From positions 558,001 through 622,000 of the forward strand of contig NZ_CP099993.1 of NCBI RefSeq assembly GCF_024138125.1: a DNA stretch of 64,000 nt. Direction: 5' to 3'. Below, piece by piece: positions 1-64,000 of this stretch (position 1 is the stretch's first letter; each line of letters starts with the position of its first letter). Below the pieces are notes generated by a model. That model saw only the letters and a program-made list of their open reading frames with translations, did not search any database and had not been told where the DNA came from. The stretch is from Halorussus salilacus. GTDB lineage: Archaea > Halobacteriota > Halobacteria > Halobacteriales > Haladaptataceae. A program made the translations under genes and the position numbers.

Positions 1-290
1 TCGCGCTCTCCCAGCAGACCGGCTACTCCGAGAACGAGATGTACGTCAACAACGTCAACGAGGGCGACCGCGTGCTCCTGCTCGACGACGTGCTCAGCAC
101 CGGCGGGACGATGAAGGCCATCACCGAGGCGCTCGAACACATCGGGGCCGACGTGGCCGACGTGCTCGCGGTCATCAAGAAGGAGGGGCCGAACGAACTC
201 GACGACACCGACTACGACGTGAAGACGCTCATCAACGTGGACGTGCAGGACGGCGAGGTCGTCATCGTCGACGAGGACGGCGACGGATAA
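1..290 (+). CDS. Purine phosphoribosyltransferase (HGPRT-like), C-terminal part
   Basis: The gene runs off the left edge; the reading frame enters at base 3 and leaves 95 visible residues. They include a PRPP-binding loop: a hydrophobic strand, two Asp residues, then STGGT. A conserved C-terminal beta region rich in Asp and Val follows. This arrangement fits the archaeal hypoxanthine/guanine phosphoribosyltransferase-like family, which salvages purine bases with PRPP in the cytoplasm. The substrate cannot be fixed because the N-terminal base-binding part is missing; an adenine- or xanthine-specific relative is possible. The stop codon is followed within 40 bp by the end of an unrelated AT-rich gene on the other strand. 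Confidence 0.85.
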
Positions 291-327
291 GAGCTACTTT
301 CCATTATTGGTCATTCAGCAACGGGTC

Positions 328-951
328 TTATTCCTCAGACCGTTGCCACACCATGACAGCCCGTGTCCCTTGAATAGATAGGTAGAGGATGATGAGTCCA
401 AATATAAGGATAATCGTTTGCTCTAACGCGGAGAAAGAGGAAAGTTGGGTATCAGACCAAAAATAGAGTGAAACTGAATACTGTATAAAAACGACAAAAA
501 TTAGCCCTGCACGTGATATATCTCGTGCAAGAGCATCGAATGTTCTACGAATCTCGTCATATGAATCTACTAGCGACGAAATGTTCATTGAGAATGTAAA
601 TAAGACGGCAGTCCCCAATACTAAACCCACTGGTTGAATCTGAATTGACCACGTTGCAAGAGAAAGCAAGGCCAGAAACGCTCCGACATGGAAAGCGATA
701 ACAGCCGAATTATTCTTTTTCAATGCATCAGCTAAGTAGTATCCTGTTCCTAGCCCAATTAGTGCAATTCGTACCGGAGTCACAATCTCCTCCCCAACAA
801 CAGCTAATCCAATTGATGACTGCATTCCTCGGTTCAAAACAACCAGAAATAGAATTAGTGCTACACCAGCGACAAATGCTGGCAGATGATACTGTTGAAG
901 GGTAAGAAGAACTCCAGACTCCGTATCCATGTTCGCTTCATCAGTTTCCAT
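328..951 (-). CDS. AT-rich orphan polytopic membrane protein
   Basis: I do not recognise this 207-residue protein. About six hydrophobic segments can be seen (roughly residues 22-41, 57-75, 82-101, 105-125, 147-165 and 178-198), with a short acidic N-terminus and a basic loop near residues 130-145. Codon use is strikingly AT-rich (many AAA, AAT, TTA and ATA codons) against neighbours that use almost only G or C at the third position, so the gene was probably acquired from a lower-GC donor. A TATA-like box 25-30 nt upstream puts transcription start close to the first ATG, which supports this start; Met8 is an alternative. It lies between a housekeeping gene and a tRNA, a common place for acquired genes. 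No function is assigned. Confidence 0.75.
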   Translation of the reverse strand: METDEANMDTESGVLLTLQQYHLPAFVAGVALILFLVVLNRGMQSSIGLAVVGEEIVTPVRIALIGLGTGYYLADALKKNNSAVIAFHVGAFLALLSLATWSIQIQPVGLVLGTAVLFTFSMNISSLVDSYDEIRRTFDALARDISRAGLIFVVFIQYSVSLYFWSDTQLSSFSALEQTIILIFGLIILYLSIQGTRAVMVWQRSEE

Positions 952-975
952 ACATCTGACGGAGCGTATATGAAC

Positions 976-984
976 TTAAATATA
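976..984 (-). promoter_or_regulatory. TATA box of the 328-951 gene
   Basis: A run of T and A (TATATTTAA on the minus strand) ends 25 nt from the ATG at 951. This is the haloarchaeal TATA-to-start spacing and implies a leaderless transcript. Confidence 0.6.
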
Positions 985-1383
985 CTTCGCTAAGTAAGGA
1001 ATCCGATTTTCAGAAGCCGATTCGGTTCAGGCGTCCCCGCGAGCGACCGCGCCGCGGGCCGACGCGAGCGCGTCCGTCGCGGGCGCGGGAAGCGCGTTCG
1101 AGTTTGTTCGCGAGGGTCGTCACGCCCGTGAGGCCGAGCGAAGCGAAGCCGAACGGGCGTGACGGGAGTGAGCAGACCGCTGGTCTGCGAACATCGAAAG
1201 CCCCGACGCGTCTTTCGGAATTCGAACCGAAGCAAGACATTCCGGGCGTGCGGCGCTTCGCTCGCGGTTGCACCGCTCGCATTCCCGAGGCGCGTTGCGC
1301 CTCGCTCTCGCCGTTCCGGGCTGTGACTTGCAGGGTTCGAACCCTCACGCCCGCTGTTGCGACTCGCTCCGCTCGTCGGACAG
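985..1383. other. Gene-free spacer rich in inverted repeats next to tRNA-Arg
   Basis: No convincing gene is present. The stretch holds several perfect inverted repeats: 12-bp arms at 1118-1129/1153-1164, 7-bp arms at 1172-1178/1182-1188 and 8-bp arms at 1286-1293/1297-1304. It also holds a second copy of the 13-base sequence GGGCGTGACGGGA (1156-1168) found at the 3-prime end of the tRNA gene (1385-1397), and an inverted T-arm-like stretch near 1329-1354. Long open frames here are GC-driven shadows with no start or codon signal. Confidence 0.6.
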
Positions 1384-1456
1384 CGGGCGTGACGGGATTC
1401 GAACCCGCGATCAGGAGGTTAGGAACCTCCTGCCCTATCCACTAGGCCACACGCCC
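1384..1456 (-). tRNA. tRNA-Arg (anticodon CCT)
   Basis: The minus strand folds as a 73-nt tRNA. The acceptor stem GGGCGTG pairs with CACGCCC and the discriminator is G. The D-stem is GCCT/GGGC, the anticodon arm has a GGAGG/CCTCC stem with loop TTCCTAA giving anticodon CCT, and the T-arm loop is TTCGAAT. There is no intron and no encoded CCA. It starts 13 nt downstream of the tatA stop codon, with a T-run between them, and a TATA-like stretch lies near 1473-1480 inside the end of tatA. It reads AGG codons. Confidence 0.95.
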
Positions 1457-1469
1457 CACAAAAAACGAG

Positions 1470-1763
1470 TTATTCGGTGCTCGTCTCGGTTTCGGTCTCG
1501 GAGTCGGTGGCCGAGTCCGTGGAAGCCTCACCGATGGGCTCGGAGTCGGTGTCAGTGTCGGCGTCGAGGTCCGGGTCCTGCATCTCCTGGAGCTCCTGCT
1601 CGACTTCCTGGCGGCCCTTCTTGAACTCGCCCATGGCCTCGCCGGTCGAGCGGGCGAGCTTGGGAATCTTGTTCGCGCCGAACAGCAGGACGGCGATGAG
1701 GAGTATCACCATCATCTCCATCCCGCCCGGGATTGGTCCGAATAGTGGGATCATCTCTACCAT
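1470..1763 (-). CDS. tatA: Twin-arginine translocase subunit TatA/E
   Basis: A 97-residue protein with the TatA plan: a short N-terminus, one membrane helix (about residues 15-32) ending in FG, then an amphipathic helix containing the conserved PKLARSTGEAMGEFKKG stretch, and a long acidic Asp/Glu/Thr/Ser tail. TatA forms the ring of the Tat pore that exports folded proteins. Haloarchaea send most secreted proteins through Tat, and this window has several Tat clients (halocyanin, Rieske). The start is the first ATG, with no upstream candidate before the divergent HD gene. The acidic tail is longer than in bacteria, as usual for salt-in proteins. TatE-like paralogues cannot be separated by sequence alone. 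Confidence 0.92.
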   Translation of the reverse strand: MVEMIPLFGPIPGGMEMMVILLIAVLLFGANKIPKLARSTGEAMGEFKKGRQEVEQELQEMQDPDLDADTDTDSEPIGEASTDSATDSETETETSTE

Positions 1764-1925
1764 CTCTACGTGAGGATAGCTGATTCTAAATTATAGGCTT
1801 TTTGCTCGCTGCCGACCCGAGGAACCGGCTCCGAACGCGTTCCCGGTCGGCCGAGAAACCCGAGTGACCACCAGCGGACACTGCGCGGCCGAGGGCTTTT
1901 TCCTCTGGGCGACGAGGGAGACCAT

Positions 1926-2747
1926 ATGAGCGAGACGCAGGAATCCGACGAGGGCCGCCGAACCTACGACCCCGACGCAGACCACGCCTTCCCCGACGAC
2001 CGACTCAACGAGGTGCTGGCGTCCGTCGACGAGGACCCCGAGATTCAGACCTACCTCGACGCCCAGAACGTCAACCCCGTCACCCGGAAGGGGTACAACG
2101 ACCACGGGAGCAAGCACATCGAAATCGTCCGCGACCGGGCGCTCACCCTCTACGACCTGCTCAAGGAGGGCGGCGTCGAGTTCAACGGCGCGGCCGACCA
2201 AGGACTCGACGAGGCCGACGAGAGCGTCATCGTCGCGCTGGCGGCGACCATCCACGACATCGGCCACGTCGTCCACCGCGACGACCACGCCTACTGGTCG
2301 ATTCCGCTCGCCGCCGACCTCCTCGACCGAATCCTCCCGGAGTTCGACTTCTACGACCGCAAGGACGCGGTCCGGGTGAAGGGCGAGGTCCTCCACGCCA
2401 TCCTGTGTCACCACACCGAGGAGGACCCCCTCACGACCGAGGCGGGCGTGGTCCGTGTCGCCGACGCGCTCGACATGGAGGAGGGCCGCTCGCGCATCCC
2501 CTACGAGCAGGGCGGCCGGGGCATCAACACCGTGTCGAGTCAGGCCATCCGGCGGGTCTCGCTGATGTCCGGCGACGCGGTGCCGGTCCTCGTGGAGATA
2601 GAGATGCTGAACGCCGCGGGGGTCTTCCAGGTCGACAACCTCCTGAAGGCGAAGCTCCGGGACTCGGGACTGGAAGACGACATCCGCATCGTCGCCGTGA
2701 ACATCCGCGAGGACGACAATCAGCTCGTCGAGCGCGTCGAGCTGTAG
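1926..2747 (+). CDS. HD-domain metal-dependent phosphohydrolase
   Basis: A 273-residue protein of the HD superfamily. Metal ligands are visible in order: H60/H64 in a GYNDHGSKHIE stretch, the HD pair H110-D111 in AATIHDIGH, further His at 114, 117 and 121, the HH pair 162-163, and D180 in VRVADALD. The last 80 residues form an alpha/beta tail rich in Asp/Glu. The family hydrolyses phosphate esters of nucleotides or related molecules; the substrate here is unknown. The ATG follows a short upstream region divergent from tatA. It stands alone, with a convergent glycosyltransferase gene ending 27 bp downstream. Confidence 0.85.
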   Translation: MSETQESDEGRRTYDPDADHAFPDDRLNEVLASVDEDPEIQTYLDAQNVNPVTRKGYNDHGSKHIEIVRDRALTLYDLLKEGGVEFNGAADQGLDEADESVIVALAATIHDIGHVVHRDDHAYWSIPLAADLLDRILPEFDFYDRKDAVRVKGEVLHAILCHHTEEDPLTTEAGVVRVADALDMEEGRSRIPYEQGGRGINTVSSQAIRRVSLMSGDAVPVLVEIEMLNAAGVFQVDNLLKAKLRDSGLEDDIRIVAVNIREDDNQLVERVEL

Positions 2748-2774
2748 CGTCGCGCGGCCACCCGGAGGAGAGTC

Positions 2775-3887
2775 TCAGCTCACGCGGTCGTACACGTCGC
2801 GCAGTCGCTCGACCGCGCGCTCGACGCTGATCGCCTCGCGGCTGGCCAGACACGTCCCGCGGAGGTCCTCGCGCTCGTCGAGGGTGCGCGAGATGGCGTC
2901 CCGGAAGTCGGCGATGTCGCCGCTCTCGTAGTGGTAGCCGGTCGCCCCGTCCTCGACGGTGTCGGCGAGCGCGCCCGCGTTCGCGCCGACGACCGGCGTC
3001 CCGCAGGCGTTGGCTTCGAGCGCGACCAGCCCCTGAGTCTCGACCGGGCTCGGGAACGCGAAGGCGTCGAGCGCCGAGTAGAACGCGGGCAGTTCCTCGC
3101 GGTCCAGAAATCCGAGGAAGCGGGCGTCGGCCCCCTGCTTGTCGGCCTGTCGTTCGAGGTCCTCGCGCGCGGGGCCGTCGCCGCCGAACACGACGGTCAC
3201 GTCCATCTTCGATGCGGCCGCGACGAGCTCCGAGAGGCGCTTCTCGTAGCCGTGTCTGCCGGTGTAGCCGACGAGGGGTCGCTCGCCCGCGAGGTCGTGG
3301 CGGTCGAGGAACGCCTCGACCGCCTCCGGGTCGGCCGGACTGAATCGCTCGACGTCGACCCCGTTGGGGACGACCTCGACCGGGGTGTCGACGCCGACCT
3401 CCCCGTGGACGTGGTCGCGGGTCGCCGCGCTGGGCGTGAGGACCGCGTCGGCGCGCCCGAAGAACCACCGCTCGTAGGTCTCGCAGACCCGACCGACCGC
3501 GGCCGCGACCGCGTCGGTCGGCGAGATGTAGTCGGCGTACTCGCTGGTGGGCGTGTGATAGGAGGCCACGAACGGGAGGTCGCGGCTCCGCGCGAGCCGA
3601 AGCCCCCCGAGACCGATGCTGAAGGGGGTGTGGGCGTGGACGACCTCCGCGTTCCGGACGGCCTTCGGCACCTTCGGCGTGCCGAGGCGGAAGCCGTCGT
3701 AGAAGGGAAACGGCAGGCTTCCGACGGGGTGCTCGCCGCTCCCGGACTCGTGGCCGTCGGACGCGGGATACACCACGTCCATCCGGCCGCCCGACCGTTC
3801 CCAGCGGTCGCGCCACGACTGAACGGTGTACGTGACGCCGTTGACGGTGGGGAGGTACGTGTCGGTGAACGCGGCGACCCGTTGCAT
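2775..3887 (-). CDS. GT4-family glycosyltransferase 1
   Basis: A 370-residue GT-B fold retaining glycosyltransferase. The N-terminal domain opens with a Rossmann strand and the FTDTYLPTVNGV motif typical of GT4 enzymes, followed by a HAHTPFSIG motif. The C-terminal nucleotide-sugar domain has the E-x7-E region (PVETQGLVALEANACGTPVV) and ends with VERAVERLRDVYDRVS. It transfers a sugar from a nucleotide or other activated donor, probably to a membrane lipid; glycolipid synthesis is an inference from relatives of this type. It has its own TATA box 25-30 nt upstream and lies downstream of a second glycosyltransferase in the same direction, separated by a strong inverted repeat. Confidence 0.88.
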   Translation of the reverse strand: MQRVAAFTDTYLPTVNGVTYTVQSWRDRWERSGGRMDVVYPASDGHESGSGEHPVGSLPFPFYDGFRLGTPKVPKAVRNAEVVHAHTPFSIGLGGLRLARSRDLPFVASYHTPTSEYADYISPTDAVAAAVGRVCETYERWFFGRADAVLTPSAATRDHVHGEVGVDTPVEVVPNGVDVERFSPADPEAVEAFLDRHDLAGERPLVGYTGRHGYEKRLSELVAAASKMDVTVVFGGDGPAREDLERQADKQGADARFLGFLDREELPAFYSALDAFAFPSPVETQGLVALEANACGTPVVGANAGALADTVEDGATGYHYESGDIADFRDAISRTLDEREDLRGTCLASREAISVERAVERLRDVYDRVS

Positions 3888-3909
3888 TACTCGGTCTTTT
3901 GCAAAGCGA

Positions 3910-3917
3910 TACTTAAG
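3910..3917 (-). promoter_or_regulatory. TATA box of glycosyltransferase 1
   Basis: CTTAAGTA on the minus strand ends 23-28 nt before the ATG at 3887. The gene thus has a promoter separate from that of the upstream glycosyltransferase. Confidence 0.5.
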
Positions 3918-3939
3918 ACCTTATGAACTCGGGCCGACA

Positions 3940-3976
3940 GGCGACTCGCCCGACGCGGTGCGTCGGGCGAGTCGCC
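3940..3976. terminator. Perfect 17-bp inverted repeat after glycosyltransferase 2
   Basis: Arms of 17 bp (GGCGACTCGCCCGACGC and its complement) with a 3-nt loop lie 20 bp beyond the stop of the 3997-4995 gene and just upstream of the next promoter. It could end or attenuate transcription, but there is no T-run after it. Confidence 0.45.
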
Positions 3977-3996
3977 GGACGCTGGCCGTCGTCGGC

Positions 3997-4995
3997 TCAC
4001 GCGACCCGCCGGTACAGCGCTTCGAGGTCGTCGCCCACCGCGTCGAGTCGGAACTCCCGGCTCTTCTCCTCGGCCGCCCGACCGATGCGGTCGCGGCGGT
4101 CCTCGTCCGTGAGACTCTCCAGTTCCGCCACGAACTCCTCGCTGGCCTTCAGACACTCCTCGCCGTCCTCCAGCCACCCGAACGTCGGGATGTCGCGCAC
4201 CACGGGGGGTTTCCCGCACGCCATGGCTTCGAGCAGGGCCATCCCCTCGTTCTCGTTCTTGGTCGGGAAGAAGAAGACGTCCCCGGCGGCGTACGCCCCG
4301 CGGATGTCCTCGACGTAGCCCGTGAAGGTGCAGTTGTCGGGCGCGCTCTCGACCAGTTTCTTGGTGTTTCGACTCCGGAGCAGTCGGTCGAGGTCCCCGC
4401 CCGCAGGGTTGAGGTAGCCGAACCAGACGAAGTCGAGTTCGGGCATCCGGCGGGCGGTCTCGACGAACGACGCCAGTCCCTTGCGCTCGATGACGTGGCC
4501 GACGTTGAACACGACCGGCGGTTCGAGGTCGTATCTGTCGAGGTACTCCGCGCGGAGGTCCCCGTCGTCGACGCCCGCCAGCATCTCGGGGTCGAAGCCG
4601 TTGCTGATGACGGTCGTGGGCGCGTCGGCGTACTCCTCGATGACCCGGCGGTTGTACTCGGAGGGACAGACGAGGTGGTCGGCCAGCGAGTAGGCGTACC
4701 GGAGGTACGGCTTCATCGGCCTCGCCAGCAGGTTCGAGAACGCGAAGCTCTCGCGGAAGTCCTCGGCGGTCTGGTGGGTGTGGACGACCACGGGTACGCC
4801 CGCGCGGCGGGCCCGCTTGGCGTAGTAGATCGACTTCGGCCCCATGTTGTTGAGGTGGAGCAGGTCGGCGTCGAGGTCTGGGTCTGTGGTGTACTCGATG
4901 CCCCGGCGGTCGAGAATCTTGCGCTGGTTCTGCACCGACTGGTGGTGGCCGCCCGTGATGTACTCCTCCCACTCGAAGTAGTGGCTCACCTTCAT
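3997..4995 (-). CDS. GT4-family glycosyltransferase 2
   Basis: A 332-residue GT-B glycosyltransferase, somewhat short for the family. The N-terminus contains a SHYFEWEEYITGGHHQSV stretch typical of glucosyltransferase-like GT4 proteins. The middle has HTHQTAEDFRESF and the domain-linking VISNGFDPEM. The C-terminal donor domain carries the E-x7-E region ENEGMALLEAMACGKPPVV. It probably works with the neighbouring GT4 enzyme on the same glycolipid or glycan. The first ATG is the start; a gene for RNase P protein is transcribed divergently 239 bp away. Confidence 0.88.
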   Translation of the reverse strand: MKVSHYFEWEEYITGGHHQSVQNQRKILDRRGIEYTTDPDLDADLLHLNNMGPKSIYYAKRARRAGVPVVVHTHQTAEDFRESFAFSNLLARPMKPYLRYAYSLADHLVCPSEYNRRVIEEYADAPTTVISNGFDPEMLAGVDDGDLRAEYLDRYDLEPPVVFNVGHVIERKGLASFVETARRMPELDFVWFGYLNPAGGDLDRLLRSRNTKKLVESAPDNCTFTGYVEDIRGAYAAGDVFFFPTKNENEGMALLEAMACGKPPVVRDIPTFGWLEDGEECLKASEEFVAELESLTDEDRRDRIGRAAEEKSREFRLDAVGDDLEALYRRVA

Positions 4996-5077
4996 GGTCG
5001 TCCCCTGCCATCGTGTTCGAGGTAGTCGAGCGCGCTCACTACCGGCGCGGAGACGCGGCGCGGCCTAAATCCTACCG

Positions 5078-5108
5078 GAACGCGGTCGTCCGGAGGCCGA
5101 CCGCGTTC
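5078..5108. repeat. 11-bp inverted repeat in divergent promoter region
   Basis: GAACGCGGTCG and its complement, 9 nt apart, lie between the divergent glycosyltransferase 2 and rnp4 genes. It may be an operator or chance in GC-rich DNA. Confidence 0.35.
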
Positions 5109-5233
5109 TCCCGCTCGCCCGGAAACCAAAAACTATTTTAGGCGCTCGGAGAATTCCCCCCATGGGGCAACGCAGGATAACCTTCTATCCTTGTCCTGTC
5201 TCGCCCCGGAAACCCCCCCCCCCCCATTCCCAC

Positions 5234-5512
5234 ATGTCCATAGCCGAAGAGCGCATCGCTACCCTCGCCACGCTCGCCCGGCGGGCCGCGGCGTCGTGTC
5301 ACGACGACCGCGCCCGCGAGTACGTCCGACTCGCGCGTCGACTCGCCGAGCGCAACCGCCTCTCGCTCCCCCGCGATTTCAAGCGCTTCACCTGCGACGA
5401 CTGCGACAGCTACCTCCGACCCGGCAAGAACGCCCGGGTCCGACTGCAGGACGGCCACGTCGTCATCACCTGCGACTGCGGCGCGCAGTCGCGGTATCCC
5501 TACGACTCCTGA
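5234..5512 (+). CDS. rnp4: RNase P protein component 4 (Rpp21/Rpr2 family)
   Basis: The protein has 92 residues starting MSIAEERIAT, the usual length for archaeal Rpp21. The N-terminal half is a basic two-helix bundle (ARRAAASCHDDRAREYVRLA). The C-terminal half is a zinc ribbon with a CDDC pair and a CDC pair as ligands. The subunit binds Rpp29 and the specificity domain of RNase P RNA and helps trim tRNA 5-prime leaders. I chose the ATG at 5234 over an upstream one at 5162, which adds 24 Pro/Arg-rich residues crossed by a 13-base C tract. The CRM-domain gene follows, the usual haloarchaeal order. Confidence 0.9.
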   Translation: MSIAEERIATLATLARRAAASCHDDRAREYVRLARRLAERNRLSLPRDFKRFTCDDCDSYLRPGKNARVRLQDGHVVITCDCGAQSRYPYDS

Positions 5513-5587
5513 CCGCCGTCGCTGCGCGAGGAGCGCGTTCGTCGCCCCTTCACGCCTTTTAAGGCGCTCCGACGCCCAGAGTGGCGT

Positions 5588-5833
5588 ATGACCGACGAAG
5601 CACTCCGGAAGCAGGCCCACGACCTCGACGTGACCGTCTGGGTCGGCAAGGCCGGTATCGCCTCCGTCACCGACGAACTGCGCGACCAACTGCAGGACCG
5701 AAAGCTCGTGAAGGTGAAGTTCCTCCGGGCGGCCCGCGGGGGCACCACCACCGAGGAACTCGCCGACGACCTCGCCGACGAGGTCGGTGCCGACCTCGTG
5801 GAGACGCGCGGGAACACCGCGGTGTACCACTGA
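5588..5833 (+). CDS. YhbY/CRM-domain RNA-binding protein
   Basis: An 81-residue single CRM domain. The signature loop reads VWVGKAG in place of the more usual GKGG, followed by ELRDQLQDRKLVKVKF and a C-terminal GNTAVYH strand. CRM proteins bind structured RNA and bacterial YhbY associates with pre-50S ribosomes. The link to rnp4 (75 bp upstream, same strand) points to a role in RNA processing or ribosome assembly. The length is right for the minimal family. Confidence 0.88.
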   Translation: MTDEALRKQAHDLDVTVWVGKAGIASVTDELRDQLQDRKLVKVKFLRAARGGTTTEELADDLADEVGADLVETRGNTAVYH

Positions 5834-5890
5834 CGAACGACTTTCTCGACGTAGGTTTTTGTACGAAGGGGCGGCGAATCCGGGCCACCG

Positions 5891-6523
5891 ATGGCCGACG
5901 AGCAGTCCGAGTACGACGTGAGCACGCTTCGCGTCACTCGACGGGAAGCGAGAGCGGTTCTCGACCGACAGATAGAGGCGCTGAACGACATCGACGACAA
6001 GGCGGCCTACACCCTCCGACTCAACGTTCTCGTCCTCGGCGTCGTACTGACTGTCGCGTCGATACTGGCGAGTAGCGAGGCGACGCCGACCGCCGTTCGG
6101 GTGGTGAACGAGGTCGTCGCCGCAGGCGCAGTAGCGTCCGGGTTCTCGATGGTCGGAGCGGTCTGGGCGTACACCGGGACGTCGTATCGAACGGGAGTCG
6201 GACGTTCCGACGTTCGGACCGCGCTCGGTCGTCGACCGGCGGAAACCGAGTGGCTCGCTGTGTTATTGTACAGCTACACCATCTGGATGAAGCGAAACGA
6301 GCAGGCGAATCGACAGGACGGATTCGCGCTGTTCGTGAGTCATCTCTTCTTACTGTTGTCGATGGGTTACTACGCAGGCGGGGTAGTTTACGGTGTGTTC
6401 GTGGGCTCCGACGTTTGGCTCGCGGTATTGCTCGTCCTCGGTCACGCCCTCGTCACCTGTATCGTCCTCTTCGTGCCTCGGGTCGCGACCGGAATCCCGC
6501 TGATCGAGCGGTTCCGAGCGTAA
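5891..6523 (+). CDS. Four-helix membrane protein with N-terminal helical stalk
   Basis: I do not recognise this 210-residue protein for certain. Residues 1-45 are soluble and charged (a stretch resembling LDRQIEALNDIDDKAAYTLRLN), leading straight into a first membrane helix (about 46-65). A second helix follows at about 75-98, then a basic loop (100-140), and two more helices at about 143-165 and 172-195. The order helix - IDxKA - TM pair resembles small 2TM/4TM membrane effectors of nucleotide-signalling defence systems (PycTM/SLATT-like), but no cyclase or nuclease gene lies beside it. Its codon use has slightly more A/T than its neighbours. Confidence 0.7.
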   Translation: MADEQSEYDVSTLRVTRREARAVLDRQIEALNDIDDKAAYTLRLNVLVLGVVLTVASILASSEATPTAVRVVNEVVAAGAVASGFSMVGAVWAYTGTSYRTGVGRSDVRTALGRRPAETEWLAVLLYSYTIWMKRNEQANRQDGFALFVSHLFLLLSMGYYAGGVVYGVFVGSDVWLAVLLVLGHALVTCIVLFVPRVATGIPLIERFRA

Positions 6524-6567
6524 ATACCGACCGTAGACTTATCCCGGAAGCGGAACAAACGTGAGCC

Positions 6568-6684
6568 ATGGAGGACGAAGACGTGGAGAAGCCGGAACTG
6601 GTACAGGAGATCGGTGTTCTGGAGGGACAAGAGGTCTTCAAAGGTCCTCGTCTCCTCCCGCCTCTCGAAGGCTCCGAAGAATAA
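6568..6684 (+). CDS. Possible small acidic protein (38 aa)
   Basis: An ATG opens a 38-residue acidic frame (begins MEDEDVEKPELVQEIG, ends LEGSEE and TAA). A TATA-like GACTTATCC lies about 28 nt upstream, compatible with a leaderless message. The size is too small to judge by composition, and I know no family for it. Treat it as a candidate only. Confidence 0.3.
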   Translation: MEDEDVEKPELVQEIGVLEGQEVFKGPRLLPPLEGSEE

Positions 6685-6785
6685 TCGACATTCCCGCGCC
6701 TTTTCGCTCGGCCGACCGTCCTCCGGCCCACACCCCAATCCGCCGCGAGCGAAGCGAGCGGGCCGAGGAACTCTCGACCGAGCGA

Positions 6786-6812
6786 GAGCAGGGCGGCGAA
6801 GCCGCCCTGCTC
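6786..6812. repeat. Perfect 12-bp inverted repeat
   Basis: GAGCAGGGCGGC, a GAA loop, then the exact complement. It lies downstream of the SRP RNA (minus strand) and downstream of the small ORF (plus strand), so it could help end either transcript. Confidence 0.45.
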
Positions 6813-6863
6813 GACGCGAGGGAGGGGGTGATGCAGTGATATTGCTCAAACCGTTTGCCAGCG

Positions 6864-6896
6864 ACGAGTCCGAAAGCCGCAGGCTTTCGGACTCGT
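6864..6896 (-). terminator. Perfect 15-bp hairpin downstream of SRP RNA
   Basis: Arms ACGAGTCCGAAAGCC and complement with a 3-nt loop start about 42 nt past the mature 3-prime end of the 7S RNA. It may be a terminator or a processing signal. No T-run follows on the minus strand. Confidence 0.45.
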
Positions 6897-6937
6897 GAGT
6901 GCGGGAGAGAGGTGTCGCGTATGAAGTATGAGTGTGG

Positions 6938-7240
6938 ACGGGCCGGAGTTGCCCGGCGTTCCGTGTCGGGGAATCCCGGTCGCGTCCTCCACCCCGCGAC
7001 CCCACGAGCGACAGGTGTCCAGTGGTCCGCTGCTCGCTTCCGCGCCTGACGGATTGCCACCGGTAAACCCCGGCTGGAGCGCTCCTGCGAGCGCCCGCCG
7101 AGGACCGCTGTCCCCGTGGGACGAGGCTTCGAAGTCGGCTTCCGGGGCCCGGCACGGTCTGACCGGACGCCTCCGGGTTTCGGCCCCCGCTGAAGACCGT
7201 AGCGCGGGTGACGAGCAGGGCCTAACTGCCCGGCCTGAGT
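6938..7240 (-). ncRNA. ffs: Signal recognition particle 7S RNA
   Basis: About 303 nt on the minus strand, the usual size of haloarchaeal 7S RNA. The 5-prime end (CAGGCCGGGCAGTTAGGCCC) pairs with the 3-prime end (GCCGGGCAACTCCGGCC) to close helix 1/5. The SRP54-binding helix 8 lies near 7023-7065, with the asymmetric loop and GGAA tetraloop (TCAGGCGCGGAAGCGAGCAG). A long helix-6 arm (GGCGGGCGCTCGCAGGAGCGCTC) binds SRP19. The RNA scaffolds the particle that delivers nascent membrane proteins to the translocon. Ends are estimated from pairing; a TATA-like CTTAAG sits about 26 nt upstream. Confidence 0.9.
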
Positions 7241-7264
7241 CCATCTCCAACTCGGAGCCACGGA

Positions 7265-7270
7265 CTTAAG
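7265..7270 (-). promoter_or_regulatory. TATA box of the SRP RNA gene
   Basis: CTTAAG lies 25-30 nt upstream of the predicted 7S RNA start at about 7240 and just past the stop of the upstream membrane-protein gene. Confidence 0.5.
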
Positions 7271-7283
7271 GGCCTTTCGCTAA

Positions 7284-7829
7284 TCACGAGACGGCGACCC
7301 CCGCGACAGCGAGCGAGAACAGGACCGACAGAGCCACGAGCGCGTACGCGACGGCTCCGGCCCGGCGGGTCGACCGCGAACTCCGCGTGACGCCCGGCAG
7401 GAGGACGAGCAGGACCGCGACCGTCGCCTTGGCGACGACCAGCCCGCGTAGACCCACCTCGGCGACGACCGGCGCGAGGAACGTCAGCGGGTCGAGGCCC
7501 GCCGCGGTCGCCGCGCCGACGAGCGCGGCGTCGGCGACCATGACCGCGACGAGGACGCCGAAGGCGACCGGCCAGACCCACGAGCGCCACGACCGGCCGT
7601 CGTCGCGGAGGACGTACTCGCGGTCGGACTCCAGCAGGAACTCGTCGTCCCGGAGCATCCACTTCGCGTCTGGCGCGTCGGCGTCCGAGAGGGGCGCGTC
7701 GGCGTCCGAGAGGGACGCGTCGGCGTCCGAGAGGGGCGCGTCGGCGTCCGAGACGGATGGGTCGGAGCCCTGGAGCGCGGCCTCGGTTCTCGGCCCCGAG
7801 TCCTCCCCGCGTGCGTCGGTTCTCGACAC
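7284..7829 (-). CDS. Membrane protein with heptad-repeat N-terminal linker
   Basis: The protein has 181 residues. Residues 1-58 are soluble and disordered and contain a four-fold heptad repeat of SDADAPL type, encoded by a 21-bp tandem repeat. Then comes LRDDEFLLESDREYVLRDD and three or four membrane helices (about 84-105, 113-130, 135-150 and 158-180). No family is recognised; small proteins like this occur near SRP RNA in haloarchaea, but I cannot give a role. The first ATG is used. It ends 14 bp before the 7S RNA promoter, and both point the same way. Confidence 0.65.
   Translation of the reverse strand: MSRTDARGEDSGPRTEAALQGSDPSVSDADAPLSDADASLSDADAPLSDADAPDAKWMLRDDEFLLESDREYVLRDDGRSWRSWVWPVAFGVLVAVMVADAALVGAATAAGLDPLTFLAPVVAEVGLRGLVVAKATVAVLLVLLPGVTRSSRSTRRAGAVAYALVALSVLFSLAVAGVAVS
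7673..7756 (-). repeat. 21-bp coding tandem repeat, four copies
   Basis: Four head-to-tail units of GCGCGTCGGCGTCCGAGAGGG (plus-strand view) with single-base changes in units 3 and 4. Each encodes a seven-residue SDADAPL-like unit in the linker of the host gene. Such repeats change copy number easily. Confidence 0.85.
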
Positions 7830-7919
7830 GACTGGGGGGAACTCCGACTCCCCGGGACTTGGTTATGCGCCGCCTGACGCGTCGCAAACGCCCCCTGCGC
7901 TCACAGCGACCCCCCGAGG

Positions 7920-8336
7920 TTACAGCGCGTCGCGGGCGTACCACCCAGCGACCGCCGCGAGCGAGAGCGTCGCGGCCGCCAGCACCCAGCGGTGGTAGTC
8001 GAAGGTCGCGTCGTCGGTGAGACCGCCGACGGTACCGCCGACGGCGACCGCCCACCAGAGGGTGAGCCCCGCCGTGACCCCCGCGAGGACCAGCGCCGCA
8101 CCCGCGGCGGTCTCGGGGTCCGTGCGACCGTTTCGCCCGGCGGCGAAGACGATGACGACCACCGAGGCGAACAGGACGACCACGAGGTGGATGGGGACGA
8201 AGATTGGCGAGTCGTAGTAGACGGTCGCCGCCGAGGTCGGGACGAGGAAGTAGGGCGCGGCCACGGCGGCCAGCACCGCGAGCGCGGCGAGGATGCCGAC
8301 CGTCGGTGCGGGCGTCTCGGGCAACTCTGTGGACAT
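7920..8336 (-). CDS. Small four-TM membrane protein
   Basis: A 138-residue protein starting MSTELPETPAP. Hydrophobic helices lie at roughly 12-35, 48-67, 78-100 and 115-132; a WYARDAL tail is at the end. No catalytic motif is visible and I do not recognise the family. A longer frame reaches 8546 but overlaps the divergent 8418 gene; the start at 8336 avoids this. It is transcribed divergently from the small coiled-coil protein 81 bp away. Confidence 0.7.
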   Translation of the reverse strand: MSTELPETPAPTVGILAALAVLAAVAAPYFLVPTSAATVYYDSPIFVPIHLVVVLFASVVVIVFAAGRNGRTDPETAAGAALVLAGVTAGLTLWWAVAVGGTVGGLTDDATFDYHRWVLAAATLSLAAVAGWYARDAL

Positions 8337-8417
8337 GCCCGAGGGTTCCGAGCGGGCGGTCAAAAGGCCGACGGTCGAGTCGGAAACCTCACGTATCCGG
8401 GGATACACGTCCCGGGT

Positions 8418-8735
8418 ATGGGATTCGGAAGCACGGCCAAGAAGGTCCAGAAGCTGGCCGACACCGCCGAGAAGCTGTACAGCAAGCTCAACGAACTGCG
8501 CGAGCAGGTCGTCGAGATGCGCGACACGCTCGATTCGACCAACCAACGCGTGGAGGAACTCGAACGCCAGTCGGCCGAACAGCGCGCCCTGCTGGAGGCG
8601 CTCGCCGAGGAGCGGGGCATCGACCCCGAGTCGGTCGAAGTCGACCCCTCCGAGGACGAGGCGGGCGAAGACGCGACGACCGAAACCGACTCCGACGCGG
8701 GAGCGGAGGCCGAGACCCCCGACGCCGACGCATAA
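8418..8735 (+). CDS. Small acidic coiled-coil protein
   Basis: The protein has 105 residues. The first 60 form a heptad coiled coil (KKVQKLADTAEKLYSKLNEL, then LREQVVEMRDTLDSTNQRVE) with a conserved MGFGSTAKK start; the tail from about 70 is an Asp/Glu/Ala-rich acidic region. It is probably a soluble oligomer; a function is not known to me. Start chosen at the MGFG ATG because the upstream extension lies opposite the divergent gene. Cysteine synthase follows after 36 bp on the same strand. Confidence 0.75.
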   Translation: MGFGSTAKKVQKLADTAEKLYSKLNELREQVVEMRDTLDSTNQRVEELERQSAEQRALLEALAEERGIDPESVEVDPSEDEAGEDATTETDSDAGAEAETPDADA

Positions 8736-8771
8736 AAAACGTTAACAGACCCCGCAACTTTTGCCTACGCG

Positions 8772-9752
8772 ATGACGACCCATCGGACGCCCCTCGATTC
8801 CGTCCTCGAAACGGTCGGGGAGACGCCCCTCGTGCGCGTCCACGCGGCACCCGACGAGGTGCCGGTGTACGCCAAGCTGGAGTCGTTCAACCCCGGCGCG
8901 AGCGTGAAAGACCGCATCGGCAAGTACATGGTCGAGGCGATGCTCGACCGCGGGGAGCTCGAACCCGGCGGGACGGTCATCGAACCGACCGCGGGGAACA
9001 CGGGCATCGGCTTCGCCATCGCGGCCGGACAGCTCGACGTGGACGCCGTCTTCGTCGTTCCCGAGCGCTTCAGCGTCGAGAAACAGCAGCTCATGGCCGC
9101 TCTCGGCGCGGAGGTCATCAACACCCCGACCGAGGAGGGGATGGGCGGCGCGATAGAGCGCGCCCACGAACTCGCCGACGAGATGGAGGGCGCGGTCGTC
9201 CCCCAGCAGTTCGCCAACCCCCTGAACGCCGAGGCCCACTACGAGACCACCGCTCCCGAAATCTTCGACGCGCTCAACGGCGAGGTCGGCGCGGTCGTCG
9301 CAGGCTGTGGCACCGCGGGCACCCTGATGGGCATCGCCGAGTACGCGCTGGAGCAGGACCCCGAAATCCACGTCACCGCGGTCGAACCCGAGGGGTCGCT
9401 GTACTCCGAGACGAAGGGCGGCCACCCCGAGGAGGGCGAGTACAAGATAGAGGGCATCGGCACCCACGACCCCTCGACGAACGAACTGTTCGACCCCGAC
9501 CTCGTCGACGAGGTCCTGCAGGTCCCCGACCGGCGCGCTCACGACGAACTCGTGCGACTCGCGAGCGAGGAGGGCCACCTCGTCGCCTCCAGCGCGGGCG
9601 CGGCCAGCGCCGCGGCGCGACACGTCGCCGAGCGCATCCGCGACGGCGAGATAGACGCGCCCCACGATTCGGTGGTGACGGTGTTCCCGGATTCGAGCGA
9701 GCGCTACCTCTCGAAGGGCATCTACCGGTCGTTCGAGGAGTGGGAGGGGTAG
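8772..9752 (+). CDS. PLP-dependent cysteine synthase / cystathionine beta-synthase family
   Basis: A 326-residue fold-type II PLP enzyme. K46 in SFNPGASVKDR is the Schiff-base lysine. TAGNTGIG (73-80) binds the substrate carboxylate and GCGTAGT (178-184) the PLP phosphate. EGIGTHDPS and the SSAGAAS near residue 277 are also family features. It makes cysteine from O-acetylserine or O-phosphoserine and sulfide, or cystathionine from homocysteine. TAGNTG instead of the classic TSGNTG leaves the exact substrate open. No CBS regulatory domains are attached. Length is normal for the catalytic core. Confidence 0.88.
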   Translation: MTTHRTPLDSVLETVGETPLVRVHAAPDEVPVYAKLESFNPGASVKDRIGKYMVEAMLDRGELEPGGTVIEPTAGNTGIGFAIAAGQLDVDAVFVVPERFSVEKQQLMAALGAEVINTPTEEGMGGAIERAHELADEMEGAVVPQQFANPLNAEAHYETTAPEIFDALNGEVGAVVAGCGTAGTLMGIAEYALEQDPEIHVTAVEPEGSLYSETKGGHPEEGEYKIEGIGTHDPSTNELFDPDLVDEVLQVPDRRAHDELVRLASEEGHLVASSAGAASAAARHVAERIRDGEIDAPHDSVVTVFPDSSERYLSKGIYRSFEEWEG

Positions 9753-10402
9753 TCGGGCGCTGTTCTTCTGCTTGTTCGGTCGAGACCCTCTCTGGTGTGC
9801 GCTACGTGAAGTCCACGTCCGTCGTGCTCGAACGCGACACTGCATCACGGCGCGCTGGCGTCATCGCGCCGACGGCGCGATTGCTCGGAAGACGCGGCTT
9901 GTCTTCCGGTTCGACCCGCGGTCTGGGTCGCGCCATCTCTGCGCGAGGGCCGAGTAGCGTGGTTCGAAGGAGCTTCGCTCTCTCGTCATCCGGGAAATCT
10001 CCGATTTTCCGAGACAACGAAGCGTGGCTTGCGGGACACGACGCGTCCCGCTGATCTGCGAACTCGGTTCGCAGACAACGCAGGAGGCCGGGGAGGTCCG
10101 AGGCGCGGTGCCGTGCGGTACTCGTTGGCTCAATCGTGACGTTGCGTTGCTCTCTCCGACGGCGCGGAATACAGCGACAGCCACGGCGACGCTAGCTACT
10201 GCCGTCACCAATGAGAGACCGCACCGCGACCGCGGGCCTCACACCTCCCCAACCGATTGCGGTCCTCAATCGCTCACTACGTTCGCTCCTTCCGGTCCTC
10301 ATCCCTCGCACGACTTGGCGCGACACGAGGTCGCGCCAGCGCGCGCCGAGGTGGAAGATTCGGCTTCGGAGACGGAAGTCATACCCCGACAGCCACGGGA
10401 AG
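9753..10402. other. 650-bp gene-free spacer with a hairpin cluster and repeat copy R1
   Basis: No gene is supported. Four perfect short hairpins fall within 213 bp: 9863-9881 (8-bp arms), 9886-9908 (8-bp), 10031-10051 (7-bp) and 10055-10075 (8-bp). The right part (about 10190-10355) is a member of a dispersed repeat also found twice near 31.5-31.8 kb. Confidence 0.6.
10190..10355 (+). repeat. Dispersed intergenic repeat, copy R1
   Basis: It begins at GCTAGCTACTGCCGTCACC. A CCTCCCCAACCGATTGCGGT core and a TCATCCCTCGCACG block follow. It ends in a GGCGCGAC-ACGAG-GTCGCGCC hairpin and GCGCGC. The same modules in the same order recur at 31443-31575 (plus) and 31605-31772 (minus). Confidence 0.7.
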
Positions 10403-11065
10403 TCACACCCACGGCGGTTCGCGCAGGTCGGCCATCGACTCGATGGCGTACTCGGGCGCGTACTCCCCACTCGCCCCGCTCTCTGCCAGCCACACCGCGT
10501 CGATGCCCGCGGCCTGCGCGCCAACCACGTCGGCGCGCAGGGAGTTGCCGACGTGGACCGCCTCGTCGGCCGAGACGCCCGTCGCCGAGAGAGTGCGGTG
10601 GAAGTGGTCGGGGTCGGGCTTGACCGGGCCGCCGGGTTCGGTGTAGGTCGCGGCGTCGAAGTGTCCCTCGATGCCCAGCGCCGCCAGCTTTGCCTCCTGG
10701 GTCTCGCGGCCGCCGTTGGTCACCAGCGCGAGGTCGTACTCCGCGCCGAGTCGGTCGAGGGCGTCCTCCGCGCCCGGGAGGAACTCGACCGCTTCCGGGT
10801 CGGGGTCCTCGTAGGCTCGGGCGACCTCGCGCGCGAGCGCGGGGTCGACTCCCAGTTCGTCGGCGACGCCGCCGAAGCACTTCTCGCGGAGTTCGAGCCG
10901 AGTCTCGGCACTCACCTTCGGGAGCCACCGCCGGAAGTCGGCGACGTCGAAGAAGGGCTCGACTCCCGCCCGGTCGAAGGCCTCGGCCAGCCTGTCGGCG
11001 GTCGAGCGCGGGTGTTCGCAGATGGTGTCGTCGAGGTCGAGAAAGACCGTGGAGACGGAGGCCAT
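10403..11065 (-). CDS. HAD-superfamily hydrolase
   Basis: A 220-residue HAD hydrolase with all four motifs. Motif I is D10-L-D12-D-T (Asp nucleophile D10, acid/base D12), motif II TNGGRETQ, motif III Lys in VKPDPDHF, and motif IV VGNSLRADVVGAQAAG. A helical cap lies between motifs I and II (about residues 20-95). The family includes phosphoglycolate- and haloacid-type hydrolases; the C1 cap and the short length suggest a small phosphorylated metabolite. First ATG used. It is preceded by a strong inverted repeat that closes the upstream gene. Confidence 0.87.
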   Translation of the reverse strand: MASVSTVFLDLDDTICEHPRSTADRLAEAFDRAGVEPFFDVADFRRWLPKVSAETRLELREKCFGGVADELGVDPALAREVARAYEDPDPEAVEFLPGAEDALDRLGAEYDLALVTNGGRETQEAKLAALGIEGHFDAATYTEPGGPVKPDPDHFHRTLSATGVSADEAVHVGNSLRADVVGAQAAGIDAVWLAESGASGEYAPEYAIESMADLREPPWV

Positions 11066-11093
11066 TGGCCTCGCTACGGCCTGAGAGGCTAAA

Positions 11094-11127
11094 AGGACCC
11101 CGGCGACCGACCGGTCGCCGGGGTCCT
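11094..11127. terminator. Perfect 16-bp inverted repeat after the CoA-binding gene
   Basis: AGGACCCCGGCGACCG, 2-nt loop, exact complement. It lies about 40 bp past the stop of the 11166-11576 gene and before the HAD gene on the same strand. Confidence 0.45.
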
Positions 11128-11165
11128 CCGGTCGGTCGTCGGGGGCGTCCGACGAGCCACCGGAG

Positions 11166-11576
11166 TCACCCGACCAGTCGGCGGTGTTCGACCTTGAAGC
11201 ACCTGTCCTGAACGACCCGCTTTCCGGCGTCCTCGGCGCGCCGGGCCGCCTCGTCGTCCCGGATGCCGAGCTGGGTCCAGACGACCGTCGCGTCGTCGCG
11301 GTCTATCGCTCGCTCGACGATTCCGGCGACCTCCTCGCTCGGGCGGAACACGTTCACGATGTCGACGCCCTCGGGCACGTCGGCCAGCGAGTCGTAGGCC
11401 TCCCGGCCGAATATCTCGTCGGCGTGGGGGTTGACCGGAATCACCTCGTAGCCGTGTTCGCGCATGTAGCGGGGAATCTCGTGGGCGTCCTTGCCGGGAG
11501 TGGACGAACAGCCGACCACCGCGACCGTCTCCATCCCGAGTATCTCGCGGAGTTCGGCGTCGCTGTCGACTGGCAT
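11166..11576 (-). CDS. CoA-binding domain protein (YccU-like)
   Basis: A 136-residue single Rossmann domain of the CoA-binding type. The glycine-rich VAVVGCSSTPGKDAHEIP loop is near residue 15-35, then EVIPVNP, a VDIVNVFRPSEEV strand-helix, and a TVVWTQLGIRDDEAA region with a C-terminal VQDRC. Stand-alone members bind CoA or NAD-like ligands; no enzymatic activity is established. Start set at MPVDSDAEL, since the upstream nine codons are basic and unlike the family. Confidence 0.85.
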   Translation of the reverse strand: MPVDSDAELREILGMETVAVVGCSSTPGKDAHEIPRYMREHGYEVIPVNPHADEIFGREAYDSLADVPEGVDIVNVFRPSEEVAGIVERAIDRDDATVVWTQLGIRDDEAARRAEDAGKRVVQDRCFKVEHRRLVG

Positions 11577-11649
11577 GGTTCGACCGAGGAGTCGGGCGCG
11601 CAAAAGGGTGTGGGTGGCGGCGAGAGGCGGGACGAGCGACCCGCGGCCC

Positions 11650-12300
11650 TCACGGCATCGGCCGCCAGTCGGTCTCGGTCCCCACGCCCGTCACCTGGAG
11701 CTCCGACCCGCCGTCCTCGGCCTCGCGGACCTCTATCTGACCGTCGAACAGCTGTTTCAGGGTGCTCATGGTCTGCTGGTCGTGGGCGGTCGAGTCGATG
11801 ACGAACACGCCGAGGGCGTCGGCGCTCTGGACCCGGCCGGTGAAGACGTGGAGGAACCGGAACACCGTCTGGAGGTTCGAGTACATCAACAGCGTCGACA
11901 GCGAGTGCAGCAGGATGCGGTTGCGCTGGACTCCCCGGCTCTTGTAGAACTCCTGGAGGTACTCCGAGAGCTGGATTCCGATGCCGGTCATGTCCACGGG
12001 CGAGGAGGCGTACTTGATGTCGTCGCTCGGCGAGGGGTTCATCCCCTGCTGTTTGGAGACGCAGTCGACGATGCCGAGCGGCCCGCCCTCCTCGCGGCCG
12101 AGCATCTCGCGGAGGGTCGCACGCACGTCCTCGCCGCCGTCCTTCGTGGTGACGACGATGGACCCGTCCCCGCGACGGCTTCCGTGCGCGAGAACCTCCA
12201 GCGCGAGATTCCGTTTGCCCGTCATCGGCGGCCCGGCCACCAGGAGGTTCGTTCCCGGTTCGACCTCGACCCCCGGACAGACCTCACCCAATCCGTACAT
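11650..12300 (-). CDS. RecA/KaiC-fold ATPase-like protein
   Basis: About 216 residues with a RecA-type fold. The P-loop reads AGPPMTGKRN, and a hydrophobic strand with Asp (LGVFVIDSTAHD) could be Walker B. The protein has short KaiC/RadA-like architecture and no DNA-binding extension. It may be a signalling ATPase; haloarchaea carry many such single-domain proteins. The ATG at 12300 follows a GAGG sequence and begins MYGLGEVC; an alternative ATG at 12342 adds 14 residues. An AT-rich promoter stretch (ATATAAG near 12380) is upstream. The substrate and partner are unknown. Confidence 0.75.
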   Translation of the reverse strand: MYGLGEVCPGVEVEPGTNLLVAGPPMTGKRNLALEVLAHGSRRGDGSIVVTTKDGGEDVRATLREMLGREEGGPLGIVDCVSKQQGMNPSPSDDIKYASSPVDMTGIGIQLSEYLQEFYKSRGVQRNRILLHSLSTLLMYSNLQTVFRFLHVFTGRVQSADALGVFVIDSTAHDQQTMSTLKQLFDGQIEVREAEDGGSELQVTGVGTETDWRPMP

Positions 12301-12437
12301 GGCGGTTCCTCGTGGCGATACGACCGGGGGCTCGCACTGCATCCCCCGGTAGCGTCTGGCAGTAAAATATCCTGTTCCGCTTATATTCTTTTTGATTACT
12401 ATCGAGGATTTGGCACGGAAGCGCCTCGTTCGGCCGT

Positions 12438-13565
12438 TTAGCGCCCCAGACGGTCGATGCGGTCGAGCGACTGCTGGCGGATGTACTCGACCGCGATGCG
12501 GGTCAGGTGGTCGTCGGGGTCGGCGCAGGCGTCGGCCCGGTCGAGGTACGTCTCGACGATGTCGCGTATCCGCTCGACGCCGGTCTCGCGGTCGGGCGCG
12601 AGGTTCAACTCCGCGGTGACGGGGGTGAGCTGGGTCCCCCTATCTTCGGGGTAGTCGTCGGTGTCGTCGAGGCCGATCTGCGCGCCGACGACCATCAGCA
12701 CGATGGCGCGCTTGAACCCCTCGCCGAGGTCCATCCCGAGGTCGGCCTCGTACATGTTGAGCATGTCCTCGTAGAGGATGCCCACGCGAGCGTACTGGGT
12801 GGCGAAGTAGGGCAGGTCGGCCTCCTCGTCGAACAGTTCTCCCTCCTCGACCGGCGCGAACTTGTACCGCTCGCGGACCTCGTCGGCGACCGCCTCGCGG
12901 TCGCCGACCTCCGCCGCCCGGAGGCGGTCGAGCAGGTCGCGGAAGGCCTCGTCCTCGTCCTGATGGCGCTCGGAGAGTTCGACCGCGTGGTCGTAGGACT
13001 CCCGGACCGCCTCGGGGGTGTCCTCCCGGTCGAACCACGCTTCGACGCCCTCCCGCAGACTCTGCTGGGCGAGTTCGGCCACCTTCTCGCGGGGCCGGAG
13101 ATTGGTCTGGAAGTCCTCGTACTCGTCGTCGTTGATGGCGTCGCGCATGTCGCCGTCGAGCAGTGCCCGGACGACGTTGCGGGTGGTCTCGCGGCCTCGC
13201 GAGACGAGGTCGTAATCCACCTCCCTGCCGAGGCGGGCCACGGGAACGTCACCGGCCTCGGCGTGGATGCGCCCGAGGGTGAGCATCGCCGGGAGCACGA
13301 GTCGGGTGTCGTAGTCGAACCGCGCTCCCTCGTCGGCCGCGCCCGGCGCGAGTTCGACCTCGCCCGCCTCTCGGGCCTCGTCGAGGTCGCGCTCGACGCC
13401 GAGGAACAGCCGTTCGGTCATCGACTCGATCTCGGACTCGACCTCGTTGCGGAGCAGTACGACCGCGAACACCCGCGGGTCCCTCGCCGCCCCGAGGTGA
13501 TTGGCGAGCGCCCGCCCCGTCGCGGGAATCTTCGACCGGAAGGTGCCGACCATGCCCTGTGTCAC
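12438..13565 (-). CDS. Conserved-looking hypothetical soluble protein
   Basis: The protein has 375 residues (or 371 from the second Met) and is strongly acidic and helical, with no membrane segment or catalytic motif I can name. Visible features: an N-terminal FRSKIPATGRALANHLG stretch, a central EYEDFQTNLRPREKVAEL, and a C-terminal IGLDDTDDYPEDRGTQL region. It sits back to back with a GGGP-synthase-family gene 91 bp away, so they may share a promoter region. Codon use is typical of the chromosome and the frame is clearly coding. No function is assigned. Confidence 0.75.
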   Translation of the reverse strand: MTQGMVGTFRSKIPATGRALANHLGAARDPRVFAVVLLRNEVESEIESMTERLFLGVERDLDEAREAGEVELAPGAADEGARFDYDTRLVLPAMLTLGRIHAEAGDVPVARLGREVDYDLVSRGRETTRNVVRALLDGDMRDAINDDEYEDFQTNLRPREKVAELAQQSLREGVEAWFDREDTPEAVRESYDHAVELSERHQDEDEAFRDLLDRLRAAEVGDREAVADEVRERYKFAPVEEGELFDEEADLPYFATQYARVGILYEDMLNMYEADLGMDLGEGFKRAIVLMVVGAQIGLDDTDDYPEDRGTQLTPVTAELNLAPDRETGVERIRDIVETYLDRADACADPDDHLTRIAVEYIRQQSLDRIDRLGR

Positions 13566-13622
13566 GTTCGTGAGTCGCCGGTCGCCTCACATGAGTATTG
13601 TGGAAACTCGGCCGGGAGCGAG

Positions 13623-13630
13623 CTATTTAT
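13623..13630 (+). promoter_or_regulatory. TATA box of the GGGP-synthase-family gene
   Basis: CTATTTAT ends 26 nt before the ATG at 13656, supporting that start and a leaderless transcript. Confidence 0.6.
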
Positions 13631-13655
13631 GTGGGTCACGCGACCCTTCGCGTAC

Positions 13656-14987
13656 ATGACGAACCCGGACGAGTTCGCCCGCCTGCTCGGCCGCGTCGGC
13701 CGGGGCGTCGCGCTCGGCGCGCGGACCGTACTCCCGCTCGACACCAACCCGGTCCCCGCCGAGTGGACCCACGTCACCAAGGTCGACCCCGAGCACGCCA
13801 AGAAGCTCCCTCTGCTCTTTCCGCTGTACCTCCGCCACACCGGCGCGGTGTCGGTCGGCGGGTCGGACGACGTGACCGCCGAGAACACCGAGGAGACGTT
13901 CGACCTGCTCGCGCCGACCTCGGTGCCGGTGTTCCACGAACCCAGCGGGCCCCGCCACGTCACCCGCCGGACCCGCGAGCAGGCCGACCTGCTGGCGGTC
14001 CCCGAGGTACTGAACGGCGACTCCGAGTCGCTGGTCGGTCAGCTCGGCACGGCGACCGAGTACGTCCGCGAGGAACTGGTCCCCGACCTCCTCCGCGAGG
14101 AGTTCCCGTGGCTCCCCGCGTTCGTCGCCGACCCGCTCGCGGATTTCGCCACCTCGTGGTTCCTCTCGGCGGCGGTGTTCGAGGCCTACATTATCCAGAA
14201 CCCCGACAGCGCCGCCGCGCGCGAGGCCAACGTCGGCGCGGCCGACCTGCTCACGCCTCGGGAGGCGAAACAGCGCGCGATGGCGGCCGAGCGTCACCTC
14301 GAAAGCGAACTCGTCTACCTCGAATACTCGGGCACCTACGGCGGCGAGGAGGCCACCGAGATTCTGGACGCGGTCGCCGACGGCCTGACGTGGTCCCGGC
14401 TCTGGTACGGCGGCGGCCTCGACTCCCGCGAGCGCGTCGAGGACGTGCTCGCGGCGGGGGCCGACGCGGTCGTGGTCGGCGACGCCTTCCACCGGGTCGC
14501 CGACGAGGAGGCCGACCTCTGTGAGCGCGCAGTCGGCGAACTCGACTCCGAGGCCTCCGCGTCCCGGGTCCGGGAGTGGGTCGGCGAGCGCGTCGACGCC
14601 GGGGAGTCGGCCGCCGCGGCCTACCTCGCCACGATCCCCTCGGTCGCCGACCCCGAGCGACTCGCCGAGCGATATCTCGCGCTCGCGGTCCGGACGTGGC
14701 TCGGCCTGCGGAGGCTGGCCGACGAACGCTCCGAGGACGACTCGCCGTCGGCCCGAGACGCCCCCCGCGCGCTCGTGGCGGCCGATTCTCCGTGGCTGGC
14801 CGACGTGTCCGACGGCCTCGGGGAAGCCGATGCCGCGGTGGTTCGTCGGGTTCTGCGCGCGCTCCTCGCCGACGGCGTCGGTGAGGCCGACGCGCCGCCG
14901 ACGGACGCCGCCGCGACATCGGGCGGCGCAGGAGCATCCCCGACGGCACCGACGAGCCACTTCGCGGTGTCGCTATCGCGGGAGTAG
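13656..14987 (+). CDS. Geranylgeranylglyceryl phosphate synthase family protein with extra C-terminal domain
   Basis: A 443-residue protein. Residues 1-285 match the PcrB/GGGPS TIM barrel: HVTKVDP (39-45), AVSVGGSDDVT (64-73), SVPVFHEPSG (89-98), AYIIQNPDSA (177-186), YLEYSGTYGG (221-230), YGGGLDSRE (251-259) and AVVVGDAFH (271-279). GGGPS joins sn-glycerol-1-phosphate to geranylgeranyl diphosphate, the first committed step of archaeal ether lipids. Known family members are about 230-260 residues; here there is an insertion near 130-170 and a helical 155-residue C-terminal extension with no recognised motif. The start fits the TATA spacing. Confidence 0.85.
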   Translation: MTNPDEFARLLGRVGRGVALGARTVLPLDTNPVPAEWTHVTKVDPEHAKKLPLLFPLYLRHTGAVSVGGSDDVTAENTEETFDLLAPTSVPVFHEPSGPRHVTRRTREQADLLAVPEVLNGDSESLVGQLGTATEYVREELVPDLLREEFPWLPAFVADPLADFATSWFLSAAVFEAYIIQNPDSAAAREANVGAADLLTPREAKQRAMAAERHLESELVYLEYSGTYGGEEATEILDAVADGLTWSRLWYGGGLDSRERVEDVLAAGADAVVVGDAFHRVADEEADLCERAVGELDSEASASRVREWVGERVDAGESAAAAYLATIPSVADPERLAERYLALAVRTWLGLRRLADERSEDDSPSARDAPRALVAADSPWLADVSDGLGEADAAVVRRVLRALLADGVGEADAPPTDAAATSGGAGASPTAPTSHFAVSLSRE

Positions 14988-15141
14988 TGGCGGTCAGGCG
15001 GGGGCTGAGGACGGTCTAGAGACGCCGTTTTAGGGAACTTACGGGCGCTGTAACGATGCTTCTGTGACGATAGAATGGAAAACGCCTTCAATCGGGTCGC
15101 CCTACCGCGCGGTACGCTTCGACCGGGACGGTCAGCTACCT

Positions 15142-15315
15142 ATGCGTATCACTACCAAAATCGCCCGCGTGGTCGGTGCCGTCGGCCCCGAACCCGAAGG
15201 AGTCTACGAGTGCGAGGACTGCGGCGCGCGGTTCGACCTCGACCGCCAGCGGTGCCCCGACTGCGAGGGGTACTCCATCGACCGCGTCGACTGGCTCTCC
15301 GCCCTCTCGGAGTGA
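15142..15315 (+). CDS. Small zinc-ribbon protein
   Basis: A 57-residue protein beginning MRITTKIARVVG. Two CxxC knuckles are spaced for one zinc ribbon: CEDCG near residue 24 and CPDCEG near residue 38. The ending DWLSAL is typical of tiny haloarchaeal zinc-finger proteins, which are often regulatory or RNA-binding, but the role here is unknown. The chosen ATG removes an upstream extension without family resemblance. Confidence 0.7.
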   Translation: MRITTKIARVVGAVGPEPEGVYECEDCGARFDLDRQRCPDCEGYSIDRVDWLSALSE

Positions 15316-15357
15316 AACCGCGTCACGGGACCGCACGGTCGGTCCGAAACCACGGTG

Positions 15358-15364
15358 TTTAAAA
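15358..15364 (+). promoter_or_regulatory. TATA box of tRNA-Arg(TCG)
   Basis: TTTAAAA sits 26-32 nt before the tRNA 5-prime end, the correct spacing for an archaeal promoter. Confidence 0.65.
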
Positions 15365-15389
15365 CCGACCGGCCAGTAGAACGACGTGC

Positions 15390-15464
15390 GGGCGCTTAGC
15401 TCAGTCTGGACAGAGTACTTGGCTTCGGACCAAGCTGTCGCGGGTTCAAATCCTGCAGCGCCCA
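15390..15464 (+). tRNA. tRNA-Arg (anticodon TCG)
   Basis: A 75-nt cloverleaf. Acceptor GGGCGCT pairs with AGCGCCC and the discriminator is A. The D-stem is GCTC/GAGT, the anticodon stem CTTGG/CCAAG with loop CTTCGGA giving anticodon TCG, and the T-arm GCGGG-TTCAAAT-CCTGC. No intron and no encoded CCA. Reads CGA codons. Confidence 0.95.
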
Positions 15465-15663
15465 TTCGTTTTCCGAACGATATAGATTCGACGGACTGCC
15501 GTCTCCCGAACTGCTAATAGATCGAAACGTCGGTGTCGGGATGTCGCGGATGGCACCGTCTGGCCGAGCGATCTCCGACCGCACCGGAACTACAGTTCCG
15601 CGTCGGTCGTCGCCGAGCAAGACGGGCCTCTGAACAGTCGTCGAGGTGTGCGCTGAACATTGG

Positions 15664-16095
15664 TCATCCACCAGTGCTATCGACGACCAAGACGGGGACC
15701 TGACCTGCCCGGAGAAGCTCTTCTGTCGTGCTTCCCAGCAGTATCGTCTTGAACGCTGACCGGCCTTTGGCACCCACGACGACGAGGTCGATTTCCCGGT
15801 CTTCGACGTACGCGAGAAGCTCTTCGTACGGAATCCCTTCTCGAATCGAGGTGACGACGGAAACGTCGGGGGGTCCCTCCGTCTCGATGTCTCCGAGTGC
15901 TTGTTCTCCGTCCTCTCGGAGGTTCTGTCGGACGGTATCGGGGTCGACAATGGCGTTATCGTAGCCCGTTCTGGTCTCGATGACGTAGACGGCGTGGAGT
16001 TCGGCTCCGTACTTCCGGGCCAAGTCGAGGGCCTGGCGCGAAGCGCGTTGCGCGTTGTCACTCCCGTCAGTCGCGACGAGGATTCGGTCGTACAT
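15664..16095 (-). CDS. Universal stress protein (UspA family)
   Basis: A 143-residue single Usp domain beginning MYDRILVATDGS. The nucleotide-binding signature (G-x2-G-x9-G-S/T) is complete in VVGAKGRSAF followed by KTILLGST, and the C-terminal VPVLVVD strand is present, so it should bind ATP. The start at 16095 leaves the family N-terminus exactly; upstream codons are not family-like. It is divergent from an SLC13 transporter 156 bp away, a frequent pairing of Usp proteins with carriers, which suggests joint regulation. Confidence 0.92.
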   Translation of the reverse strand: MYDRILVATDGSDNAQRASRQALDLARKYGAELHAVYVIETRTGYDNAIVDPDTVRQNLREDGEQALGDIETEGPPDVSVVTSIREGIPYEELLAYVEDREIDLVVVGAKGRSAFKTILLGSTTEELLRAGQVPVLVVDSTGG

Positions 16096-16251
16096 CGCAT
16101 CCCAATACGTGACGGGGGGCAAAGAACCGGGGGCCGACACGCGATCCGCGAGCGTGCGTTTCCGGTTACAATCGTCCTCGTGCCAGAAACTTCACCGATA
16201 CGTACCGTGTAGCTGTTCGTATCCCGTCGAACACCGACTCAGCACCCAACT

Positions 16252-17781
16252 ATGGACTCTCACGGTCGCCTCTCTGATTTCGTCACCCGACACCAAATCG
16301 GGATGGTTCTGGGACCAGCACTGTTCGCTGGCGTCCTCCTGTCTTCGCCGTTCGACATTCCCGCGTCGGCAAACGCAACACTCGCAAGTACGCTCTGGAT
16401 CGCAGTCTGGTGGGTGACCGAAGCGATTCCGATTCCGGCGACGAGCCTCCTTCCCATCGTACTCTTTCCCCTGACCGGTGTCGTCGACGCGCCAGCGGCT
16501 ACCGCACCGTATGCCGACCAGATCGTGTTCCTGCTACTCGGTGGGTTTCTGCTCGCGCTCGGAATCGAGCGCTGGGGCCTCCACCGACGAATCGCACTCA
16601 CCATCATGCGTTTCGTCGGGGTGCGGTCCGACCGGCTACTGCTCGGGTTCATGACGGCGACCGCCTTCCTCTCGATGTGGATTTCGAACTCGGCGACGGC
16701 GATGCTGATGGTCCCCATCGGGGCCGCTGTCATCGGTTCGGTGTGGGCAGTCGACGAACGGGAGCGGGAGATGGCCGGGGGCGCTGAACAGGGGAATCTC
16801 GTCGCGAGGATTCGTACGGACCCAGACGACCGTCCTGCGACCGACTTCGGACTCGCGCTGATGCTCGGTATCGCGTACAGCGCATCGATTGGAGGCGTGG
16901 CAACGCTGATCGGGAGTCCACCGAACGCCGTCCTCGCAGGCGTGGCAGAATCCCGACTGGACGTGCAGGTCACCTTCCTCGACTGGCTCGTGTTCGCGGG
17001 GCCGCTCTCTTTCGTGTTCCTGCTCGTGACGTGGCTACTGCTGGTGAAACTCCTCGGACCGGAGATTCCACACGAGACGGACCTCGAAGCCATAATCCGG
17101 ACACAGCGGGAGGAACTCGGAGCGATGACACGCGGCGAGCGGCGGGTGTTGCTGGTCTTCGTTCTCGTCGCGGCCGGATGGCTTCTCCGGCCGTTCGTCC
17201 TCCAGCCACTGTTTCCGGCGATTACGGACGCGGTCGTCGCCGTGGTCGGCGGGGTGCTCCTGTTCGTCGTCCCGGCGGACTACGAGAACCGCGAGTTCCT
17301 TCTCGACTGGACTGAGACGACACGCGTTCCGTGGGGCGTTCTCCTGCTTCTCGGAGCCGGATTCTCGCTGGCGAACGGGTTTCGAGAGAGCGGGCTCGAC
17401 GCGGCCATCGCACGGGGGCTGGCCGGTATCGCGGGGGTTCCGACGGTCGTCCTCGTACTCGTCATCGCGACGGTCGTGGTGTTCCTGACGGAGGTCACGT
17501 CGAACACGGCGACGGCGACGGTCTTCATGCCGATCACGGTCGGCCTCGGGCTGACCCTCGGCGTGTCGCCGTTGACGCTGATGGCGACCGTTGCGCTCGC
17601 GGCCTCGATGGCGTTCATGCTCCCGGTGGCGACACCTCCGAACGCGGTCGTCTTCGGCAGTGGCTACGTAACGGTCCCACAGATGTCGCGCACCGGTCTG
17701 TGGTTGAACCTACTGGGTATCCTCGCCATCGTCGTCCTCACGTACGTCTGGCTACCGGTCGCCTTCACGATTTCGGGGTAG
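16252..17781 (+). CDS. SLC13/DASS-family anion:sodium symporter
   Basis: The protein has 509 residues and about 11-12 membrane helices. Both family SNT-type motifs are present: WISNSATAML in the first half, and TSNTATATVF in the second half. The matching hairpin loops GSPPNAVLAG and PVATPPNAVVFG follow. These repeats bind sodium and the carboxylate substrate. Likely substrates are dicarboxylates such as succinate or malate, or sulfate/phosphate, which sequence alone cannot separate. It lies next to a Usp gene and ends before a strong hairpin. Confidence 0.9.
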   Translation: MDSHGRLSDFVTRHQIGMVLGPALFAGVLLSSPFDIPASANATLASTLWIAVWWVTEAIPIPATSLLPIVLFPLTGVVDAPAATAPYADQIVFLLLGGFLLALGIERWGLHRRIALTIMRFVGVRSDRLLLGFMTATAFLSMWISNSATAMLMVPIGAAVIGSVWAVDEREREMAGGAEQGNLVARIRTDPDDRPATDFGLALMLGIAYSASIGGVATLIGSPPNAVLAGVAESRLDVQVTFLDWLVFAGPLSFVFLLVTWLLLVKLLGPEIPHETDLEAIIRTQREELGAMTRGERRVLLVFVLVAAGWLLRPFVLQPLFPAITDAVVAVVGGVLLFVVPADYENREFLLDWTETTRVPWGVLLLLGAGFSLANGFRESGLDAAIARGLAGIAGVPTVVLVLVIATVVVFLTEVTSNTATATVFMPITVGLGLTLGVSPLTLMATVALAASMAFMLPVATPPNAVVFGSGYVTVPQMSRTGLWLNLLGILAIVVLTYVWLPVAFTISG

Positions 17782-17832
17782 GGTCCAGAGAGGGATTTCA
17801 GGTCAGTGGTGTGCCTGCCCCGGATTTCGGAC

Positions 17833-17873
17833 TCGGGCCGCGTACGCGTCGGGACGACGCGTACGCGGCCCGA
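17833..17873. terminator. Perfect 18-bp inverted repeat between convergent genes
   Basis: TCGGGCCGCGTACGCGTC, 5-nt loop, exact complement. It lies 50 bp past the SLC13 stop and 80 bp past the end of the convergent mrp remnant, the place for a two-way terminator. Confidence 0.5.
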
Positions 17874-17950
17874 CTGGAGCCCCGTGGACGCGGTGGGCGG
17901 GGTCCGGGAACGCCGCTCTCTCGATATCTCGTCACCGAACCGCAGTCGGC

Positions 17951-18409
17951 TCAGTCGTCGCCGACCGCGGGGCCCTCCCGCTCGGCGCTGTCGAAGTCGG
18001 GGTGGACCGGGAGTTCCGCGAGGAGGGGGACGTCGTAGTCCTCGCAGATGGCCGTCGCGCCGCCCGACCCGAAGACGGCGTGGTCGTCCTCGCAGTCGGG
18101 ACACCGGAACGCGCTCATGTTCTCGACCACGCCCAGCACCGGCGCGTCGTGGCGGTCGAACAGCCTCAGCCCCTTCCGGGCGTCGTCGACCGCCATCTCC
18201 TGTGGCGTCGTGACGATGACGCCCGCGAGCGGCAGGGTCTGGAGGAGGTTCAGCGACGCGTCGCCGGTGCCCGGCGGCAGGTCGACGATCAGGTAGTCGA
18301 TTGCCCCCCACTGGACCCCCTCGATGAACTTCATCATCACGTTGTTGACCATCGGCCCCCGGAGGACGGCGGGGTCGTCGCCGTCGGCGAGGTCGGCCAG
18401 CACCCCCGT
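17951..18409 (-). pseudogene. Truncated Mrp/NBP35-type ATPase lacking its P-loop
   Basis: The frame encodes the C-terminal half of an Mrp/ApbC iron-sulfur carrier. It opens with GDDPAVLRGPMVNNVMMKF, then the second ATPase motif LIVDLPPGTGDASL, TTPQEMAVDDARKGL, the ENMSAFRCPDC stretch with the cluster-binding Cys pair, and ends HPDFDSAEREGPAVGDD. The N-terminal 110-150 residues, including the GKGGVGKST P-loop, are absent. At about 18403-18412 the sequence joins in another frame to unrelated coding sequence. No start codon suits this frame, so it is read as a broken gene. Confidence 0.7.
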
Positions 18410-18410
18410 C

Positions 18411-18660
18411 GAGTTCGCGGTCGTCCTCGCCGAACTCCTCGACGAGGGCCTCGTGGTACTTCTCGTGGAACTCCCGGTCGCTGAGTTCGCCCGCGACCAC
18501 CCGCTGGGCGTCCTGCGCGAGTTCGACGCCGAGTTCGGCGTCGAACTCGACCGGTGAGTCGTCGTCGGTCGCCGCGGTCCACCTCCGTGGTCGGACCGGC
18601 GATGGCGGTTCCTCCGGGGGTCCGTGTCGCGGAACGGCGGGCGTCTCCCCGTCGGTGCCG
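18411..18660 (-). pseudogene. Remnant of a ferredoxin-N-terminal-like domain fused out of frame
   Basis: In the frame shifted from the mrp remnant, an acidic helical stretch is coding-like: EFDAELGVELAQDAQRVV, then ELSDREFHEKYHEALVEEFG. To my knowledge it resembles the short N-terminal domain that precedes 4Fe-4S ferredoxin subunits of haloarchaeal molybdo-oxidoreductases. It stops making sense at about 18410, where the mrp frame begins. No good start is visible. The assignment is from memory of the family and should be checked. Confidence 0.4.
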
Positions 18661-18700
18661 CCGTCCGACTCGTTCGTCTGCGCGGCCGATTCGCGTGCAT

Positions 18701-19260
18701 ACAGCCGAATCCAGACGCACCGACATCCTAAATCGACGCCGCGATTCCCAGTCGCCGGGGCCTCACGCGAGCGTGTTCGGGACGGCCTATTTGCCTTCGG
18801 TGGTGTCACTCGCGTTCCCCACGAGGACCCGTGTAGCCAATTTCATCGCCCAGCGCGTGGGCGAGCAGGGTCGCCGACTCCACCGTCAGTTCCTCTCCCG
18901 TGTCGTTTACGGTCGGGTGAGTTCGCGTTCGGACATGCCCAGAGCGGTCGACCGGACCGCGCCCCGCGGGGCGCGGTCCGGTCGACGACGTTCCGGACGT
19001 GGTCACGCGTCGAACCGACGGAAGCGCTTGGTGAACGATTCGCACGTCGACGGCCGGAGCGTTGCCGAAACCGACCGGCTTTTGTCGCTTCGGCATATGT
19101 ATTTTTAAATACGAGGACGGACCGATATTTCAGTAGGTGTGGCGCGGGGGGTTCGACGCACGACTCGCGGGGGTTCCGCCGTGACCGAGGAACTCGCGCG
19201 TCGTCGAGTTGCCCTCGCCCACCCGAACAACGCTCGGGCGAACACGTCCATCCAGAACGC
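18701..19260. other. Gene-free spacer upstream of the APC transporter
   Basis: No supported gene. It contains a perfect 40-bp palindrome (18947-18986) and a short AT-rich block at about 19096-19112 (ATATGTATTTTTAAATAC) that looks like a promoter. If that is the promoter of the APC gene, its leader is about 125-150 nt long. Confidence 0.5.
18947..18986. repeat. Perfect 40-bp palindrome
   Basis: GTCGACCGGACCGCGCCCCG followed directly by its exact complement with no spacer. It could form a cruciform or a hairpin with 20-bp arms. Confidence 0.85.
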
Positions 19261-21435
19261 ATGAAGGAACTCGAACGCGACCTCGGACTCCCGTCGGTAC
19301 TCGCCATCAGCATCGGTGCGATGATCGGTAGCGGCATCTTCATCCTCCCGGCGCTCGCGCTCGAAATCGCCGGCCCCGCCGTGATACTCGCGTACGCGCT
19401 GGCGGGGCTGCTCGTGGTTCCGGCCGCCCTCTCGAAGTCCGAGATGGCCACCGCGATGCCCGAGGCCGGAGGAACGTACATCTACATCGAGCGCGGCATG
19501 GGTCCCCTGCTCGGAACCGTCGCCGGGGTCGGAACGTGGTTCTCGCTGTCGTTCAAGGGCGCGCTCGCGCTCGTGGGCGGCGTGCCCTACCTGCTCTTGC
19601 TGGTCGACCTGCCGCTCAAGCCGGTCGCGCTGGGGCTCGCCGCGGTCCTGATACTGGTGAACCTGCTCGGCGCGAAGCAGACGGGGCGGCTCCAGGTCGC
19701 CATCGTCGTGGTCATGCTGGCGGCGCTGGGCTGGTTCGCCGCCGGGAGCGCGCCCGCGGTCGAATCGACCAACTACGCCGACTTCTTCGACGCGGGCGTC
19801 GGCGGCCTGCTGGCAGCGACCGGACTGGTGTTCGTCTCCTACGCCGGGGTCACCAAGGTCGCGAGCGTCGCCGAGGAGGTCGAAGAGCCCGGCCGCAACA
19901 TCCCGCTGGGCATCCTCGGGTCGCTTGCGTTCACCACCCTGCTGTACGTCGCCATCGTCGCGGTGCTGGTCGGCGTGACCGACCCCGGAAGCGTCGCGGG
20001 GTCGCTGACGCCGGTCGCGGTCGCCGCCGAGGCGACGCTCGGACGCGCGGGCGTGGTCGCGGTCATCCTCGCGGCCATCCTCGCGCTCGTCTCGACCGCC
20101 AACGCGGGCATCCTCTCGTCGTCGCGCTACCCGTTCGCGATGAGTCGCGACAAGCTGGCTCCGCCGTCGCTGTCGGGCGTCAGCGAGCGGTTCGGGACCC
20201 CGGTCGCCTCAATCACGCTCACGGGCGCGGTCCTGCTGGCGCTCATCGCGTTCGTCCCGATTCTGGAGATCGCGAAGCTGGCGAGCGCCTTCCAGATCAT
20301 GGTGTTCGCGCTCATCAACCTCGCGGTCGTCGCCTTCCGCGAGGGGAACGCCGAGTACGAACCGGAGTTCACCTCGCCGCTGTACCCCTGGATGCAGGTC
20401 TTCGGGGCCGTCACCGGGGCGGGACTGCTCACCCAGATGGGGACCGTCGCGCTGGCTGGGGCCGTCGTCATCACGGTCGCGAGCGTCGTGTGGTACGTCC
20501 TGTACGTCAGGCCGCGGGTCAACCGCGAGGGCGCGGCGCGAGACGCCATCCGGCGGCAGGTCAGCCGGGACGCGCTCACCGACGTGGACTCCGTCGCGGG
20601 GGGCACCCACGAGGTCCTCGTCGCGCTCACCAAGAACGTCGACGAGGCCCGCGAGCGCGCGCTCGTCGCGCTCGCGGCCGACCTCGTCCGACCCCACGAC
20701 GGCCGGGTGGTCGCGGTCCGGTTCGAGGAGATACCCGACCAGGCCCCCCTCACCGAGGACGCGACCGCCCAGTCGTCGGCCGACGTCTCGTTCGAGACGC
20801 GTGCGGAGTCGCTCTCGGCGGAGTTCGGCGTCGAGGTCGAGGCCGACGAAATCGTGAGCCACGACACCAAACACGCCATCGTCAACTTCGCCGACCGCCG
20901 CGAGGTCGACTCCGTGGTGGCCGAACACGAACCGCTCCGGCTCCGGTCGCGGCTGTTCGGCGACCCCATCGACTGGGTGGTCCGCCACGCCCCCTGCGAC
21001 GTGCTCCTCGTCGACAACCTCGGGTACGACGACCCCGAGAACGTCGTCGTGACGGGCGACGGCGAGCCATATCCGCCGCTGGCGCTGAACGTCGCCGAGG
21101 CCGTCGCCGCGGCCAACGGCGGGAGCATCTCGCTGTGGTACCCCGCGAACCCCGACAGCACCGACCAGCAACTGCGCACGATACGCGACTACCAGTCCGA
21201 GCTGTCGGAGATGCTCTCGGTTCCGGTCCGGGCGGAGTCCATCCGGACCGACGGCGGGCAGTTGCCTCGCCCCGACATGCTCGTGCGCCGCGGTGCCGAC
21301 CACAGGCTCCGGGGCGCGCTGTTCGACGACCGGCCGACGTTCCCCGGGCTGGGCTGTACGACCGTCACCGTCCATCCCCACGAGACGCGTCGGCCGCCGC
21401 TCGTCCGTCAGCTGGTGGAGCGGTACCTGCTGTAG
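19261..21435 (+). CDS. APC-superfamily amino acid transporter with C-terminal Usp-like domains
   Basis: The protein has 724 residues. Residues 1-430 form about 12 membrane helices of the amino acid-polyamine-organocation fold; the first carries IGAMIGSGIFILP, the substrate and sodium-binding break in helix 1. Residues about 455-600 and 600-724 are soluble and resemble one clear and one diverged universal-stress domain (HEVLVALTKNVDEARERAL near 468). The soluble part may sense nucleotides and gate transport. Start chosen at MKELERD because the family begins there; a frame continues upstream without homology. It ends before a two-way hairpin. Confidence 0.9.
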   Translation: MKELERDLGLPSVLAISIGAMIGSGIFILPALALEIAGPAVILAYALAGLLVVPAALSKSEMATAMPEAGGTYIYIERGMGPLLGTVAGVGTWFSLSFKGALALVGGVPYLLLLVDLPLKPVALGLAAVLILVNLLGAKQTGRLQVAIVVVMLAALGWFAAGSAPAVESTNYADFFDAGVGGLLAATGLVFVSYAGVTKVASVAEEVEEPGRNIPLGILGSLAFTTLLYVAIVAVLVGVTDPGSVAGSLTPVAVAAEATLGRAGVVAVILAAILALVSTANAGILSSSRYPFAMSRDKLAPPSLSGVSERFGTPVASITLTGAVLLALIAFVPILEIAKLASAFQIMVFALINLAVVAFREGNAEYEPEFTSPLYPWMQVFGAVTGAGLLTQMGTVALAGAVVITVASVVWYVLYVRPRVNREGAARDAIRRQVSRDALTDVDSVAGGTHEVLVALTKNVDEARERALVALAADLVRPHDGRVVAVRFEEIPDQAPLTEDATAQSSADVSFETRAESLSAEFGVEVEADEIVSHDTKHAIVNFADRREVDSVVAEHEPLRLRSRLFGDPIDWVVRHAPCDVLLVDNLGYDDPENVVVTGDGEPYPPLALNVAEAVAAANGGSISLWYPANPDSTDQQLRTIRDYQSELSEMLSVPVRAESIRTDGGQLPRPDMLVRRGADHRLRGALFDDRPTFPGLGCTTVTVHPHETRRPPLVRQLVERYLL

Positions 21436-21461
21436 GGTCGCCCGACAGCCCCGCGGTCGGC

Positions 21462-21493
21462 CCGACCGAGTCGCCGGTCGGCGACTCGGTCGG
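21462..21493. terminator. Perfect 14-bp inverted repeat between convergent genes
   Basis: CCGACCGAGTCGCC, 4-nt loop and complement, lying exactly between the stop at 21435 and the convergent stop at 21495. Likely serves both transcripts. Confidence 0.5.
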
Positions 21494-21494
21494 C

Positions 21495-22544
21495 CTACTC
21501 GCCGAGACCGCTCGCCTCGACGAACCGCCGGACGGCGGCGTAGCCCGCGAGCGCGACGACGACGTACGCGACCACCATCGCGTGGGTGAGCGCGGTCGGA
21601 CTCCCGATGGCGAGCTTCGCCACCGTGTTTGCGGGCGACTCGGGCAGGAGGTAGGTCGCGCTGACCACCACCAGTATCCCCATCGAGAAGAGGAACTGAG
21701 CCTGCTTGCGGTCGCGCAGGCGGAGCGCAGACAGCGCGCCCATCGAGACCACGCCCACCGAGAGCGCGGTCACGAGCAGGAGTATCTCCGCGGCGTTCGA
21801 GACGCTGGTCCCGTTGAACGACAACAGCGCGAGCCACGCACCCGCTTGCAGGGGCGCGAGGACGCCCATCGCGATCAGCTTCCCGTCCACGATGTCGCCC
21901 CCCGTCAGCGGCGCGACCCGGAGGAGTTCGAGCGTGCCGCGGTCGTACTCCTCGGCGATGGCGTCGACCGTTACGCTCCCGCTGAGGAACACGGGCAGGA
22001 ACATCAACAGGGGGATAAGCACCGTGTAGGTGAACCCGAAGTAGGGGCTCGACTCGCCCTCCGGGGGGAGCGGGACGGGCGCGCGTTCGAGCCGGTCGGC
22101 CAGTCGCTGGCGCTCGCTGCGCTCGAAGGCGTCCAGTACCTCTCGAATCTGGGTCACGACCAGCGTGGTCCTGACGTTGCCGTCGGGCGCGACCGCCCGA
22201 ACCTCGGCGCGCCCGTCCGACCCGCGCTCGACGTGGAGGACGGCGTGGACCTCGCCGCGCTCGAAGCCCTCCATCGCGGCCTCTTCGGAGCCGTACTCGA
22301 CCGCGCGCCACCCGTCCTCGGCCTCGATGACCGGGACGATGTCCTCGCCCGCCTCGCCCGAGACGCCGAACTCCACGACGAGTTCGCCCGAGACCGACCC
22401 GGGGTCGTACAGCGACACCAGTCCCACCGCGAGGAACGACGAGAACGCCGCCACGAACAGCTGGATGAGGATGGCGAGCACGATGGTCTTCTCGCTTCGC
22501 AGGGAGGCGAGTTCCCGCCGGGCGACCGTCAGGCGCTTACCCAA
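21495..22544 (-). CDS. ABC-2 type permease (NatB-like)
   Basis: A 349-residue ABC-2 permease. A first helix near residues 23-45 is followed by a large extracellular domain (about 50-165) and five helices from about 165 to 340. The motif EEYDRGTLELLRVAPLTGGDIVDGKL is typical of sodium- or drug-export permeases of the NatAB type. The start overlaps the upstream gene by 8 bp, so translation is coupled. With the fused permease-protease and the ATPase upstream it should make one exporter. The substrate is unknown. Confidence 0.88.
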   Translation of the reverse strand: MGKRLTVARRELASLRSEKTIVLAILIQLFVAAFSSFLAVGLVSLYDPGSVSGELVVEFGVSGEAGEDIVPVIEAEDGWRAVEYGSEEAAMEGFERGEVHAVLHVERGSDGRAEVRAVAPDGNVRTTLVVTQIREVLDAFERSERQRLADRLERAPVPLPPEGESSPYFGFTYTVLIPLLMFLPVFLSGSVTVDAIAEEYDRGTLELLRVAPLTGGDIVDGKLIAMGVLAPLQAGAWLALLSFNGTSVSNAAEILLLVTALSVGVVSMGALSALRLRDRKQAQFLFSMGILVVVSATYLLPESPANTVAKLAIGSPTALTHAMVVAYVVVALAGYAAVRRFVEASGLGE

Positions 22545-24564
22545 GGTGGCTCACCACCGTTAGGTTGTAGGCGGCGTGAACCAGCGTCGCCACCACGAGC
22601 GTTCCGGCGTACCAGTAGCGGTCCCGACTCGCGCCGTAGGCGGTCGTCGCCGCGGTCACCGCGTGAAGCGCGAGCGGTGCGAGCAGAAGGCCGACCAACA
22701 CGAGCGGCGAGGTCTCGACGCCCAGCCCCGTCACCGTCCCGAACGCCGCCTGCCCGAGTTCGAGGTCGGGCAGGCCCACCAGCTGTGCGAGTGCGGTCGC
22801 CTTCTCGCCGACGAAGAAGCCCAGTCCGGAGAGAAATCCGAGGAGGGCGACCGACCCGCGCGTCGGCTCGAACCGACCGTGGGCGAACCCCGCGTAGACG
22901 CCGACGCTCTTGGCGACCTCCTCGATGAGCGCGATGGCGACCAGCAGGACCGGAATCGACACCTCGACCGGCAGGGCGAACAGGAGCGCCACCGCCAGCA
23001 GTTCGGCGACGAAGACGAACGGAATCGAGAGCGCGCTGAGTTTGGCGACGCTCCGCGGGCCCGAGAGCTGGCCGTCGAGCGCGTCGAGGAACTTCAGCGG
23101 GACCGACCGCTGGGTGAACATGTCCTCCTCGCGGTAGACCCCCGCGCCGAGCGCGAACAGCACTCCCGCGGTCAGCGCGAGCGGGAGCGTCGAGAACGCG
23201 TAGTCGGCGAGCGCGACCTCGCCGCCGCCGAGCGCCCGCACCACCAGCGTCAGCGGCGAGATGGCCGCGATGGGATGCACGTCGGTGAAGATGGCGGGGA
23301 TGAACGCGTAGGAGGTCAGGAACACCGACAGCGAGACCGTAACGAAGGTGAGTTCCTTGAACGACCGCGAGAACATCGCGCCGACGAACGAACTCGCGAG
23401 GAAGACGAGCGCGATGGGGACCACCGCGGCGACCGAGACCGCCGCTGTCGCCGCGATTTCGAGCGGCGCGTCGCCCCCGGCGGGGGTCAGCGCCGCGATA
23501 GCGAGCGCGGTCAGCGTCGCGATGGCGACCATCCCGAGGAGGTACGGCAGGGTCTTGCCCGCGATGATGTCGCCCCGCGAGACCGGCGACACCAGCAGGA
23601 GCTCTCCGCGGTCGTTGACCCGCTCGTTCAGCACGCTGGAGGCGTACGCCTGGATGACGAAGTTCATCGGCAGGACGAACGCGAACGCCAGCACCAGCGA
23701 CTCGAAGGGGAACGGCGGCGTGATGTCGGCGGGCGTGCCGCCGGTCGCGTCGTCGGCGAACAGTGGTTCGGCGTCGTTCACAGAGGCCCCGTCCTGCCCG
23801 AGGTCGTTCCCGCTCGAACCGCCGGAGTCCGTCGTCTCGGAGCCCGCCGGGCGTTCGTCGGTATCGTCCGAATCGGGCGATTCATCGCCCGATTCGGATT
23901 CCGAGTCCCCGCCGTTCGTTTCCACCGGTACCGTTTGCTCACCGTCGCTCTCTCCGGAGTCGGCATCGCGGTCATCGCTACCTCGGGAACCGTCCCTGTC
24001 TCGGCTCTCCTCCGAATCGTCCTGCGCTGCTGTCTCGGCCGAGTCGTCGCTCGCGTCGGTACCGCCCGGACCGCTCCCGTCGCCGAACTGTCGGTCGGGG
24101 TCGGTCGGCGAGTCCTGCTCGGCGTAGCGCAGCGAGACGTTCACGGGAAACGCCGCCGCCCGGTCGGATTCCTCGCCCATTCGAGCGTCGTTGTAGGCCT
24201 CGACGGTGGCCCGGAGTTCCGAGGCGGCGGCCTGTCCCTTCGGCGAGGGGTCCCACCGCACCTGTCCGGGTGGGCACGCGGGCGTCTCGGCGGTGCAGAC
24301 GGTCACGTCGGCGTTCTCCGAGTCCGGGTCGACCGCGACGAACGTCGGGTCGGCGACCACCGGACCGTGGTACGGGCTGTCGTCGGCGACCCCGACGCGG
24401 TAGATGCCGTCGTCGAGCGCGACGCCCTCGCTGGCGACCATCGGCGCGAGCGCCGCCATCAGAACGAGGACGACCCCGACCGCCGCGAGCGTCCGGCGGT
24501 CGAGTTGGCCCGCGTTCCTGCTGACCTCCCACCGCGCGATGCGCAGTGTCTTGTCGGGCTTCAC
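22537..24564 (-). CDS. ABC-2 permease fused to a PrsW-type intramembrane metalloprotease
   Basis: The protein has 675 residues. It starts with a membrane helix (about 24-42). A long outside domain (45-290) includes an Asp/Glu/Ser low-complexity linker (about 160-265). ABC-2 helices with VSRGDIIAGKTLPYLLG occupy 290-490. The last 185 residues are a PrsW/CPBP-like protease: EEVAK (548-552), FFVGEK with E587, H634 in LALHAV and H663 in VHAAYN, all in membrane helices. PrsW proteins cut membrane anti-sigma factors in bacteria; a target here is unknown. It overlaps the ATPase gene by 4 bp and the next permease by 8 bp. Confidence 0.87.
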   Translation of the reverse strand: MKPDKTLRIARWEVSRNAGQLDRRTLAAVGVVLVLMAALAPMVASEGVALDDGIYRVGVADDSPYHGPVVADPTFVAVDPDSENADVTVCTAETPACPPGQVRWDPSPKGQAAASELRATVEAYNDARMGEESDRAAAFPVNVSLRYAEQDSPTDPDRQFGDGSGPGGTDASDDSAETAAQDDSEESRDRDGSRGSDDRDADSGESDGEQTVPVETNGGDSESESGDESPDSDDTDERPAGSETTDSGGSSGNDLGQDGASVNDAEPLFADDATGGTPADITPPFPFESLVLAFAFVLPMNFVIQAYASSVLNERVNDRGELLLVSPVSRGDIIAGKTLPYLLGMVAIATLTALAIAALTPAGGDAPLEIAATAAVSVAAVVPIALVFLASSFVGAMFSRSFKELTFVTVSLSVFLTSYAFIPAIFTDVHPIAAISPLTLVVRALGGGEVALADYAFSTLPLALTAGVLFALGAGVYREEDMFTQRSVPLKFLDALDGQLSGPRSVAKLSALSIPFVFVAELLAVALLFALPVEVSIPVLLVAIALIEEVAKSVGVYAGFAHGRFEPTRGSVALLGFLSGLGFFVGEKATALAQLVGLPDLELGQAAFGTVTGLGVETSPLVLVGLLLAPLALHAVTAATTAYGASRDRYWYAGTLVVATLVHAAYNLTVVSHLG
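23869..23896. repeat. 12-bp inverted repeat inside the linker of the permease-protease gene
   Basis: CGAATCGGGCGA, 4-nt loop, complement, within the acidic low-complexity linker coding region. It may arise from repeated Asp/Ser codons. Confidence 0.5.
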
Positions 24565-25448
24565 GGTCTGCCCTCCACGTCCGGGGAGTCCTCTGCGAGG
24601 TCGAGGAAGATGTCTTCGAGGCTCGGTGTGTGGGTCTCGATGTCGGCGACCTCGCCGCCCGCGTTCCGGGCGAGGTCGCGGGTCTCCTCGACGCCGTCCA
24701 TGCTCTCGACCACCCGGCGGTAGCGGCCGTTCTCCGCGACCGCGCCCTCGACCTCGACCGTGGTGTAGACGCGGTACTCGGTCCGGCCGTGTTGCTCGCG
24801 GATGGCCTCGACGCTCCCGCGGGCGACGATGCGGCCGTCGTTCATCATCGCGACCCGGTCGCAGATGCTCTCGACGTGGAAGAGGTTGTGAGCGCTGAAG
24901 ACCACCGTCTTCCCGGACTCGGCGAGGTCGCGGGTGAACTCGATGATGTAGTTGGTCGTGAGGGGGTCGAGGCCGCTTGCGGGTTCGTCGTAGATCAGCA
25001 CGTCGGGGTCGTTGACCAGCGAGCGCGCGATGGCGACCTTCCGGCGCATGCCCTTCGACATGTCGCCGAGCCGACGGTCTCGGTGGTCGAGGTCGAGCCG
25101 GTCGAGGGTGTCGCGGATGCGCTCGCGGGCGACCCCCCGGGGCACGTCGTAGAGGTCGGCGAAGAACGTCAGGTACGAGACGGGCGTCATGTCCTCGTAG
25201 AGGGGCGACTCCTCGGGGAGGAAGCCGAGGTACTTTCGCATCTCGGGGTCGGCGGCGTCGTAGCCCGCGACCCGGGCCGTGCCGCTCGTCGGCTCCACGA
25301 GTCCGGCGAGCATCTTGAGCGTCGTGGTCTTGCCCGCGCCGTTCGGGCCGATGACGCCGAACACCTCGCCGTCGGGGACCGAGAAACTGCTGCCCTCGAC
25401 CGCGGTGAAGTCGCCGTACTCCTTGCGCAGGTTCTCCACTTCGATCAT
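24561..25448 (-). CDS. ABC transporter ATP-binding protein
   Basis: A 295-residue ATPase. Walker A GPNGAGKT is at 34-41, the signature is the degenerate MSKGMRRK (130-137), Walker B LIYDEP is at 151-156, and the switch His lies in VVFSAHNLFH. A 70-residue C-terminal extension is usual in NatA-type exporters. It begins MIEVENLRKEYGDF; an ATG 15 bp upstream is possible. First gene of a three-gene operon (ATPase, permease-protease, permease) with overlapping ends. A TATA-like CCGTAAAACC lies near 25482-25491. Confidence 0.92.
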   Translation of the reverse strand: MIEVENLRKEYGDFTAVEGSSFSVPDGEVFGVIGPNGAGKTTTLKMLAGLVEPTSGTARVAGYDAADPEMRKYLGFLPEESPLYEDMTPVSYLTFFADLYDVPRGVARERIRDTLDRLDLDHRDRRLGDMSKGMRRKVAIARSLVNDPDVLIYDEPASGLDPLTTNYIIEFTRDLAESGKTVVFSAHNLFHVESICDRVAMMNDGRIVARGSVEAIREQHGRTEYRVYTTVEVEGAVAENGRYRRVVESMDGVEETRDLARNAGGEVADIETHTPSLEDIFLDLAEDSPDVEGRP

Positions 25449-25603
25449 CGAACTGCCCGACACTCGTGACCGGGGGGACTTGGTTTTACGGTTCGCCGAC
25501 CGGAACCGACCGGTTCGAGCGGGCCTCCCCGGTCGCTTCGATACCGGGACTCGAAACGCTGATTGGGGTCGCGTAAGAATCGGTTGCCGTACGCGAGCTA
25601 TCG

Positions 25604-27136
25604 GTGACTGCCGTGTTCGAACGAACGAGACGACGGAACTGGCGGGTACGCGTCGACTGGCGGCTGAGCCTCAGCCTCGTCGGGACCGTCCTCAAGTGGC
25701 TGGTCGTGCCCCTCCTGTTGCCGCTGGCAATCGCGGTGTACGACGGTTCCGACGTGGTCCCGTTCGCGGCGACGATACTGACCACCGCGGTCGTGGGCGC
25801 GGGACTCGAATCGCTGTCCGACGAGCGCGACCTCCACGCGAGGGAGGCGTTCCTGATGGTGTCGCTCACATGGCTGGCGGTCGCGGTCGTGGGCGCGCTC
25901 CCGATGGTGCTGGCGGGTACCGGCGCGCTCGCCGAGCCGGACAACGCGCTGTTCGAGAGCATGAGCGGCATCACGACCACGGGCGCGACCGTGATGGTCG
26001 ACTTCTCGGCTCACTCGCGGGCAGTGATGATGTGGCGACAGCTCATCCAGTGGCTCGGCGGCCTCGGGATACTGGTGCTTGCGACCGCCATCCTCTCACA
26101 GCTCTCGGTCGCGGGGGCCCAGCTCATGGAGACCGAGACCCAGACCCGCGACGTGAACAAGCTCACCCCGCGCATCTCCGAGACCGCGGGCATCCTCTTC
26201 CGCATCTACGTCGGCCTCACGCTGGCGCAGGTGGCGGTCCTCTACGCGTTCCGACTGGTCGGCATCGCGCCCGAGATGACCCTTTACGACGCGGTCGCCC
26301 ACGCGTTCACGACCATCTCGACCAGCGGCTTCTCGCCCCGCCCCGAGAGCATCGCGGCGTTCTCGCCTGCGGTCCAGTGGGCCGTGATTCCGTTCATGGC
26401 GGTCGGCGCGACCAGCTTCGTGCTCATCTACCTCGTCCTGCGAGGCGACACGGGACGGCTCTCGCGAAGCGACGAGTTCCGGTTCTACGTCGGCGTCCTC
26501 GGCTTCTTCAGCATCGCGGTCGCCGCGGTCCTGACCCTCGACGCGACCTTCCCCGGAAACGTCGAGGCGACGGTCCGACACTCGGTGTTCCAGGTCGTCT
26601 CCATCACGACCACCACGGGCTACGCCAGCACCGACTTCGACCTCTGGTCGGCGTCGGCCAAGCACCTCCTTTTCGTCTGCATGTTCATCGGCGGGATGGC
26701 CGGGAGCACGACCTGCTCCATCAAGGCGCTACGGTGGCTGGTGGTGCTGAAGGCGTTCCGGCGGGACCTGTTCGTCGCGGGCCACCCCGAGGTGGTTCGG
26801 CCGGTCCGGCTGAGCGGGCGGGTGGTCGACGAGCAGACCATCCGGGACATGTACGCCTACACGCTGGTGAGCCTGATGTTCTTCATCGCGGCCACCATCT
26901 TCGTGGTGATGGACACCTCGCGGGTCGGGTTCCGAATCGGCGAGTTCGAGGCGATGGGCGCGGCGGCCGCGACGTTCTTCAACGTCGGCCCGGGGTTCGG
27001 CGTCGCTGGCCCGTTCGAGAGCTACGAGACGTTCCCGACGACCACGAAGCTGGCGATGACGGCGCTGATGTGGGTCGGCCGGATAGAGATAATCCCGGTC
27101 CTCGTCGTTCTCACCCCCTCGTACTGGCTGTCGTGA
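25604..27136 (+). CDS. trkH: TrkH-type potassium uptake permease
   Basis: The protein has 510 residues with eight membrane helices and four selectivity loops: SGITTTGATV (121-130), TTISTSGFS (236-244), VSITTTTGYAS (332-342) and NVGPGFG (460-466). The Gly of each loop forms the potassium filter; the last loop has the GPGFG variation common in archaeal Trk. Trk pairs with a cytosolic TrkA regulatory subunit that is not adjacent. The start is a GTG. Halophiles keep molar potassium inside, so Trk genes are usually several. A two-gene small-protein cluster follows on the other strand. Confidence 0.93.
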   Translation: MTAVFERTRRRNWRVRVDWRLSLSLVGTVLKWLVVPLLLPLAIAVYDGSDVVPFAATILTTAVVGAGLESLSDERDLHAREAFLMVSLTWLAVAVVGALPMVLAGTGALAEPDNALFESMSGITTTGATVMVDFSAHSRAVMMWRQLIQWLGGLGILVLATAILSQLSVAGAQLMETETQTRDVNKLTPRISETAGILFRIYVGLTLAQVAVLYAFRLVGIAPEMTLYDAVAHAFTTISTSGFSPRPESIAAFSPAVQWAVIPFMAVGATSFVLIYLVLRGDTGRLSRSDEFRFYVGVLGFFSIAVAAVLTLDATFPGNVEATVRHSVFQVVSITTTTGYASTDFDLWSASAKHLLFVCMFIGGMAGSTTCSIKALRWLVVLKAFRRDLFVAGHPEVVRPVRLSGRVVDEQTIRDMYAYTLVSLMFFIAATIFVVMDTSRVGFRIGEFEAMGAAAATFFNVGPGFGVAGPFESYETFPTTTKLAMTALMWVGRIEIIPVLVVLTPSYWLS

Positions 27137-27167
27137 CCAGTGGGGATCGTCGCCGGGAGCCAGCCAG

Positions 27168-27506
27168 TTACGACTCCACCGTGTCGAGGACGCGCTCGGA
27201 GAGCTCCACGTCAGAGAGGTCCCCGCGGGCGTGAGCGCGCAACCACTCCTCGTCGGCCCGCCACGCGCCGCGCTCGCCGCCCTCGATGTCGAAGACGGTC
27301 GCGCGGAGGTCGACCGGCTCCCAGCCGTCGTCGGCCGCGTCGAGCAGGAGATTGAGGACCCGACCCATCTCGCGCTGTGGGACGCCCTCGCCGGGCGTGG
27401 CGGTCTCGTACTCGATGGAGAGCGTGCCGTCGGCTCGGTCGAGCGCGGTGACGTACACGCCGTGGCTCATCAGCCGCGATTCGAGTCGGTCGTGGAGGTC
27501 GTCCAT
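27168..27506 (-). CDS. Small conserved hypothetical protein
   Basis: A 112-residue soluble acidic protein without known motif. It reads as an alpha/beta fold with a central YVTALDRADGTLSIEYE strand pair, a VLNLLLDAADDGW helix and a C-terminal helix (SDVELSERVLDTVES). It ends 31 bp past the convergent trkH stop. The first ATG is used. No role is assigned. Confidence 0.65.
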   Translation of the reverse strand: MDDLHDRLESRLMSHGVYVTALDRADGTLSIEYETATPGEGVPQREMGRVLNLLLDAADDGWEPVDLRATVFDIEGGERGAWRADEEWLRAHARGDLSDVELSERVLDTVES

Positions 27507-27537
27507 GTGACCGCCTACGGCCCGAGGGGTGTAGTCG

Positions 27538-27759
27538 CTACCGGAAGTCCTGCGAATCGCGCGCGGTGATGCAACCGCAGGTCACCGCGGGGTCGAGGAC
27601 CTCGTCGACCGGCATGGATTCGCCGCACTCGGTGCAGACGACGGTCGTACTCGACGTGCGACGGTAGTACTCTAGTGCGTGCGCGCCGACGACGGCCCCC
27701 GCGAGGAGGCCGACCGCCCCCGCGAGCGCCTTGTCGAACAGCGCAGTCTCGCGTGCCAT
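27538..27759 (-). CDS. Single-helix membrane protein with C-terminal zinc knuckle
   Basis: The protein has 73 residues. An N-terminal hydrophobic helix (about 12-30) is followed by a basic YYRRTS and a Cys cluster VCTECGESMPVDEVLD with two more Cys in TCGCITAR, enough for one zinc. Such proteins may tether a zinc finger to the membrane. It starts at MARETALFDK. It faces away from the divergent SHOCT protein 110 bp upstream. No function is assigned. Confidence 0.65.
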   Translation of the reverse strand: MARETALFDKALAGAVGLLAGAVVGAHALEYYRRTSSTTVVCTECGESMPVDEVLDPAVTCGCITARDSQDFR

Positions 27760-27869
27760 GCGCGGCGAAGGTTCGGCCAGAAACTTAAAGCCATTGACGC
27801 GGGGAAAACAACAGAATCAGACAGGACAGCACTGCAACCTTTTTGTCGGCGTCGGCGGTACCCGACGCC

Positions 27870-28385
27870 ATGGGCGATACGCTCGCCGAGACACCCGACG
27901 AGGAGAACGCGCTGGTGAAAGCGACAGCGCTCGCGGTCCTCGGGGCCGGGCTCCTCGCGCTGTTTCTGGGCTACAGTTGGTTCTGGATGGTGTTCGCGCT
28001 CGGATTCGCGGTCGTCGTCCCGCTGGTGAAAGTGGCGACCAAATCGCTCGGAGACGCCGACCGAACCGGGGAGGTCGGCCGCGAGCGCCGCCCCGAACCC
28101 GCCGGGCCCCGGTCGGACTCGCGGGGCGAGTCCGACCGGGGCCCGGCGTCGAGGCGGGACGCCCTCGACTCGCTCCGGGACCGGTACGCCCGCGGCGAAC
28201 TCGGAGACGAAGAGTTCGAGCGGAAGGTCGAACGACTCCTCGAAACCGAGACGCTCGAAGACGCCCGCGGACACGTCCGGCGGGGACGAGAAGCGGGGCC
28301 GCGAGAGTCGGAATCCGCGGAACGCGAGCACGACTCCGAAAGAGGGCGTAGCTCCGCCGAAGGCCCCGAGCGCGAACGCGAGTGA
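27870..28385 (+). CDS. Membrane protein with SHOCT domain
   Basis: The protein has 171 residues. It starts at MGDTLAETPDEEN, with two membrane helices (about 21-55), a short linker and a SHOCT-type helical domain (ALDSLRDRYARGELGDEEFE and following, about 98-127). The tail is Arg/Glu/Ser-rich. SHOCT domains help oligomerise small membrane proteins. The linker is encoded in part by a 49-bp perfect hairpin. A TATA-like CCTTTTTGT is 25-30 bp upstream of the chosen ATG. Confidence 0.8.
   Translation: MGDTLAETPDEENALVKATALAVLGAGLLALFLGYSWFWMVFALGFAVVVPLVKVATKSLGDADRTGEVGRERRPEPAGPRSDSRGESDRGPASRRDALDSLRDRYARGELGDEEFERKVERLLETETLEDARGHVRRGREAGPRESESAEREHDSERGRSSAEGPERERE
28100..28148. repeat. Perfect 22-bp inverted repeat inside a gene
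   Basis: Arms start CGCCGGGCCCCGGTCGGACT (28100-28121) with a 5-nt loop and exact complement (28127-28148). It codes for the Pro/Gly/Arg/Ser linker of the SHOCT protein. Its GC-rich stem is like the intergenic hairpins in this window. Confidence 0.85.
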
Positions 28386-28455
28386 GCGCGGCCCAATCCG
28401 ACGTTACCTCCGAACGGTCCGGGCGTAACCGGGTCGTGGGCGGAATAAGTGCGAC

Positions 28456-28463
28456 ATATAAAA
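28456..28463 (+). promoter_or_regulatory. TATA box of the 28489 gene
   Basis: ATATAAAA ends 26 nt before the ATG at 28489, a canonical archaeal promoter. Confidence 0.7.
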
Positions 28464-28488
28464 GGCGAGCGAGAACGAAGACAGCGGT

Positions 28489-28848
28489 ATGGCAGTCATC
28501 GACTTCGTCATCGGATTCGTCGTGAGCCTCCTCATCGGGGCGCTCGGCATCTACGTCGGCGGCCGGATAATCACCGGCATCGAGGACTACGGCTACGCCG
28601 TCATCACCGCGCTCATCGGGTCGGTGGTGTGGTGGCTCGTCGCGGTGCTGGTGGGCTGGATTCCGCTCCTCGGGACGGTTCTCGCGCTCGCCGCGTGGAT
28701 ATACGTCATCAACGTCCGGTACCCCGGCGGCTGGGGCAAGGCCATCGGCATCGCGCTCGTGGCGTGGCTCTCGGTCTGGGTGGTGCTCGTGGTACTCGGC
28801 ACCCTCGGACTCCTCACCCCCGACGCCATCGGGGTGCCCGGCTTCTAG
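28489..28848 (+). CDS. Small four-TM membrane protein
   Basis: A 119-residue, almost entirely hydrophobic protein. Four helices lie at about 6-28, 36-58, 62-80 and 84-108, joined by short loops with YVGGRIITGIEDYG near residue 24 and VRYPGGWGKA near 76. Glycine-zipper patterns recall GlsB/YeaQ or transglycosylase-associated membrane proteins, but the match is weak. It ends 5 bp before the convergent NDH-2-like gene. Confidence 0.7.
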   Translation: MAVIDFVIGFVVSLLIGALGIYVGGRIITGIEDYGYAVITALIGSVVWWLVAVLVGWIPLLGTVLALAAWIYVINVRYPGGWGKAIGIALVAWLSVWVVLVVLGTLGLLTPDAIGVPGF

Positions 28849-28853
28849 GTCTC

Positions 28854-30074
28854 CTAACCCAGTTCCTCACCGACCAACTCGACCGCGTTTCGTATCGCAC
28901 CCACCGACGAGAGGTATCCCGCTCCCACCGTCGTCTTGAGCGCCTTCGCCGCCCGGCCGGTGAGGACGGTCGGACCGACCTGCGCGACCGCGCCGTCGCC
29001 GACCGACACCAGCCACCCCGGCGAGTCGAACGCGAAGGGGTCGAGTCGGGGGTCGAACACGTCGTCGCCCTCGCGGTCGTGCTCGACGAGTCGCGCGAGG
29101 TTGTCGGCGACCGCGCGTGCCTCCCGGACCGCGGCCTGCGCGCTCGCCGGGACGGGTTCGCCGTCGGCGTCCACCACGCGCGCGGCGTCGCCGACCACGA
29201 ACGTCGAGTCCCCGACCTGCAGGGTGTTTCGCACCTCGGGGCGCTCGCCGTCGAGGGCGTCCGGGCCCCGGATGCCGCCGGTCCAGACGAACTGGTCGTA
29301 GTCGAGGCTGTCGCCCGACTCGAACTCGATGGTCTCGTCGGTCGCGCGCGCGACCGCGGCGTTCGTCCGGACCTCGACGCCCCGTTTTTCGAGCTCGTTC
29401 CGAACCGCCCGCTGGAAGTTCTCCGGGAACGCTGGCGCGACGCTGTCGAGTCGCTCGACCAGCGTGACGGTCACGCGCTCTCCGGCGTCGCGCTCGTCGG
29501 CCAGCGCCGCCAGCTCCCCCGCGACCTGTATTCCCGAGAGGCCCGCGCCGCCGACCACGACGCGCGACGCGGGGTCCCGCGACGGCGCGTCGCGGGACGC
29601 CGCGTCCGAGGCCTCCGCGCCCGAGGGCTCGGCGCGGTCGAGCGCGCCGAGGAACTCCTCGCGAATCCGCTCGGCGTCCGGAATCGACTTGAGCGGGCTG
29701 GCGTGGTCCTCGACGCCCGGCAGGTCGTAGAAGGCGGTCTCGGCCCCCAGACACACCGCGGCGTAGTCGTAGTCGAGGGTCTCGCGGTCGCGACCCTCGC
29801 TCCCCGCAGCGCCGAGGGTCACGACGTTCCGCTGGGGGTCCACGTCGGTGACCGTTGCGCGTCGGATTTCGGCGCGGTCGAGCACCTCGTCGAGGGGCAC
29901 CACGATGTCCTCGGCCACCGACGGGCGGCGGATGACGCGGTGGACCTCGTGCTGGACGAGATGCCTGCCGGTCTTCTCGACCACGAGGAGTTCGACGTCG
30001 TCGGGGACGTTGCGTTCGAGCTTTCGGGCGAGGGTCAGTCCGGCGTAGCCCGCGCCGAGGACGAAGATGCGCAT
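28854..30074 (-). CDS. NDH-2-type FAD-dependent NADH dehydrogenase
   Basis: A 406-residue pyridine nucleotide-disulfide oxidoreductase. The FAD site is the N-terminal GAGYAGLTLA motif, and the NAD site the second VVVGGAGLSGIQVAGEL motif near residue 168. The VGDAARVVD motif near residue 287 closes the FAD site. Single-subunit NDH-2 enzymes pass electrons from NADH to quinone without pumping protons. A short C-terminal amphipathic helix would hold it at the membrane. Which electron acceptor it uses is inferred from the family. Start at first ATG, 27 bp past the mvaD stop on the same strand. Confidence 0.88.
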   Translation of the reverse strand: MRIFVLGAGYAGLTLARKLERNVPDDVELLVVEKTGRHLVQHEVHRVIRRPSVAEDIVVPLDEVLDRAEIRRATVTDVDPQRNVVTLGAAGSEGRDRETLDYDYAAVCLGAETAFYDLPGVEDHASPLKSIPDAERIREEFLGALDRAEPSGAEASDAASRDAPSRDPASRVVVGGAGLSGIQVAGELAALADERDAGERVTVTLVERLDSVAPAFPENFQRAVRNELEKRGVEVRTNAAVARATDETIEFESGDSLDYDQFVWTGGIRGPDALDGERPEVRNTLQVGDSTFVVGDAARVVDADGEPVPASAQAAVREARAVADNLARLVEHDREGDDVFDPRLDPFAFDSPGWLVSVGDGAVAQVGPTVLTGRAAKALKTTVGAGYLSSVGAIRNAVELVGEELG

Positions 30075-30101
30075 TCGACTCGGCGTAGGGGCCGACGACA
30101 G

Positions 30102-31085
30102 TTAAAACAGCGCCTCGCTCTCGTCAAGAATCTCTGCGGGACCGCCGACCTCCCAGACCATCGTCTCGTCGGCGTGTTCGGCGACGGTCGCCTCGACGCG
30201 GTCGGCGTGCGCTTCGGTCGTGTTGACGTAGACGCTCGCGCCCGTGTCGGTCGAGAAGTAGACCGGTACGTCCTCCTCCTCGCGCAGGTCGCGCACCGCG
30301 TCGAAGATTTCGAGGGTCTCGGGCTTCCAGTAGACCCACCCCGCGGGACCGGTCATCGTGGTCGCGGCCAGCGACAGCGAGTCGTGCTCGGCGGTCTCGA
30401 ACACCCGGTGGAAGTCGCCCGCCCGGAGCGCGTCGCGCATCTCGGCGAGCTGGTCGTGGATGTGGGCCAGTCTGGCCTCGAACATGTGGCTGTCGGCGGC
30501 CTCGCGGTGGGCCGCCTCGGTCTCCTTGTACGCGGGGACCAGTCCCGCCACGATGCGCAGGTCGTCTTCGAGGGGCGAATCGAGGCGCTCCGAGCGGCAG
30601 TCCTCGTCGTTGAGTCCGGCGTGGAGGTCCGAGAAGCCGCCGGTCACCGCGCGGGCCGCCGACGACGACCCCCGGCGCGCGATGGTCGAGACCGCGGGCC
30701 GCGAGAGGCCGAGGTCGGCGGCCTCCGCGAGCGCCATCGCGGCCGCGGCGAACCCCGACGACGACGAGCCGAGCCCCACGTTCGACGGGAAGGAGTTCTC
30801 GCTCTCCAGTCGAACGGGGAATTGGGCGTGGTCGGCGTCGGCGAGCTCGCGAACGCGGGCGAGGACGTTCGAGACGCGGTCTGCCTCGTGGTCGGCCAGC
30901 TCCTCGCCGCCGACGACGAAGGTGTCGGCGTCGAGGTCGGGGTCGAACTCGACGGTGGTCTTCGTGTGGCTCGGCGCGGTGCAGACGCTGATGGAGTCGT
31001 GGTACGGGAGCCGAAGCTCCTCGTCGCGCATCCCGTGGTACTTGACGAGGCCCTGAATCGGGTGGGCCTTCGCGGTCGCCTTCAT
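30102..31085 (-). CDS. mvaD: Phosphomevalonate decarboxylase (MvaD family)
   Basis: A 327-residue GHMP-fold decarboxylase starting MKATAKAHPIQGLVKYHG. The ATP loop is GLGSSSSG (104-111); FSTDTGASVYVNT near residue 279 holds the catalytic region. In haloarchaea the relative acts on phosphomevalonate, giving isopentenyl phosphate for the archaeal mevalonate branch, which feeds ether lipids. A TATA box 25-30 nt upstream fixes this start. The same frame stays open upstream for another 126 codons through a 33-bp repeat array, but that part is not family-like. Confidence 0.9.
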   Translation of the reverse strand: MKATAKAHPIQGLVKYHGMRDEELRLPYHDSISVCTAPSHTKTTVEFDPDLDADTFVVGGEELADHEADRVSNVLARVRELADADHAQFPVRLESENSFPSNVGLGSSSSGFAAAAMALAEAADLGLSRPAVSTIARRGSSSAARAVTGGFSDLHAGLNDEDCRSERLDSPLEDDLRIVAGLVPAYKETEAAHREAADSHMFEARLAHIHDQLAEMRDALRAGDFHRVFETAEHDSLSLAATTMTGPAGWVYWKPETLEIFDAVRDLREEEDVPVYFSTDTGASVYVNTTEAHADRVEATVAEHADETMVWEVGGPAEILDESEALF

Positions 31086-31110
31086 GGGTGGAAAGGTGTG
31101 GGACGGGGGG

Positions 31111-31117
31111 TTAAAAC
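31111..31117 (-). promoter_or_regulatory. TATA box of mvaD
   Basis: GTTTTAA on the minus strand lies 26-32 nt before the mvaD ATG at 31085; this spacing argues for a leaderless transcript from that ATG. Confidence 0.6.
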
Positions 31118-31242
31118 TCTCGGAACGTCGACAGCGAGATTCGCGTGGCCGGTTCGATTCGTCTATTGGAGTGGTCCGAAACGAGACTGTGAGAACTGGT
31201 GTTGTGATTTCGAAGCCGACTACATTCGAGAAGTGGTGTATC

Positions 31243-31452
31243 GAGAAGCTAGCTGGCTCCGAAAGGTGATCCACCGACAAGCTAGCTGGCTCCAAAAGGT
31301 AATCCACCGAGAAGCTAGCTGGCTCCGAAAGGTGATCCACCGAGAAGCTAGCTGGCTCCAAAAGGTAATCCACCGAGAAGCTAGCTGGCTCCGAAAGGTG
31401 ATCCACCGAGAAGCTAGCTGGCTCCGAAAGGTGATCCACCGAGAAGCTAGCT
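31243..31452. repeat. 33-bp tandem array, six full units plus a partial
   Basis: Six units begin at 31243, 31276, 31309, 31342, 31375 and 31408, and a 12-bp partial begins at 31441. Each has GAGAAGCTAGCTGGCTCC, then GAAAGGTGATCCACC or AAAAGGTAATCCACC. The two variants alternate G-A-G-A-G-G. Unit 2 has GACAAG for GAGAAG. There is no unique spacer, so it is not a CRISPR array. Confidence 0.9.
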
Positions 31453-31575
31453 ACTCCCGTCACCTATGAGAACCGCACCACGTCCTCCCCAACCGACTGC
31501 GGTCCTCACTCCGTTGCGGTCCTCGTCCCTCGCACGAGAATCGCGGCCCAAACCGCGGGCCGCGATTCCGCGCGC
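31443..31575 (+). repeat. Dispersed intergenic repeat, copy R2
   Basis: It starts GAAGCTAGCTACTCCCGTCA, has a CCTCCCCAACCGACTGCGGT core and a GTCCCTCGCACGA block, and ends with an AATCGCGGCCC/GGGCCGCGATT hairpin and GCGCGCC. The same order of modules is found in R1 and R3. Confidence 0.7.
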
Positions 31576-31604
31576 CGGGTGGTTGACGAATATGCGCGAT
31601 ACTG

Positions 31605-31772
31605 ACCGTTCACCCCGGCGCGTGCTGGCGCGGCGCGCTGTTTGCGCCGCGCCAAGGCGCGCGAGGGATGACTGAACGAGCGAAGCGAGTGAGGGAATCG
31701 GCTGGGGAGGGCGTGGCCTGCGGTCGCGGTGCTGGGTGGTTCTCCTAGGTACCGGGAGTAGCTAGCTTCTAC
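31605..31772 (-). repeat. Dispersed intergenic repeat, copy R3 (inverted)
   Basis: Read on the minus strand it starts GAAGCTAGCTACTCCCGG, has a CCTCCCCAGCCGATT core and a TCATCCCTCGCGCG block, and ends in a GGCGCGGCGC/GCGCCGCGCC hairpin. With R2 it forms an inverted pair about 330 bp long whose ends share GAAGCTAGCTACTCCCG. Confidence 0.7.
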
Positions 31773-31890
31773 CGTCCTGTTCTGGTCTCTCTCGCCACCC
31801 GGACCCCTTCACGACGAATCGAACATCACAACACCACCCTAGCGCGGCCAACGAACAAGATTCAAACCGCAGCCCTCCCACGAGAAGCAC

Positions 31891-32577
31891 ATGGGAACAC
31901 CGCTGGACACGCGCGAACAACAGGTCGAAGAGGTCCTCGACAGACTCTACGAGGCCTACCCCGACTCGACGATCTCGCTGAACTTCTCGAACCGGCTCGA
32001 ACTCCTCGTCGCCGTGATACTCTCGGCGCAGTGTACCGACGAGCGGGTCAACAAGGAGACCGCCCACCTCTTCGAGAAGTACGAGACGGTCGAGGACTAC
32101 GCCGAGGCCGACGAGGACGAACTCTCCGAGGACCTGAACTCCATCACCTACCACAACAGCAAGGCCGACTACATCAAGACCTCCGCCCGGCTCATGCTGG
32201 AGGAGTACGACGGCGAGGTCCCCGACACGATGGACGGGCTCACCGAGCTGAAGGGCGTCGGGCGCAAGACCGCGAACGTGGTGCTTCAGCACGGCCACGA
32301 CATCGTGGAGGGCATCGTGGTCGATACCCACGTCCAGCGCATCTCGCGTCGACTCGGAATTACCGAGGAGGAGACGCCGAAGAAGATCGAACGCGACCTG
32401 ATGGGCATCGTCCCCGAGGACGACTGGCAACAGTACACCCACCTGTTCATCAGCCACGGCCGAGCGACCTGCACGGCGCGCAACCCCGACTGCGGCGACT
32501 GCGTCCTCGAAGACGTCTGCCCCTCCTCGAAACTCGACGGCGAGGTGGACCTCGCCAGCGGCGAGGCGTGGGGGTAG
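31891..32577 (+). CDS. nth: Endonuclease III
   Basis: The protein has 228 residues. The helix-hairpin-helix is LKGVGRKTANV (120-130) with catalytic K126; D145 in GIVVDTHVQR is the second catalytic residue. The 4Fe-4S loop has Cys194, 201, 204 and 210 (C-x6-C-x2-C-x5-C). It removes oxidised pyrimidines from DNA and nicks the abasic strand. All catalytic residues are present, so it should be active. It stands alone after a repeat-rich spacer. Confidence 0.95.
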   Translation: MGTPLDTREQQVEEVLDRLYEAYPDSTISLNFSNRLELLVAVILSAQCTDERVNKETAHLFEKYETVEDYAEADEDELSEDLNSITYHNSKADYIKTSARLMLEEYDGEVPDTMDGLTELKGVGRKTANVVLQHGHDIVEGIVVDTHVQRISRRLGITEEETPKKIERDLMGIVPEDDWQQYTHLFISHGRATCTARNPDCGDCVLEDVCPSSKLDGEVDLASGEAWG

Positions 32578-32754
32578 TCGAAGAAGCGAATGGTGATTGC
32601 GGACGTTCGCCTCGCCGAAGCCCGAAATCGGAGACACACGTCAGAGAGTGCTGAGTATGTGTATCCCGCGAGCGGGGTGCTTCGTCCCAGCCAACTACGA
32701 TGCACTCGGCAAAAAAGAGTAGCTACTTAGCTGTCGAGAAACATTCACTGGCTG

Positions 32755-33219
32755 ATGGATACGAAACCCATGGACGAATCGGAGATCGATTCGTTCCTCC
32801 GGGAGCAGGATTCGGGAACGCTATCTCTGACCAACGGAGAAGAGACGTATGCTATCCCGGAATCGTTCGGCTACGACGGAGAGAATCTATATTTTCACAT
32901 GGCGTATACTACAGACAGCCAGAAGATGGAGTTCATCGAAACGACGGAAGTAGCCACGTTCACGACCTACCGTGAGGACACTTCCGCATCGAGCGTTATC
33001 GCTCGTGGCGAGATCGAACGTGTGCCCGAAAGCGACGAGATTCTCGCGTCTCGGGCGTTCGCCGACAACACTGTTGTACCCGTACTCAATGTCTCTATCG
33101 AAGAGTCAATCGATCAACTCGACTTCGACTTCTATCGACTACGGCCTACTGAACTCACCGGGCGCAAATTCGGCGATAATCTGGGACGCCCCGACCGGAC
33201 CGAGCAGTCGACGAGTTGA
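32755..33219 (+). CDS. Pyridoxamine 5-phosphate oxidase-fold flavin protein
   Basis: A 154-residue split-barrel flavin-binding protein of the PNPOx-like type. An ESFGYDGENLYFHMA strand pair near residue 35-50 is followed by the YTTDSQKMEFIETTEVATF region and SSVIARGEIERV. It may bind FMN or F420. The N-terminus has Met1 and Met6 as possible starts. Codon use has more A/T at third positions than neighbours, perhaps from recent transfer. Enzymatic activity is not predictable from sequence. Confidence 0.82.
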   Translation: MDTKPMDESEIDSFLREQDSGTLSLTNGEETYAIPESFGYDGENLYFHMAYTTDSQKMEFIETTEVATFTTYREDTSASSVIARGEIERVPESDEILASRAFADNTVVPVLNVSIEESIDQLDFDFYRLRPTELTGRKFGDNLGRPDRTEQSTS

Positions 33220-33270
33220 CCGGATTGGCTCCCGAAAGTATCTCGGCTTGGGAGTCCGTCGATTAGCGTC

Positions 33271-33753
33271 TCAGTACAGCACGTACTCGACGAAGTACCG
33301 CGCGATGCCGACGACCCACGCCAGCAACCAGAAGACGACGTAGCCCGCGACCCCGACCCGGAGGCGACGCCGCCACGCGCCCATGTTCTCGTGGAGGTCG
33401 TCGATGTCCGCGTTCTCGTCGGGGTCGTGATAGAGGTCGTGGTGGTACTTGACTTGGAAGATGCGGACGATACCGGTCAGCGCGAGCGTCAGCATCGCGT
33501 AGGCCTGCAGGCCGAGGAAGACGTGGACCGCGGTCAGCCCCCCGACCTGCTCGAAGAAGCGAGGTGCCATCCACGTCACCACGGGAACCGCCGTCAGGAG
33601 CAGGCCGACCGCGATGAACTTCAGGTGGTGGGTTAGCACGCCCCACGTCACCGTCTCCTGGTCGAGGATGTACCACGCGCCGTAGAGGTAGAACGGGAGA
33701 CTCGCGGTGACGACGAGCGCGACCACCGTCGCAACTATCGCGTCGCTGACCAT
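33271..33753 (-). CDS. Membrane protein of the cytochrome bc locus (b561-like)
   Basis: A 160-residue protein with four to five membrane helices (about 5-25, 36-56, 70-95, 130-155) and conserved His-containing stretches: LTHHLKFIAVG at the start of helix 2, and VKYHHDLYHDPDEN in the long loop. It could ligate heme in the manner of small b-type cytochromes, but the ligands are a guess. It is divergent from the acidic membrane protein that leads the bc operon. The start at 33753 follows a TATA-poor stretch; upstream codons are out of pattern. Confidence 0.7.
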   Translation of the reverse strand: MVSDAIVATVVALVVTASLPFYLYGAWYILDQETVTWGVLTHHLKFIAVGLLLTAVPVVTWMAPRFFEQVGGLTAVHVFLGLQAYAMLTLALTGIVRIFQVKYHHDLYHDPDENADIDDLHENMGAWRRRLRVGVAGYVVFWLLAWVVGIARYFVEYVLY

Positions 33754-33871
33754 GGTCGGCGGTTGGGAGCGCGCGAGGTTAAGGCGTACGGAAGCGGTCT
33801 CGGAGCCAACGGTCGGCCGTCTCGGCCGAACGTCGGGGCGCTTATGCGCCTTCAGGTCCGAGTCCCCACCA

Positions 33872-34693
33872 ATGACCGACGCCTCGGACGACCCGGCCGC
33901 GCCCGCGAGCGACTCCGAGGAGCGCGAGTCCCGGGAGCAGCTCCGCGAGCGGGTCGAACGGAAGTACGACTTCGAGAACTTCGGCCCGCAGGACATGGCC
34001 GAGATGACCTACGAGGAGTGGGAGGCCGCCTTCGACCACGGCTCGTGGATCACGGGTCGGGAACTCCTCGACCGGGTGGAGGCCGACCTGAAGAACAGGG
34101 TCGCCAATCGCGACGTGTTCGCCGTGCTCGAACGCGTCCAGCAGGACGGAGAGGGACGCCTGCTGGCGTACTCCGACGAGGGGTACGCCGTGGTCTATCC
34201 CGACGGGAGCGTCGAGGGGCGGGGCACCGTCCTCCGGGACGTCAAGCCCTCGGTCGCGCTCGCGTCGATGGAGAGCTACGAGGTGCCCGACGCGCCCGAC
34301 GACGACGTGCTCCCCGACCCCGCGTCGGTCCCGGAGGGGTCGGGCGAACTCGGCAACCAGTTGATGCAGATAATCGCGGGGGTCCACCTGCTGGCGGGCG
34401 TCGCCCTGCTGGTGGCGTGGGTCGCGCTCGCGCTCCCCCTGGTCGCGGCCGTCGCCGGGTTCGGCTTCCTGCTGTTCGGCGTCTTCGTCTTCCTCATCGT
34501 CGCGAACGCCCGGCTGTCCGACCGGTTCCGCTCGGAGGAGTACCGCAATCGGCTCCGGGCGGTCGGCATCGAGGACGGCGAGCGCCCGGAGTTCCTCGCG
34601 GAGGCCGACCTCGGCGAGAGCGAGAGTCCCGACGAGACGGCGTCGAGCGCGCCCGAGGCGGGAGTCTCTCCGGGTTCTGAGGACGACGGCTGA
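33872..34693 (+). CDS. Acidic membrane protein at the head of the bc operon
   Basis: A 273-residue protein. The first 160 residues are soluble and acidic, with EEWEAAFDHGSWITGRELLD at about 47-66. Then two membrane helices (about 164-212) and a charged tail. I do not know the family by function; its place 84 bp before halocyanin, in the same direction, suggests a bc-complex accessory subunit. The chosen ATG is the first after the divergent promoter; a longer frame upstream would overlap the divergent gene. Confidence 0.72.
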   Translation: MTDASDDPAAPASDSEERESREQLRERVERKYDFENFGPQDMAEMTYEEWEAAFDHGSWITGRELLDRVEADLKNRVANRDVFAVLERVQQDGEGRLLAYSDEGYAVVYPDGSVEGRGTVLRDVKPSVALASMESYEVPDAPDDDVLPDPASVPEGSGELGNQLMQIIAGVHLLAGVALLVAWVALALPLVAAVAGFGFLLFGVFVFLIVANARLSDRFRSEEYRNRLRAVGIEDGERPEFLAEADLGESESPDETASSAPEAGVSPGSEDDG

Positions 34694-34777
34694 CCGCTGG
34701 CGGGCGCGGTGGCGGCCGAACCCCGAGTCCGGCGGCATCGGTGGCTTTAAGCAACTCGTGCCCTGAGTTCGAGTTGT

Positions 34778-35446
34778 ATGAAGAGGCGGGACTTTCTGAT
34801 GGCAGCCAGCGGTGTTGCTGGCGGCACTGCCGCGGGCGCGGCGGCGGGCCCCGTAGCGGCCGCGCAGGACGACGGCAACACCACGACTGCCGACGGAAAC
34901 GAGACTACGACCGCCGCCAACGAGACCGCCGAGGGCAACGAGTCCGACTCGGACGGAGGCGGCGGTGGCGGAGGCGGACCGACCGAAGAAGTAACCGTCG
35001 GCCCGGGGGGCGAACTCGTCTACGACCCCGCCGAGCTGACCATCGAGCCCGGAACGACGGTCAAGTGGGTCTGGGACTCGGACAACCACAACGTGGTGGC
35101 CGAGAGCACGCCCGACGACTCCGACTGGGAGGGCACCGAGGGCGGCGACGACGAGACCTACGACACCGGCTACGAGTACGAGTACACCTTCGAGACCGAG
35201 GGCGACTACGCCTACTACTGCACCCCCCACCAGAGCGCCGGGATGGAAGCCACCATCACGGTACAGGAGGGCGGAGGCGGCGGGGGCGGCGGTGCGGCCG
35301 CCGAGGAGGACCCCGAACACATGGGCGTCCCGATTCAGGCCCACTTCGTCGGGATCGGGACGATTCTCATGATCATCATCTCGCTCGTCTACACGTTCTT
35401 CCTGCTGAAGTACGGCGAATCACCGAACACGAGCGGAGGTAACTGA
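34778..35446 (+). CDS. Halocyanin-type blue copper protein with C-terminal anchor
   Basis: A 222-residue cupredoxin. The twin-arginine signal is MKRRDFLMAASG, followed by an Asn/Thr/Gly-rich linker (residues 30-70). The copper domain (about 70-165) has its first His in DSDNHNVVAES and Cys, His and Met in YYCTPHQSAGM. A C-terminal membrane helix (about 188-208) anchors it. It carries electrons from the bc complex to the terminal oxidase on the outer face of the membrane. It sits 1 bp before the next gene of the operon. A TATA-like CTTTAAGC is about 28 bp upstream. Confidence 0.92.
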   Translation: MKRRDFLMAASGVAGGTAAGAAAGPVAAAQDDGNTTTADGNETTTAANETAEGNESDSDGGGGGGGGPTEEVTVGPGGELVYDPAELTIEPGTTVKWVWDSDNHNVVAESTPDDSDWEGTEGGDDETYDTGYEYEYTFETEGDYAYYCTPHQSAGMEATITVQEGGGGGGGGAAAEEDPEHMGVPIQAHFVGIGTILMIIISLVYTFFLLKYGESPNTSGGN

Positions 35447-35447
35447 T

Positions 35448-35834
35448 ATGTCATCCACAGGCTCAACCTACGGCGACATCCACCGCTACGAACCGGCTCG
35501 CGAGAGCACGGCCGCCGCCATCGCCATCGTCCTCCTGACGGTGGTGGAGGTCGTGTTCGTCGGCCTGTTCACCTTCGGACTGGTGGACGGCTGGGGATAC
35601 ACGGGGCTCGGCAACATGTACCTCGGGTTCATCCTCGCGGTCATCTTCGTCGACCTCGCGTTCATCCTCATGCTGTACCGCAAGGAGTTCCTCCCCGACG
35701 TGATGATCGTCAAAAAGCGTCGGCGCAAGTGGGAGGACCTCTACATCCGCGAAGACCAGCAACACGGTGTCGACTCGGTCGGCAACGCGTGGGAGCAGTT
35801 CAAGCACGCAGTGTACCCGTACTACAAACGATAA
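35448..35834 (+). CDS. Small bc-complex membrane subunit
   Basis: A 128-residue protein with two membrane helices (about 19-45, 58-77). Then comes a basic turn VKKRRRKWEDLY near residue 88-99 and a polar C-terminus. It is 1 bp after halocyanin and 3 bp before Rieske, so it is almost surely co-translated with them. It fits a structural subunit of the haloarchaeal bc complex, but I know no biochemical role. Confidence 0.78.
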   Translation: MSSTGSTYGDIHRYEPARESTAAAIAIVLLTVVEVVFVGLFTFGLVDGWGYTGLGNMYLGFILAVIFVDLAFILMLYRKEFLPDVMIVKKRRRKWEDLYIREDQQHGVDSVGNAWEQFKHAVYPYYKR

Positions 35835-35837
35835 ACC

Positions 35838-36692
35838 ATGCCAGCAGAAGACGACAAGTATCCGGCAAGCACAGGTCGCCGTCGCTTCGTGAAGGGCGTC
35901 GTCGGAAGCGCCACGCTCGCGGGCGTCGGCACCGCCGCGGCGGCGGGAATCGACTCCGCGACCGGTCCGACCGGCGGCGGTGGCGGTATCATCGACTTCC
36001 GTGGCGTCGAGAACACCAAGGGTCCCGCACCGCGGGGAATGCCCCAGATTCCGCTCGAAGTCGACGACGAAGGGTATCTGAAGGGCGTCTGGCCCGAACC
36101 CGAGACGAGGGTGCTCGACAACGGCACCGAGGTCGTCGAGGCCAAGATGGAACTCGGCGGTGTCACCTACACCACCGAGTGGTTCCAGTACTGCGGCATC
36201 CAGACCGCAGAGGGCGTCCGGCCCGACGCAGACCAGGACAACTACTTCCGGTACATCTCGAACTCGAAGTACGACTGGCAGAACAGCGAGGTCGAGGGCG
36301 ACCAGAAGGTCCACGTCGACGACTTCGCCGACTACGGCTCGTGGGGCAACGGCATCGGGGCCGATGGCCTCGGCAAGCCCGCCCAGGCCAAGTGGCGCTC
36401 CGAGGACGTCTCCTCGGCCGAGACGCTCCCGGTCCAGCTCATCCGGAGCGAGCGCATCGAGGAGATGGCCGAGAACAACGAGTGGATCGCGGCCAGCACC
36501 GCCGAGGGGTTCATCGCCAACCTCAACAAGTGCACGCACTTCTGTTGCGTGCCGACGTTCAAGGCCCTGCCCGACTCCTCTAGCGCGGGCGCGGAGGACA
36601 GGATCTACTGTCAGTGCCACCAGTCGGTGTACGACCCGTTCAGCATCGTCGAGGAATCGTTCGCGGCGCTTCCCATCCCGGAGGGTGAATGA
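35838..36692 (+). CDS. petA: Rieske iron-sulfur protein of the bc complex
   Basis: A 284-residue protein. An N-terminal twin-arginine motif (GRRRFVKG) and a hydrophobic helix form the anchor. The 2Fe-2S ligands are C232 and H234 in KCTHFCC and C258 and H261 in YCQCHQS. C237 and C260 would form the disulfide of high-potential Rieske proteins. It oxidises quinol at the Qo site. A 200-residue acidic stretch before the cluster is longer than in bacteria. It overlaps cytochrome b by 4 bp. The family name petA is used by analogy. Confidence 0.9.
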   Translation: MPAEDDKYPASTGRRRFVKGVVGSATLAGVGTAAAAGIDSATGPTGGGGGIIDFRGVENTKGPAPRGMPQIPLEVDDEGYLKGVWPEPETRVLDNGTEVVEAKMELGGVTYTTEWFQYCGIQTAEGVRPDADQDNYFRYISNSKYDWQNSEVEGDQKVHVDDFADYGSWGNGIGADGLGKPAQAKWRSEDVSSAETLPVQLIRSERIEEMAENNEWIAASTAEGFIANLNKCTHFCCVPTFKALPDSSSAGAEDRIYCQCHQSVYDPFSIVEESFAALPIPEGE

Positions 36693-37486
36693 TGAGCCTC
36701 GAACGCAAAGACGAGTACGACCACGGCGAGTGGATGCGCGAGAAGGAGCTCACGCCGGTCGAGAAGACGTTCCTGACGACGCTCATCTGGATGGACAAGC
36801 GCTTCCGCATCGTGGACTACCTCGAAATTCTGGAGACCCTCTACTACCGGGTCAACCTCCAGATGCCCAAGAGCCACACCGAGCAGTACAACCTCGACAA
36901 CAAGTTCTGGTACTGGTACCCGCTGTACGCGCTGGGGAGCTTCTCGACCATCGCGTACGGCGTGGCCGCGGTCAGCGGGGCCTTGCTCGGGTTCTACTAC
37001 GCTCCGGCGACCACCGGCGACCCGACGACGGCGTACAATCAGCTGGCGTTCATCATGACCGACCTCAACTTCGGGTTCATGCTCCGGTCCATCCACCGGT
37101 GGTCGGCGCAGGTGATGGTCGCCGCGGTGTTCCTCCACATGCTCCGCGTGTACTTCACTGGGGCGTACAAGGAGCCCCGCGAGCTCAACTGGATCATCGG
37201 CATCATCCTCATCAGCCTCACGATGGTGTTCGGATACACCGGCTACCTGCTCCCGTGGGACCAGCTGGCGTTCTGGGCCGGACAGATCGGCGTCGAGATG
37301 AGCCTCTCGATTCCGCTGGCGGGCGAGTGGGTCGCCCAGCTGCTGTTCGGCGGCTTCAGCCTGAGCCAGGCGACGCTCCAGCGGATGTACATCCTCCACG
37401 TATTCTTGCTCCCGTTCGTGGTGACCACGATCATCGCGGTCCACATCGGAATCGTGTGGATTCAGGGCATCGCTGAACCCCACTAA
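36689..37486 (+). CDS. petB: Cytochrome b, N-terminal part
   Basis: The protein has 265 residues and resembles the N-terminal (cytochrome b6) part of cytochrome b. Four membrane helices follow a soluble lead of about 80 residues. Heme-ligand His pairs are spaced as in b6: SIHRWSAQVMVAAVFLHM and HVFLLPFVVTTIIAVH. GYTGYLLPWDQ forms part of the Qo site. It starts at ATGATG, overlapping the Rieske stop by 4 bp. The C-terminal part is a separate gene, a b6f-like split. Confidence 0.92.
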   Translation: MMSLERKDEYDHGEWMREKELTPVEKTFLTTLIWMDKRFRIVDYLEILETLYYRVNLQMPKSHTEQYNLDNKFWYWYPLYALGSFSTIAYGVAAVSGALLGFYYAPATTGDPTTAYNQLAFIMTDLNFGFMLRSIHRWSAQVMVAAVFLHMLRVYFTGAYKEPRELNWIIGIILISLTMVFGYTGYLLPWDQLAFWAGQIGVEMSLSIPLAGEWVAQLLFGGFSLSQATLQRMYILHVFLLPFVVTTIIAVHIGIVWIQGIAEPH

Positions 37487-37491
37487 GAACC

Positions 37492-38274
37492 ATGACAGAA
37501 AAAGAAGCGAAAACCGACGGCGGCGAAGACGTACAGACAGACGGCGGTGGCGGTCCCGGCATCGTCCCGCCGGACGACGAGACCCCGACGTGGAGCGAGC
37601 GCAAGGCTCGCCGACAGGGACTCTCTCGACTGACCTACGAGTACTTCGAGCGCTCGCGCCGGGAGGACCAGGACCTCCGCCAGGAATCGAGCTACGTAGA
37701 GCGCGACGTGTTGGCGTTCCCGACGTGGCCCCACGAGATGATCCGGAACCTCTCGATCACCAGCTTCTTCGTCGGGATGATCATCTTCCTCTCGGCGACC
37801 ATGCCGCCCCACCTCGGGGCACCGGCCGACCCGAGTTCGACGCCCTCGATCATCCTGCCCGACTGGTATCTCTACTGGTCGTTCGGCCTGCTGAAGCTCG
37901 GCCCGCTCAACCCCGAGCTCGCCATCCTCGGCGGCGACAAGCTGTTCGCCGACCGGACGTACGGCGTGCTCGCCAACATCGTCGTTGTCGGCGCGGTCGC
38001 AATCGTGCCGTTCCTCAACAAGGGGAGCGCGCGCAGACCGGTCGAACAGCCGTTCTGGGCCAGCGTCGGCGTGGGCGGCGTCGTGTTCGCGACCACCATC
38101 AGCGCGCTCGCGGTCAAGAACCTCATCCCGCTCGACTCGGACCTGCTGTTCGACCTGACGTTCCTGGCCCCGCTCGTGGCCGGGACCATCACGTACGCGT
38201 TGCTGAAGTCGATGCGCGAGGGGTACATGTTCGACCTCAACCGCCGGTACTACCGGCTCCGGCCGCCGAAGTAA
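37492..38274 (+). CDS. petD: Cytochrome b, C-terminal part (subunit IV-like)
   Basis: A 260-residue protein with a 90-residue soluble acidic head, then three or four membrane helices. The quinol-binding loop reads ILPDWYLYWSFG, where PDWY takes the place of the PEWY of b6f/bc1. It completes the Qo site with the upstream cytochrome b. It starts 5 bp after that gene. No heme His is expected or seen. Confidence 0.9.
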   Translation: MTEKEAKTDGGEDVQTDGGGGPGIVPPDDETPTWSERKARRQGLSRLTYEYFERSRREDQDLRQESSYVERDVLAFPTWPHEMIRNLSITSFFVGMIIFLSATMPPHLGAPADPSSTPSIILPDWYLYWSFGLLKLGPLNPELAILGGDKLFADRTYGVLANIVVVGAVAIVPFLNKGSARRPVEQPFWASVGVGGVVFATTISALAVKNLIPLDSDLLFDLTFLAPLVAGTITYALLKSMREGYMFDLNRRYYRLRPPK

Positions 38275-38289
38275 CCGCCTCTTCTCTTC

Positions 38290-38610
38290 ATGGATTCCAG
38301 TACCGACGACGCCGACACCGAGGGCGAGACTCGCGCCCGCGAGGTCGTGGTGCCCCTGCGACTCTACAAGGTCGTGACCGTCTTCTCGACGATGTTCGCG
38401 GTCGCGTTCGTGGTCGGCGGGTTCGTGGTGCTCGACACCGCGACCCAGCGCGCCAGCCTCGACATCGAGGAGATCAACGTCCCGCTGGCGGTCCTCGGCG
38501 TGGCGATGATCGTCGCGGGGTCGGTCGTGTACGCGTTCTCGACCCGGTTCCGCGCCGAAGGAATGGGAAAACCTAAAGACGGCTCCGACGAACCATCAAA
38601 CAATGGCTGA
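38290..38610 (+). CDS. Small bc-operon membrane protein
   Basis: The protein has 106 residues: an acidic start, two membrane helices (about 30-52, 64-85) and a short basic tail. It is 15 bp after the cytochrome b part and overlaps the next gene by 8 bp, so it belongs to the operon. Its function is unknown to me; it is likely an accessory subunit or assembly protein. Confidence 0.72.
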   Translation: MDSSTDDADTEGETRAREVVVPLRLYKVVTVFSTMFAVAFVVGGFVVLDTATQRASLDIEEINVPLAVLGVAMIVAGSVVYAFSTRFRAEGMGKPKDGSDEPSNNG

Positions 38611-38851
38611 CGAATTCGCAAAGGGACTCGGTATCCTGACGGGCGGCGGTCTCGTCTGGATGGTACTGTCGGGCTGGTACACGACACCCGGCTTCGAGGA
38701 CACCCAGCTCATCGGCGAGATTCCGGGCGACCTCGACACCTACGGACAGGCGGCAATCGTGTTCCGCGAGGCGACGTTCTGGTTCGTCATCCTCGGGGTC
38801 CTGGTCTTCTGGGTCGTCATCCCGGCACTCCAGCAGTACCGAGAGGCATAG
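38603..38851 (+). CDS. Small bc-operon terminal membrane protein
   Basis: The protein has 82 residues with two membrane helices (about 10-28, 55-77) around a polar loop that carries GWYTTPGFEDTQL. It ends the operon; the start overlaps the gene before by 8 bp, so translation is coupled. No motif for cofactors is visible. Confidence 0.7.
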   Translation: MADEFAKGLGILTGGGLVWMVLSGWYTTPGFEDTQLIGEIPGDLDTYGQAAIVFREATFWFVILGVLVFWVVIPALQQYREA

Positions 38852-39028
38852 CCCGCGAATCGCCGATATCGTTCTCCACTGGATTTCGTCGCCCCCCCCG
38901 GGTCGCGCATCGAGATTTCCGTCGGGGCGGGCGTTTCTCCTCGGTGTCCTCCGAGCGGCCCCGGAGCCGTGCGACTCCGCCGACGGTGGGTCCGCTCCGA
39001 GAGTCGGTCCCAACGGCCTCAGAAATCA

Positions 39029-39061
39029 CCGTCGCGTCGTCGGGAACCGACGACGCGACGG
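39029..39061. terminator. Perfect 15-bp inverted repeat after the bc operon
   Basis: CCGTCGCGTCGTCGG, GAA loop, complement. It is 178 bp past the last stop of the operon; a terminator role is possible. Confidence 0.4.
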
Positions 39062-39080
39062 GTGGCGCGATGGGTCGTCG

Positions 39081-39148
39081 CGTTCTGGAGTCGCGCTCGC
39101 ATCTTCGTTCGGGAGTCGCGCTCGCATCTTCGTTCTGGAGTCGCGCTC
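39081..39148. repeat. 25-bp tandem repeat, about 2.7 copies
   Basis: Units CGTTCTGGAGTCGCGCTCGC plus ATCTT start at 39081 and 39106; a third partial unit at 39131 diverges near its end. Confidence 0.8.
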
Positions 39149-39177
39149 ACGACCGCGCTCGCACGCTCGTCTGGGCG

Positions 39178-39223
39178 GCGCTCGCGCCCGCGCCCGCGTT
39201 AGCGCGGGCGCGGGCGCGAGCGC
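39178..39223. terminator. Perfect 21-bp inverted repeat
   Basis: Arms 39178-39198 and 39203-39223 (centre CGCCCGCGTTAGCGCGGGCG) with a 4-nt loop. This is the strongest hairpin of the spacer and is suited to two-way termination before the convergent gene at 39400. Confidence 0.45.
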
Positions 39224-39399
39224 GTGAGAAATAGTAGAGTAGTGGTGACAGTGACGAGAAAAACCGGCGGCAGTGACGAGAAAAAGCCGGAGGACGCTCG
39301 ACGGCCAGCGGGTGAGTAGATTCCGCGCGCTCGGAGAGTCATCGCGAGCGGGAGCCGTGGCTGGGGAGCCGAGACGTGCGGCGAAAAGGCGGCGGGCGC

Positions 39400-39840
39400 T
39401 CAGACGATGCTGTTCCAGAAGGGTGCGATGACGTAGAACAGGCTCTGGTAGGCGGCGTAGAGCAGGACCAGCGCCCAGGCGACCAGCGCGCCGTTGGGCT
39501 TGCTCAGGCGCTCGCCGTTCCGGAGTTCGACCTCGCGGGCCTCGAACTCGAAGAAGTCGGTGAGGAAAAGCCCCAGCACGAGCGTCGACATGACCATCCC
39601 GGCGTGGTGGTGGAGCGTCAGCAGGTAGAACGACCCCAGCACGAGAACGAGGTTCGACAGTTCGTGGAGGTAGTTGCGGTCCAGATACTCCTCGCGGTCG
39701 TCCTCGCGGGCCTGACTCCGGTAATCGCGGTAGGCGAACAGCCGCGTCCCCATGTTGACCAGCACGAGCGCCAACACCACGTACTCGATAACGGGTGCGA
39801 CGAACGTATCCACCGGCCCGAACATCGACAGCAGTTGCAT
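39400..39840 (-). CDS. Conserved four-TM membrane protein
   Basis: A 146-residue protein with helices at about 15-32, 60-78, 84-104 and 120-142. Notable motifs are RLFAYRDYRSQAREDD after the first helix and LTLHHHAGMVMS in the loop between the middle helices. The His cluster might bind metal or heme, which is a guess. It is convergent with the bc operon and could belong to its function by neighbourhood. First ATG used. Confidence 0.7.
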   Translation of the reverse strand: MQLLSMFGPVDTFVAPVIEYVVLALVLVNMGTRLFAYRDYRSQAREDDREEYLDRNYLHELSNLVLVLGSFYLLTLHHHAGMVMSTLVLGLFLTDFFEFEAREVELRNGERLSKPNGALVAWALVLLYAAYQSLFYVIAPFWNSIV

Positions 39841-39900
39841 ACACGATACTCGTGAAGGCGGCGTATTAAACCTTGATTTCCGCGTGCGACGGTCGCCGCC

Positions 39901-40659
39901 CTACCGCTCGAAGAACGACCGGCTCTCGGGCACGCGAGCCAGCGCGAGCGCGCCGTCTCGGCTCACCTCGACCGTGGCGTGGACCGACACCGACCGCACC
40001 CGTCGGTCGTCGAGCAGTAGCGACACGTCCCCCTCGTCGCGCTCGACGCTCAGTTCGACGGCCTCGGTCGCGTCCAGCACCCATGTGTCGACGTTCACCG
40101 CGAACGGCGCGATGGGGACCACCCCGACGACGCCCGTCCCGGGTTCGAGCAGGGGACCGCCCGCGCCCCGGCCGTAGCCGGGGCTTCCGGTGGGCGTGGA
40201 GACGACGACGCCGTCGGCCCGGACGCGGGCGACCCGCTCGCCCCGCGACCGGATCGAGTACTCCGAGATACGCGCGGGTTCGGTCGTCACCAGCATGGCG
40301 TCGGCGAGCGCGCGCCCCGCGCGCTCGCCGTCGACCGAGACGCCCAGCACCGCCCGCGATTCGAGGTCGAACTCGCCCGCGAGCAGGGACCGAACGCCCG
40401 AGAGTGCGTTCGCGCGGTCCCCGCTCGCGTCGGCGTCGACCCCGCCGTAGCCCGGTCCGGCCCCAACCGGGAGGACCGGCACCTCGACCGACTCGCCGAC
40501 GAGCGCGAGCAGGGCCGACTCGCCGACCGCGACGACCGCCTCGGGGTCGGTCGCGAGGACTTCCCCCGCCGTTCCGCGGGCGACCGGTTCGCTCGCGGCG
40601 TCGGCGACCTCGGCGACTCGGTCGGCGAGCGACCCCTCGCCGACGACACCGACCGTCAT
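39901..40659 (-). CDS. NAD-kinase-fold protein with altered catalytic motif
   Basis: The protein has 252 residues. The NAD-kinase beta-sandwich is clear in the C-terminal two-thirds: STPTGSPGY (154-162), GRGAGGP and VPIAPFAVNV (181-190) match the NAD-binding region of NAD kinases. The ATP/phosphate motif GGDGT, including the Asp that activates the NAD hydroxyl, is replaced by AVGESAL (44-50). It is therefore either inactive or uses a different site. Start set at MTVGVVGEG; an upstream ATG at 40710 would add 17 residues. It is divergent from acs. Confidence 0.8.
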   Translation of the reverse strand: MTVGVVGEGSLADRVAEVADAASEPVARGTAGEVLATDPEAVVAVGESALLALVGESVEVPVLPVGAGPGYGGVDADASGDRANALSGVRSLLAGEFDLESRAVLGVSVDGERAGRALADAMLVTTEPARISEYSIRSRGERVARVRADGVVVSTPTGSPGYGRGAGGPLLEPGTGVVGVVPIAPFAVNVDTWVLDATEAVELSVERDEGDVSLLLDDRRVRSVSVHATVEVSRDGALALARVPESRSFFER

Positions 40660-40912
40660 CCGACCCCCTCCTCGTGCGTGGTCCGCATCGGTCCCACGTT
40701 GGTCGCCCATCCGTGAAAAGAGTACGGAGTCGGTCCGTCGGGGATTCGGCGACGGCCCGGTCGATGCCCCCGACGACCTCGTCGACGAGGTCGACGCGCT
40801 GAACTGAGCGGCGGGCGTCGGTCGATTCGACGGCGAGGGTCGGTCGGCGGTCTCCCGCGGATTGCCGGTACCCCGAAGCTTTCGGTTCTTTCGATGTGCT
40901 AGCTCTCGGCAA

Positions 40913-40920
40913 CCTTTATT
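40913..40920 (+). promoter_or_regulatory. TATA box of acs
   Basis: CCTTTATT ends 30 nt before the ATG at 40951. Confidence 0.45.
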
Positions 40921-40950
40921 TGGCTCCTGAGAGAGTAGTAAGACGAACCT

Positions 40951-42945
<1,995 letters not shown>

Positions 42946-42956
42946 CCGACTCGACC

Positions 42957-42990
42957 CTCGGGCGACCGGACCGCGGTCCGGTCGCCCGAG
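42957..42990. terminator. Perfect 34-bp palindrome after acs
   Basis: CTCGGGCGACCGGACCG followed directly by its complement, starting 12 bp past the acs stop. Likely a terminator. Confidence 0.5.
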
Positions 42991-43030
42991 CGCTGCAGTT
43001 GCCCGGCCGACGACCGCTCGCTCGCGGCTC

Positions 43031-43100
43031 GCGTGACCGGCCATCTCTTCCGTCGCCCGCCGTGCGCGTGACCGACCATCCCCTCCGTCGCCCGCCGTGC
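43031..43100. repeat. 35-bp tandem duplication
   Basis: GCGTGACCGGCCATCTCTTC plus CGTCGCCCGCCGTGC at 43031-43065 repeats at 43066-43100 with three base changes. The second copy runs into a 15-bp hairpin. Confidence 0.85.
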
Positions 43101-43121
43101 GCTCCGCGCACGGCGGGCGAC
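43087..43121. repeat. Perfect 15-bp inverted repeat
   Basis: GTCGCCCGCCGTGCG, CTCCG loop, complement; its left arm is part of the 35-bp repeat. It lies 67 bp upstream of the next gene. Confidence 0.5.
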
Positions 43122-43154
43122 TCCAACCGCCGAGACCCCGGTAATCGGGCGTTA

Positions 43155-43161
43155 CTTTTTA
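43155..43161 (+). promoter_or_regulatory. TATA box of the 43188 gene
   Basis: CTTTTTA ends 27 nt before the ATG at 43188. Confidence 0.5.
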
Positions 43162-43187
43162 TGAATGTTATCTAACTAGTCGTCAGC

Positions 43188-43994
43188 ATGACCGACTCCG
43201 ACCTCGCGGACGTTTCCGGATACGCCGACGAGTACCGGTTGCGGGTCTTCGACGCCGCGCTCGCCGAGTTCGGCCTACATCGCGGCGACCTGCTCGACGC
43301 CGACGCACCGACGGCGTTGGCGGTCCTCGTCCGGCAGTACGTGGTCGGCGGGCCCGGCGGGTCCCCGAGGTCCGACCCCGGCCGGGCCGCTGGGGCCCTC
43401 GAACGGGCCCTCGGGACGGGGGGCCTCGACCCCGAGGACCTGTGGCGCGACTTCGCGGCCGAGTGCGAGCGGGCGAACGTCCCTCTCGCCGACGAGCGGC
43501 TCCGGGACGCCGTCACGGGGCTCGCGCGACTCGTAGAGCGCGAGGGGAACCCGTTCAGGTGGGTCGAACGCGAGGTCGACGCGTGCGGTCGGCTGACGGT
43601 TCCCGACGACGAACTCGACTCGCTCGCCGGTCTCGGACCGGACGGCGCGCGGGCCTTCCTCCGCGACGCGGTCTGGCTCGTCGGCGTCGAGGGCGGCGTG
43701 CGCCGACAGGACCGACACCTGCTCCAGTCGGTGGGGCGGTGGGTGCGGCCGGTGGTAGAAGCCCTCTGGCCGTCGCTCGACGGGGCCGACGAGGTGGTGC
43801 TGGCGAACCACGTCGCCGACGCCTGTGCCGACGCCGGTGTGTCGGGGGTCGCGTTCAATCAGGGCGCGTGGTACCTCGGCCGCGAGGCGGTCGGGGGCGG
43901 CCCCGACCGGGTCCGGCGCGACCTCCGACGCCGGTTCGGCGAGTCGGGCAGAACGGAAGCGACCGACGCCAGCGCCGGAAGGGAACGCACTTAG
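43188..43994 (+). CDS. Hypothetical all-helical protein
   Basis: A 268-residue acidic and Arg-rich helical protein, not recognised. The middle has PDGARAFLRDAVWLVGVEGG followed by VRRQDRHLLQSVGRWVRP, a stretch that loosely recalls DNA-glycosylase HhH folds but lacks a clear hairpin motif. The C-terminus is low complexity. A TATA box gives the start. A DUF420 gene follows after 24 bp on the same strand. No function is assigned. Confidence 0.6.
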   Translation: MTDSDLADVSGYADEYRLRVFDAALAEFGLHRGDLLDADAPTALAVLVRQYVVGGPGGSPRSDPGRAAGALERALGTGGLDPEDLWRDFAAECERANVPLADERLRDAVTGLARLVEREGNPFRWVEREVDACGRLTVPDDELDSLAGLGPDGARAFLRDAVWLVGVEGGVRRQDRHLLQSVGRWVRPVVEALWPSLDGADEVVLANHVADACADAGVSGVAFNQGAWYLGREAVGGGPDRVRRDLRRRFGESGRTEATDASAGRERT

Positions 43995-44018
43995 GCCGGT
44001 GGTCCCAAACTTCCGGAC

Positions 44019-44636
44019 ATGGCAACCACGAACGCGAAGCGCCGAGTCAGGGACAACCCGCGGGCCGCGACCGCGATACTCTCGGTCCTCGGCTACGTCC
44101 TCGTCCTCGGGACCTTCGCGGGCCTGCTCCCGATCTATCCGGACCTCGGCCGCGAGACGGTTGACCTGCTGAGCCACGCCATCGCGGGCGTCAACACAAT
44201 CGCGCTGACCGCGCTCCTGCTGGGGTGGCGCTGGATACGCCGGGGAGAAGTTCGCAAGCACCGGGCCGCGATGCTGACCGCGTTCGCGCTCATCCTCGTG
44301 TTCCTCGTGCTCTACCTCGTGAAGGTCGGCGGGGGCGGCGAGAAGTCCATCGCGGTCACCGGCCCGGTCTACTACGCCTACCTCGCGATGCTCGCTATCC
44401 ACATCGTGCTCTCGGTGGTCGCGGTCCCGGTCGTCCTCTACGCGGTCGTGCTCGGCCTGACCCACACCCCGACCGAACTCCGGGACACCGCCCACGCCCG
44501 GGTCGGTCGGTGGGCCGCGGGCGCGTGGGCGCTCAGCCTCGCGCTCGGCATCGTGACCTACCTCATGCTCAACCACATCTACGGCGTCGACGAGTACATG
44601 GCGGCGCTACTGCCGGTCCTCGCGGTGCGTCGGTAA
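44019..44636 (+). CDS. DUF420-family membrane protein
   Basis: A 205-residue protein with six predicted helices. Conserved His residues sit near membrane edges: LLSHAIAGVNTI, RKHRAAMLTAF and MLAIHIVLSV. DUF420 members are found near heme-copper oxidase genes and have been linked to oxidase assembly. Here the cox genes start about 5 kb downstream. The family link is firm; a direct role is inference. First ATG used. Confidence 0.85.
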   Translation: MATTNAKRRVRDNPRAATAILSVLGYVLVLGTFAGLLPIYPDLGRETVDLLSHAIAGVNTIALTALLLGWRWIRRGEVRKHRAAMLTAFALILVFLVLYLVKVGGGGEKSIAVTGPVYYAYLAMLAIHIVLSVVAVPVVLYAVVLGLTHTPTELRDTAHARVGRWAAGAWALSLALGIVTYLMLNHIYGVDEYMAALLPVLAVRR

Positions 44637-44657
44637 GCGACGACCGGATCAGCGCTC

Positions 44658-45419
44658 TCAATCGGTCCGCGGAATCGCGTAGGCCCCCGCCGCGAAGAAG
44701 GCGAGCGCGAGGACGGCCAGCACGCCCATCTCCGCGCCGAACGCCCCGCCGGAGTAGGTCAGCTCCCGGACCCCGCGAGCGAAGTAGGAAAGCGGCGAGA
44801 GCCCCATCGCGGGTCGGAACCACGCCGGGAGCAGGTCGGGCGTGACGAAGGTGTCCGAGAGGAAGAGCAGGGGGAGCGCGATGGTGTTGCTCATGGCGAT
44901 GACGCCGTCCTGGGAGTCGGCGGTGGCCCCCAGCACCGCGCCGAGGCCGCAGAACACCGCGACCCCGAGCGCGACGAACGCCGCGACGAGCGCGAGGCTC
45001 GCGGGGTCGAGGATGAGGTCGGCGGTCCCGGTCACCAGCGCCATCAGTCCGAGGACGATGAGGCTTGCGATGCCGATGATGGCGACGTTGACCAGCGTGT
45101 GGGCGAGCAACCACTCGACCCGCGAGAGGGGCGTGGTCGCCAGCTTCTCGAAGCGGTTGCCCTCGCGGTGGCGCGCGACCTCGCTCCCGACCCGCGACAG
45201 CGGCGTGAACAGCACGACCACCGCGAGGTAGCCCGGCAGGTAGTACGCCGGGGGTTCGGCGAACAGCCCCCCGCCGCCCGGGTTGGTCTGGACCAGCACC
45301 GCGAAGATGAGCACGAGGATGACCGGGAAGAAGAACGTGAAGAAGACCGCGGTCCGTCGCCGGACGAACGAGTGCCACGCCGCGGTCGCCTCCGCGCCGA
45401 CCCGACCGACCGCGGTCAT
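44658..45419 (-). CDS. ABC-2 type permease (DrrB-like)
   Basis: A 253-residue ABC-2 permease with six helices. An N-terminal cytoplasmic WHSFVRRRTAVFFTFFFPV runs into helix 1, followed by HREGNRFEKLATTPLSRVEWL, the family coupling-helix region, and a VTPDLLPAWFRPAMGLSPLS segment before the last helices. It forms an exporter with the ATPase gene upstream, which it overlaps by 4 bp. Drug, lipid or peptide export are all possible. Confidence 0.88.
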   Translation of the reverse strand: MTAVGRVGAEATAAWHSFVRRRTAVFFTFFFPVILVLIFAVLVQTNPGGGGLFAEPPAYYLPGYLAVVVLFTPLSRVGSEVARHREGNRFEKLATTPLSRVEWLLAHTLVNVAIIGIASLIVLGLMALVTGTADLILDPASLALVAAFVALGVAVFCGLGAVLGATADSQDGVIAMSNTIALPLLFLSDTFVTPDLLPAWFRPAMGLSPLSYFARGVRELTYSGGAFGAEMGVLAVLALAFFAAGAYAIPRTD

Positions 45420-46408
45420 CGGTCGCCCTCCGCGCGGACGGCCTCCGCGCTAGGTTCTGCTTCTGTCTCCACGCCGCCGAGGCCGGTCGGGCCGCCGGAG
45501 GCGACCGACCGGCCGGTCAGTTCGAGGAAGGCGTCTTCGAGGTCGGGCTGTTTCCACGCCAGCGCGTCGTACGCGACGCCCCCTCCGTCGAGCGCCGCGA
45601 CGATGTCGCCGATGTCCTCGGGACCGACCCCCGGGACGACGAGTCCCCGGCCGGTCGCCTCGGCGTCGAACCCGGTCCCCGCGAGCGCGTCGGTCGCGGC
45701 CGCGACCGACGCGCTCGCGTCCCCGGTCACGTCCACGACGATTCGACTCGCGCCGCCGTGCTCGGCCACGAGGTCGGCTGGCGACCCGACCGCGACGAGT
45801 CGCCCCGCCGCGAGCAGGCCCACGCGGTCGGCGAGGCGCTCGGCCTCCGCCATGTAGTGGGTCGTCAGGAAGACGGTGGTGCCCGCCGCCGCGAGGTCCT
45901 CGATGAGCGCCCAGAGTGCGCGTCGCCCGCCGGGGTCGATGCCGGTCGTCGGCTCGTCGAGAAAGAGCACGTCTGGGTCGTTGACCAGCGCCGTGCCGAC
46001 GCAGGCCCGGCGCTTCTGACCGCCCGAGAGGTTCTCGTACCACGTTCCGTCGGCATCGAGGCCGACCTCCGCGAGGACCGCGTCGGGGTCGCGACTCTCG
46101 TCGTACAGCCCCGCGTAGTAGGCGACGAGTTCGCGGGCGGTCAGCCGCTCGGGCGGGTCGAACGACTGGGGGAGCAGGCCGAGTCTGGAGCGCTCGACCG
46201 TCTGCGGGCGGTCGCCGAACACCGACACCGACCCGGCGTCGGGCGTCGTCGTCCCGGTCAGCGCCCGGACCAGCGTGGTCTTTCCCGCGCCGTTCGGGCC
46301 GATGAGCGCGAACACCTCGCCCTCGCCCACCGAGAGCGAGACGCCGTCGAGCGCCGCGGTGTCGCCGTACTCCTTGCGGACCCCGTCGGCGACGAGTGCG
46401 TCTGCCAT
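45416..46408 (-). CDS. ABC transporter ATP-binding protein (DrrA-like)
   Basis: The protein has 330 residues. It begins MADALVADGVRKEYGDTAAL. It carries Walker A IGPNGAGKTT, the signature NLSGGQKRRA and Walker B FLDEPTTGID, and ends with a C-terminal extension of about 90 residues typical of DrrA/NatA exporters. The extension probably controls the permease. The chosen ATG is the family start; a frame extends 28 codons upstream toward the HTH gene. It is 73 bp downstream of a small HTH gene on the same strand, which could regulate it. Confidence 0.92.
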   Translation of the reverse strand: MADALVADGVRKEYGDTAALDGVSLSVGEGEVFALIGPNGAGKTTLVRALTGTTTPDAGSVSVFGDRPQTVERSRLGLLPQSFDPPERLTARELVAYYAGLYDESRDPDAVLAEVGLDADGTWYENLSGGQKRRACVGTALVNDPDVLFLDEPTTGIDPGGRRALWALIEDLAAAGTTVFLTTHYMAEAERLADRVGLLAAGRLVAVGSPADLVAEHGGASRIVVDVTGDASASVAAATDALAGTGFDAEATGRGLVVPGVGPEDIGDIVAALDGGGVAYDALAWKQPDLEDAFLELTGRSVASGGPTGLGGVETEAEPSAEAVRAEGDR

Positions 46409-46481
46409 GTGCGGGAGTTGGGCGGTTCGCAGGTAAGGCAATCGATTCGGTGGAGCCAGAAGCCGTCGATCCACCCGTCGT

Positions 46482-46775
46482 TTAGCCTCCATCTACTGGC
46501 GTGACGATTCCGTCGACCAGATCGACCGACAACCGTTCGTATCTCAGAACGTACTCTATCCGCCCTCGCTCGTCGTTGTACTCCTTGGAGACGAGTTGGG
46601 CGTCTACCAGATTCTCCAGTTCCCTGTAGATGGTTTCACGGTGTTTTCCCTCCTCGTGTTGCCGTTCGTACCGCTCGAAGGCTCCGACGGCGGAATCCGG
46701 GCTATCCGCGAGGAGTCGAACGATTTTGATTCGAGTCTCGCTCGATAGCGTCTGTCCGATTCGAGTGATTTCCAT
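46482..46775 (-). CDS. Small winged-helix transcriptional regulator
   Basis: A 97-residue winged-HTH protein starting MEITRIGQTLSSETR. The recognition region is about residues 35-65 (EEGKHRETIYRELENLVD), followed by a beta wing RGRIEYVLRYERL. ArsR/PadR-like size, with no metal-binding Cys. A palindromic operator and GTAAC half-sites lie directly upstream, divergent from an HNH endonuclease. It may control itself, the HNH gene, or the ABC exporter downstream. Confidence 0.8.
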   Translation of the reverse strand: MEITRIGQTLSSETRIKIVRLLADSPDSAVGAFERYERQHEEGKHRETIYRELENLVDAQLVSKEYNDERGRIEYVLRYERLSVDLVDGIVTPVDGG

Positions 46776-46783
46776 ACGACTGC

Positions 46784-46831
46784 GTAACGAAGTAACTCTA
46801 ATCACAGTTTGTTACGTATTCTTGTAACAAA
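46784..46831. promoter_or_regulatory. Candidate operator with four GTAAC/GTTAC half-sites
   Basis: Perfect 8-bp arms TTTGTTAC and GTAACAAA with 8 nt between them occupy 46808-46831. Two more GTAAC half-sites lie at 46784-46788 and 46792-46796. The block sits between the divergent HTH and HNH starts and overlaps their promoter zone. Confidence 0.6.
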
Positions 46832-46884
46832 ATAGCCGGATACACAACAAAATCGCATATGACCTCCACGTTATCGTGCGACCG

Positions 46885-47553
46885 ATGTCGGACGACTTCG
46901 CGGAGACGTACGAGGAGACGCTCCGCCGGGCGAATCGAATCGCCGAGGAACTGGAAGCGGTCGACCCGGAAGCGGTGTCCCGAGAGAACTGGGAGGAGGA
47001 ACTCCGCGACTACATGCTCGCTGTCGAGAACTTCGAAGACCACAAGACCGAGATTTACGCCTCGATTTTCGACGAAACGAGCGGAAAAGGGCGAATACGG
47101 GAGTATCTGAAGGACAAGGTCGGCGGCCCGGTCAGGTCCGAGACGCTCGCGCGCATCAGCGGTATCAGCCAGTACGCCCGTCGCGTCCGGGAACTCCGCA
47201 ACGAGGAGGGGTTCGTGATCGACAGCACCCGGACGCGAGCGGAGTTGGGACAGAACGACTACTTCGTGGTCGAGATTCGAGACGTGGACGAGAAACGCCG
47301 CATCTCCGCACAGACGCGCTACGAGCAGTTACAGCGCGAAGAGACGTGCCGAATCTGCGGTCGCGGCGTCGACCATCCCGACGTGAAGTACATGGAGGTA
47401 GACCACATCGAATCGTTCGTCGACTACGACGACCCGGAGGCCGTCAACGACCCGGAGAACCTGCGTACCCTCTGCAACGAGTGTCACCACGGGAAGAGCG
47501 CCGCCGACGACGTCGCCAACAGGCGGCGAGGTGGAGAGATACGCCGCGAGTGA
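46885..47553 (+). CDS. HNH endonuclease, probable restriction enzyme
   Basis: The protein has 222 residues. Residues 1-75 are helical and acidic. Residues 75-130 look like a winged-helix DNA-reading domain (ETLARISGISQYARRVRELR). Residues 150-205 form an HNH nuclease: zinc Cys155/158 and 197/200, VDHIESF with D173-H174, N192 in DPENLRTLC, and H202. It ends 3 bp from the convergent cytosine methyltransferase, so the pair looks like a type II restriction-modification module. The specificity is unknown. ATG at 46885 preferred over a GTG 9 bp earlier. Confidence 0.85.
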   Translation: MSDDFAETYEETLRRANRIAEELEAVDPEAVSRENWEEELRDYMLAVENFEDHKTEIYASIFDETSGKGRIREYLKDKVGGPVRSETLARISGISQYARRVRELRNEEGFVIDSTRTRAELGQNDYFVVEIRDVDEKRRISAQTRYEQLQREETCRICGRGVDHPDVKYMEVDHIESFVDYDDPEAVNDPENLRTLCNECHHGKSAADDVANRRRGGEIRRE

Positions 47554-47556
47554 GGA

Positions 47557-48711
47557 CTACGTCCCGAACGCCTGCAACTGGGACTGCTTCTCGCTCCCGA
47601 CTCGGAACGACTTCTCGAATATCTCGTGGTCGGTCTCGGCTTCGGGGTTCACGCTACTGGTCTCGCCTTCCAGATGCGATTTCATCGCCTGTCCGAGGTG
47701 ATACGAGAGTTTGGGCGGCACCGCGTTACCTATCTGAGGCGCGACCCGGGTTCGTGCGCCGTAGAACTCGAAGTCGTCGGGGAACGTCTGGAGTCGCGCC
47801 CCCTCGCGGATGGTGATCGAACGGTTCGCTTCGGGATGGAGATACCTGCCCTTCTCGGGCTTGTAGAACTCCGTCCGAATCGTCACCGACGGTCGGTCCC
47901 ACCACAGGCGACCGAACAGGTCGGTTCCGCCCTGCGTCTTGTTCTTCCAGCACTCGGGCATCAGCTCCTTGGGGAGGTCGTATCGGTTCCCGCCGGGCGG
48001 TACCTCCTCGAAGCGCTTCTTGCTCAACTCGGTCACCTGCTTTCGACTCACATGCCAGTTCTCCTCGGTCGGTTCGTTCGGCAAGTCTCCGATGGCGTCC
48101 GCGACGGTTCTTATCGGACCGTCCGTCTCCTCGGGGAGGAACGGAACGCCGAGCTTGCTTCCGAGGACGAACGCGCGCTTTCGCTTCTGGGGGACCCCGT
48201 ACTTGTGCGCCCACAGCGTGTCGACGACCGTCGTGTATCCCATCTCCTCCGCAATCTCCACCGTCCTGACGCCCTCCTGAGACTTGAGGAACCGCGGAAC
48301 GTTCTCGATGAGGAAGACGTCCGGGTCGATATCCTCGACGGCTCGGAGGAAGTGTCGCCAGAGCGAATTGCGCTCGTCGTCGAGTTCCGCCGTCTGGGTC
48401 TTGTTGAGATTCGAGAAGCCCTGACAGGGCGGTCCACCGACCACGACGTCGGCGTCGTCCCACGATTCGAACGAGTCTACGTCTCGGACGTCTCCCTCGA
48501 TCACCTCGGCGTCGAAGTTCCGGCGGAAGGTCTCGGCCGTGTTGTCGTCCTGCTCTATCGCCGCGATGGTCTCGAACGCGCGCTCGTCGAAGCCGATCTC
48601 CTCGTATCCCAGATCGGCGAGGCCGTTCAAGCGCTCGGGCATCTCGAACCCGAGCGAGAACCCACCCGCGCCGCTGAAGATATCGACGACCTTGTACGGC
48701 GGCTCCGCCAT
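47557..48711 (-). CDS. DNA (cytosine-5) methyltransferase
   Basis: A 384-residue C5-cytosine methyltransferase with the family motifs in order: I DIFSGAGGFSLGFE (10-23), IV GPPCQGFSN with nucleophile C96, VI ENVPR (136-140), VIII QKRKRAFVLG (175-184), IX RSITIREGARLQTFPDDF and X IGNAVPPKLSYHLG. The target-recognition region lies between VIII and IX. It modifies the recognition site and would protect against the neighbouring HNH enzyme. Codon use has more A/T than neighbours. A TATA-like TATAATA is about 30 bp upstream. Confidence 0.93.
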   Translation of the reverse strand: MAEPPYKVVDIFSGAGGFSLGFEMPERLNGLADLGYEEIGFDERAFETIAAIEQDDNTAETFRRNFDAEVIEGDVRDVDSFESWDDADVVVGGPPCQGFSNLNKTQTAELDDERNSLWRHFLRAVEDIDPDVFLIENVPRFLKSQEGVRTVEIAEEMGYTTVVDTLWAHKYGVPQKRKRAFVLGSKLGVPFLPEETDGPIRTVADAIGDLPNEPTEENWHVSRKQVTELSKKRFEEVPPGGNRYDLPKELMPECWKNKTQGGTDLFGRLWWDRPSVTIRTEFYKPEKGRYLHPEANRSITIREGARLQTFPDDFEFYGARTRVAPQIGNAVPPKLSYHLGQAMKSHLEGETSSVNPEAETDHEIFEKSFRVGSEKQSQLQAFGT

Positions 48712-48738
48712 ATCTATGGCTTCATTGTTGGATTCGTC

Positions 48739-48745
48739 TATTATA
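48739..48745 (-). promoter_or_regulatory. TATA box of the methyltransferase gene
   Basis: TATAATA on the minus strand lies 28-34 nt before the ATG at 48711; it is more AT-rich than most boxes here. Confidence 0.55.
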
Positions 48746-48768
48746 CCTTTGGATGGCGCGGCCGTTCT

Positions 48769-49008
48769 TCACCCGTCCATCAGTTCGTCCTTGCGGCGCT
48801 CGAACTCCTCGGTGTCGAGGAGGCCCCGCGAGTGAGCGTCACCGAGGCGTCCGAGTCGCTCCGCGACGGTCTGGGGTTCGCGCTCGGCCGCCGACGCACC
48901 GGGGCCGACGTCGGGCGTCTCCCGCTTGCGCCGGCAGGTCGCGTACTCGACCGCGCGCTCGACTTCCCTCGTCGCGTCGAAGTCGAGTTCGATCCGATGG
49001 CGGCGCAT
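48769..49008 (-). CDS. SHOCT-domain protein
   Basis: A 79-residue soluble protein with a basic, Cys-containing start and a C-terminal SHOCT helix pair (LGDAHSRGLLDTEEFERRKD, about 56-75). It sits 10 bp after the membrane gene on the same strand, so it probably forms part of the ctaB operon end. Its role is unknown. Confidence 0.65.
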   Translation of the reverse strand: MRRHRIELDFDATREVERAVEYATCRRKRETPDVGPGASAAEREPQTVAERLGRLGDAHSRGLLDTEEFERRKDELMDG

Positions 49009-49018
49009 CTCGTCGCAG

Positions 49019-49684
49019 CTACCTGCCGAAGGTCGGCCGCCAGGACAGCAGGCCGACCGTGAGCACGAAGACGACGGTCGAGATGGCGTAGGACCACTCG
49101 TTGGCTACGGTGGCAATCGCCGACCCCGCGCCCGCGACGCTCGTGAGGAGTCCCGCAAAGACCGGCCACGTACAGCTCACGCACGAGAGCAGACCGAGCG
49201 CGCCCGAGATGGCCGACCCCGCCGCGTCGAGCACGGTCGCGTAGACGAGGTAGGCCAGCGCCGCGTAGCCCACGAGATTGTACGGCATCAGCGTGAGCTT
49301 GAAGCTCTCGCCGGTGAACATCAGCGCGGGACCCCATCCCGGCGGTAGCCACGCGAGTCGCCACCCCATCGCGGCGTGACCCGGCGGCGCGACGAGGCCG
49401 CCCGCGTACGCCAGCGCGAGGAAGTACCCGACCGCGATTCCCGCTCCGAGGTAGCGGTCCCGCGACGACCGAGGCGTCGGGTCGGTCCGGACCAGCGCCC
49501 ATATCGCGACGTTCAGCCAGACGAACGGATAGACCAGGAAGCGCCACTCCTCGATGGTCACGTCGGCGGCGAGGAGGTAGACGACTGTCAGGATTATCTC
49601 TGTGTTGACGAGCAGGCCCGCCCACAGCAGGGTGTCTCGGCCCGGGCGAATCCGGTCGAGGTCGAGACCGATTGTCCGGGTCAT
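49019..49684 (-). CDS. Polytopic membrane protein of the heme-synthase operon
   Basis: A 221-residue protein with about seven helices. A Cys pair in LSCVSCTWPVFAG lies in a late helix and could bind metal or form a disulfide. It begins 1 bp after the ctaA-ctaB stop, so it is co-translated with it. A cofactor-insertion role for cytochrome oxidase (copper or heme) is inferred from the context; no family is recognised. Confidence 0.75.
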   Translation of the reverse strand: MTRTIGLDLDRIRPGRDTLLWAGLLVNTEIILTVVYLLAADVTIEEWRFLVYPFVWLNVAIWALVRTDPTPRSSRDRYLGAGIAVGYFLALAYAGGLVAPPGHAAMGWRLAWLPPGWGPALMFTGESFKLTLMPYNLVGYAALAYLVYATVLDAAGSAISGALGLLSCVSCTWPVFAGLLTSVAGAGSAIATVANEWSYAISTVVFVLTVGLLSWRPTFGR

Positions 49685-49685
49685 C

Positions 49686-51089
49686 TCAGAACACCAGCGC
49701 GTCGGCGACCACTGCGATCAACAGCGCGCCCAGATACGCGTTCGAGGCGTGGAACGACCGGAACGCCGCCTCCTCGGTTCGCTCGCGGTGGAGACGAACG
49801 ACGGTCCAGAGGAAGATGGTCCCGAACGCGACGCTCGTGAGCGCGTAGAGCCACCCCAGCGTCGTGACCGTCAAGAGCGCGCCCGCCGCGAGCAGGGTCG
49901 CGCCGAGGTACAGCAGGATGTGCTTGCGCGTGACCGCCTCGCCGCGCACGACGGGCATCATCGGGAAGCCCCCGCGGGCGTAGTCGTCCTTGTACGCAAG
50001 CGCGAGGTTGTAGAAGTGCGCGGGAGTCCACAGGAAGATGACGCCCGCGAGCACGAGCGCCGGGAGTCCGATCTCGCCGGTCACGGCGGCCCACCCGATG
50101 AGCGCGGGAAGCGCCCCGGCGAAGCCGCCGATGACCGTGTTCTGGACGGTGTTTGGCTTGAGCAGGAGGGTGTACACCACGCTGTAAAAGAGGATGGCGA
50201 ACAGCCCGAGCGCCGCCGCCAGCACGTTCACCGAGAGGAAGGCCGCGAGCGAGAGGACCGCCAGCAGGAGGCCGAACGCGACGGCGTTCCGGACCGGAAT
50301 CCGCTCGGTTGCGGCGGGGCGGTCGGCCGTGCGCGACATCTTGCGGTCCACGTCGCGCTCGAACACATGGTTGAAGGTGCCCGACGCGCCGATGGAGAGG
50401 ACGCCGCCTGCGAGCGTGGCGAGGACGGTCTCGACCCGCAGGGCTGGTCCCGCCGCCAGCGCCATCCCCGCCGAGGCGACCAGACAGAGCAACCACATCA
50501 GCCGGGGTTTCATCAGCCGGAAGTAGGCGCTCGCGGTCTGCTTGGCGCGGGCGAACGGGTCGTCGGGCGTCTCGACCGCGGGGCGCGGACCCGCGGGCGG
50601 GAGCTCGTCGGGGTCCTCGACGCCGCGGGGTTCGTCGTGGGAATCGGGTTCGAGCGTCCACGCCAGCGCGAGGACGACGCCCGAGAAGATGGCCATCCCG
50701 ACGACGAGGTGGACCGCCGACAGGAGCGCGGGGGTCGCGGTGGTCGCCGCGAACGCGCCGAGGCCGACCTGCACCGGGTAGAGCGCGGCCGAGATACCGA
50801 CCGCGGCCTTGACTCGGCGAGAGGCGTCTGCGCGTCGCAGGCCGAGGACGGTCGTCCCCACGAGGAGCAGGCCGACGACGAGCGCGGCGACGCGGTGGCC
50901 CCACGCGACCGCGAGCTGTGGGTCGTCGAGGGGGACGACCCACTCGCCGTGACACGCGGGCCAAGTCGGACACGCGGTCGCGGCGTCGGTCAGCGCGGTG
51001 GTCGCGCCCGCGACCACCAGCAGGTAGACGCCCATCGCGGTCGCTGCGAGCAGCGAGACGAACCGCCGGGAGGAACCGTGTTCGGTCAC
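49686..51089 (-). CDS. ctaB: Fused half-size heme A synthase and heme O synthase
   Basis: The protein has 467 residues. Residues 1-145 are a four-helix CtaA-like part: Cys40 and Cys46 in ACPTWPACHG, H65 in WGHRV, and H127. A linker of 40 polar residues follows. The UbiA-fold heme O synthase (about 185-467) has the prenyl-diphosphate motif NHVFERDVDRKMSRT (240-254). CtaB farnesylates heme B; CtaA oxidises it to heme A. Fusing them in one chain would channel heme O. It is divergent from coxB. The CtaA part is half the bacterial size. Confidence 0.9.
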   Translation of the reverse strand: MTEHGSSRRFVSLLAATAMGVYLLVVAGATTALTDAATACPTWPACHGEWVVPLDDPQLAVAWGHRVAALVVGLLLVGTTVLGLRRADASRRVKAAVGISAALYPVQVGLGAFAATTATPALLSAVHLVVGMAIFSGVVLALAWTLEPDSHDEPRGVEDPDELPPAGPRPAVETPDDPFARAKQTASAYFRLMKPRLMWLLCLVASAGMALAAGPALRVETVLATLAGGVLSIGASGTFNHVFERDVDRKMSRTADRPAATERIPVRNAVAFGLLLAVLSLAAFLSVNVLAAALGLFAILFYSVVYTLLLKPNTVQNTVIGGFAGALPALIGWAAVTGEIGLPALVLAGVIFLWTPAHFYNLALAYKDDYARGGFPMMPVVRGEAVTRKHILLYLGATLLAAGALLTVTTLGWLYALTSVAFGTIFLWTVVRLHRERTEEAAFRSFHASNAYLGALLIAVVADALVF

Positions 51090-51229
51090 GCGAATCTCTT
51101 ACCCGAAAGGTTACGACTCTCCGTATTTAGTCCAACCGGTCCGGGACCGACCCTGCGTGACGGTGGCCAACTGCGGGGGTCCGAACGTGTTCGCGGAAAA
51201 ACGGAAGCGGTCGGAGGGGAAGTCAGCAA

Positions 51230-51237
51230 CTATTTAT
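51230..51237 (+). promoter_or_regulatory. TATA box of coxB
   Basis: CTATTTAT ends 27 nt before the ATG at 51264, matching the box of the GGGP-synthase-family gene. Confidence 0.6.
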
Positions 51238-51263
51238 GGGTCTCGTCCAAAGTTCGAAGCAGT

Positions 51264-51983
51264 ATGAGTTCCAAGCGGACAGCGCTCGCAACGCTTCTGG
51301 GCCTCGGGGCGCTCGCCCTGTTCGCCGACCCGGTCCTCGCCCAGGGGTACGACTCCACCACCGAGGAGCTGATTCGGTCGCTCAACAACCAGCTCCTGTA
51401 CATGGCGATTCCCATCACGGTGCTGGTCGAGGGCATCCTCATCTACACCGTGTGGAAGTACCGCAACAACGACGAGCCCAAGCCCACCAAGGAGAACCGC
51501 CGCCTCGAAATCTCGTGGACCATCGCGACCGCCATCGTCCTGCTGGTCGTCGGGTACGCCTCCTACGGCGTGATGGCAAACGAGTACGTCTCGACCTCCC
51601 AGACCGAGTTCGACACCCAGAACGAGGACGTGGTCGACGTCGAGGTCGTGGGCGTCAAGTACCTCTGGGAGTTCAACTACGAGGGCGAGAACGTCTCGAA
51701 CCAGGGCACCCTCGTCATCCCGAACGACACCGACGTGCGGTTGCACGTCACGTCCGAGGACTGGATACACGCGCTTCACGTCCCCGAGATGGGGCTGAAG
51801 CAGGACGCGATGCCCGGACAGACCAACACCATCGTGACTCACCCGACCGACGAAGACAACTACACGCTCTACTGTGCGGAGTACTGTGGCGTCGGTCACT
51901 CCGAGATGCTCGGTGAAGTCGAGGTCGTCTCCCAAGAGGAGTACGACGAGTGGCTCGACGACCAGCGGAACGGTTCGGACTGA
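51264..51983 (+). CDS. coxB: Cytochrome c oxidase subunit II
   Basis: The protein has 239 residues. A cleavable-looking N-terminus (ending PVLAQ) is followed by two membrane helices (about 45-65, 85-103) and a cupredoxin domain. The CuA site is complete: H in DWIHALHVPEMG and the CAEYCGVGHSEM ligand loop. It accepts electrons from halocyanin and passes them to heme a in subunit I, which is not in this window. Start set by TATA spacing; the long upstream frame is noise. Confidence 0.94.
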   Translation: MSSKRTALATLLGLGALALFADPVLAQGYDSTTEELIRSLNNQLLYMAIPITVLVEGILIYTVWKYRNNDEPKPTKENRRLEISWTIATAIVLLVVGYASYGVMANEYVSTSQTEFDTQNEDVVDVEVVGVKYLWEFNYEGENVSNQGTLVIPNDTDVRLHVTSEDWIHALHVPEMGLKQDAMPGQTNTIVTHPTDEDNYTLYCAEYCGVGHSEMLGEVEVVSQEEYDEWLDDQRNGSD

Positions 51984-52071
51984 CTCTCGCGGCTTCGCTT
52001 TCTCTCCGTTCTCGACCGTTCGATAGCCCCGCGCGTCGTCGTCACGCCGAGGTCCTTCCGTCGCCGCAACT

Positions 52072-52121
52072 GTCGCGCGTCGAGCGAGGCCGCTCGCGGG
52101 CGGCCTCGCTCGACGCGCGAC
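52072..52121. terminator. Perfect 21-bp inverted repeat after coxB
   Basis: Arms 52072-52092 and 52101-52121 (left arm begins GTCGCGCGTCGAGCGAGGCC) with an 8-nt loop lie 89 bp past the coxB stop and 38 bp before the next gene. A terminator or regulatory hairpin. Confidence 0.5.
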
Positions 52122-52158
52122 CGAAACGTACAGAACCGGCCCGCGCGGTACCGTACGT

Positions 52159-52434
52159 ATGTCCCGGACCGTCGACGACCTCCGAAACGAAATCCGGCAG
52201 GCCGTCGGGAGATACGAACGCGTCGAATCGACCGCATTCACGAAGGAAGCCCTCGCGGCGATCTGCGACGCGGTGAACTGCGAGATCGACACGAACGGCC
52301 GCCCCTCCAAATCCCGGATGCGCGCCGGTATCCGCCGGAGGGTGGAGGGACTGGACGAGGACCCGAACGGAACCGAGCGCCCCTTCCGGAAGGCCGAACT
52401 CGAATCCATCGCGGCGGCGCTTCGGGGCGAGTAG
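52159..52434 (+). CDS. Small hypothetical protein
   Basis: A 91-residue basic and acidic helical protein, not recognised. A stretch AALAAICDAVNCEIDTNGRP has two Cys, and a basic SKSRMRAGIRRRVEGL follows. It could bind nucleic acid, but no HTH is clear. It lies between coxB and a convergent HAD gene, so it may have been inserted into the cox region. Confidence 0.55.
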   Translation: MSRTVDDLRNEIRQAVGRYERVESTAFTKEALAAICDAVNCEIDTNGRPSKSRMRAGIRRRVEGLDEDPNGTERPFRKAELESIAAALRGE

Positions 52435-52473
52435 CTGGCGGCGCTCCGAGCGGCGTAGCCGACGGTCGTCGGC

Positions 52474-53136
52474 TCAGACGCAGAGGTCGTGGAGGTCGCT
52501 CAGCCCCTCTATCTCCCACGTCGGCCAGACGTTGAGCTCCCAGTCGCGCCGATGGGGCCGCCGGATGAACGCCGAGTCGACGCCCGCGTTCTCGGCGGCA
52601 CGCACGTCGGACTCGTTGTCGCCGACGAACAGCACCGAGTCGGCGTCGGCGTCGAGTTCGGAGACGGCCTGATCGATGTAGTAGGAGTTGGGTTTGCGCC
52701 GCCGGAGGCTCTCGACGGTGGGTTCGCGGCCGTAGGCCGAGCCGAACAGGTCCGAGACGCCGAAGTGGTCGAGGACGAAGTCGACCGTCGCCTGCTGGTT
52801 CGAGCTCACGATGCCCATCGGCACGCCGAGGTCGTGGAGTTCGTCGATGTCGTCGTAGAGGTCCTTGCGGCCCGTGCGGACCTCGACCTGCTGGGCGCGC
52901 GAGAGCGTCCGGTCGCGCGCGGCGAAGAACGTCCCGGGGTCGAGGCCGTATTCCCGGCAGACCTCGGCGACCGACTCGGGGGTCGCACCGATAGTCATCC
53001 CCTCGACGTGGGCGGGGTCGGGGTCGGTGACGTCGAACTGCGCGAAGGTGTCCACGATGGCGTCTTCGAGTACGTCGTAACTCGTTCTGCCGACGAGGAC
53101 ACCGTCGTTGTCGAACACGACGGCGTCGTAGTGCAT
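52474..53136 (-). CDS. HAD-superfamily hydrolase
   Basis: A 220-residue HAD protein. Motif I is FDNDGVLVGRTSYD, where the second position of the usual DxDGT is Asn-Asp; motif II SSNQQATVDFVLDH; the Lys in RRRKPNSYYID; motif IV FVGDNESDVRAAENAG. The cap domain is helical. It resembles phosphoglycolate phosphatase-like enzymes. Its two motif-I Asp are D8 and D10. The substrate is unknown. First ATG used. Confidence 0.87.
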   Translation of the reverse strand: MHYDAVVFDNDGVLVGRTSYDVLEDAIVDTFAQFDVTDPDPAHVEGMTIGATPESVAEVCREYGLDPGTFFAARDRTLSRAQQVEVRTGRKDLYDDIDELHDLGVPMGIVSSNQQATVDFVLDHFGVSDLFGSAYGREPTVESLRRRKPNSYYIDQAVSELDADADSVLFVGDNESDVRAAENAGVDSAFIRRPHRRDWELNVWPTWEIEGLSDLHDLCV

Positions 53137-53348
53137 ACCGGATATGGGGTAGTGGGCCTGATAAGTGTTTCACCCGGACCCCGACCCCGATCCGGCCCCC
53201 GACCCGGACCGCGAGCGTCGCTCGCGGTCCGGGTCCGGGTTCGGGCCAGCGACCTTCGGGGCCCAAGTCGGTACGCCCGCCCCGAACCCGAGTAACCAAT
53301 TTCAGTTATGCCAAAGCTATTTTGTAACCGAGAGTAGTTATTTCTGCC
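53137..53348. other. Divergent promoter region
   Basis: Between the HAD and lipoprotein genes; it holds the 17-bp inverted repeat at 53201-53235 and a TATA-like GTAGTTATTT just before the lipoprotein start. Confidence 0.5.
53201..53235. repeat. Perfect 17-bp inverted repeat in a divergent promoter region
   Basis: GACCCGGACCGCGAGCG, one-base spacer, complement. Unlike most hairpins here it lies upstream of two divergent genes and could be a binding site. Confidence 0.55.
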
Positions 53349-54239
53349 ATGGACCGTCGACGGTACGTGCAGGCGCTCGGCCTCGGTGGCGTGCTGTCGC
53401 TCACCGGCTGCATCAGCGACTCCGGTCCGTCCGAGCAATCTCGAACGGCCGACCGTGACCTGACGCTCGCGACCGCGACGACCACCCACGACAGCGGTCT
53501 CCTCGACGCAGTCGTTCCGGGGTTCGAGCGGGAGTTCGGTGCGACGGTACGGACGGTCGTGCGCGGGACCGGGGGAGCACTCCGGACCGCGCGCGACGGT
53601 GACTGCGATGCGGTCCTCGTCCACGCCCGGCCGCTGGAGGACGAGTTCCTCCGGGCCGGATACGGCGTCAACCGGCGGTCGGTCATGGTCAACGACTTCC
53701 TGCTGGTGGGACCAGCCGACGACCCCGCGAATGCGGCAGGGGACGACCCCGTGGCGGCCTTCGAAGCTATCGCCGACGCGGAGGCGACCTTCCTCTCGCG
53801 GGGTGATCGGTCCGGGACACACGTCCGCGAACGGCGACTCTGGGACGAGGCGGGAATCGACCCCTCGGGGTCGTGGTACCGCGAGTCGGGGCAGGGAATG
53901 GGCGACACGCTGGTCGCGGCCGGACGGACGGACGCGTACACGCTGACCGACCGCGGGACGTATCTCACGGTCGACGACGATTCGCTGGTGGCCCACGTCG
54001 AGCGGGGCATCGACGACCCGCCGGAGCTACTGCGCAACGACTACGCCATCATACCGGTCAATCCCGCGCGACACGAGGTGGCCTTCCCGCTCGCGCTCGG
54101 GTTCGCCGGGTATCTCACCGGTCCCGCCCGGTCTCGAATCCGGGACTTCCGGGTGAACGGCGGCCGGGCGTTCCGGCCGCTCGGTGCCGCCGAGGAGCCG
54201 AACTTCGGACAGTACCTCCCCACGGACTGGCGCGAGTGA
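53349..54239 (+). CDS. TupA-like anion-binding lipoprotein
   Basis: A 296-residue periplasmic-type binding protein. The start MDRRRYVQALGLGG has a twin-arginine-like pattern, and the lipobox is LSLTGC with Cys near residue 21. The mature part has the tungstate/molybdate family pattern: TTTHDSGLLDAV near the front, FLSRGDRSGTHVRE near residue 142, and GMGDTLVAAGRTDAYTLTDR. The expected TupB permease and TupC ATPase are not next to it. It could serve a distant ABC transporter or sense the anion. Confidence 0.85.
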   Translation: MDRRRYVQALGLGGVLSLTGCISDSGPSEQSRTADRDLTLATATTTHDSGLLDAVVPGFEREFGATVRTVVRGTGGALRTARDGDCDAVLVHARPLEDEFLRAGYGVNRRSVMVNDFLLVGPADDPANAAGDDPVAAFEAIADAEATFLSRGDRSGTHVRERRLWDEAGIDPSGSWYRESGQGMGDTLVAAGRTDAYTLTDRGTYLTVDDDSLVAHVERGIDDPPELLRNDYAIIPVNPARHEVAFPLALGFAGYLTGPARSRIRDFRVNGGRAFRPLGAAEEPNFGQYLPTDWRE

Positions 54240-54315
54240 GCGCGAGTCGAGCGACGGGACCGGCGGCGTCGTCTCGGTGGACGTGACGCCCGAACGAGAA
54301 CAGAAACAGGGTCGT

Positions 54316-55182
54316 TCAGAGGGTAATCTCTGCGCCAGCGTACATCACGACCACGAGGAAGATCCACACCGCGTCCACGAAGTGCCAGTACATCGAGACG
54401 GTCGAGACCGAGACGTGGCGGTCGGCGGTGTACTGCCCGTAGAGCGCGCGGATGAACACGATACCGATGAGCACCGCGCCCATCGAGACGTGGAGGCCGT
54501 GGAGGCCGGTGAGGCCGAAGAACGCGCTGGCGTAGATGCCCGAGGTGAGCGTGAAGCCCTCGTTGACGATGAACTCGTAGTACTCGAGGACCTGACCGCC
54601 GATGAAGATGACCCCGAGCAGGAGGGTCGCCCCCATGCCGATCAGGAAGTTCTTGCGGTTGCCCTTCCGGAGTTCGACGTGGCCCCAGTGGAGCGTGAGG
54701 CTCGACACCACCAGGATGGCGGTGTTGATGAGCACCAGCGACGACAACAGGTGGGGCAACTCGGGCCCCGAGGGCGGCCACGTACCCACGCGGATGAAGA
54801 AGTAGTACGCGAACCCGGCCCCGAATGTCGCGATTTCGGACCCGAGGAACAGTATCATCCCCCAGCGTAGCGCGCTCCCGTCGCCGTGCCCGCCGCCCGT
54901 CCAGAAGGCCTTGACGAAGGCGTGGTAGACCCACCCGTACAGGCCGACGAGGAACACCCCGACCGACCCGACGAACACCGCGGAGCCGTACAGGCTGTCG
55001 AGGATGGGTTGCTCGCCTCGCGCGAGGACGAACAGGGCCGCCCCGACGTAGATGCCCGCCCCGCCGAGGGCGGTGATGAAGGGCCACCAGCTCGCCTCGC
55101 CGAACCCTCGCGGCCAGTCCTCGACGGCCGGGAGGTGATGGCTGTGGCCGTGCTCTTCTGCTGAATCGTCCGCTACTGTCAT
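54316..55182 (-). CDS. coxC: Cytochrome c oxidase subunit III
   Basis: The protein has 288 residues with a polar His-rich start (EEHGHSHHLP) and seven helices. Family motifs are seen: WPPSGPELPHLLSSLVLINTA in the middle, and FFGLTGLHGLHVSMGAVLIG and YWHFVDAVWIFLVVVMY near the C-terminus. It stabilises subunit I and the proton path. The TATA box is about 25 nt upstream. It lies 2.3 kb from coxB, on the opposite strand, with unrelated genes between. Confidence 0.93.
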   Translation of the reverse strand: MTVADDSAEEHGHSHHLPAVEDWPRGFGEASWWPFITALGGAGIYVGAALFVLARGEQPILDSLYGSAVFVGSVGVFLVGLYGWVYHAFVKAFWTGGGHGDGSALRWGMILFLGSEIATFGAGFAYYFFIRVGTWPPSGPELPHLLSSLVLINTAILVVSSLTLHWGHVELRKGNRKNFLIGMGATLLLGVIFIGGQVLEYYEFIVNEGFTLTSGIYASAFFGLTGLHGLHVSMGAVLIGIVFIRALYGQYTADRHVSVSTVSMYWHFVDAVWIFLVVVMYAGAEITL

Positions 55183-55204
55183 ACGAGACGATTGCGACCC
55201 GAAT

Positions 55205-55212
55205 AGTAAAAA
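55205..55212 (-). promoter_or_regulatory. TATA box of coxC
   Basis: TTTTTACT on the minus strand ends 23-30 nt before the ATG at 55182. Confidence 0.5.
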
Positions 55213-55289
55213 GCCACCTGAACGCGTCGGCCGCCCGGCCAGTTCCGGTCGGAGTTATCGACCCGTTACCGCCGCCGACCCGTCCCGGG

Positions 55290-55320
55290 CCGCGGGCGAC
55301 TCGCGACGAGTCGCCCGCGG
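55290..55320. terminator. Perfect 14-bp inverted repeat after pdhA
   Basis: CCGCGGGCGACTCG, 3-nt loop, complement, starting 10 bp past the stop of the E1-alpha gene. Terminator position. Confidence 0.5.
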
Positions 55321-55329
55321 TCGGGGCCA

Positions 55330-56400
55330 TTACCGGTCGACTTCGGGGTCGTCGACCACCTGCTCGCGCTGGCGGCGGAGCTTCCGGGGGGTCTCGGCGT
55401 ACACCTGCTCGAAGATGTCCTCGACACCGAGGCCGGTCGCGTCTTCGGCGGTCGCGACCGCCTCGGCGACCCGCTCGTCGGCCCACTCCCGGAGTTCGCG
55501 CTCGTCGTCGTCGGTCCACCCGTGGGCGTCTTCGAGGTACTCGCGGGTGCGCTCGACGGGGTCGCGCTCGACCCACTCGGCGACCTCCTCGTCGTCGCGG
55601 TACTTCGAGGGGTCGTCAGTGGTGGTGTGTGCGCCCTGCCGGTAGGTGACCGCCTCGATGAGCCGCGGCCCCTCGCCCGCCCTCGCGGCGTCGAGGGCGT
55701 CGCTGACCGCGGCGTACACCGCCAGCACGTCGTTGCCGTCGACCCGGACGCCCTCGAAGCCGTAAGCGCGGGCCTTCTGGGCGATGGTCGCGCTCGCGGT
55801 CTGGCGCTCGCGCGGCACCGAGATGGCCCACTGGTTGTTCTGGCAGAAGAACACCGTCGGGGCGTCGAACACCCCCGCGAAGTTCATGCCCTCGTGGAAG
55901 TCGCCCTCGCTGGTCGCGCCGTCGCCGAAGCTGACGAGCGTCGCGCAGTCGTCGCCCCTGTAGTCGGCCGCCATGCCCGTCCCGACCGCGTGGGGGAGCT
56001 GGGTGGCGATGGGGATGGTCGGCGGGAAGGTCCGGAGGCCCTCCGGGTCCTGCCGGTCGACGTAGTTGCCCTCGCCGAGCAGGTAGACCAGCACGTCTTC
56101 GAGGGGCAGACCGCGCGCGAGGTACATCGCGTGGTCCCGATAGGTCGGAAAGCAGTAGTCGTCCTCCGCGAGCGCGTACGCCGCGCCCACCTGCGCAGCC
56201 TCCTGACCCTGAAGGGGGGCGTAGGTCCCGATGCGACCCTGCCGGTGGAGCGTGACTGCCTTCTCGTCGAACGTCCGCGCGAAGACCTGCAGGCGGTAGA
56301 GGTCCACGACCGCCGACGCCGAGAGGTCGGGGTCCGCTCGCTCGTCGACGGTGCCGTCCGGGGCGAGGACCCGGTTCACGTCAGGTGCCTGTATTGCCAT
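55330..56400 (-). CDS. 2-oxoacid dehydrogenase E1 alpha subunit
   Basis: A 356-residue thiamin-diphosphate subunit. The TPP motif starts GDGATSEGDFHEGMNFAG (about 164) and ends with FCQNNQW, and PLQGQEAAQVGAAYAL is near 69. HTTTDDPSKYRDDEEV is the phosphorylation-loop region of E1-alpha. The enzyme decarboxylates pyruvate or branched-chain 2-oxoacids, but E1-beta, E2 and E3 are not beside it. A second unlinked operon may provide the partners, or it may be a spare paralogue. Start taken at MAIQAPD, four codons after another ATG. Confidence 0.88.
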   Translation of the reverse strand: MAIQAPDVNRVLAPDGTVDERADPDLSASAVVDLYRLQVFARTFDEKAVTLHRQGRIGTYAPLQGQEAAQVGAAYALAEDDYCFPTYRDHAMYLARGLPLEDVLVYLLGEGNYVDRQDPEGLRTFPPTIPIATQLPHAVGTGMAADYRGDDCATLVSFGDGATSEGDFHEGMNFAGVFDAPTVFFCQNNQWAISVPRERQTASATIAQKARAYGFEGVRVDGNDVLAVYAAVSDALDAARAGEGPRLIEAVTYRQGAHTTTDDPSKYRDDEEVAEWVERDPVERTREYLEDAHGWTDDDERELREWADERVAEAVATAEDATGLGVEDIFEQVYAETPRKLRRQREQVVDDPEVDR

Positions 56401-56574
56401 ATCGTCGATCACCGACTGTCAACCGATATGAGGGTTCCCATCGTAATAAAGGGTCGCTGAGCCGCCGAAATGCCAAAGATACGGAACCGAGTTTAAAAAT
56501 GGGGTTCGAAATCGTCCGTTTACGAGGCGGCGAACCCGCTCGCAGGTGAAGAATCGTCGGACCTTTCGATTCGA

Positions 56575-56582
56575 AAAGCTTA
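56575..56582 (+). promoter_or_regulatory. TATA box of the M28 peptidase gene
   Basis: AAAGCTTA ends 27 nt before the ATG at 56609. Confidence 0.4.
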
Positions 56583-56608
56583 GGCGTCGGGCGAATCCAT
56601 GCCACAGC

Positions 56609-57919
56609 ATGGCAAACTGGATCGGCGAGACGTTCACCAGCGACGCCGGATGGACCCACTTGGAGGACCTCGTTGACATCGGCGACCGGATGGCCGGGAG
56701 CGAGGGCGAGCGCAGGGGCGCGGAGCTGACCCGCGACGCGCTCGACTCGGTCGGGGCGCGCGACGCCCGACTCGAGGAGTTCGACATCCAGGGCTGGACC
56801 CGCGGTACAAGCGCGATTCGGGCGGGCGACACCGTTCAGGACTGCATCGCGCTCCCGCGGAGTCCGAGCGAGAGCGCCGCTGGCGAACTCGTCGACCTCG
56901 GTTACGGCCTGCCCGAGGACTTCGAGGCGACCGACTTCGAGGGGAAGGTCGTGATGGCGGCCTCGAACGTCCCCGACCACTACGACCGGTTCATCCACCG
57001 CAGGGAGAAGTACTACCACGCGGTCGAGGGCGGCGCGGCCGCGTTCGTCTTCCGGAACCACGTCGAGGGGTGTCTCCCGCCGACCGGGAGCGTCGGGACC
57101 GAGGAGGACCCCATCGGCGACGTTCCGGCGGTCGGCGTCAGCAAGGAGGTCGGCGCGCGCCTCGCACGCCGATGGGACGGCGAGCGGGTGGAAGTGGAGG
57201 TCGAGGCCGACGTTCACGACGCGACCAGCCAGAACGTCCACGCCGAACTCGGCCCCGACACCGACGAGGAGGTCCTCGTGACCAGCCACGTCGACGCCCA
57301 CGACATCGCCGAGGGCGCGGCCGACAACGGCGCGGGAACCGCGATGGTGGTCGAACTCGCCAAGGCGCTGGCCGCCCGCGAGGACGAACTCGACACGAAG
57401 GTCCACTTCATCGCCTACGGCTCCGAGGAGGTGGGTCTCGTGGGGTCGGGGTACGACGCCGCGAACCGCGAGTTCGACTCGGTCAAGGCGGTCCTCAACA
57501 GCGACGGGGTCGTGCGCGGGCGCACGCTGTCGTTCTACACCCACGGCTTCGACGCGCTCGACTCGGCGGCCGAGGGCGTCGCCGACGACTTCGGCCACCC
57601 CGTCAAGACCATCCCCGAGCAGGGACCCCACAGCGACCACTGGCCGTACGTCAAGTGGGGCGTCCCCGGCTACCACGTCATGAGCGAGACGGGGTCGGAG
57701 GGCCGCGGCTGGGGCCACACCTACGCCGACACCCTCGACAAGATCGAGGTCCGGGACCTCCGCGAGCAGGCGGTCCTGCTGACCGAACTCGCGGTCCGAC
57801 TCGCGAGCGACGACTTTTCGGTCGACCACAAAGAGTCCGAGGAGATCGCGGCCGCGCTCGAAGCCGAGGACAAGGCCGAGGGCATGAAGATAATCGGCGA
57901 CTGGCCCTACGACGAGTAG
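56609..57919 (+). CDS. M28-family zinc aminopeptidase
   Basis: The protein has 436 residues. An N-terminal helical part and a PA-like insert (about 95-195) are followed by the peptidase domain. Metal ligands are seen in order: H in TSHVDAHD, the metal-bridging Asp in GAADNGAGTAM, the Glu pair in YGSEEVGLVGS, Asp in LNSDGV and the last His in HSDHWPY. It would remove N-terminal residues from peptides; there is no signal peptide, so it is cytoplasmic. The chosen ATG matches MANWIGETF and the TATA spacing. Confidence 0.9.
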   Translation: MANWIGETFTSDAGWTHLEDLVDIGDRMAGSEGERRGAELTRDALDSVGARDARLEEFDIQGWTRGTSAIRAGDTVQDCIALPRSPSESAAGELVDLGYGLPEDFEATDFEGKVVMAASNVPDHYDRFIHRREKYYHAVEGGAAAFVFRNHVEGCLPPTGSVGTEEDPIGDVPAVGVSKEVGARLARRWDGERVEVEVEADVHDATSQNVHAELGPDTDEEVLVTSHVDAHDIAEGAADNGAGTAMVVELAKALAAREDELDTKVHFIAYGSEEVGLVGSGYDAANREFDSVKAVLNSDGVVRGRTLSFYTHGFDALDSAAEGVADDFGHPVKTIPEQGPHSDHWPYVKWGVPGYHVMSETGSEGRGWGHTYADTLDKIEVRDLREQAVLLTELAVRLASDDFSVDHKESEEIAAALEAEDKAEGMKIIGDWPYDE

Positions 57920-57965
57920 CGCCCGGCCGCGTTCTCCGGGGCGGTTTCCGCGACCGAGAAGCGAG

Positions 57966-59666
<1,701 letters not shown>

Positions 59667-59687
59667 AGGCCAACGTTCGGGTTCGGG

Positions 59688-59697
59688 ATAATTAATA
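59688..59697 (-). promoter_or_regulatory. TATA box of mutA
   Basis: ATTAATTAT on the minus strand lies 22-31 nt before the ATG at 59666. Confidence 0.55.
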
Positions 59698-59761
59698 TGA
59701 TTGCATCGATGGGCGGCGACTCGGCCCGGGCCGCGACGGGTCGGGGGCAGGGGCCGTCGGG

Positions 59762-60541
59762 TTAGTAGTCGCCCAGCACGCCGCGACGCCGCGCTTCGCG
59801 CTGGATGTGCCGGAACGCGAGATAGCCCGCGAGGAGGTACGCGACCGCGACCCCGACCAACAGCGCGAGGTCGCCCGCCGGAAGCTCCCAGAGACGCGCG
59901 CCGCCGCCCATGGCGTCTTGGAGGAGCGCGCTACCGAGCGAGAACGGCGCGACCTTCAGCGCGGGGAACTGGCCGACCGGCGCGGCGATGAGGCCGATGA
60001 ACACGAACTGAAGGATGCGGAACGCGTTCTCGACGCGCTTGTAGAGGAGCGCGAGACCGCCGAAGACGTAGCCGAGCCCGACGGCGGGCGTGAGTGTCAG
60101 CACCGTTATCGGGACCACCGTGAGCAGGTCGAGGGCGAGGTACTCGCCGGTCGTCACCAGCATCAGTCCGAGCAGGATTCCGCTGATCAGCAGGCTGACG
60201 AAGACGTTCACCACCGTCTTTATCCCGACGACGGAGGTGATGCCCAGCGGGGACATGTAGAGCTGTTCGAGGGTCCCCCACTGGGCCTCCCGGGTGATGT
60301 CGCCCGCTATCGACGAGTAGGCGCTCATTATCAGCATCCAGAGGAAGTAGCCGACGATGATGCCCTCGATGGACGAGTCGATGGCGGTCGGCGCTATCTG
60401 TCGCCCGCCGAAGAACAGCAGGACGAAGAAGAGATACCCCGTCAGAATCTGGCTCAGGGTGTTGAAGAGGTACCGGCGCATCAGGATGAGCGACTTGTAC
60501 AGCGACGCGCGGGCGAACAGGTAAATGTGCGAGGCGCTCAC
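59762..60541 (-). CDS. ABC-2 type permease
   Basis: A 259-residue permease with six helices and YLFNTLSQILTGYLFFVLLF as helix 1 and the coupling element REAQWGTLEQLYMSPLGITS near residue 85. It overlaps the ATPase gene by 4 bp and ends the operon. The substrate is unknown; size and order resemble antibiotic or lipid exporters. Confidence 0.88.
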   Translation of the reverse strand: MSASHIYLFARASLYKSLILMRRYLFNTLSQILTGYLFFVLLFFGGRQIAPTAIDSSIEGIIVGYFLWMLIMSAYSSIAGDITREAQWGTLEQLYMSPLGITSVVGIKTVVNVFVSLLISGILLGLMLVTTGEYLALDLLTVVPITVLTLTPAVGLGYVFGGLALLYKRVENAFRILQFVFIGLIAAPVGQFPALKVAPFSLGSALLQDAMGGGARLWELPAGDLALLVGVAVAYLLAGYLAFRHIQREARRRGVLGDY

Positions 60542-61566
60542 GGCCGACCCTCCACCGGCGGGGTCGTCTCGTCGTCGGTACCCGGAACGGCCTCCTCGTC
60601 GACCCGGTTGGTCACTTCGAGGAACACCGATTCGAGGTCGGGTTCGACCGCCGACACCGACAGCAACGTCGCGCCAGCGTCACGGAGCGCGTCGGTCAGG
60701 TCGTAGAACCGGTCGGGGTCCCGGAGCGACACCTCGAACACCGTCCGGTCGGCGCGCTCGTCCCACGACCCAGCGTCGAACTCGCGTTCGAGTTCGGACC
60801 GGAGCCGACCCGAGACGCGGTCGCCAACCGTAACCTCGTACGCCTGCGTCCGGAACAGGTCGACCAAGTCGTCGACTCGCTCGTCGGTGACTATCTCGCC
60901 GTCGTCCATGATGATGACTCGGTCACAGAGGTCCTGAACCACGTCCATGTCGTGGCTGCTGAGTATCACGGTCCGGTTCTCCTGTTCGACGAGCCGTTCG
61001 AGTTCGCGTCGGAGGTCGTAGGACGCTTCCACGTCGAGGCCGAGCGTCGGCTCGTCGAGGAACAGGACGGGGGTCTGGCGCGCGAGCGCGCACGCCAGCG
61101 CCGTCTTCTGCTTCATCCCGCGCGAGAGGTTCCGGACCACCTCGTCGCGCTTGTCGGCGATGCCGAGGAGTTCGAGGAGCTGTTCGTGTTCCTCGCGGGC
61201 CTCCCTCGGGTCGATGCCTTGGAGGCTGGCGAAAAACGAGAGGTTCTCCACCACGGTCAGCCGCCAGTAGACGTTGCGCGCGCCCTCCAGCACCGCGCTG
61301 ACGTTCTCGTAGGCCTTCCGGTGGTCCTCGTGAACGTCGACGCCGTTCAGCCGAATCTCCCCTCGGTCGGGGATGACGATGCCCAGCGCCGACTTGATGG
61401 TCGAAGTCTTGCCCGCGCCGTTCGGCCCGAGCAGTCCCACGACGGTGCCCGACTCGACGGAGAACGAGACGTCGTCGACCGCGACCACCTCGCCGTCCCC
61501 GTAGGTCTTCCTGAAGTTCTCGACCGAGAGGACGGGTTCGTCGAGGTTCGGTTCTCCACTACCCAT
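60538..61566 (-). CDS. ABC transporter ATP-binding protein
   Basis: The protein has 342 residues. Walker A is LGPNGAGKTS, the signature LSRGMKQKT, Walker B LFLDEPTLGLD and the switch His is in VILSSHDMDVVQ. A 110-residue C-terminal extension ends with VDEEAVPGTDDETTPP. The start is the ATG at 61566, with a good TATA box about 28 bp before. It drives the 59762 permease. Adjacent to the CBS/ParB gene, with which it shares strand but not overlap. Confidence 0.92.
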   Translation of the reverse strand: MGSGEPNLDEPVLSVENFRKTYGDGEVVAVDDVSFSVESGTVVGLLGPNGAGKTSTIKSALGIVIPDRGEIRLNGVDVHEDHRKAYENVSAVLEGARNVYWRLTVVENLSFFASLQGIDPREAREEHEQLLELLGIADKRDEVVRNLSRGMKQKTALACALARQTPVLFLDEPTLGLDVEASYDLRRELERLVEQENRTVILSSHDMDVVQDLCDRVIIMDDGEIVTDERVDDLVDLFRTQAYEVTVGDRVSGRLRSELEREFDAGSWDERADRTVFEVSLRDPDRFYDLTDALRDAGATLLSVSAVEPDLESVFLEVTNRVDEEAVPGTDDETTPPVEGRP

Positions 61567-61590
61567 GATAATTCCTCACCAATTCGTATT

Positions 61591-61597
61591 TTATAAA
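61591..61597 (-). promoter_or_regulatory. TATA box of the ABC exporter
   Basis: TTTATAA on the minus strand lies 25-31 nt before the ATG at 61566. Confidence 0.65.
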
Positions 61598-61606
61598 CCC
61601 ACCGCA

Positions 61607-62434
61607 CTACTGCAACCGCTTCGTGGTCTCCACCAGTGGATGGCGGGCGTAGTCGACCACGTTCACGTCGTCGATGGTCTCTAGCCCCTCTTTGGCGGCT
61701 GTCTTCGCCATTCCGAGCTCGACCGATTCGTCGACTTCGATGACGTAGGCGTCCATCTCCTCGATGTCGAGGCGGTCGGCCGCCAGCGCCCGGTGGTGGC
61801 CGTCGGCCAGCAGGAGGTTCCCGCCGTCCCGGGCGTCGTGTTCGATGACCACCAGCGGTTCGGCCAGCCCGCGTTCGAGTTCGTAGGTCCGGCCCTCGAG
61901 CTCGTCGGCGTACACCTTCCCCTGCGTCGGGGTGAGGTCGTGGAGGGGGACCTCCCGGCGGGTCTGGGTGACCTCGGTGTCGTGGATGGATTCGAGGGTC
62001 CGCATCAGCTTGCCGACCTTCTCGGGGGTCGCGCGCTCTATCTGCGAGCGAATCACGTCGGTGTTCGAGATGATACCCACGAGGTTGCCCGCGTCGTCGA
62101 CCACGGGGAGCTTCTGGATGCCCGACCGGAGGATGACCCGGGCGGCGTCGTCGACCTTCATATCGGGGTGGGCGACGATGAGCTCCTGACTCATCACCTT
62201 GAAGATGGGCTCGTTGGGGTCGGCCAACAGCATGTCCCGGGCCGTGACGAACCCCTCGACGCGCCGCCCGTCGCAGACGGGAAAGCCGTTGTGCTCGTCG
62301 CTCTCGGCGATGCGACGCGACACCGCTTCGACGGTGTCGTCGGGCGACACCGTCGCCACGTCGCGGGTCATGTAGTCTTTGACCTTCGCGTTCCCGCTGG
62401 CGGTTCCGCCGTCGGACACTGCCGCCACGTCCAT
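61607..62434 (-). CDS. CBS-domain protein with ParB-like C-terminal domain
   Basis: A 275-residue protein. Two CBS repeats (about 20-75 and 85-140; second ends VVDDAGNLVGIISNTDVIRS) form a Bateman module that may bind adenine nucleotides. The C-terminal half (about 165-260) resembles a ParB/Srx-type domain: VPLHDLTPTQGKVYADELEG and LLLADGHHRALAADRLD. The GHHR motif matches the CTP/ATP loop of ParB-like enzymes, so it may hydrolyse or bind nucleotide. Start set at MDVAAVSDG; a longer frame adds nine codons. Confidence 0.85.
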   Translation of the reverse strand: MDVAAVSDGGTASGNAKVKDYMTRDVATVSPDDTVEAVSRRIAESDEHNGFPVCDGRRVEGFVTARDMLLADPNEPIFKVMSQELIVAHPDMKVDDAARVILRSGIQKLPVVDDAGNLVGIISNTDVIRSQIERATPEKVGKLMRTLESIHDTEVTQTRREVPLHDLTPTQGKVYADELEGRTYELERGLAEPLVVIEHDARDGGNLLLADGHHRALAADRLDIEEMDAYVIEVDESVELGMAKTAAKEGLETIDDVNVVDYARHPLVETTKRLQ

Positions 62435-62545
62435 GCACGCACGGACGGACCCCGTCCCCAAAAGGCTTCGCGGTCGGGCCCGGATTCGTCGGTCGGGGTC
62501 AGACTCGTCGAGCGCGAGGCGTCCCGCGCCGACCGGCGGCGGCCG

Positions 62546-64000
62546 TCAGTCCTCCGGTTCGGCCACCGGCGGGTCGAAGGAGGTCTCGCCGCCGGGCGCG
62601 TACTCACTGTCGGCGCTGGGAGCAGACTGGATCGTCTCGAAGAAGCGGTCGGTGACGACGTCGCTGACCACGTCGGCGAGCGACGACTCCTCCTCGGCTT
62701 CGACCTCGCCGAGCAGGCCCAGCGAGATTTGCGCGCCCGCCATGTCGGCGTGGCCGCCCGCGCTCCCGATCTGGCCGAACGCCGCCCGAAGGGTCTCGCC
62801 GAGGTCGACGTCGGTGCCCCGCGCCCGCGCGGAGACGTACACCGTGCCGTCCCTGAAGCCGTAGACCAGCGTGGTCGTGACCCGGTCCATGTTGAGCAGC
62901 TGGTCGGCCGCCTGCGCCAGCGCGTCGCGGTCCGACAGCGACCCCACGCACGAGGCCAGCACGGTGCCCTCGATGCGGCGGTTGCGGATGGCCCGGGCGA
63001 TGGTCTCGAAGGTGTCGGCGCTGACCGACGGGCTCTCGACTCGCTCCAGCATCGACACGTCGGCGCGGGGCAGGAGGTAGGAGGCCGCCTCGAAGTCGGC
63101 GGTCGAGACCTCCCGCGAGAAGTCCTTGGTGTCGACCCGGATGCCGTACAGCAGGCCGGTCGCCACGTCCTCGGTGAGGTCGATACCGAGGCGCTGGAGG
63201 TGCTCGGTCAGCAGGGTCGAGGTCGCGCCCACGTCGCTGCGGAGGTCGACGAACGTCGCCTCGACCGGTTCCTTGGGCGGGTGGTGGTCGACGACCACGT
63301 CGACAGGGGTGTCGGGGGGCAACTGGTCGTTGACGCCCGGCCGGGAGTGGTCGACGAGCGCGATGCCCGCGAACTCCGAGAGGTCTGCGCCCGCCTCGAA
63401 GTTCCGCAGGTCGATGTCGAGGAGGTTGACGAACGCCCGGTTCTCCTGGTGGGAGATGTCGCCGAAGTAGCAGGCCTCGGCCTCGACCCCGACCGCCTCG
63501 GCGACCCGCGAGAGCGCCACCGCGCTCGCGATGGCGTCGGGGTCGGGGTTGTCGTGCATGAACACCCCCAGCTTGCCGTCGATCCGCCGGAGGGTCCGGC
63601 GGAGGTTCGCGGTCCGGAACGCCGCCTCGCCGGTCGAGACCGACAGGGCCTTCTCGGCGAGCGCCCGCTTGGGGTCGACCACCTTCGACGCGAGTCGGGC
63701 CATCGCGTGCCTGTCCTCGTCGCTGGGGTCGTCGCCGACGAACGCGAGGATGTAGGCGTTCGGAAACAGGTCGGCCGCGAGTTCGGTCGCCCGGCGGTTG
63801 GCCGACGACTCGCCGCCCGCCACGACCACGACCTCCGGGTCGTCGGCCGCCTCGCCGACCACCTCGGGGTCGGTCGGGTCGGCCCGGCGCGCCGAGACCC
63901 CCTCGTCGCGCAGCGCGTCGACCCGATTCTCGCTCTCGTCGACTACCAGCAGGCTCCCGGGCGCGTCGGCTATCGCCTCGATGAGCGCCTGTCCGTCGGT
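62546..64000 (-). CDS. TrkA-N/DHH-DHHA1 phosphoesterase, N-terminal part cut off
   Basis: The 5-prime end lies beyond 64000 and the visible 484 codons are in one frame. The first part (about 100 residues) is an RCK/TrkA-N Rossmann region (TDGQALIEAIADAPGS, then SLLVVDESENRVDALRDE). The DHH domain follows (FMHDNPDPDAIASAVALSRV, ALVDHSRPG, VVVDHHPP), then DHHA1 with GSAGGHADMAGA. The phosphoesterase core acts on cyclic dinucleotides or short oligonucleotides in relatives. The nucleotide-binding Rossmann head suggests ligand-controlled activity. Confidence 0.9.
   Translation of the reverse strand, partial: TDGQALIEAIADAPGSLLVVDESENRVDALRDEGVSARRADPTDPEVVGEAADDPEVVVVAGGESSANRRATELAADLFPNAYILAFVGDDPSDEDRHAMARLASKVVDPKRALAEKALSVSTGEAAFRTANLRRTLRRIDGKLGVFMHDNPDPDAIASAVALSRVAEAVGVEAEACYFGDISHQENRAFVNLLDIDLRNFEAGADLSEFAGIALVDHSRPGVNDQLPPDTPVDVVVDHHPPKEPVEATFVDLRSDVGATSTLLTEHLQRLGIDLTEDVATGLLYGIRVDTKDFSREVSTADFEAASYLLPRADVSMLERVESPSVSADTFETIARAIRNRRIEGTVLASCVGSLSDRDALAQAADQLLNMDRVTTTLVYGFRDGTVYVSARARGTDVDLGETLRAAFGQIGSAGGHADMAGAQISLGLLGEVEAEEESSLADVVSDVVTDRFFETIQSAPSADSEYAPGGETSFDPPVAEPED

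Follow-up and report, generated by a model that had tools for sequence, protein, structure and literature searches.

A mobile Halorussus cassette with the features of a type II restriction-modification system: winged-helix HNH nuclease, candidate winged-helix controller and predicted target GCCGGC

Results

Organization of the locus

The window, which is the whole 64,000-nucleotide stretch of the Halorussus salilacus genome (G000) that was analysed, contains a compact set of three genes encoding a winged-helix regulator, a nuclease with a winged helix and an HNH domain (wH-HNH) and a DNA (cytosine-5) methyltransferase (MTase; Table 1). The initial annotation had described the regulator and the HNH gene as diverging from a single palindromic operator, and the HNH gene as ending 3 bp from a convergent 5-methylcytosine (m5C) methyltransferase with intact motifs. 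Both descriptions were confirmed, the palindrome lying between the two divergent genes and the nuclease and MTase genes converging with 3 bp between them. The same annotation considered the codon use of the module to be more A/T-rich than that of the surrounding genes. This holds for the regulator, whose GC3 of 0.64 is extreme when set against the 0.898 +/- 0.055 of 51 window genes, just one of which has a lower value, whereas the HNH (0.82) and MTase (0.85) genes are only mildly low. As the foreign-codon argument is weak for these two genes, the proposal that the cassette was acquired rests on its presence and absence in related genomes and on its position.

Table 1 Features of the restriction-modification cassette in the window
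Feature	Position	Strand	Basis or remark
Inserted cassette, delimited by comparison with the empty site of G147, the nearest non-carrier	46439..48773		blastn and alignment of the window with L154; ends accurate within ~10-20 bp
Winged-helix regulator, 97 aa from ATG, proposed controller	46482..46775	-	Weak ArsR/HVO_A0261 profile matches; homologues in four other copies
Putative operator, inverted repeat TTTGTTAC-N8-GTAACAAA	46808..46831		Offset constant among the copies, with diverged sequence in G406; occurs once in the genome
Third half-site, degenerate, 15 bp past the palindrome on the nuclease side	46845..46853		Alignment of five intergenic regions
wH-HNH nuclease, 222 aa, proposed restriction endonuclease	46885..47553 (ATG), alternatively from GTG at 46876	+	Pfam, residues, model, PADLOC
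DNA (cytosine-5) methyltransferase, 384 aa, proposed cognate methylase	47557..48711	-	Pfam and motifs; recognition region ~residues 205-290

The nuclease and methyltransferase proteins

The nuclease consists of an N-terminal helical part (residues ~1-60), a winged helix (~64-131) and a Cys4 HNH domain (~145-210), the last of which is recognized by Pfam (HNH, E=2.8e-8) and contains the four zinc cysteines and the HNH residues. AlphaFold2 modelling from 15 sequences gave a confident winged helix (block pLDDT 84-90), which bears out the earlier view that the HNH protein carries a winged-helix domain of its own. The HNH part is poorly modelled, and a Foldseek search with this same model gave no match at E <= 0.001. 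The PADLOC type II model REase_II PDLC03478 matched all 15 aligned nucleases and PDLC03503 matched 13 of the 15 (best 3.1e-16), while a type IV model matched at most four. Within the winged-helix region (A1 profile positions 34-58) an R-x-RELRxEEG stretch showed a sub-threshold match, with E values of 0.09-0.2, to the C-terminal part of IscB in the PDB, a resemblance that is probably due to chance.

The MTase is a full C5 methylase (Pfam PF00145, E=5.6e-61) in which motifs I, IV, VI, VIII and X are present. The cassette genes are under purifying selection and their substitutions are mostly silent; comparison of the window with the G406 copy gave dN/dS values of 0.16 for the HNH gene, 0.09 for the MTase and 0.19 for the regulator, with synonymous sites near saturation.

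Mobility, distribution and decay of the cassette

The nuclease and the regulator occur in the identical five of 28 family genomes and are absent from the rest, and the regulator was also absent from the other 390 genomes of the class that were sampled (391 in total). The genes that flank the window cassette are kept in all 28 family genomes. At the empty site of the nearest non-carrier, only 20 bp separate the region upstream of the ABC-ATPase gene from the end of the SHOCT gene, as against the full interval occupied by the cassette in the window. The G406 cassette lies on the opposite side of the SHOCT gene, those of H. aquaticus and H. ruber are found elsewhere in the genome and that of H. 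caseinilyticus resides on a plasmid. In a tree of the genus based on three proteins, some nodes of which are weakly supported, the carriers are dispersed. An 8-bp direct repeat across the cassette ends, CACCCGTC, was rejected as a target-site duplication because about one in five random pairs share at least 8 bp.

The SHOCT-domain ORF that adjoins the cassette (window 48769-49008) is a remnant; the SHOCT gene of the relatives is ~500 bp longer, indicating that a deletion took place beside the insertion. In genome G024 the corresponding site, bounded by the ABC genes and the DUF gene, holds a long repeat-rich (PKD-like) surface-protein gene (L160:2055-4754), and the locus thus seems to accept inserts.

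Decay is evident in two of the five haloarchaeal copies, and activity should not therefore be assumed everywhere; the copies of the window and of H. aquaticus are intact. The H. ruber copy (L096:6869-7502) has a frameshift near codon 45 of the nuclease and an intact MTase. The H. caseinilyticus plasmid copy (L080:7980-9752) has lost motif I of the MTase, two of the zinc cysteines of the nuclease and the nuclease stop codon.

The nuclease is accompanied by a methyltransferase at all loci examined

When the nuclease was used to search some 85,000 genomes, two Halorussus species containing all three genes were identified, with nucleases 70% and 76% identical, together with 17 bacterial relatives displaying 30-43% identity; further copies are present on the H. 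caseinilyticus plasmid and in genome G406. Thus, the three-gene order, which the initial annotation had proposed to seek in other haloarchaea with presence and absence scored against nearest relatives, recurs in four more Halorussus genomes and has an empty site in the nearest non-carrier. A DNA MTase was adjacent to the nuclease gene at all 31 wH-HNH loci examined, in Halorussus, bacteria, plasmids, phages and viral contigs, with 30 of these enzymes being of the m5C type and one of the N4/N6 type. The HNH gene conserved without the methyltransferase, an arrangement which had been regarded as breaking the link, was thus never encountered at these loci. Across them, from haloarchaea to Proteobacteria and phages, MTase identity drops as low as 26%. 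At the bacterial, plasmid, phage and viral-contig loci the MTase is mostly located immediately upstream of the wH-HNH gene on the same strand. Of the properties by which a type II restriction-modification (RM) system is recognized, separate and adjacent MTase and nuclease genes that are conserved together were therefore found throughout, and intact MTase motifs and a nuclease related to type II enzymes were both present.

Several of these loci depart from the usual arrangement. On a Planctomycetota contig (L039:4493-5981) the wH-HNH gene overlaps an N4/N6 methyltransferase that replaces the m5C type, a natural swap of methylase class, indicating that the pairing with the nuclease persists even when the class of methylase changes. 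A Sphingomonas parapaucimobilis plasmid (L081:3449-5943) carries vsr together with a 319-aa nuclease, in which the winged helix is doubled and accompanied by HNH, and a convergent MTase whose recognition region is 65% identical to that of the window enzyme. In the Pandoraea plasmid pPO70-1 (L083:3095-4453) one 452-aa ORF comprises a Vsr repair nuclease, two winged-helix repeats and HNH, and lies beside a related m5C MTase.

HNH matches in 292 class genomes outside the carriers were not accepted as family members, as they represent relatives in the HNH domain only, several of them with zinc-finger parts; a C5 MTase within ~1.5 kb was found at none of 29 such HNH-only relatives in Halobacteria. 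A Paracoccus HNH RM system (PMC11473606) was likewise discounted as an example of the same architecture, its HNH gene being just 408 bp.

The predicted target is GCCGGC

Word counts were obtained from 100-184 kb samples of 17 Halorussus genomes, using 315 palindromic words, including degenerate ones, and carriers were compared with their sisters. The observed/expected ratio of GCCGGC was 0.01-0.10 in all five carriers. Ranked by the mean carrier-sister difference, this word was first of the 315 for depletion in carriers, and it was the sole word that was more than two-fold lower in four of the five carrier-sister pairs. The pair that breaks the pattern is the window's own genome and its sister G147, in which both members are depleted. 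Like G147, genomes G172 and G273 avoid GCCGGC and lack the cassette, so avoidance of the word may also have another cause. Plasmids differ in this respect: GCCGGC is depleted relative to the reversed word on the Sphingomonas plasmid (28 versus 179) and the H. caseinilyticus plasmid (3 versus 301), while the Pandoraea plasmid, which has a related pair, is not depleted (1199 versus 1014). GGCGCC, CTCGAG, CCWGG, GATC and CTAG are strongly depleted in many of the 17 sampled Halorussus genomes, with or without the cassette.

After the wH-HNH group, Rhodococcus antarcticus and Mycobacterium paragordonae are among the sources of the closest plasmid MTases, whose genes lie beside others annotated as an NgoMIV-family restriction enzyme and Vsr. 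NgoMIV cuts G|CCGGC (PMC4081073). The window MTase is 53-54% identical to these NgoMIV neighbours in the recognition region and 41% in the core, while MTases with unrelated partners display 36-39% identity in the recognition region. A negative control is provided by two genomes, from two other haloarchaeal families, whose MTases, 55-59% identical to the window enzyme, are altered in the recognition loop and paired with a helicase-nuclease; GCCGGC is not avoided in these genomes. Their A/T-rich two-gene cassettes (G330, L266:4424-8533; G178, L267:4812-8871) consist of the MTase gene and, convergent with it, a gene for a ~970-aa protein in which a UvrD-type helicase is joined to a PD-(D/E)XK nuclease. 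The different partner and the lack of GCCGGC avoidance led us to reject these as the same system; they look like another, perhaps undescribed, defence system that employs the same MTase lineage.

The winged helix of the nuclease resembles that of NaeI (PF09126) at a sub-threshold level in all four haloarchaeal proteins compared (E 0.031 to 0.00012; 13.9 to 21.9 bits versus a cut-off of 25), the match falling on one and the same stretch of NaeI. The profile had no match in the 391 class genomes, but nor had it any in the control genomes, which deprives this negative of weight. NaeI also tops the structural list produced by VIA-align (Z 6.8), although all the rows are winged helices with Z below 8 and many are tied, making this similarity a lead only. 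Bacterial relatives also retain this winged helix alongside MTases that differ greatly in the recognition region, and it need not therefore set the target. Taken together, depletion of the word in carriers and the kinship of the recognition region suggest that the target of the cassette is probably GCCGGC, and that the nuclease and MTase may be predicted to share this one site.

A candidate controller and its operator

The regulator shows weak Pfam and NCBIfam matches to winged helices of the ArsR/HVO_A0261 type, and no match to HTH_3 or a C-protein family was obtained from either database; it is thus not a classical C protein. Its structural model, HHH-EE(EE), is of low confidence (mean pLDDT 59). 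Homologues with 45-52% identity are present in the four other copies, one in each.

The operator palindrome lies 33-56 bp ahead of the regulator start and 54-77 bp ahead of that of the nuclease. The entire 3.6-Mb genome contains a single TGTTAC-N8-GTAACA and no match to the reversed control pattern. The intergenic region has the same order in all five copies: two half-sites inverted about an 8-bp spacer, followed 15 bp further on by an extra half-site. Three copies contain GTTAC-N8-GTAAC-N15-GTAAC, the window GTTAC-N8-GTAAC-N15-ACAAC, and G406 GTTGC-N8-GAAAC-N15-GCAAC, such that the third half-site, ACAAC in the window, is GTAAC or GCAAC elsewhere. The palindrome was not found upstream of the MTase in the three copies checked. 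The conserved geometry suggests that the regulator binds the palindrome, and that it is a probable dedicated controller of the RM cassette. It may regulate itself locally, restraining or postponing the nuclease without constraining the methylase; by analogy with ArsR-like proteins, repression rather than activation would be the simplest guess.

Discussion

The locus very probably represents a horizontally moving type II RM cassette, consisting of an MTase, a wH-HNH cutter and a regulator predicted to bind an operator, with GCCGGC as the most likely target. An acquired system of this type with a winged-helix rather than an HTH_3 controller is what the initial annotation had suggested, and the proposal gains support from the MTase linkage, the recurrence of the cassette, the empty site and the weak ArsR/HVO_A0261-type matches of the regulator, the role of controller resting on the conserved operator. 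The gene set, its order and linkage, its mobility, the purifying selection and the conservation and uniqueness of the operator are direct results of the computation. In the mechanism that we propose, the C5 methyltransferase would mark the host site, most likely GCCGGC, and the wH-HNH protein would cut the same site when unmethylated, the winged helix holding the DNA and the Cys4 HNH cleaving it. The regulator would bind GTTAC-N8-GTAAC and the extra half-site between its own gene and that of the nuclease, controlling both. The MTase, the upstream region of which is without the operator, would be made at once, and on entry into a new cell methylation would precede cutting.

The rival to be taken seriously is that of a stand-alone type IV nuclease directed against 6mA-methylated foreign DNA, for which the MTase would be no more than a neighbour. 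Indeed haloarchaeal 6mA-dependent type IV wH-HNH enzymes have been described (HhiV4I, SruGXI and HhaH883I), and these, which are known from Halorussus, have the same order of domains as the cassette nuclease and fall in the same size class (PMC11037411). Such enzymes, however, need no cognate MTase, yet a partner is present at every wH-HNH locus examined; the nucleases match the type II model rather than a type IV one, and HhiV4I, the prototype and the enzyme used for the comparison, aligns over only ~53 HNH columns. When used to search the family genomes HhiV4I matched other loci, none of them in the window's genome and never the cassette locus, making this explanation highly improbable. It is scarcely credible that the protein is a homing-type or mismatch-repair HNH nuclease travelling with an orphan methyltransferase. 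Although HNH domains are common among phage and homing nucleases, and the Sphingomonas and Pandoraea relatives adjoin, or are fused to, Vsr repair nucleases, an intron or intein context is absent, a separate Vsr is already there where repair is provided, and the pairing is kept even with an N4/N6 MTase, which is the source of no T:G mismatch problem.

The remaining alternatives accept the RM cassette and differ on its parts. Winged-helix regulators are common in haloarchaea and, in the window, the regulator adjoins an ABC transporter gene; it might thus be a passenger or regulate something else, such as this neighbouring transporter. This is improbable, however, as the regulator is found in exactly the genomes that carry the nuclease and, irrespective of the genes on either side, the two invariably diverge from the same operator. 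Rather unlikely, but with more to commend it, is the view that the cassette recognizes another target, either a non-palindromic word or one of those likewise depleted in carriers, such as GGCGCC, CTCGAG or CCWGG. GGCGCC and CTCGAG likewise fall below 0.2 in all carriers, and both the non-carriers that avoid GCCGGC and the Pandoraea plasmid that does not are consistent with such a view. It should be emphasized, however, that GCCGGC alone falls in four of five independent carrier-sister pairs, and that the recognition region of the MTase is common to the MTases of NgoMIV-type neighbours.

The proposed RM cassette shares features with several known systems. Similar to HNH-class type II RM systems (PADLOC PDLC03478/PDLC03503), it has separate nuclease and MTase genes side by side and a Cys4 HNH; it differs in the winged helix ahead of HNH, the haloarchaeal N-terminal helical extension and the divergent winged-helix regulator. 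Characterised HNH restriction enzymes include KpnI, Hpy99I and PacI (PMC4081073). The bacterial wH-HNH relatives mostly have MTase and nuclease in tandem (convergent in the Sphingomonas plasmid) and lack a winged-helix regulator. With the NgoMIV-type systems of Rhodococcus and Mycobacterium plasmids the cassette has in common the MTase lineage, a similar recognition region and probably the target; in these systems, however, the cutter is PD-(D/E)XK, is accompanied by Vsr and lacks a winged-helix regulator, while the cutter here is wH-HNH. The nuclease is thus not an NgoMIV family member, the MTase alone being related. Nor does it belong to the NaeI family (PF09126), since the match is confined to the winged helix and falls short of the cut-off, and the catalytic domain is HNH. 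NaeI (GCCGGC, type IIE) has a winged helix that is weakly similar in sequence and fold, and the same predicted target, but its PD-(D/E)XK domain precedes the winged helix, whereas here HNH follows it. The type IV wH-HNH enzymes (PMC11037411) share the two domains, a similar size and the same hosts; unlike HhiV4I, whose winged-helix sequence is unrelated, the cassette nuclease always occurs with a partner MTase.

C proteins constitute a separate HTH family, HTH_3. The candidate controller would resemble those of bacteria (PMC12707154) in being a small dedicated DNA-binding protein with an operator, here putative, at its own and the nuclease promoter, but C proteins are usually co-transcribed with the nuclease, while the ArsR-like winged helix is transcribed divergently. 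We slightly favour the view that this is a GCCGGC RM system in which a wH-HNH nuclease replaces the PD-(D/E)XK cutter of NaeI and NgoMIV, and to which is added an archaeal winged-helix controller that acts, through a composite GTTAC-N8-GTAAC operator, on the nuclease and not the MTase, as a separately evolved counterpart of bacterial C proteins. What is new here is that the data suggest a target, GCCGGC, for a wH-HNH RM cassette.

Currently the control of archaeal RM systems appears little described; a survey of archaea (PMC10609329) makes no mention of controllers, HNH or Halorussus. The compact mobile cassette brings together a testable candidate controller, an operator whose geometry is conserved and a concrete prediction of the target. 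Should this prediction be correct, a word known from PD-(D/E)XK enzymes would also be served by an HNH enzyme, and there would be a methylation motif to look for in Halorussus. In practical terms, plasmids intended for the transformation of carrier strains would be better without GCCGGC or pre-methylated. The cassette would also provide one reason for the near absence of GCCGGC from the genomes that carry it.
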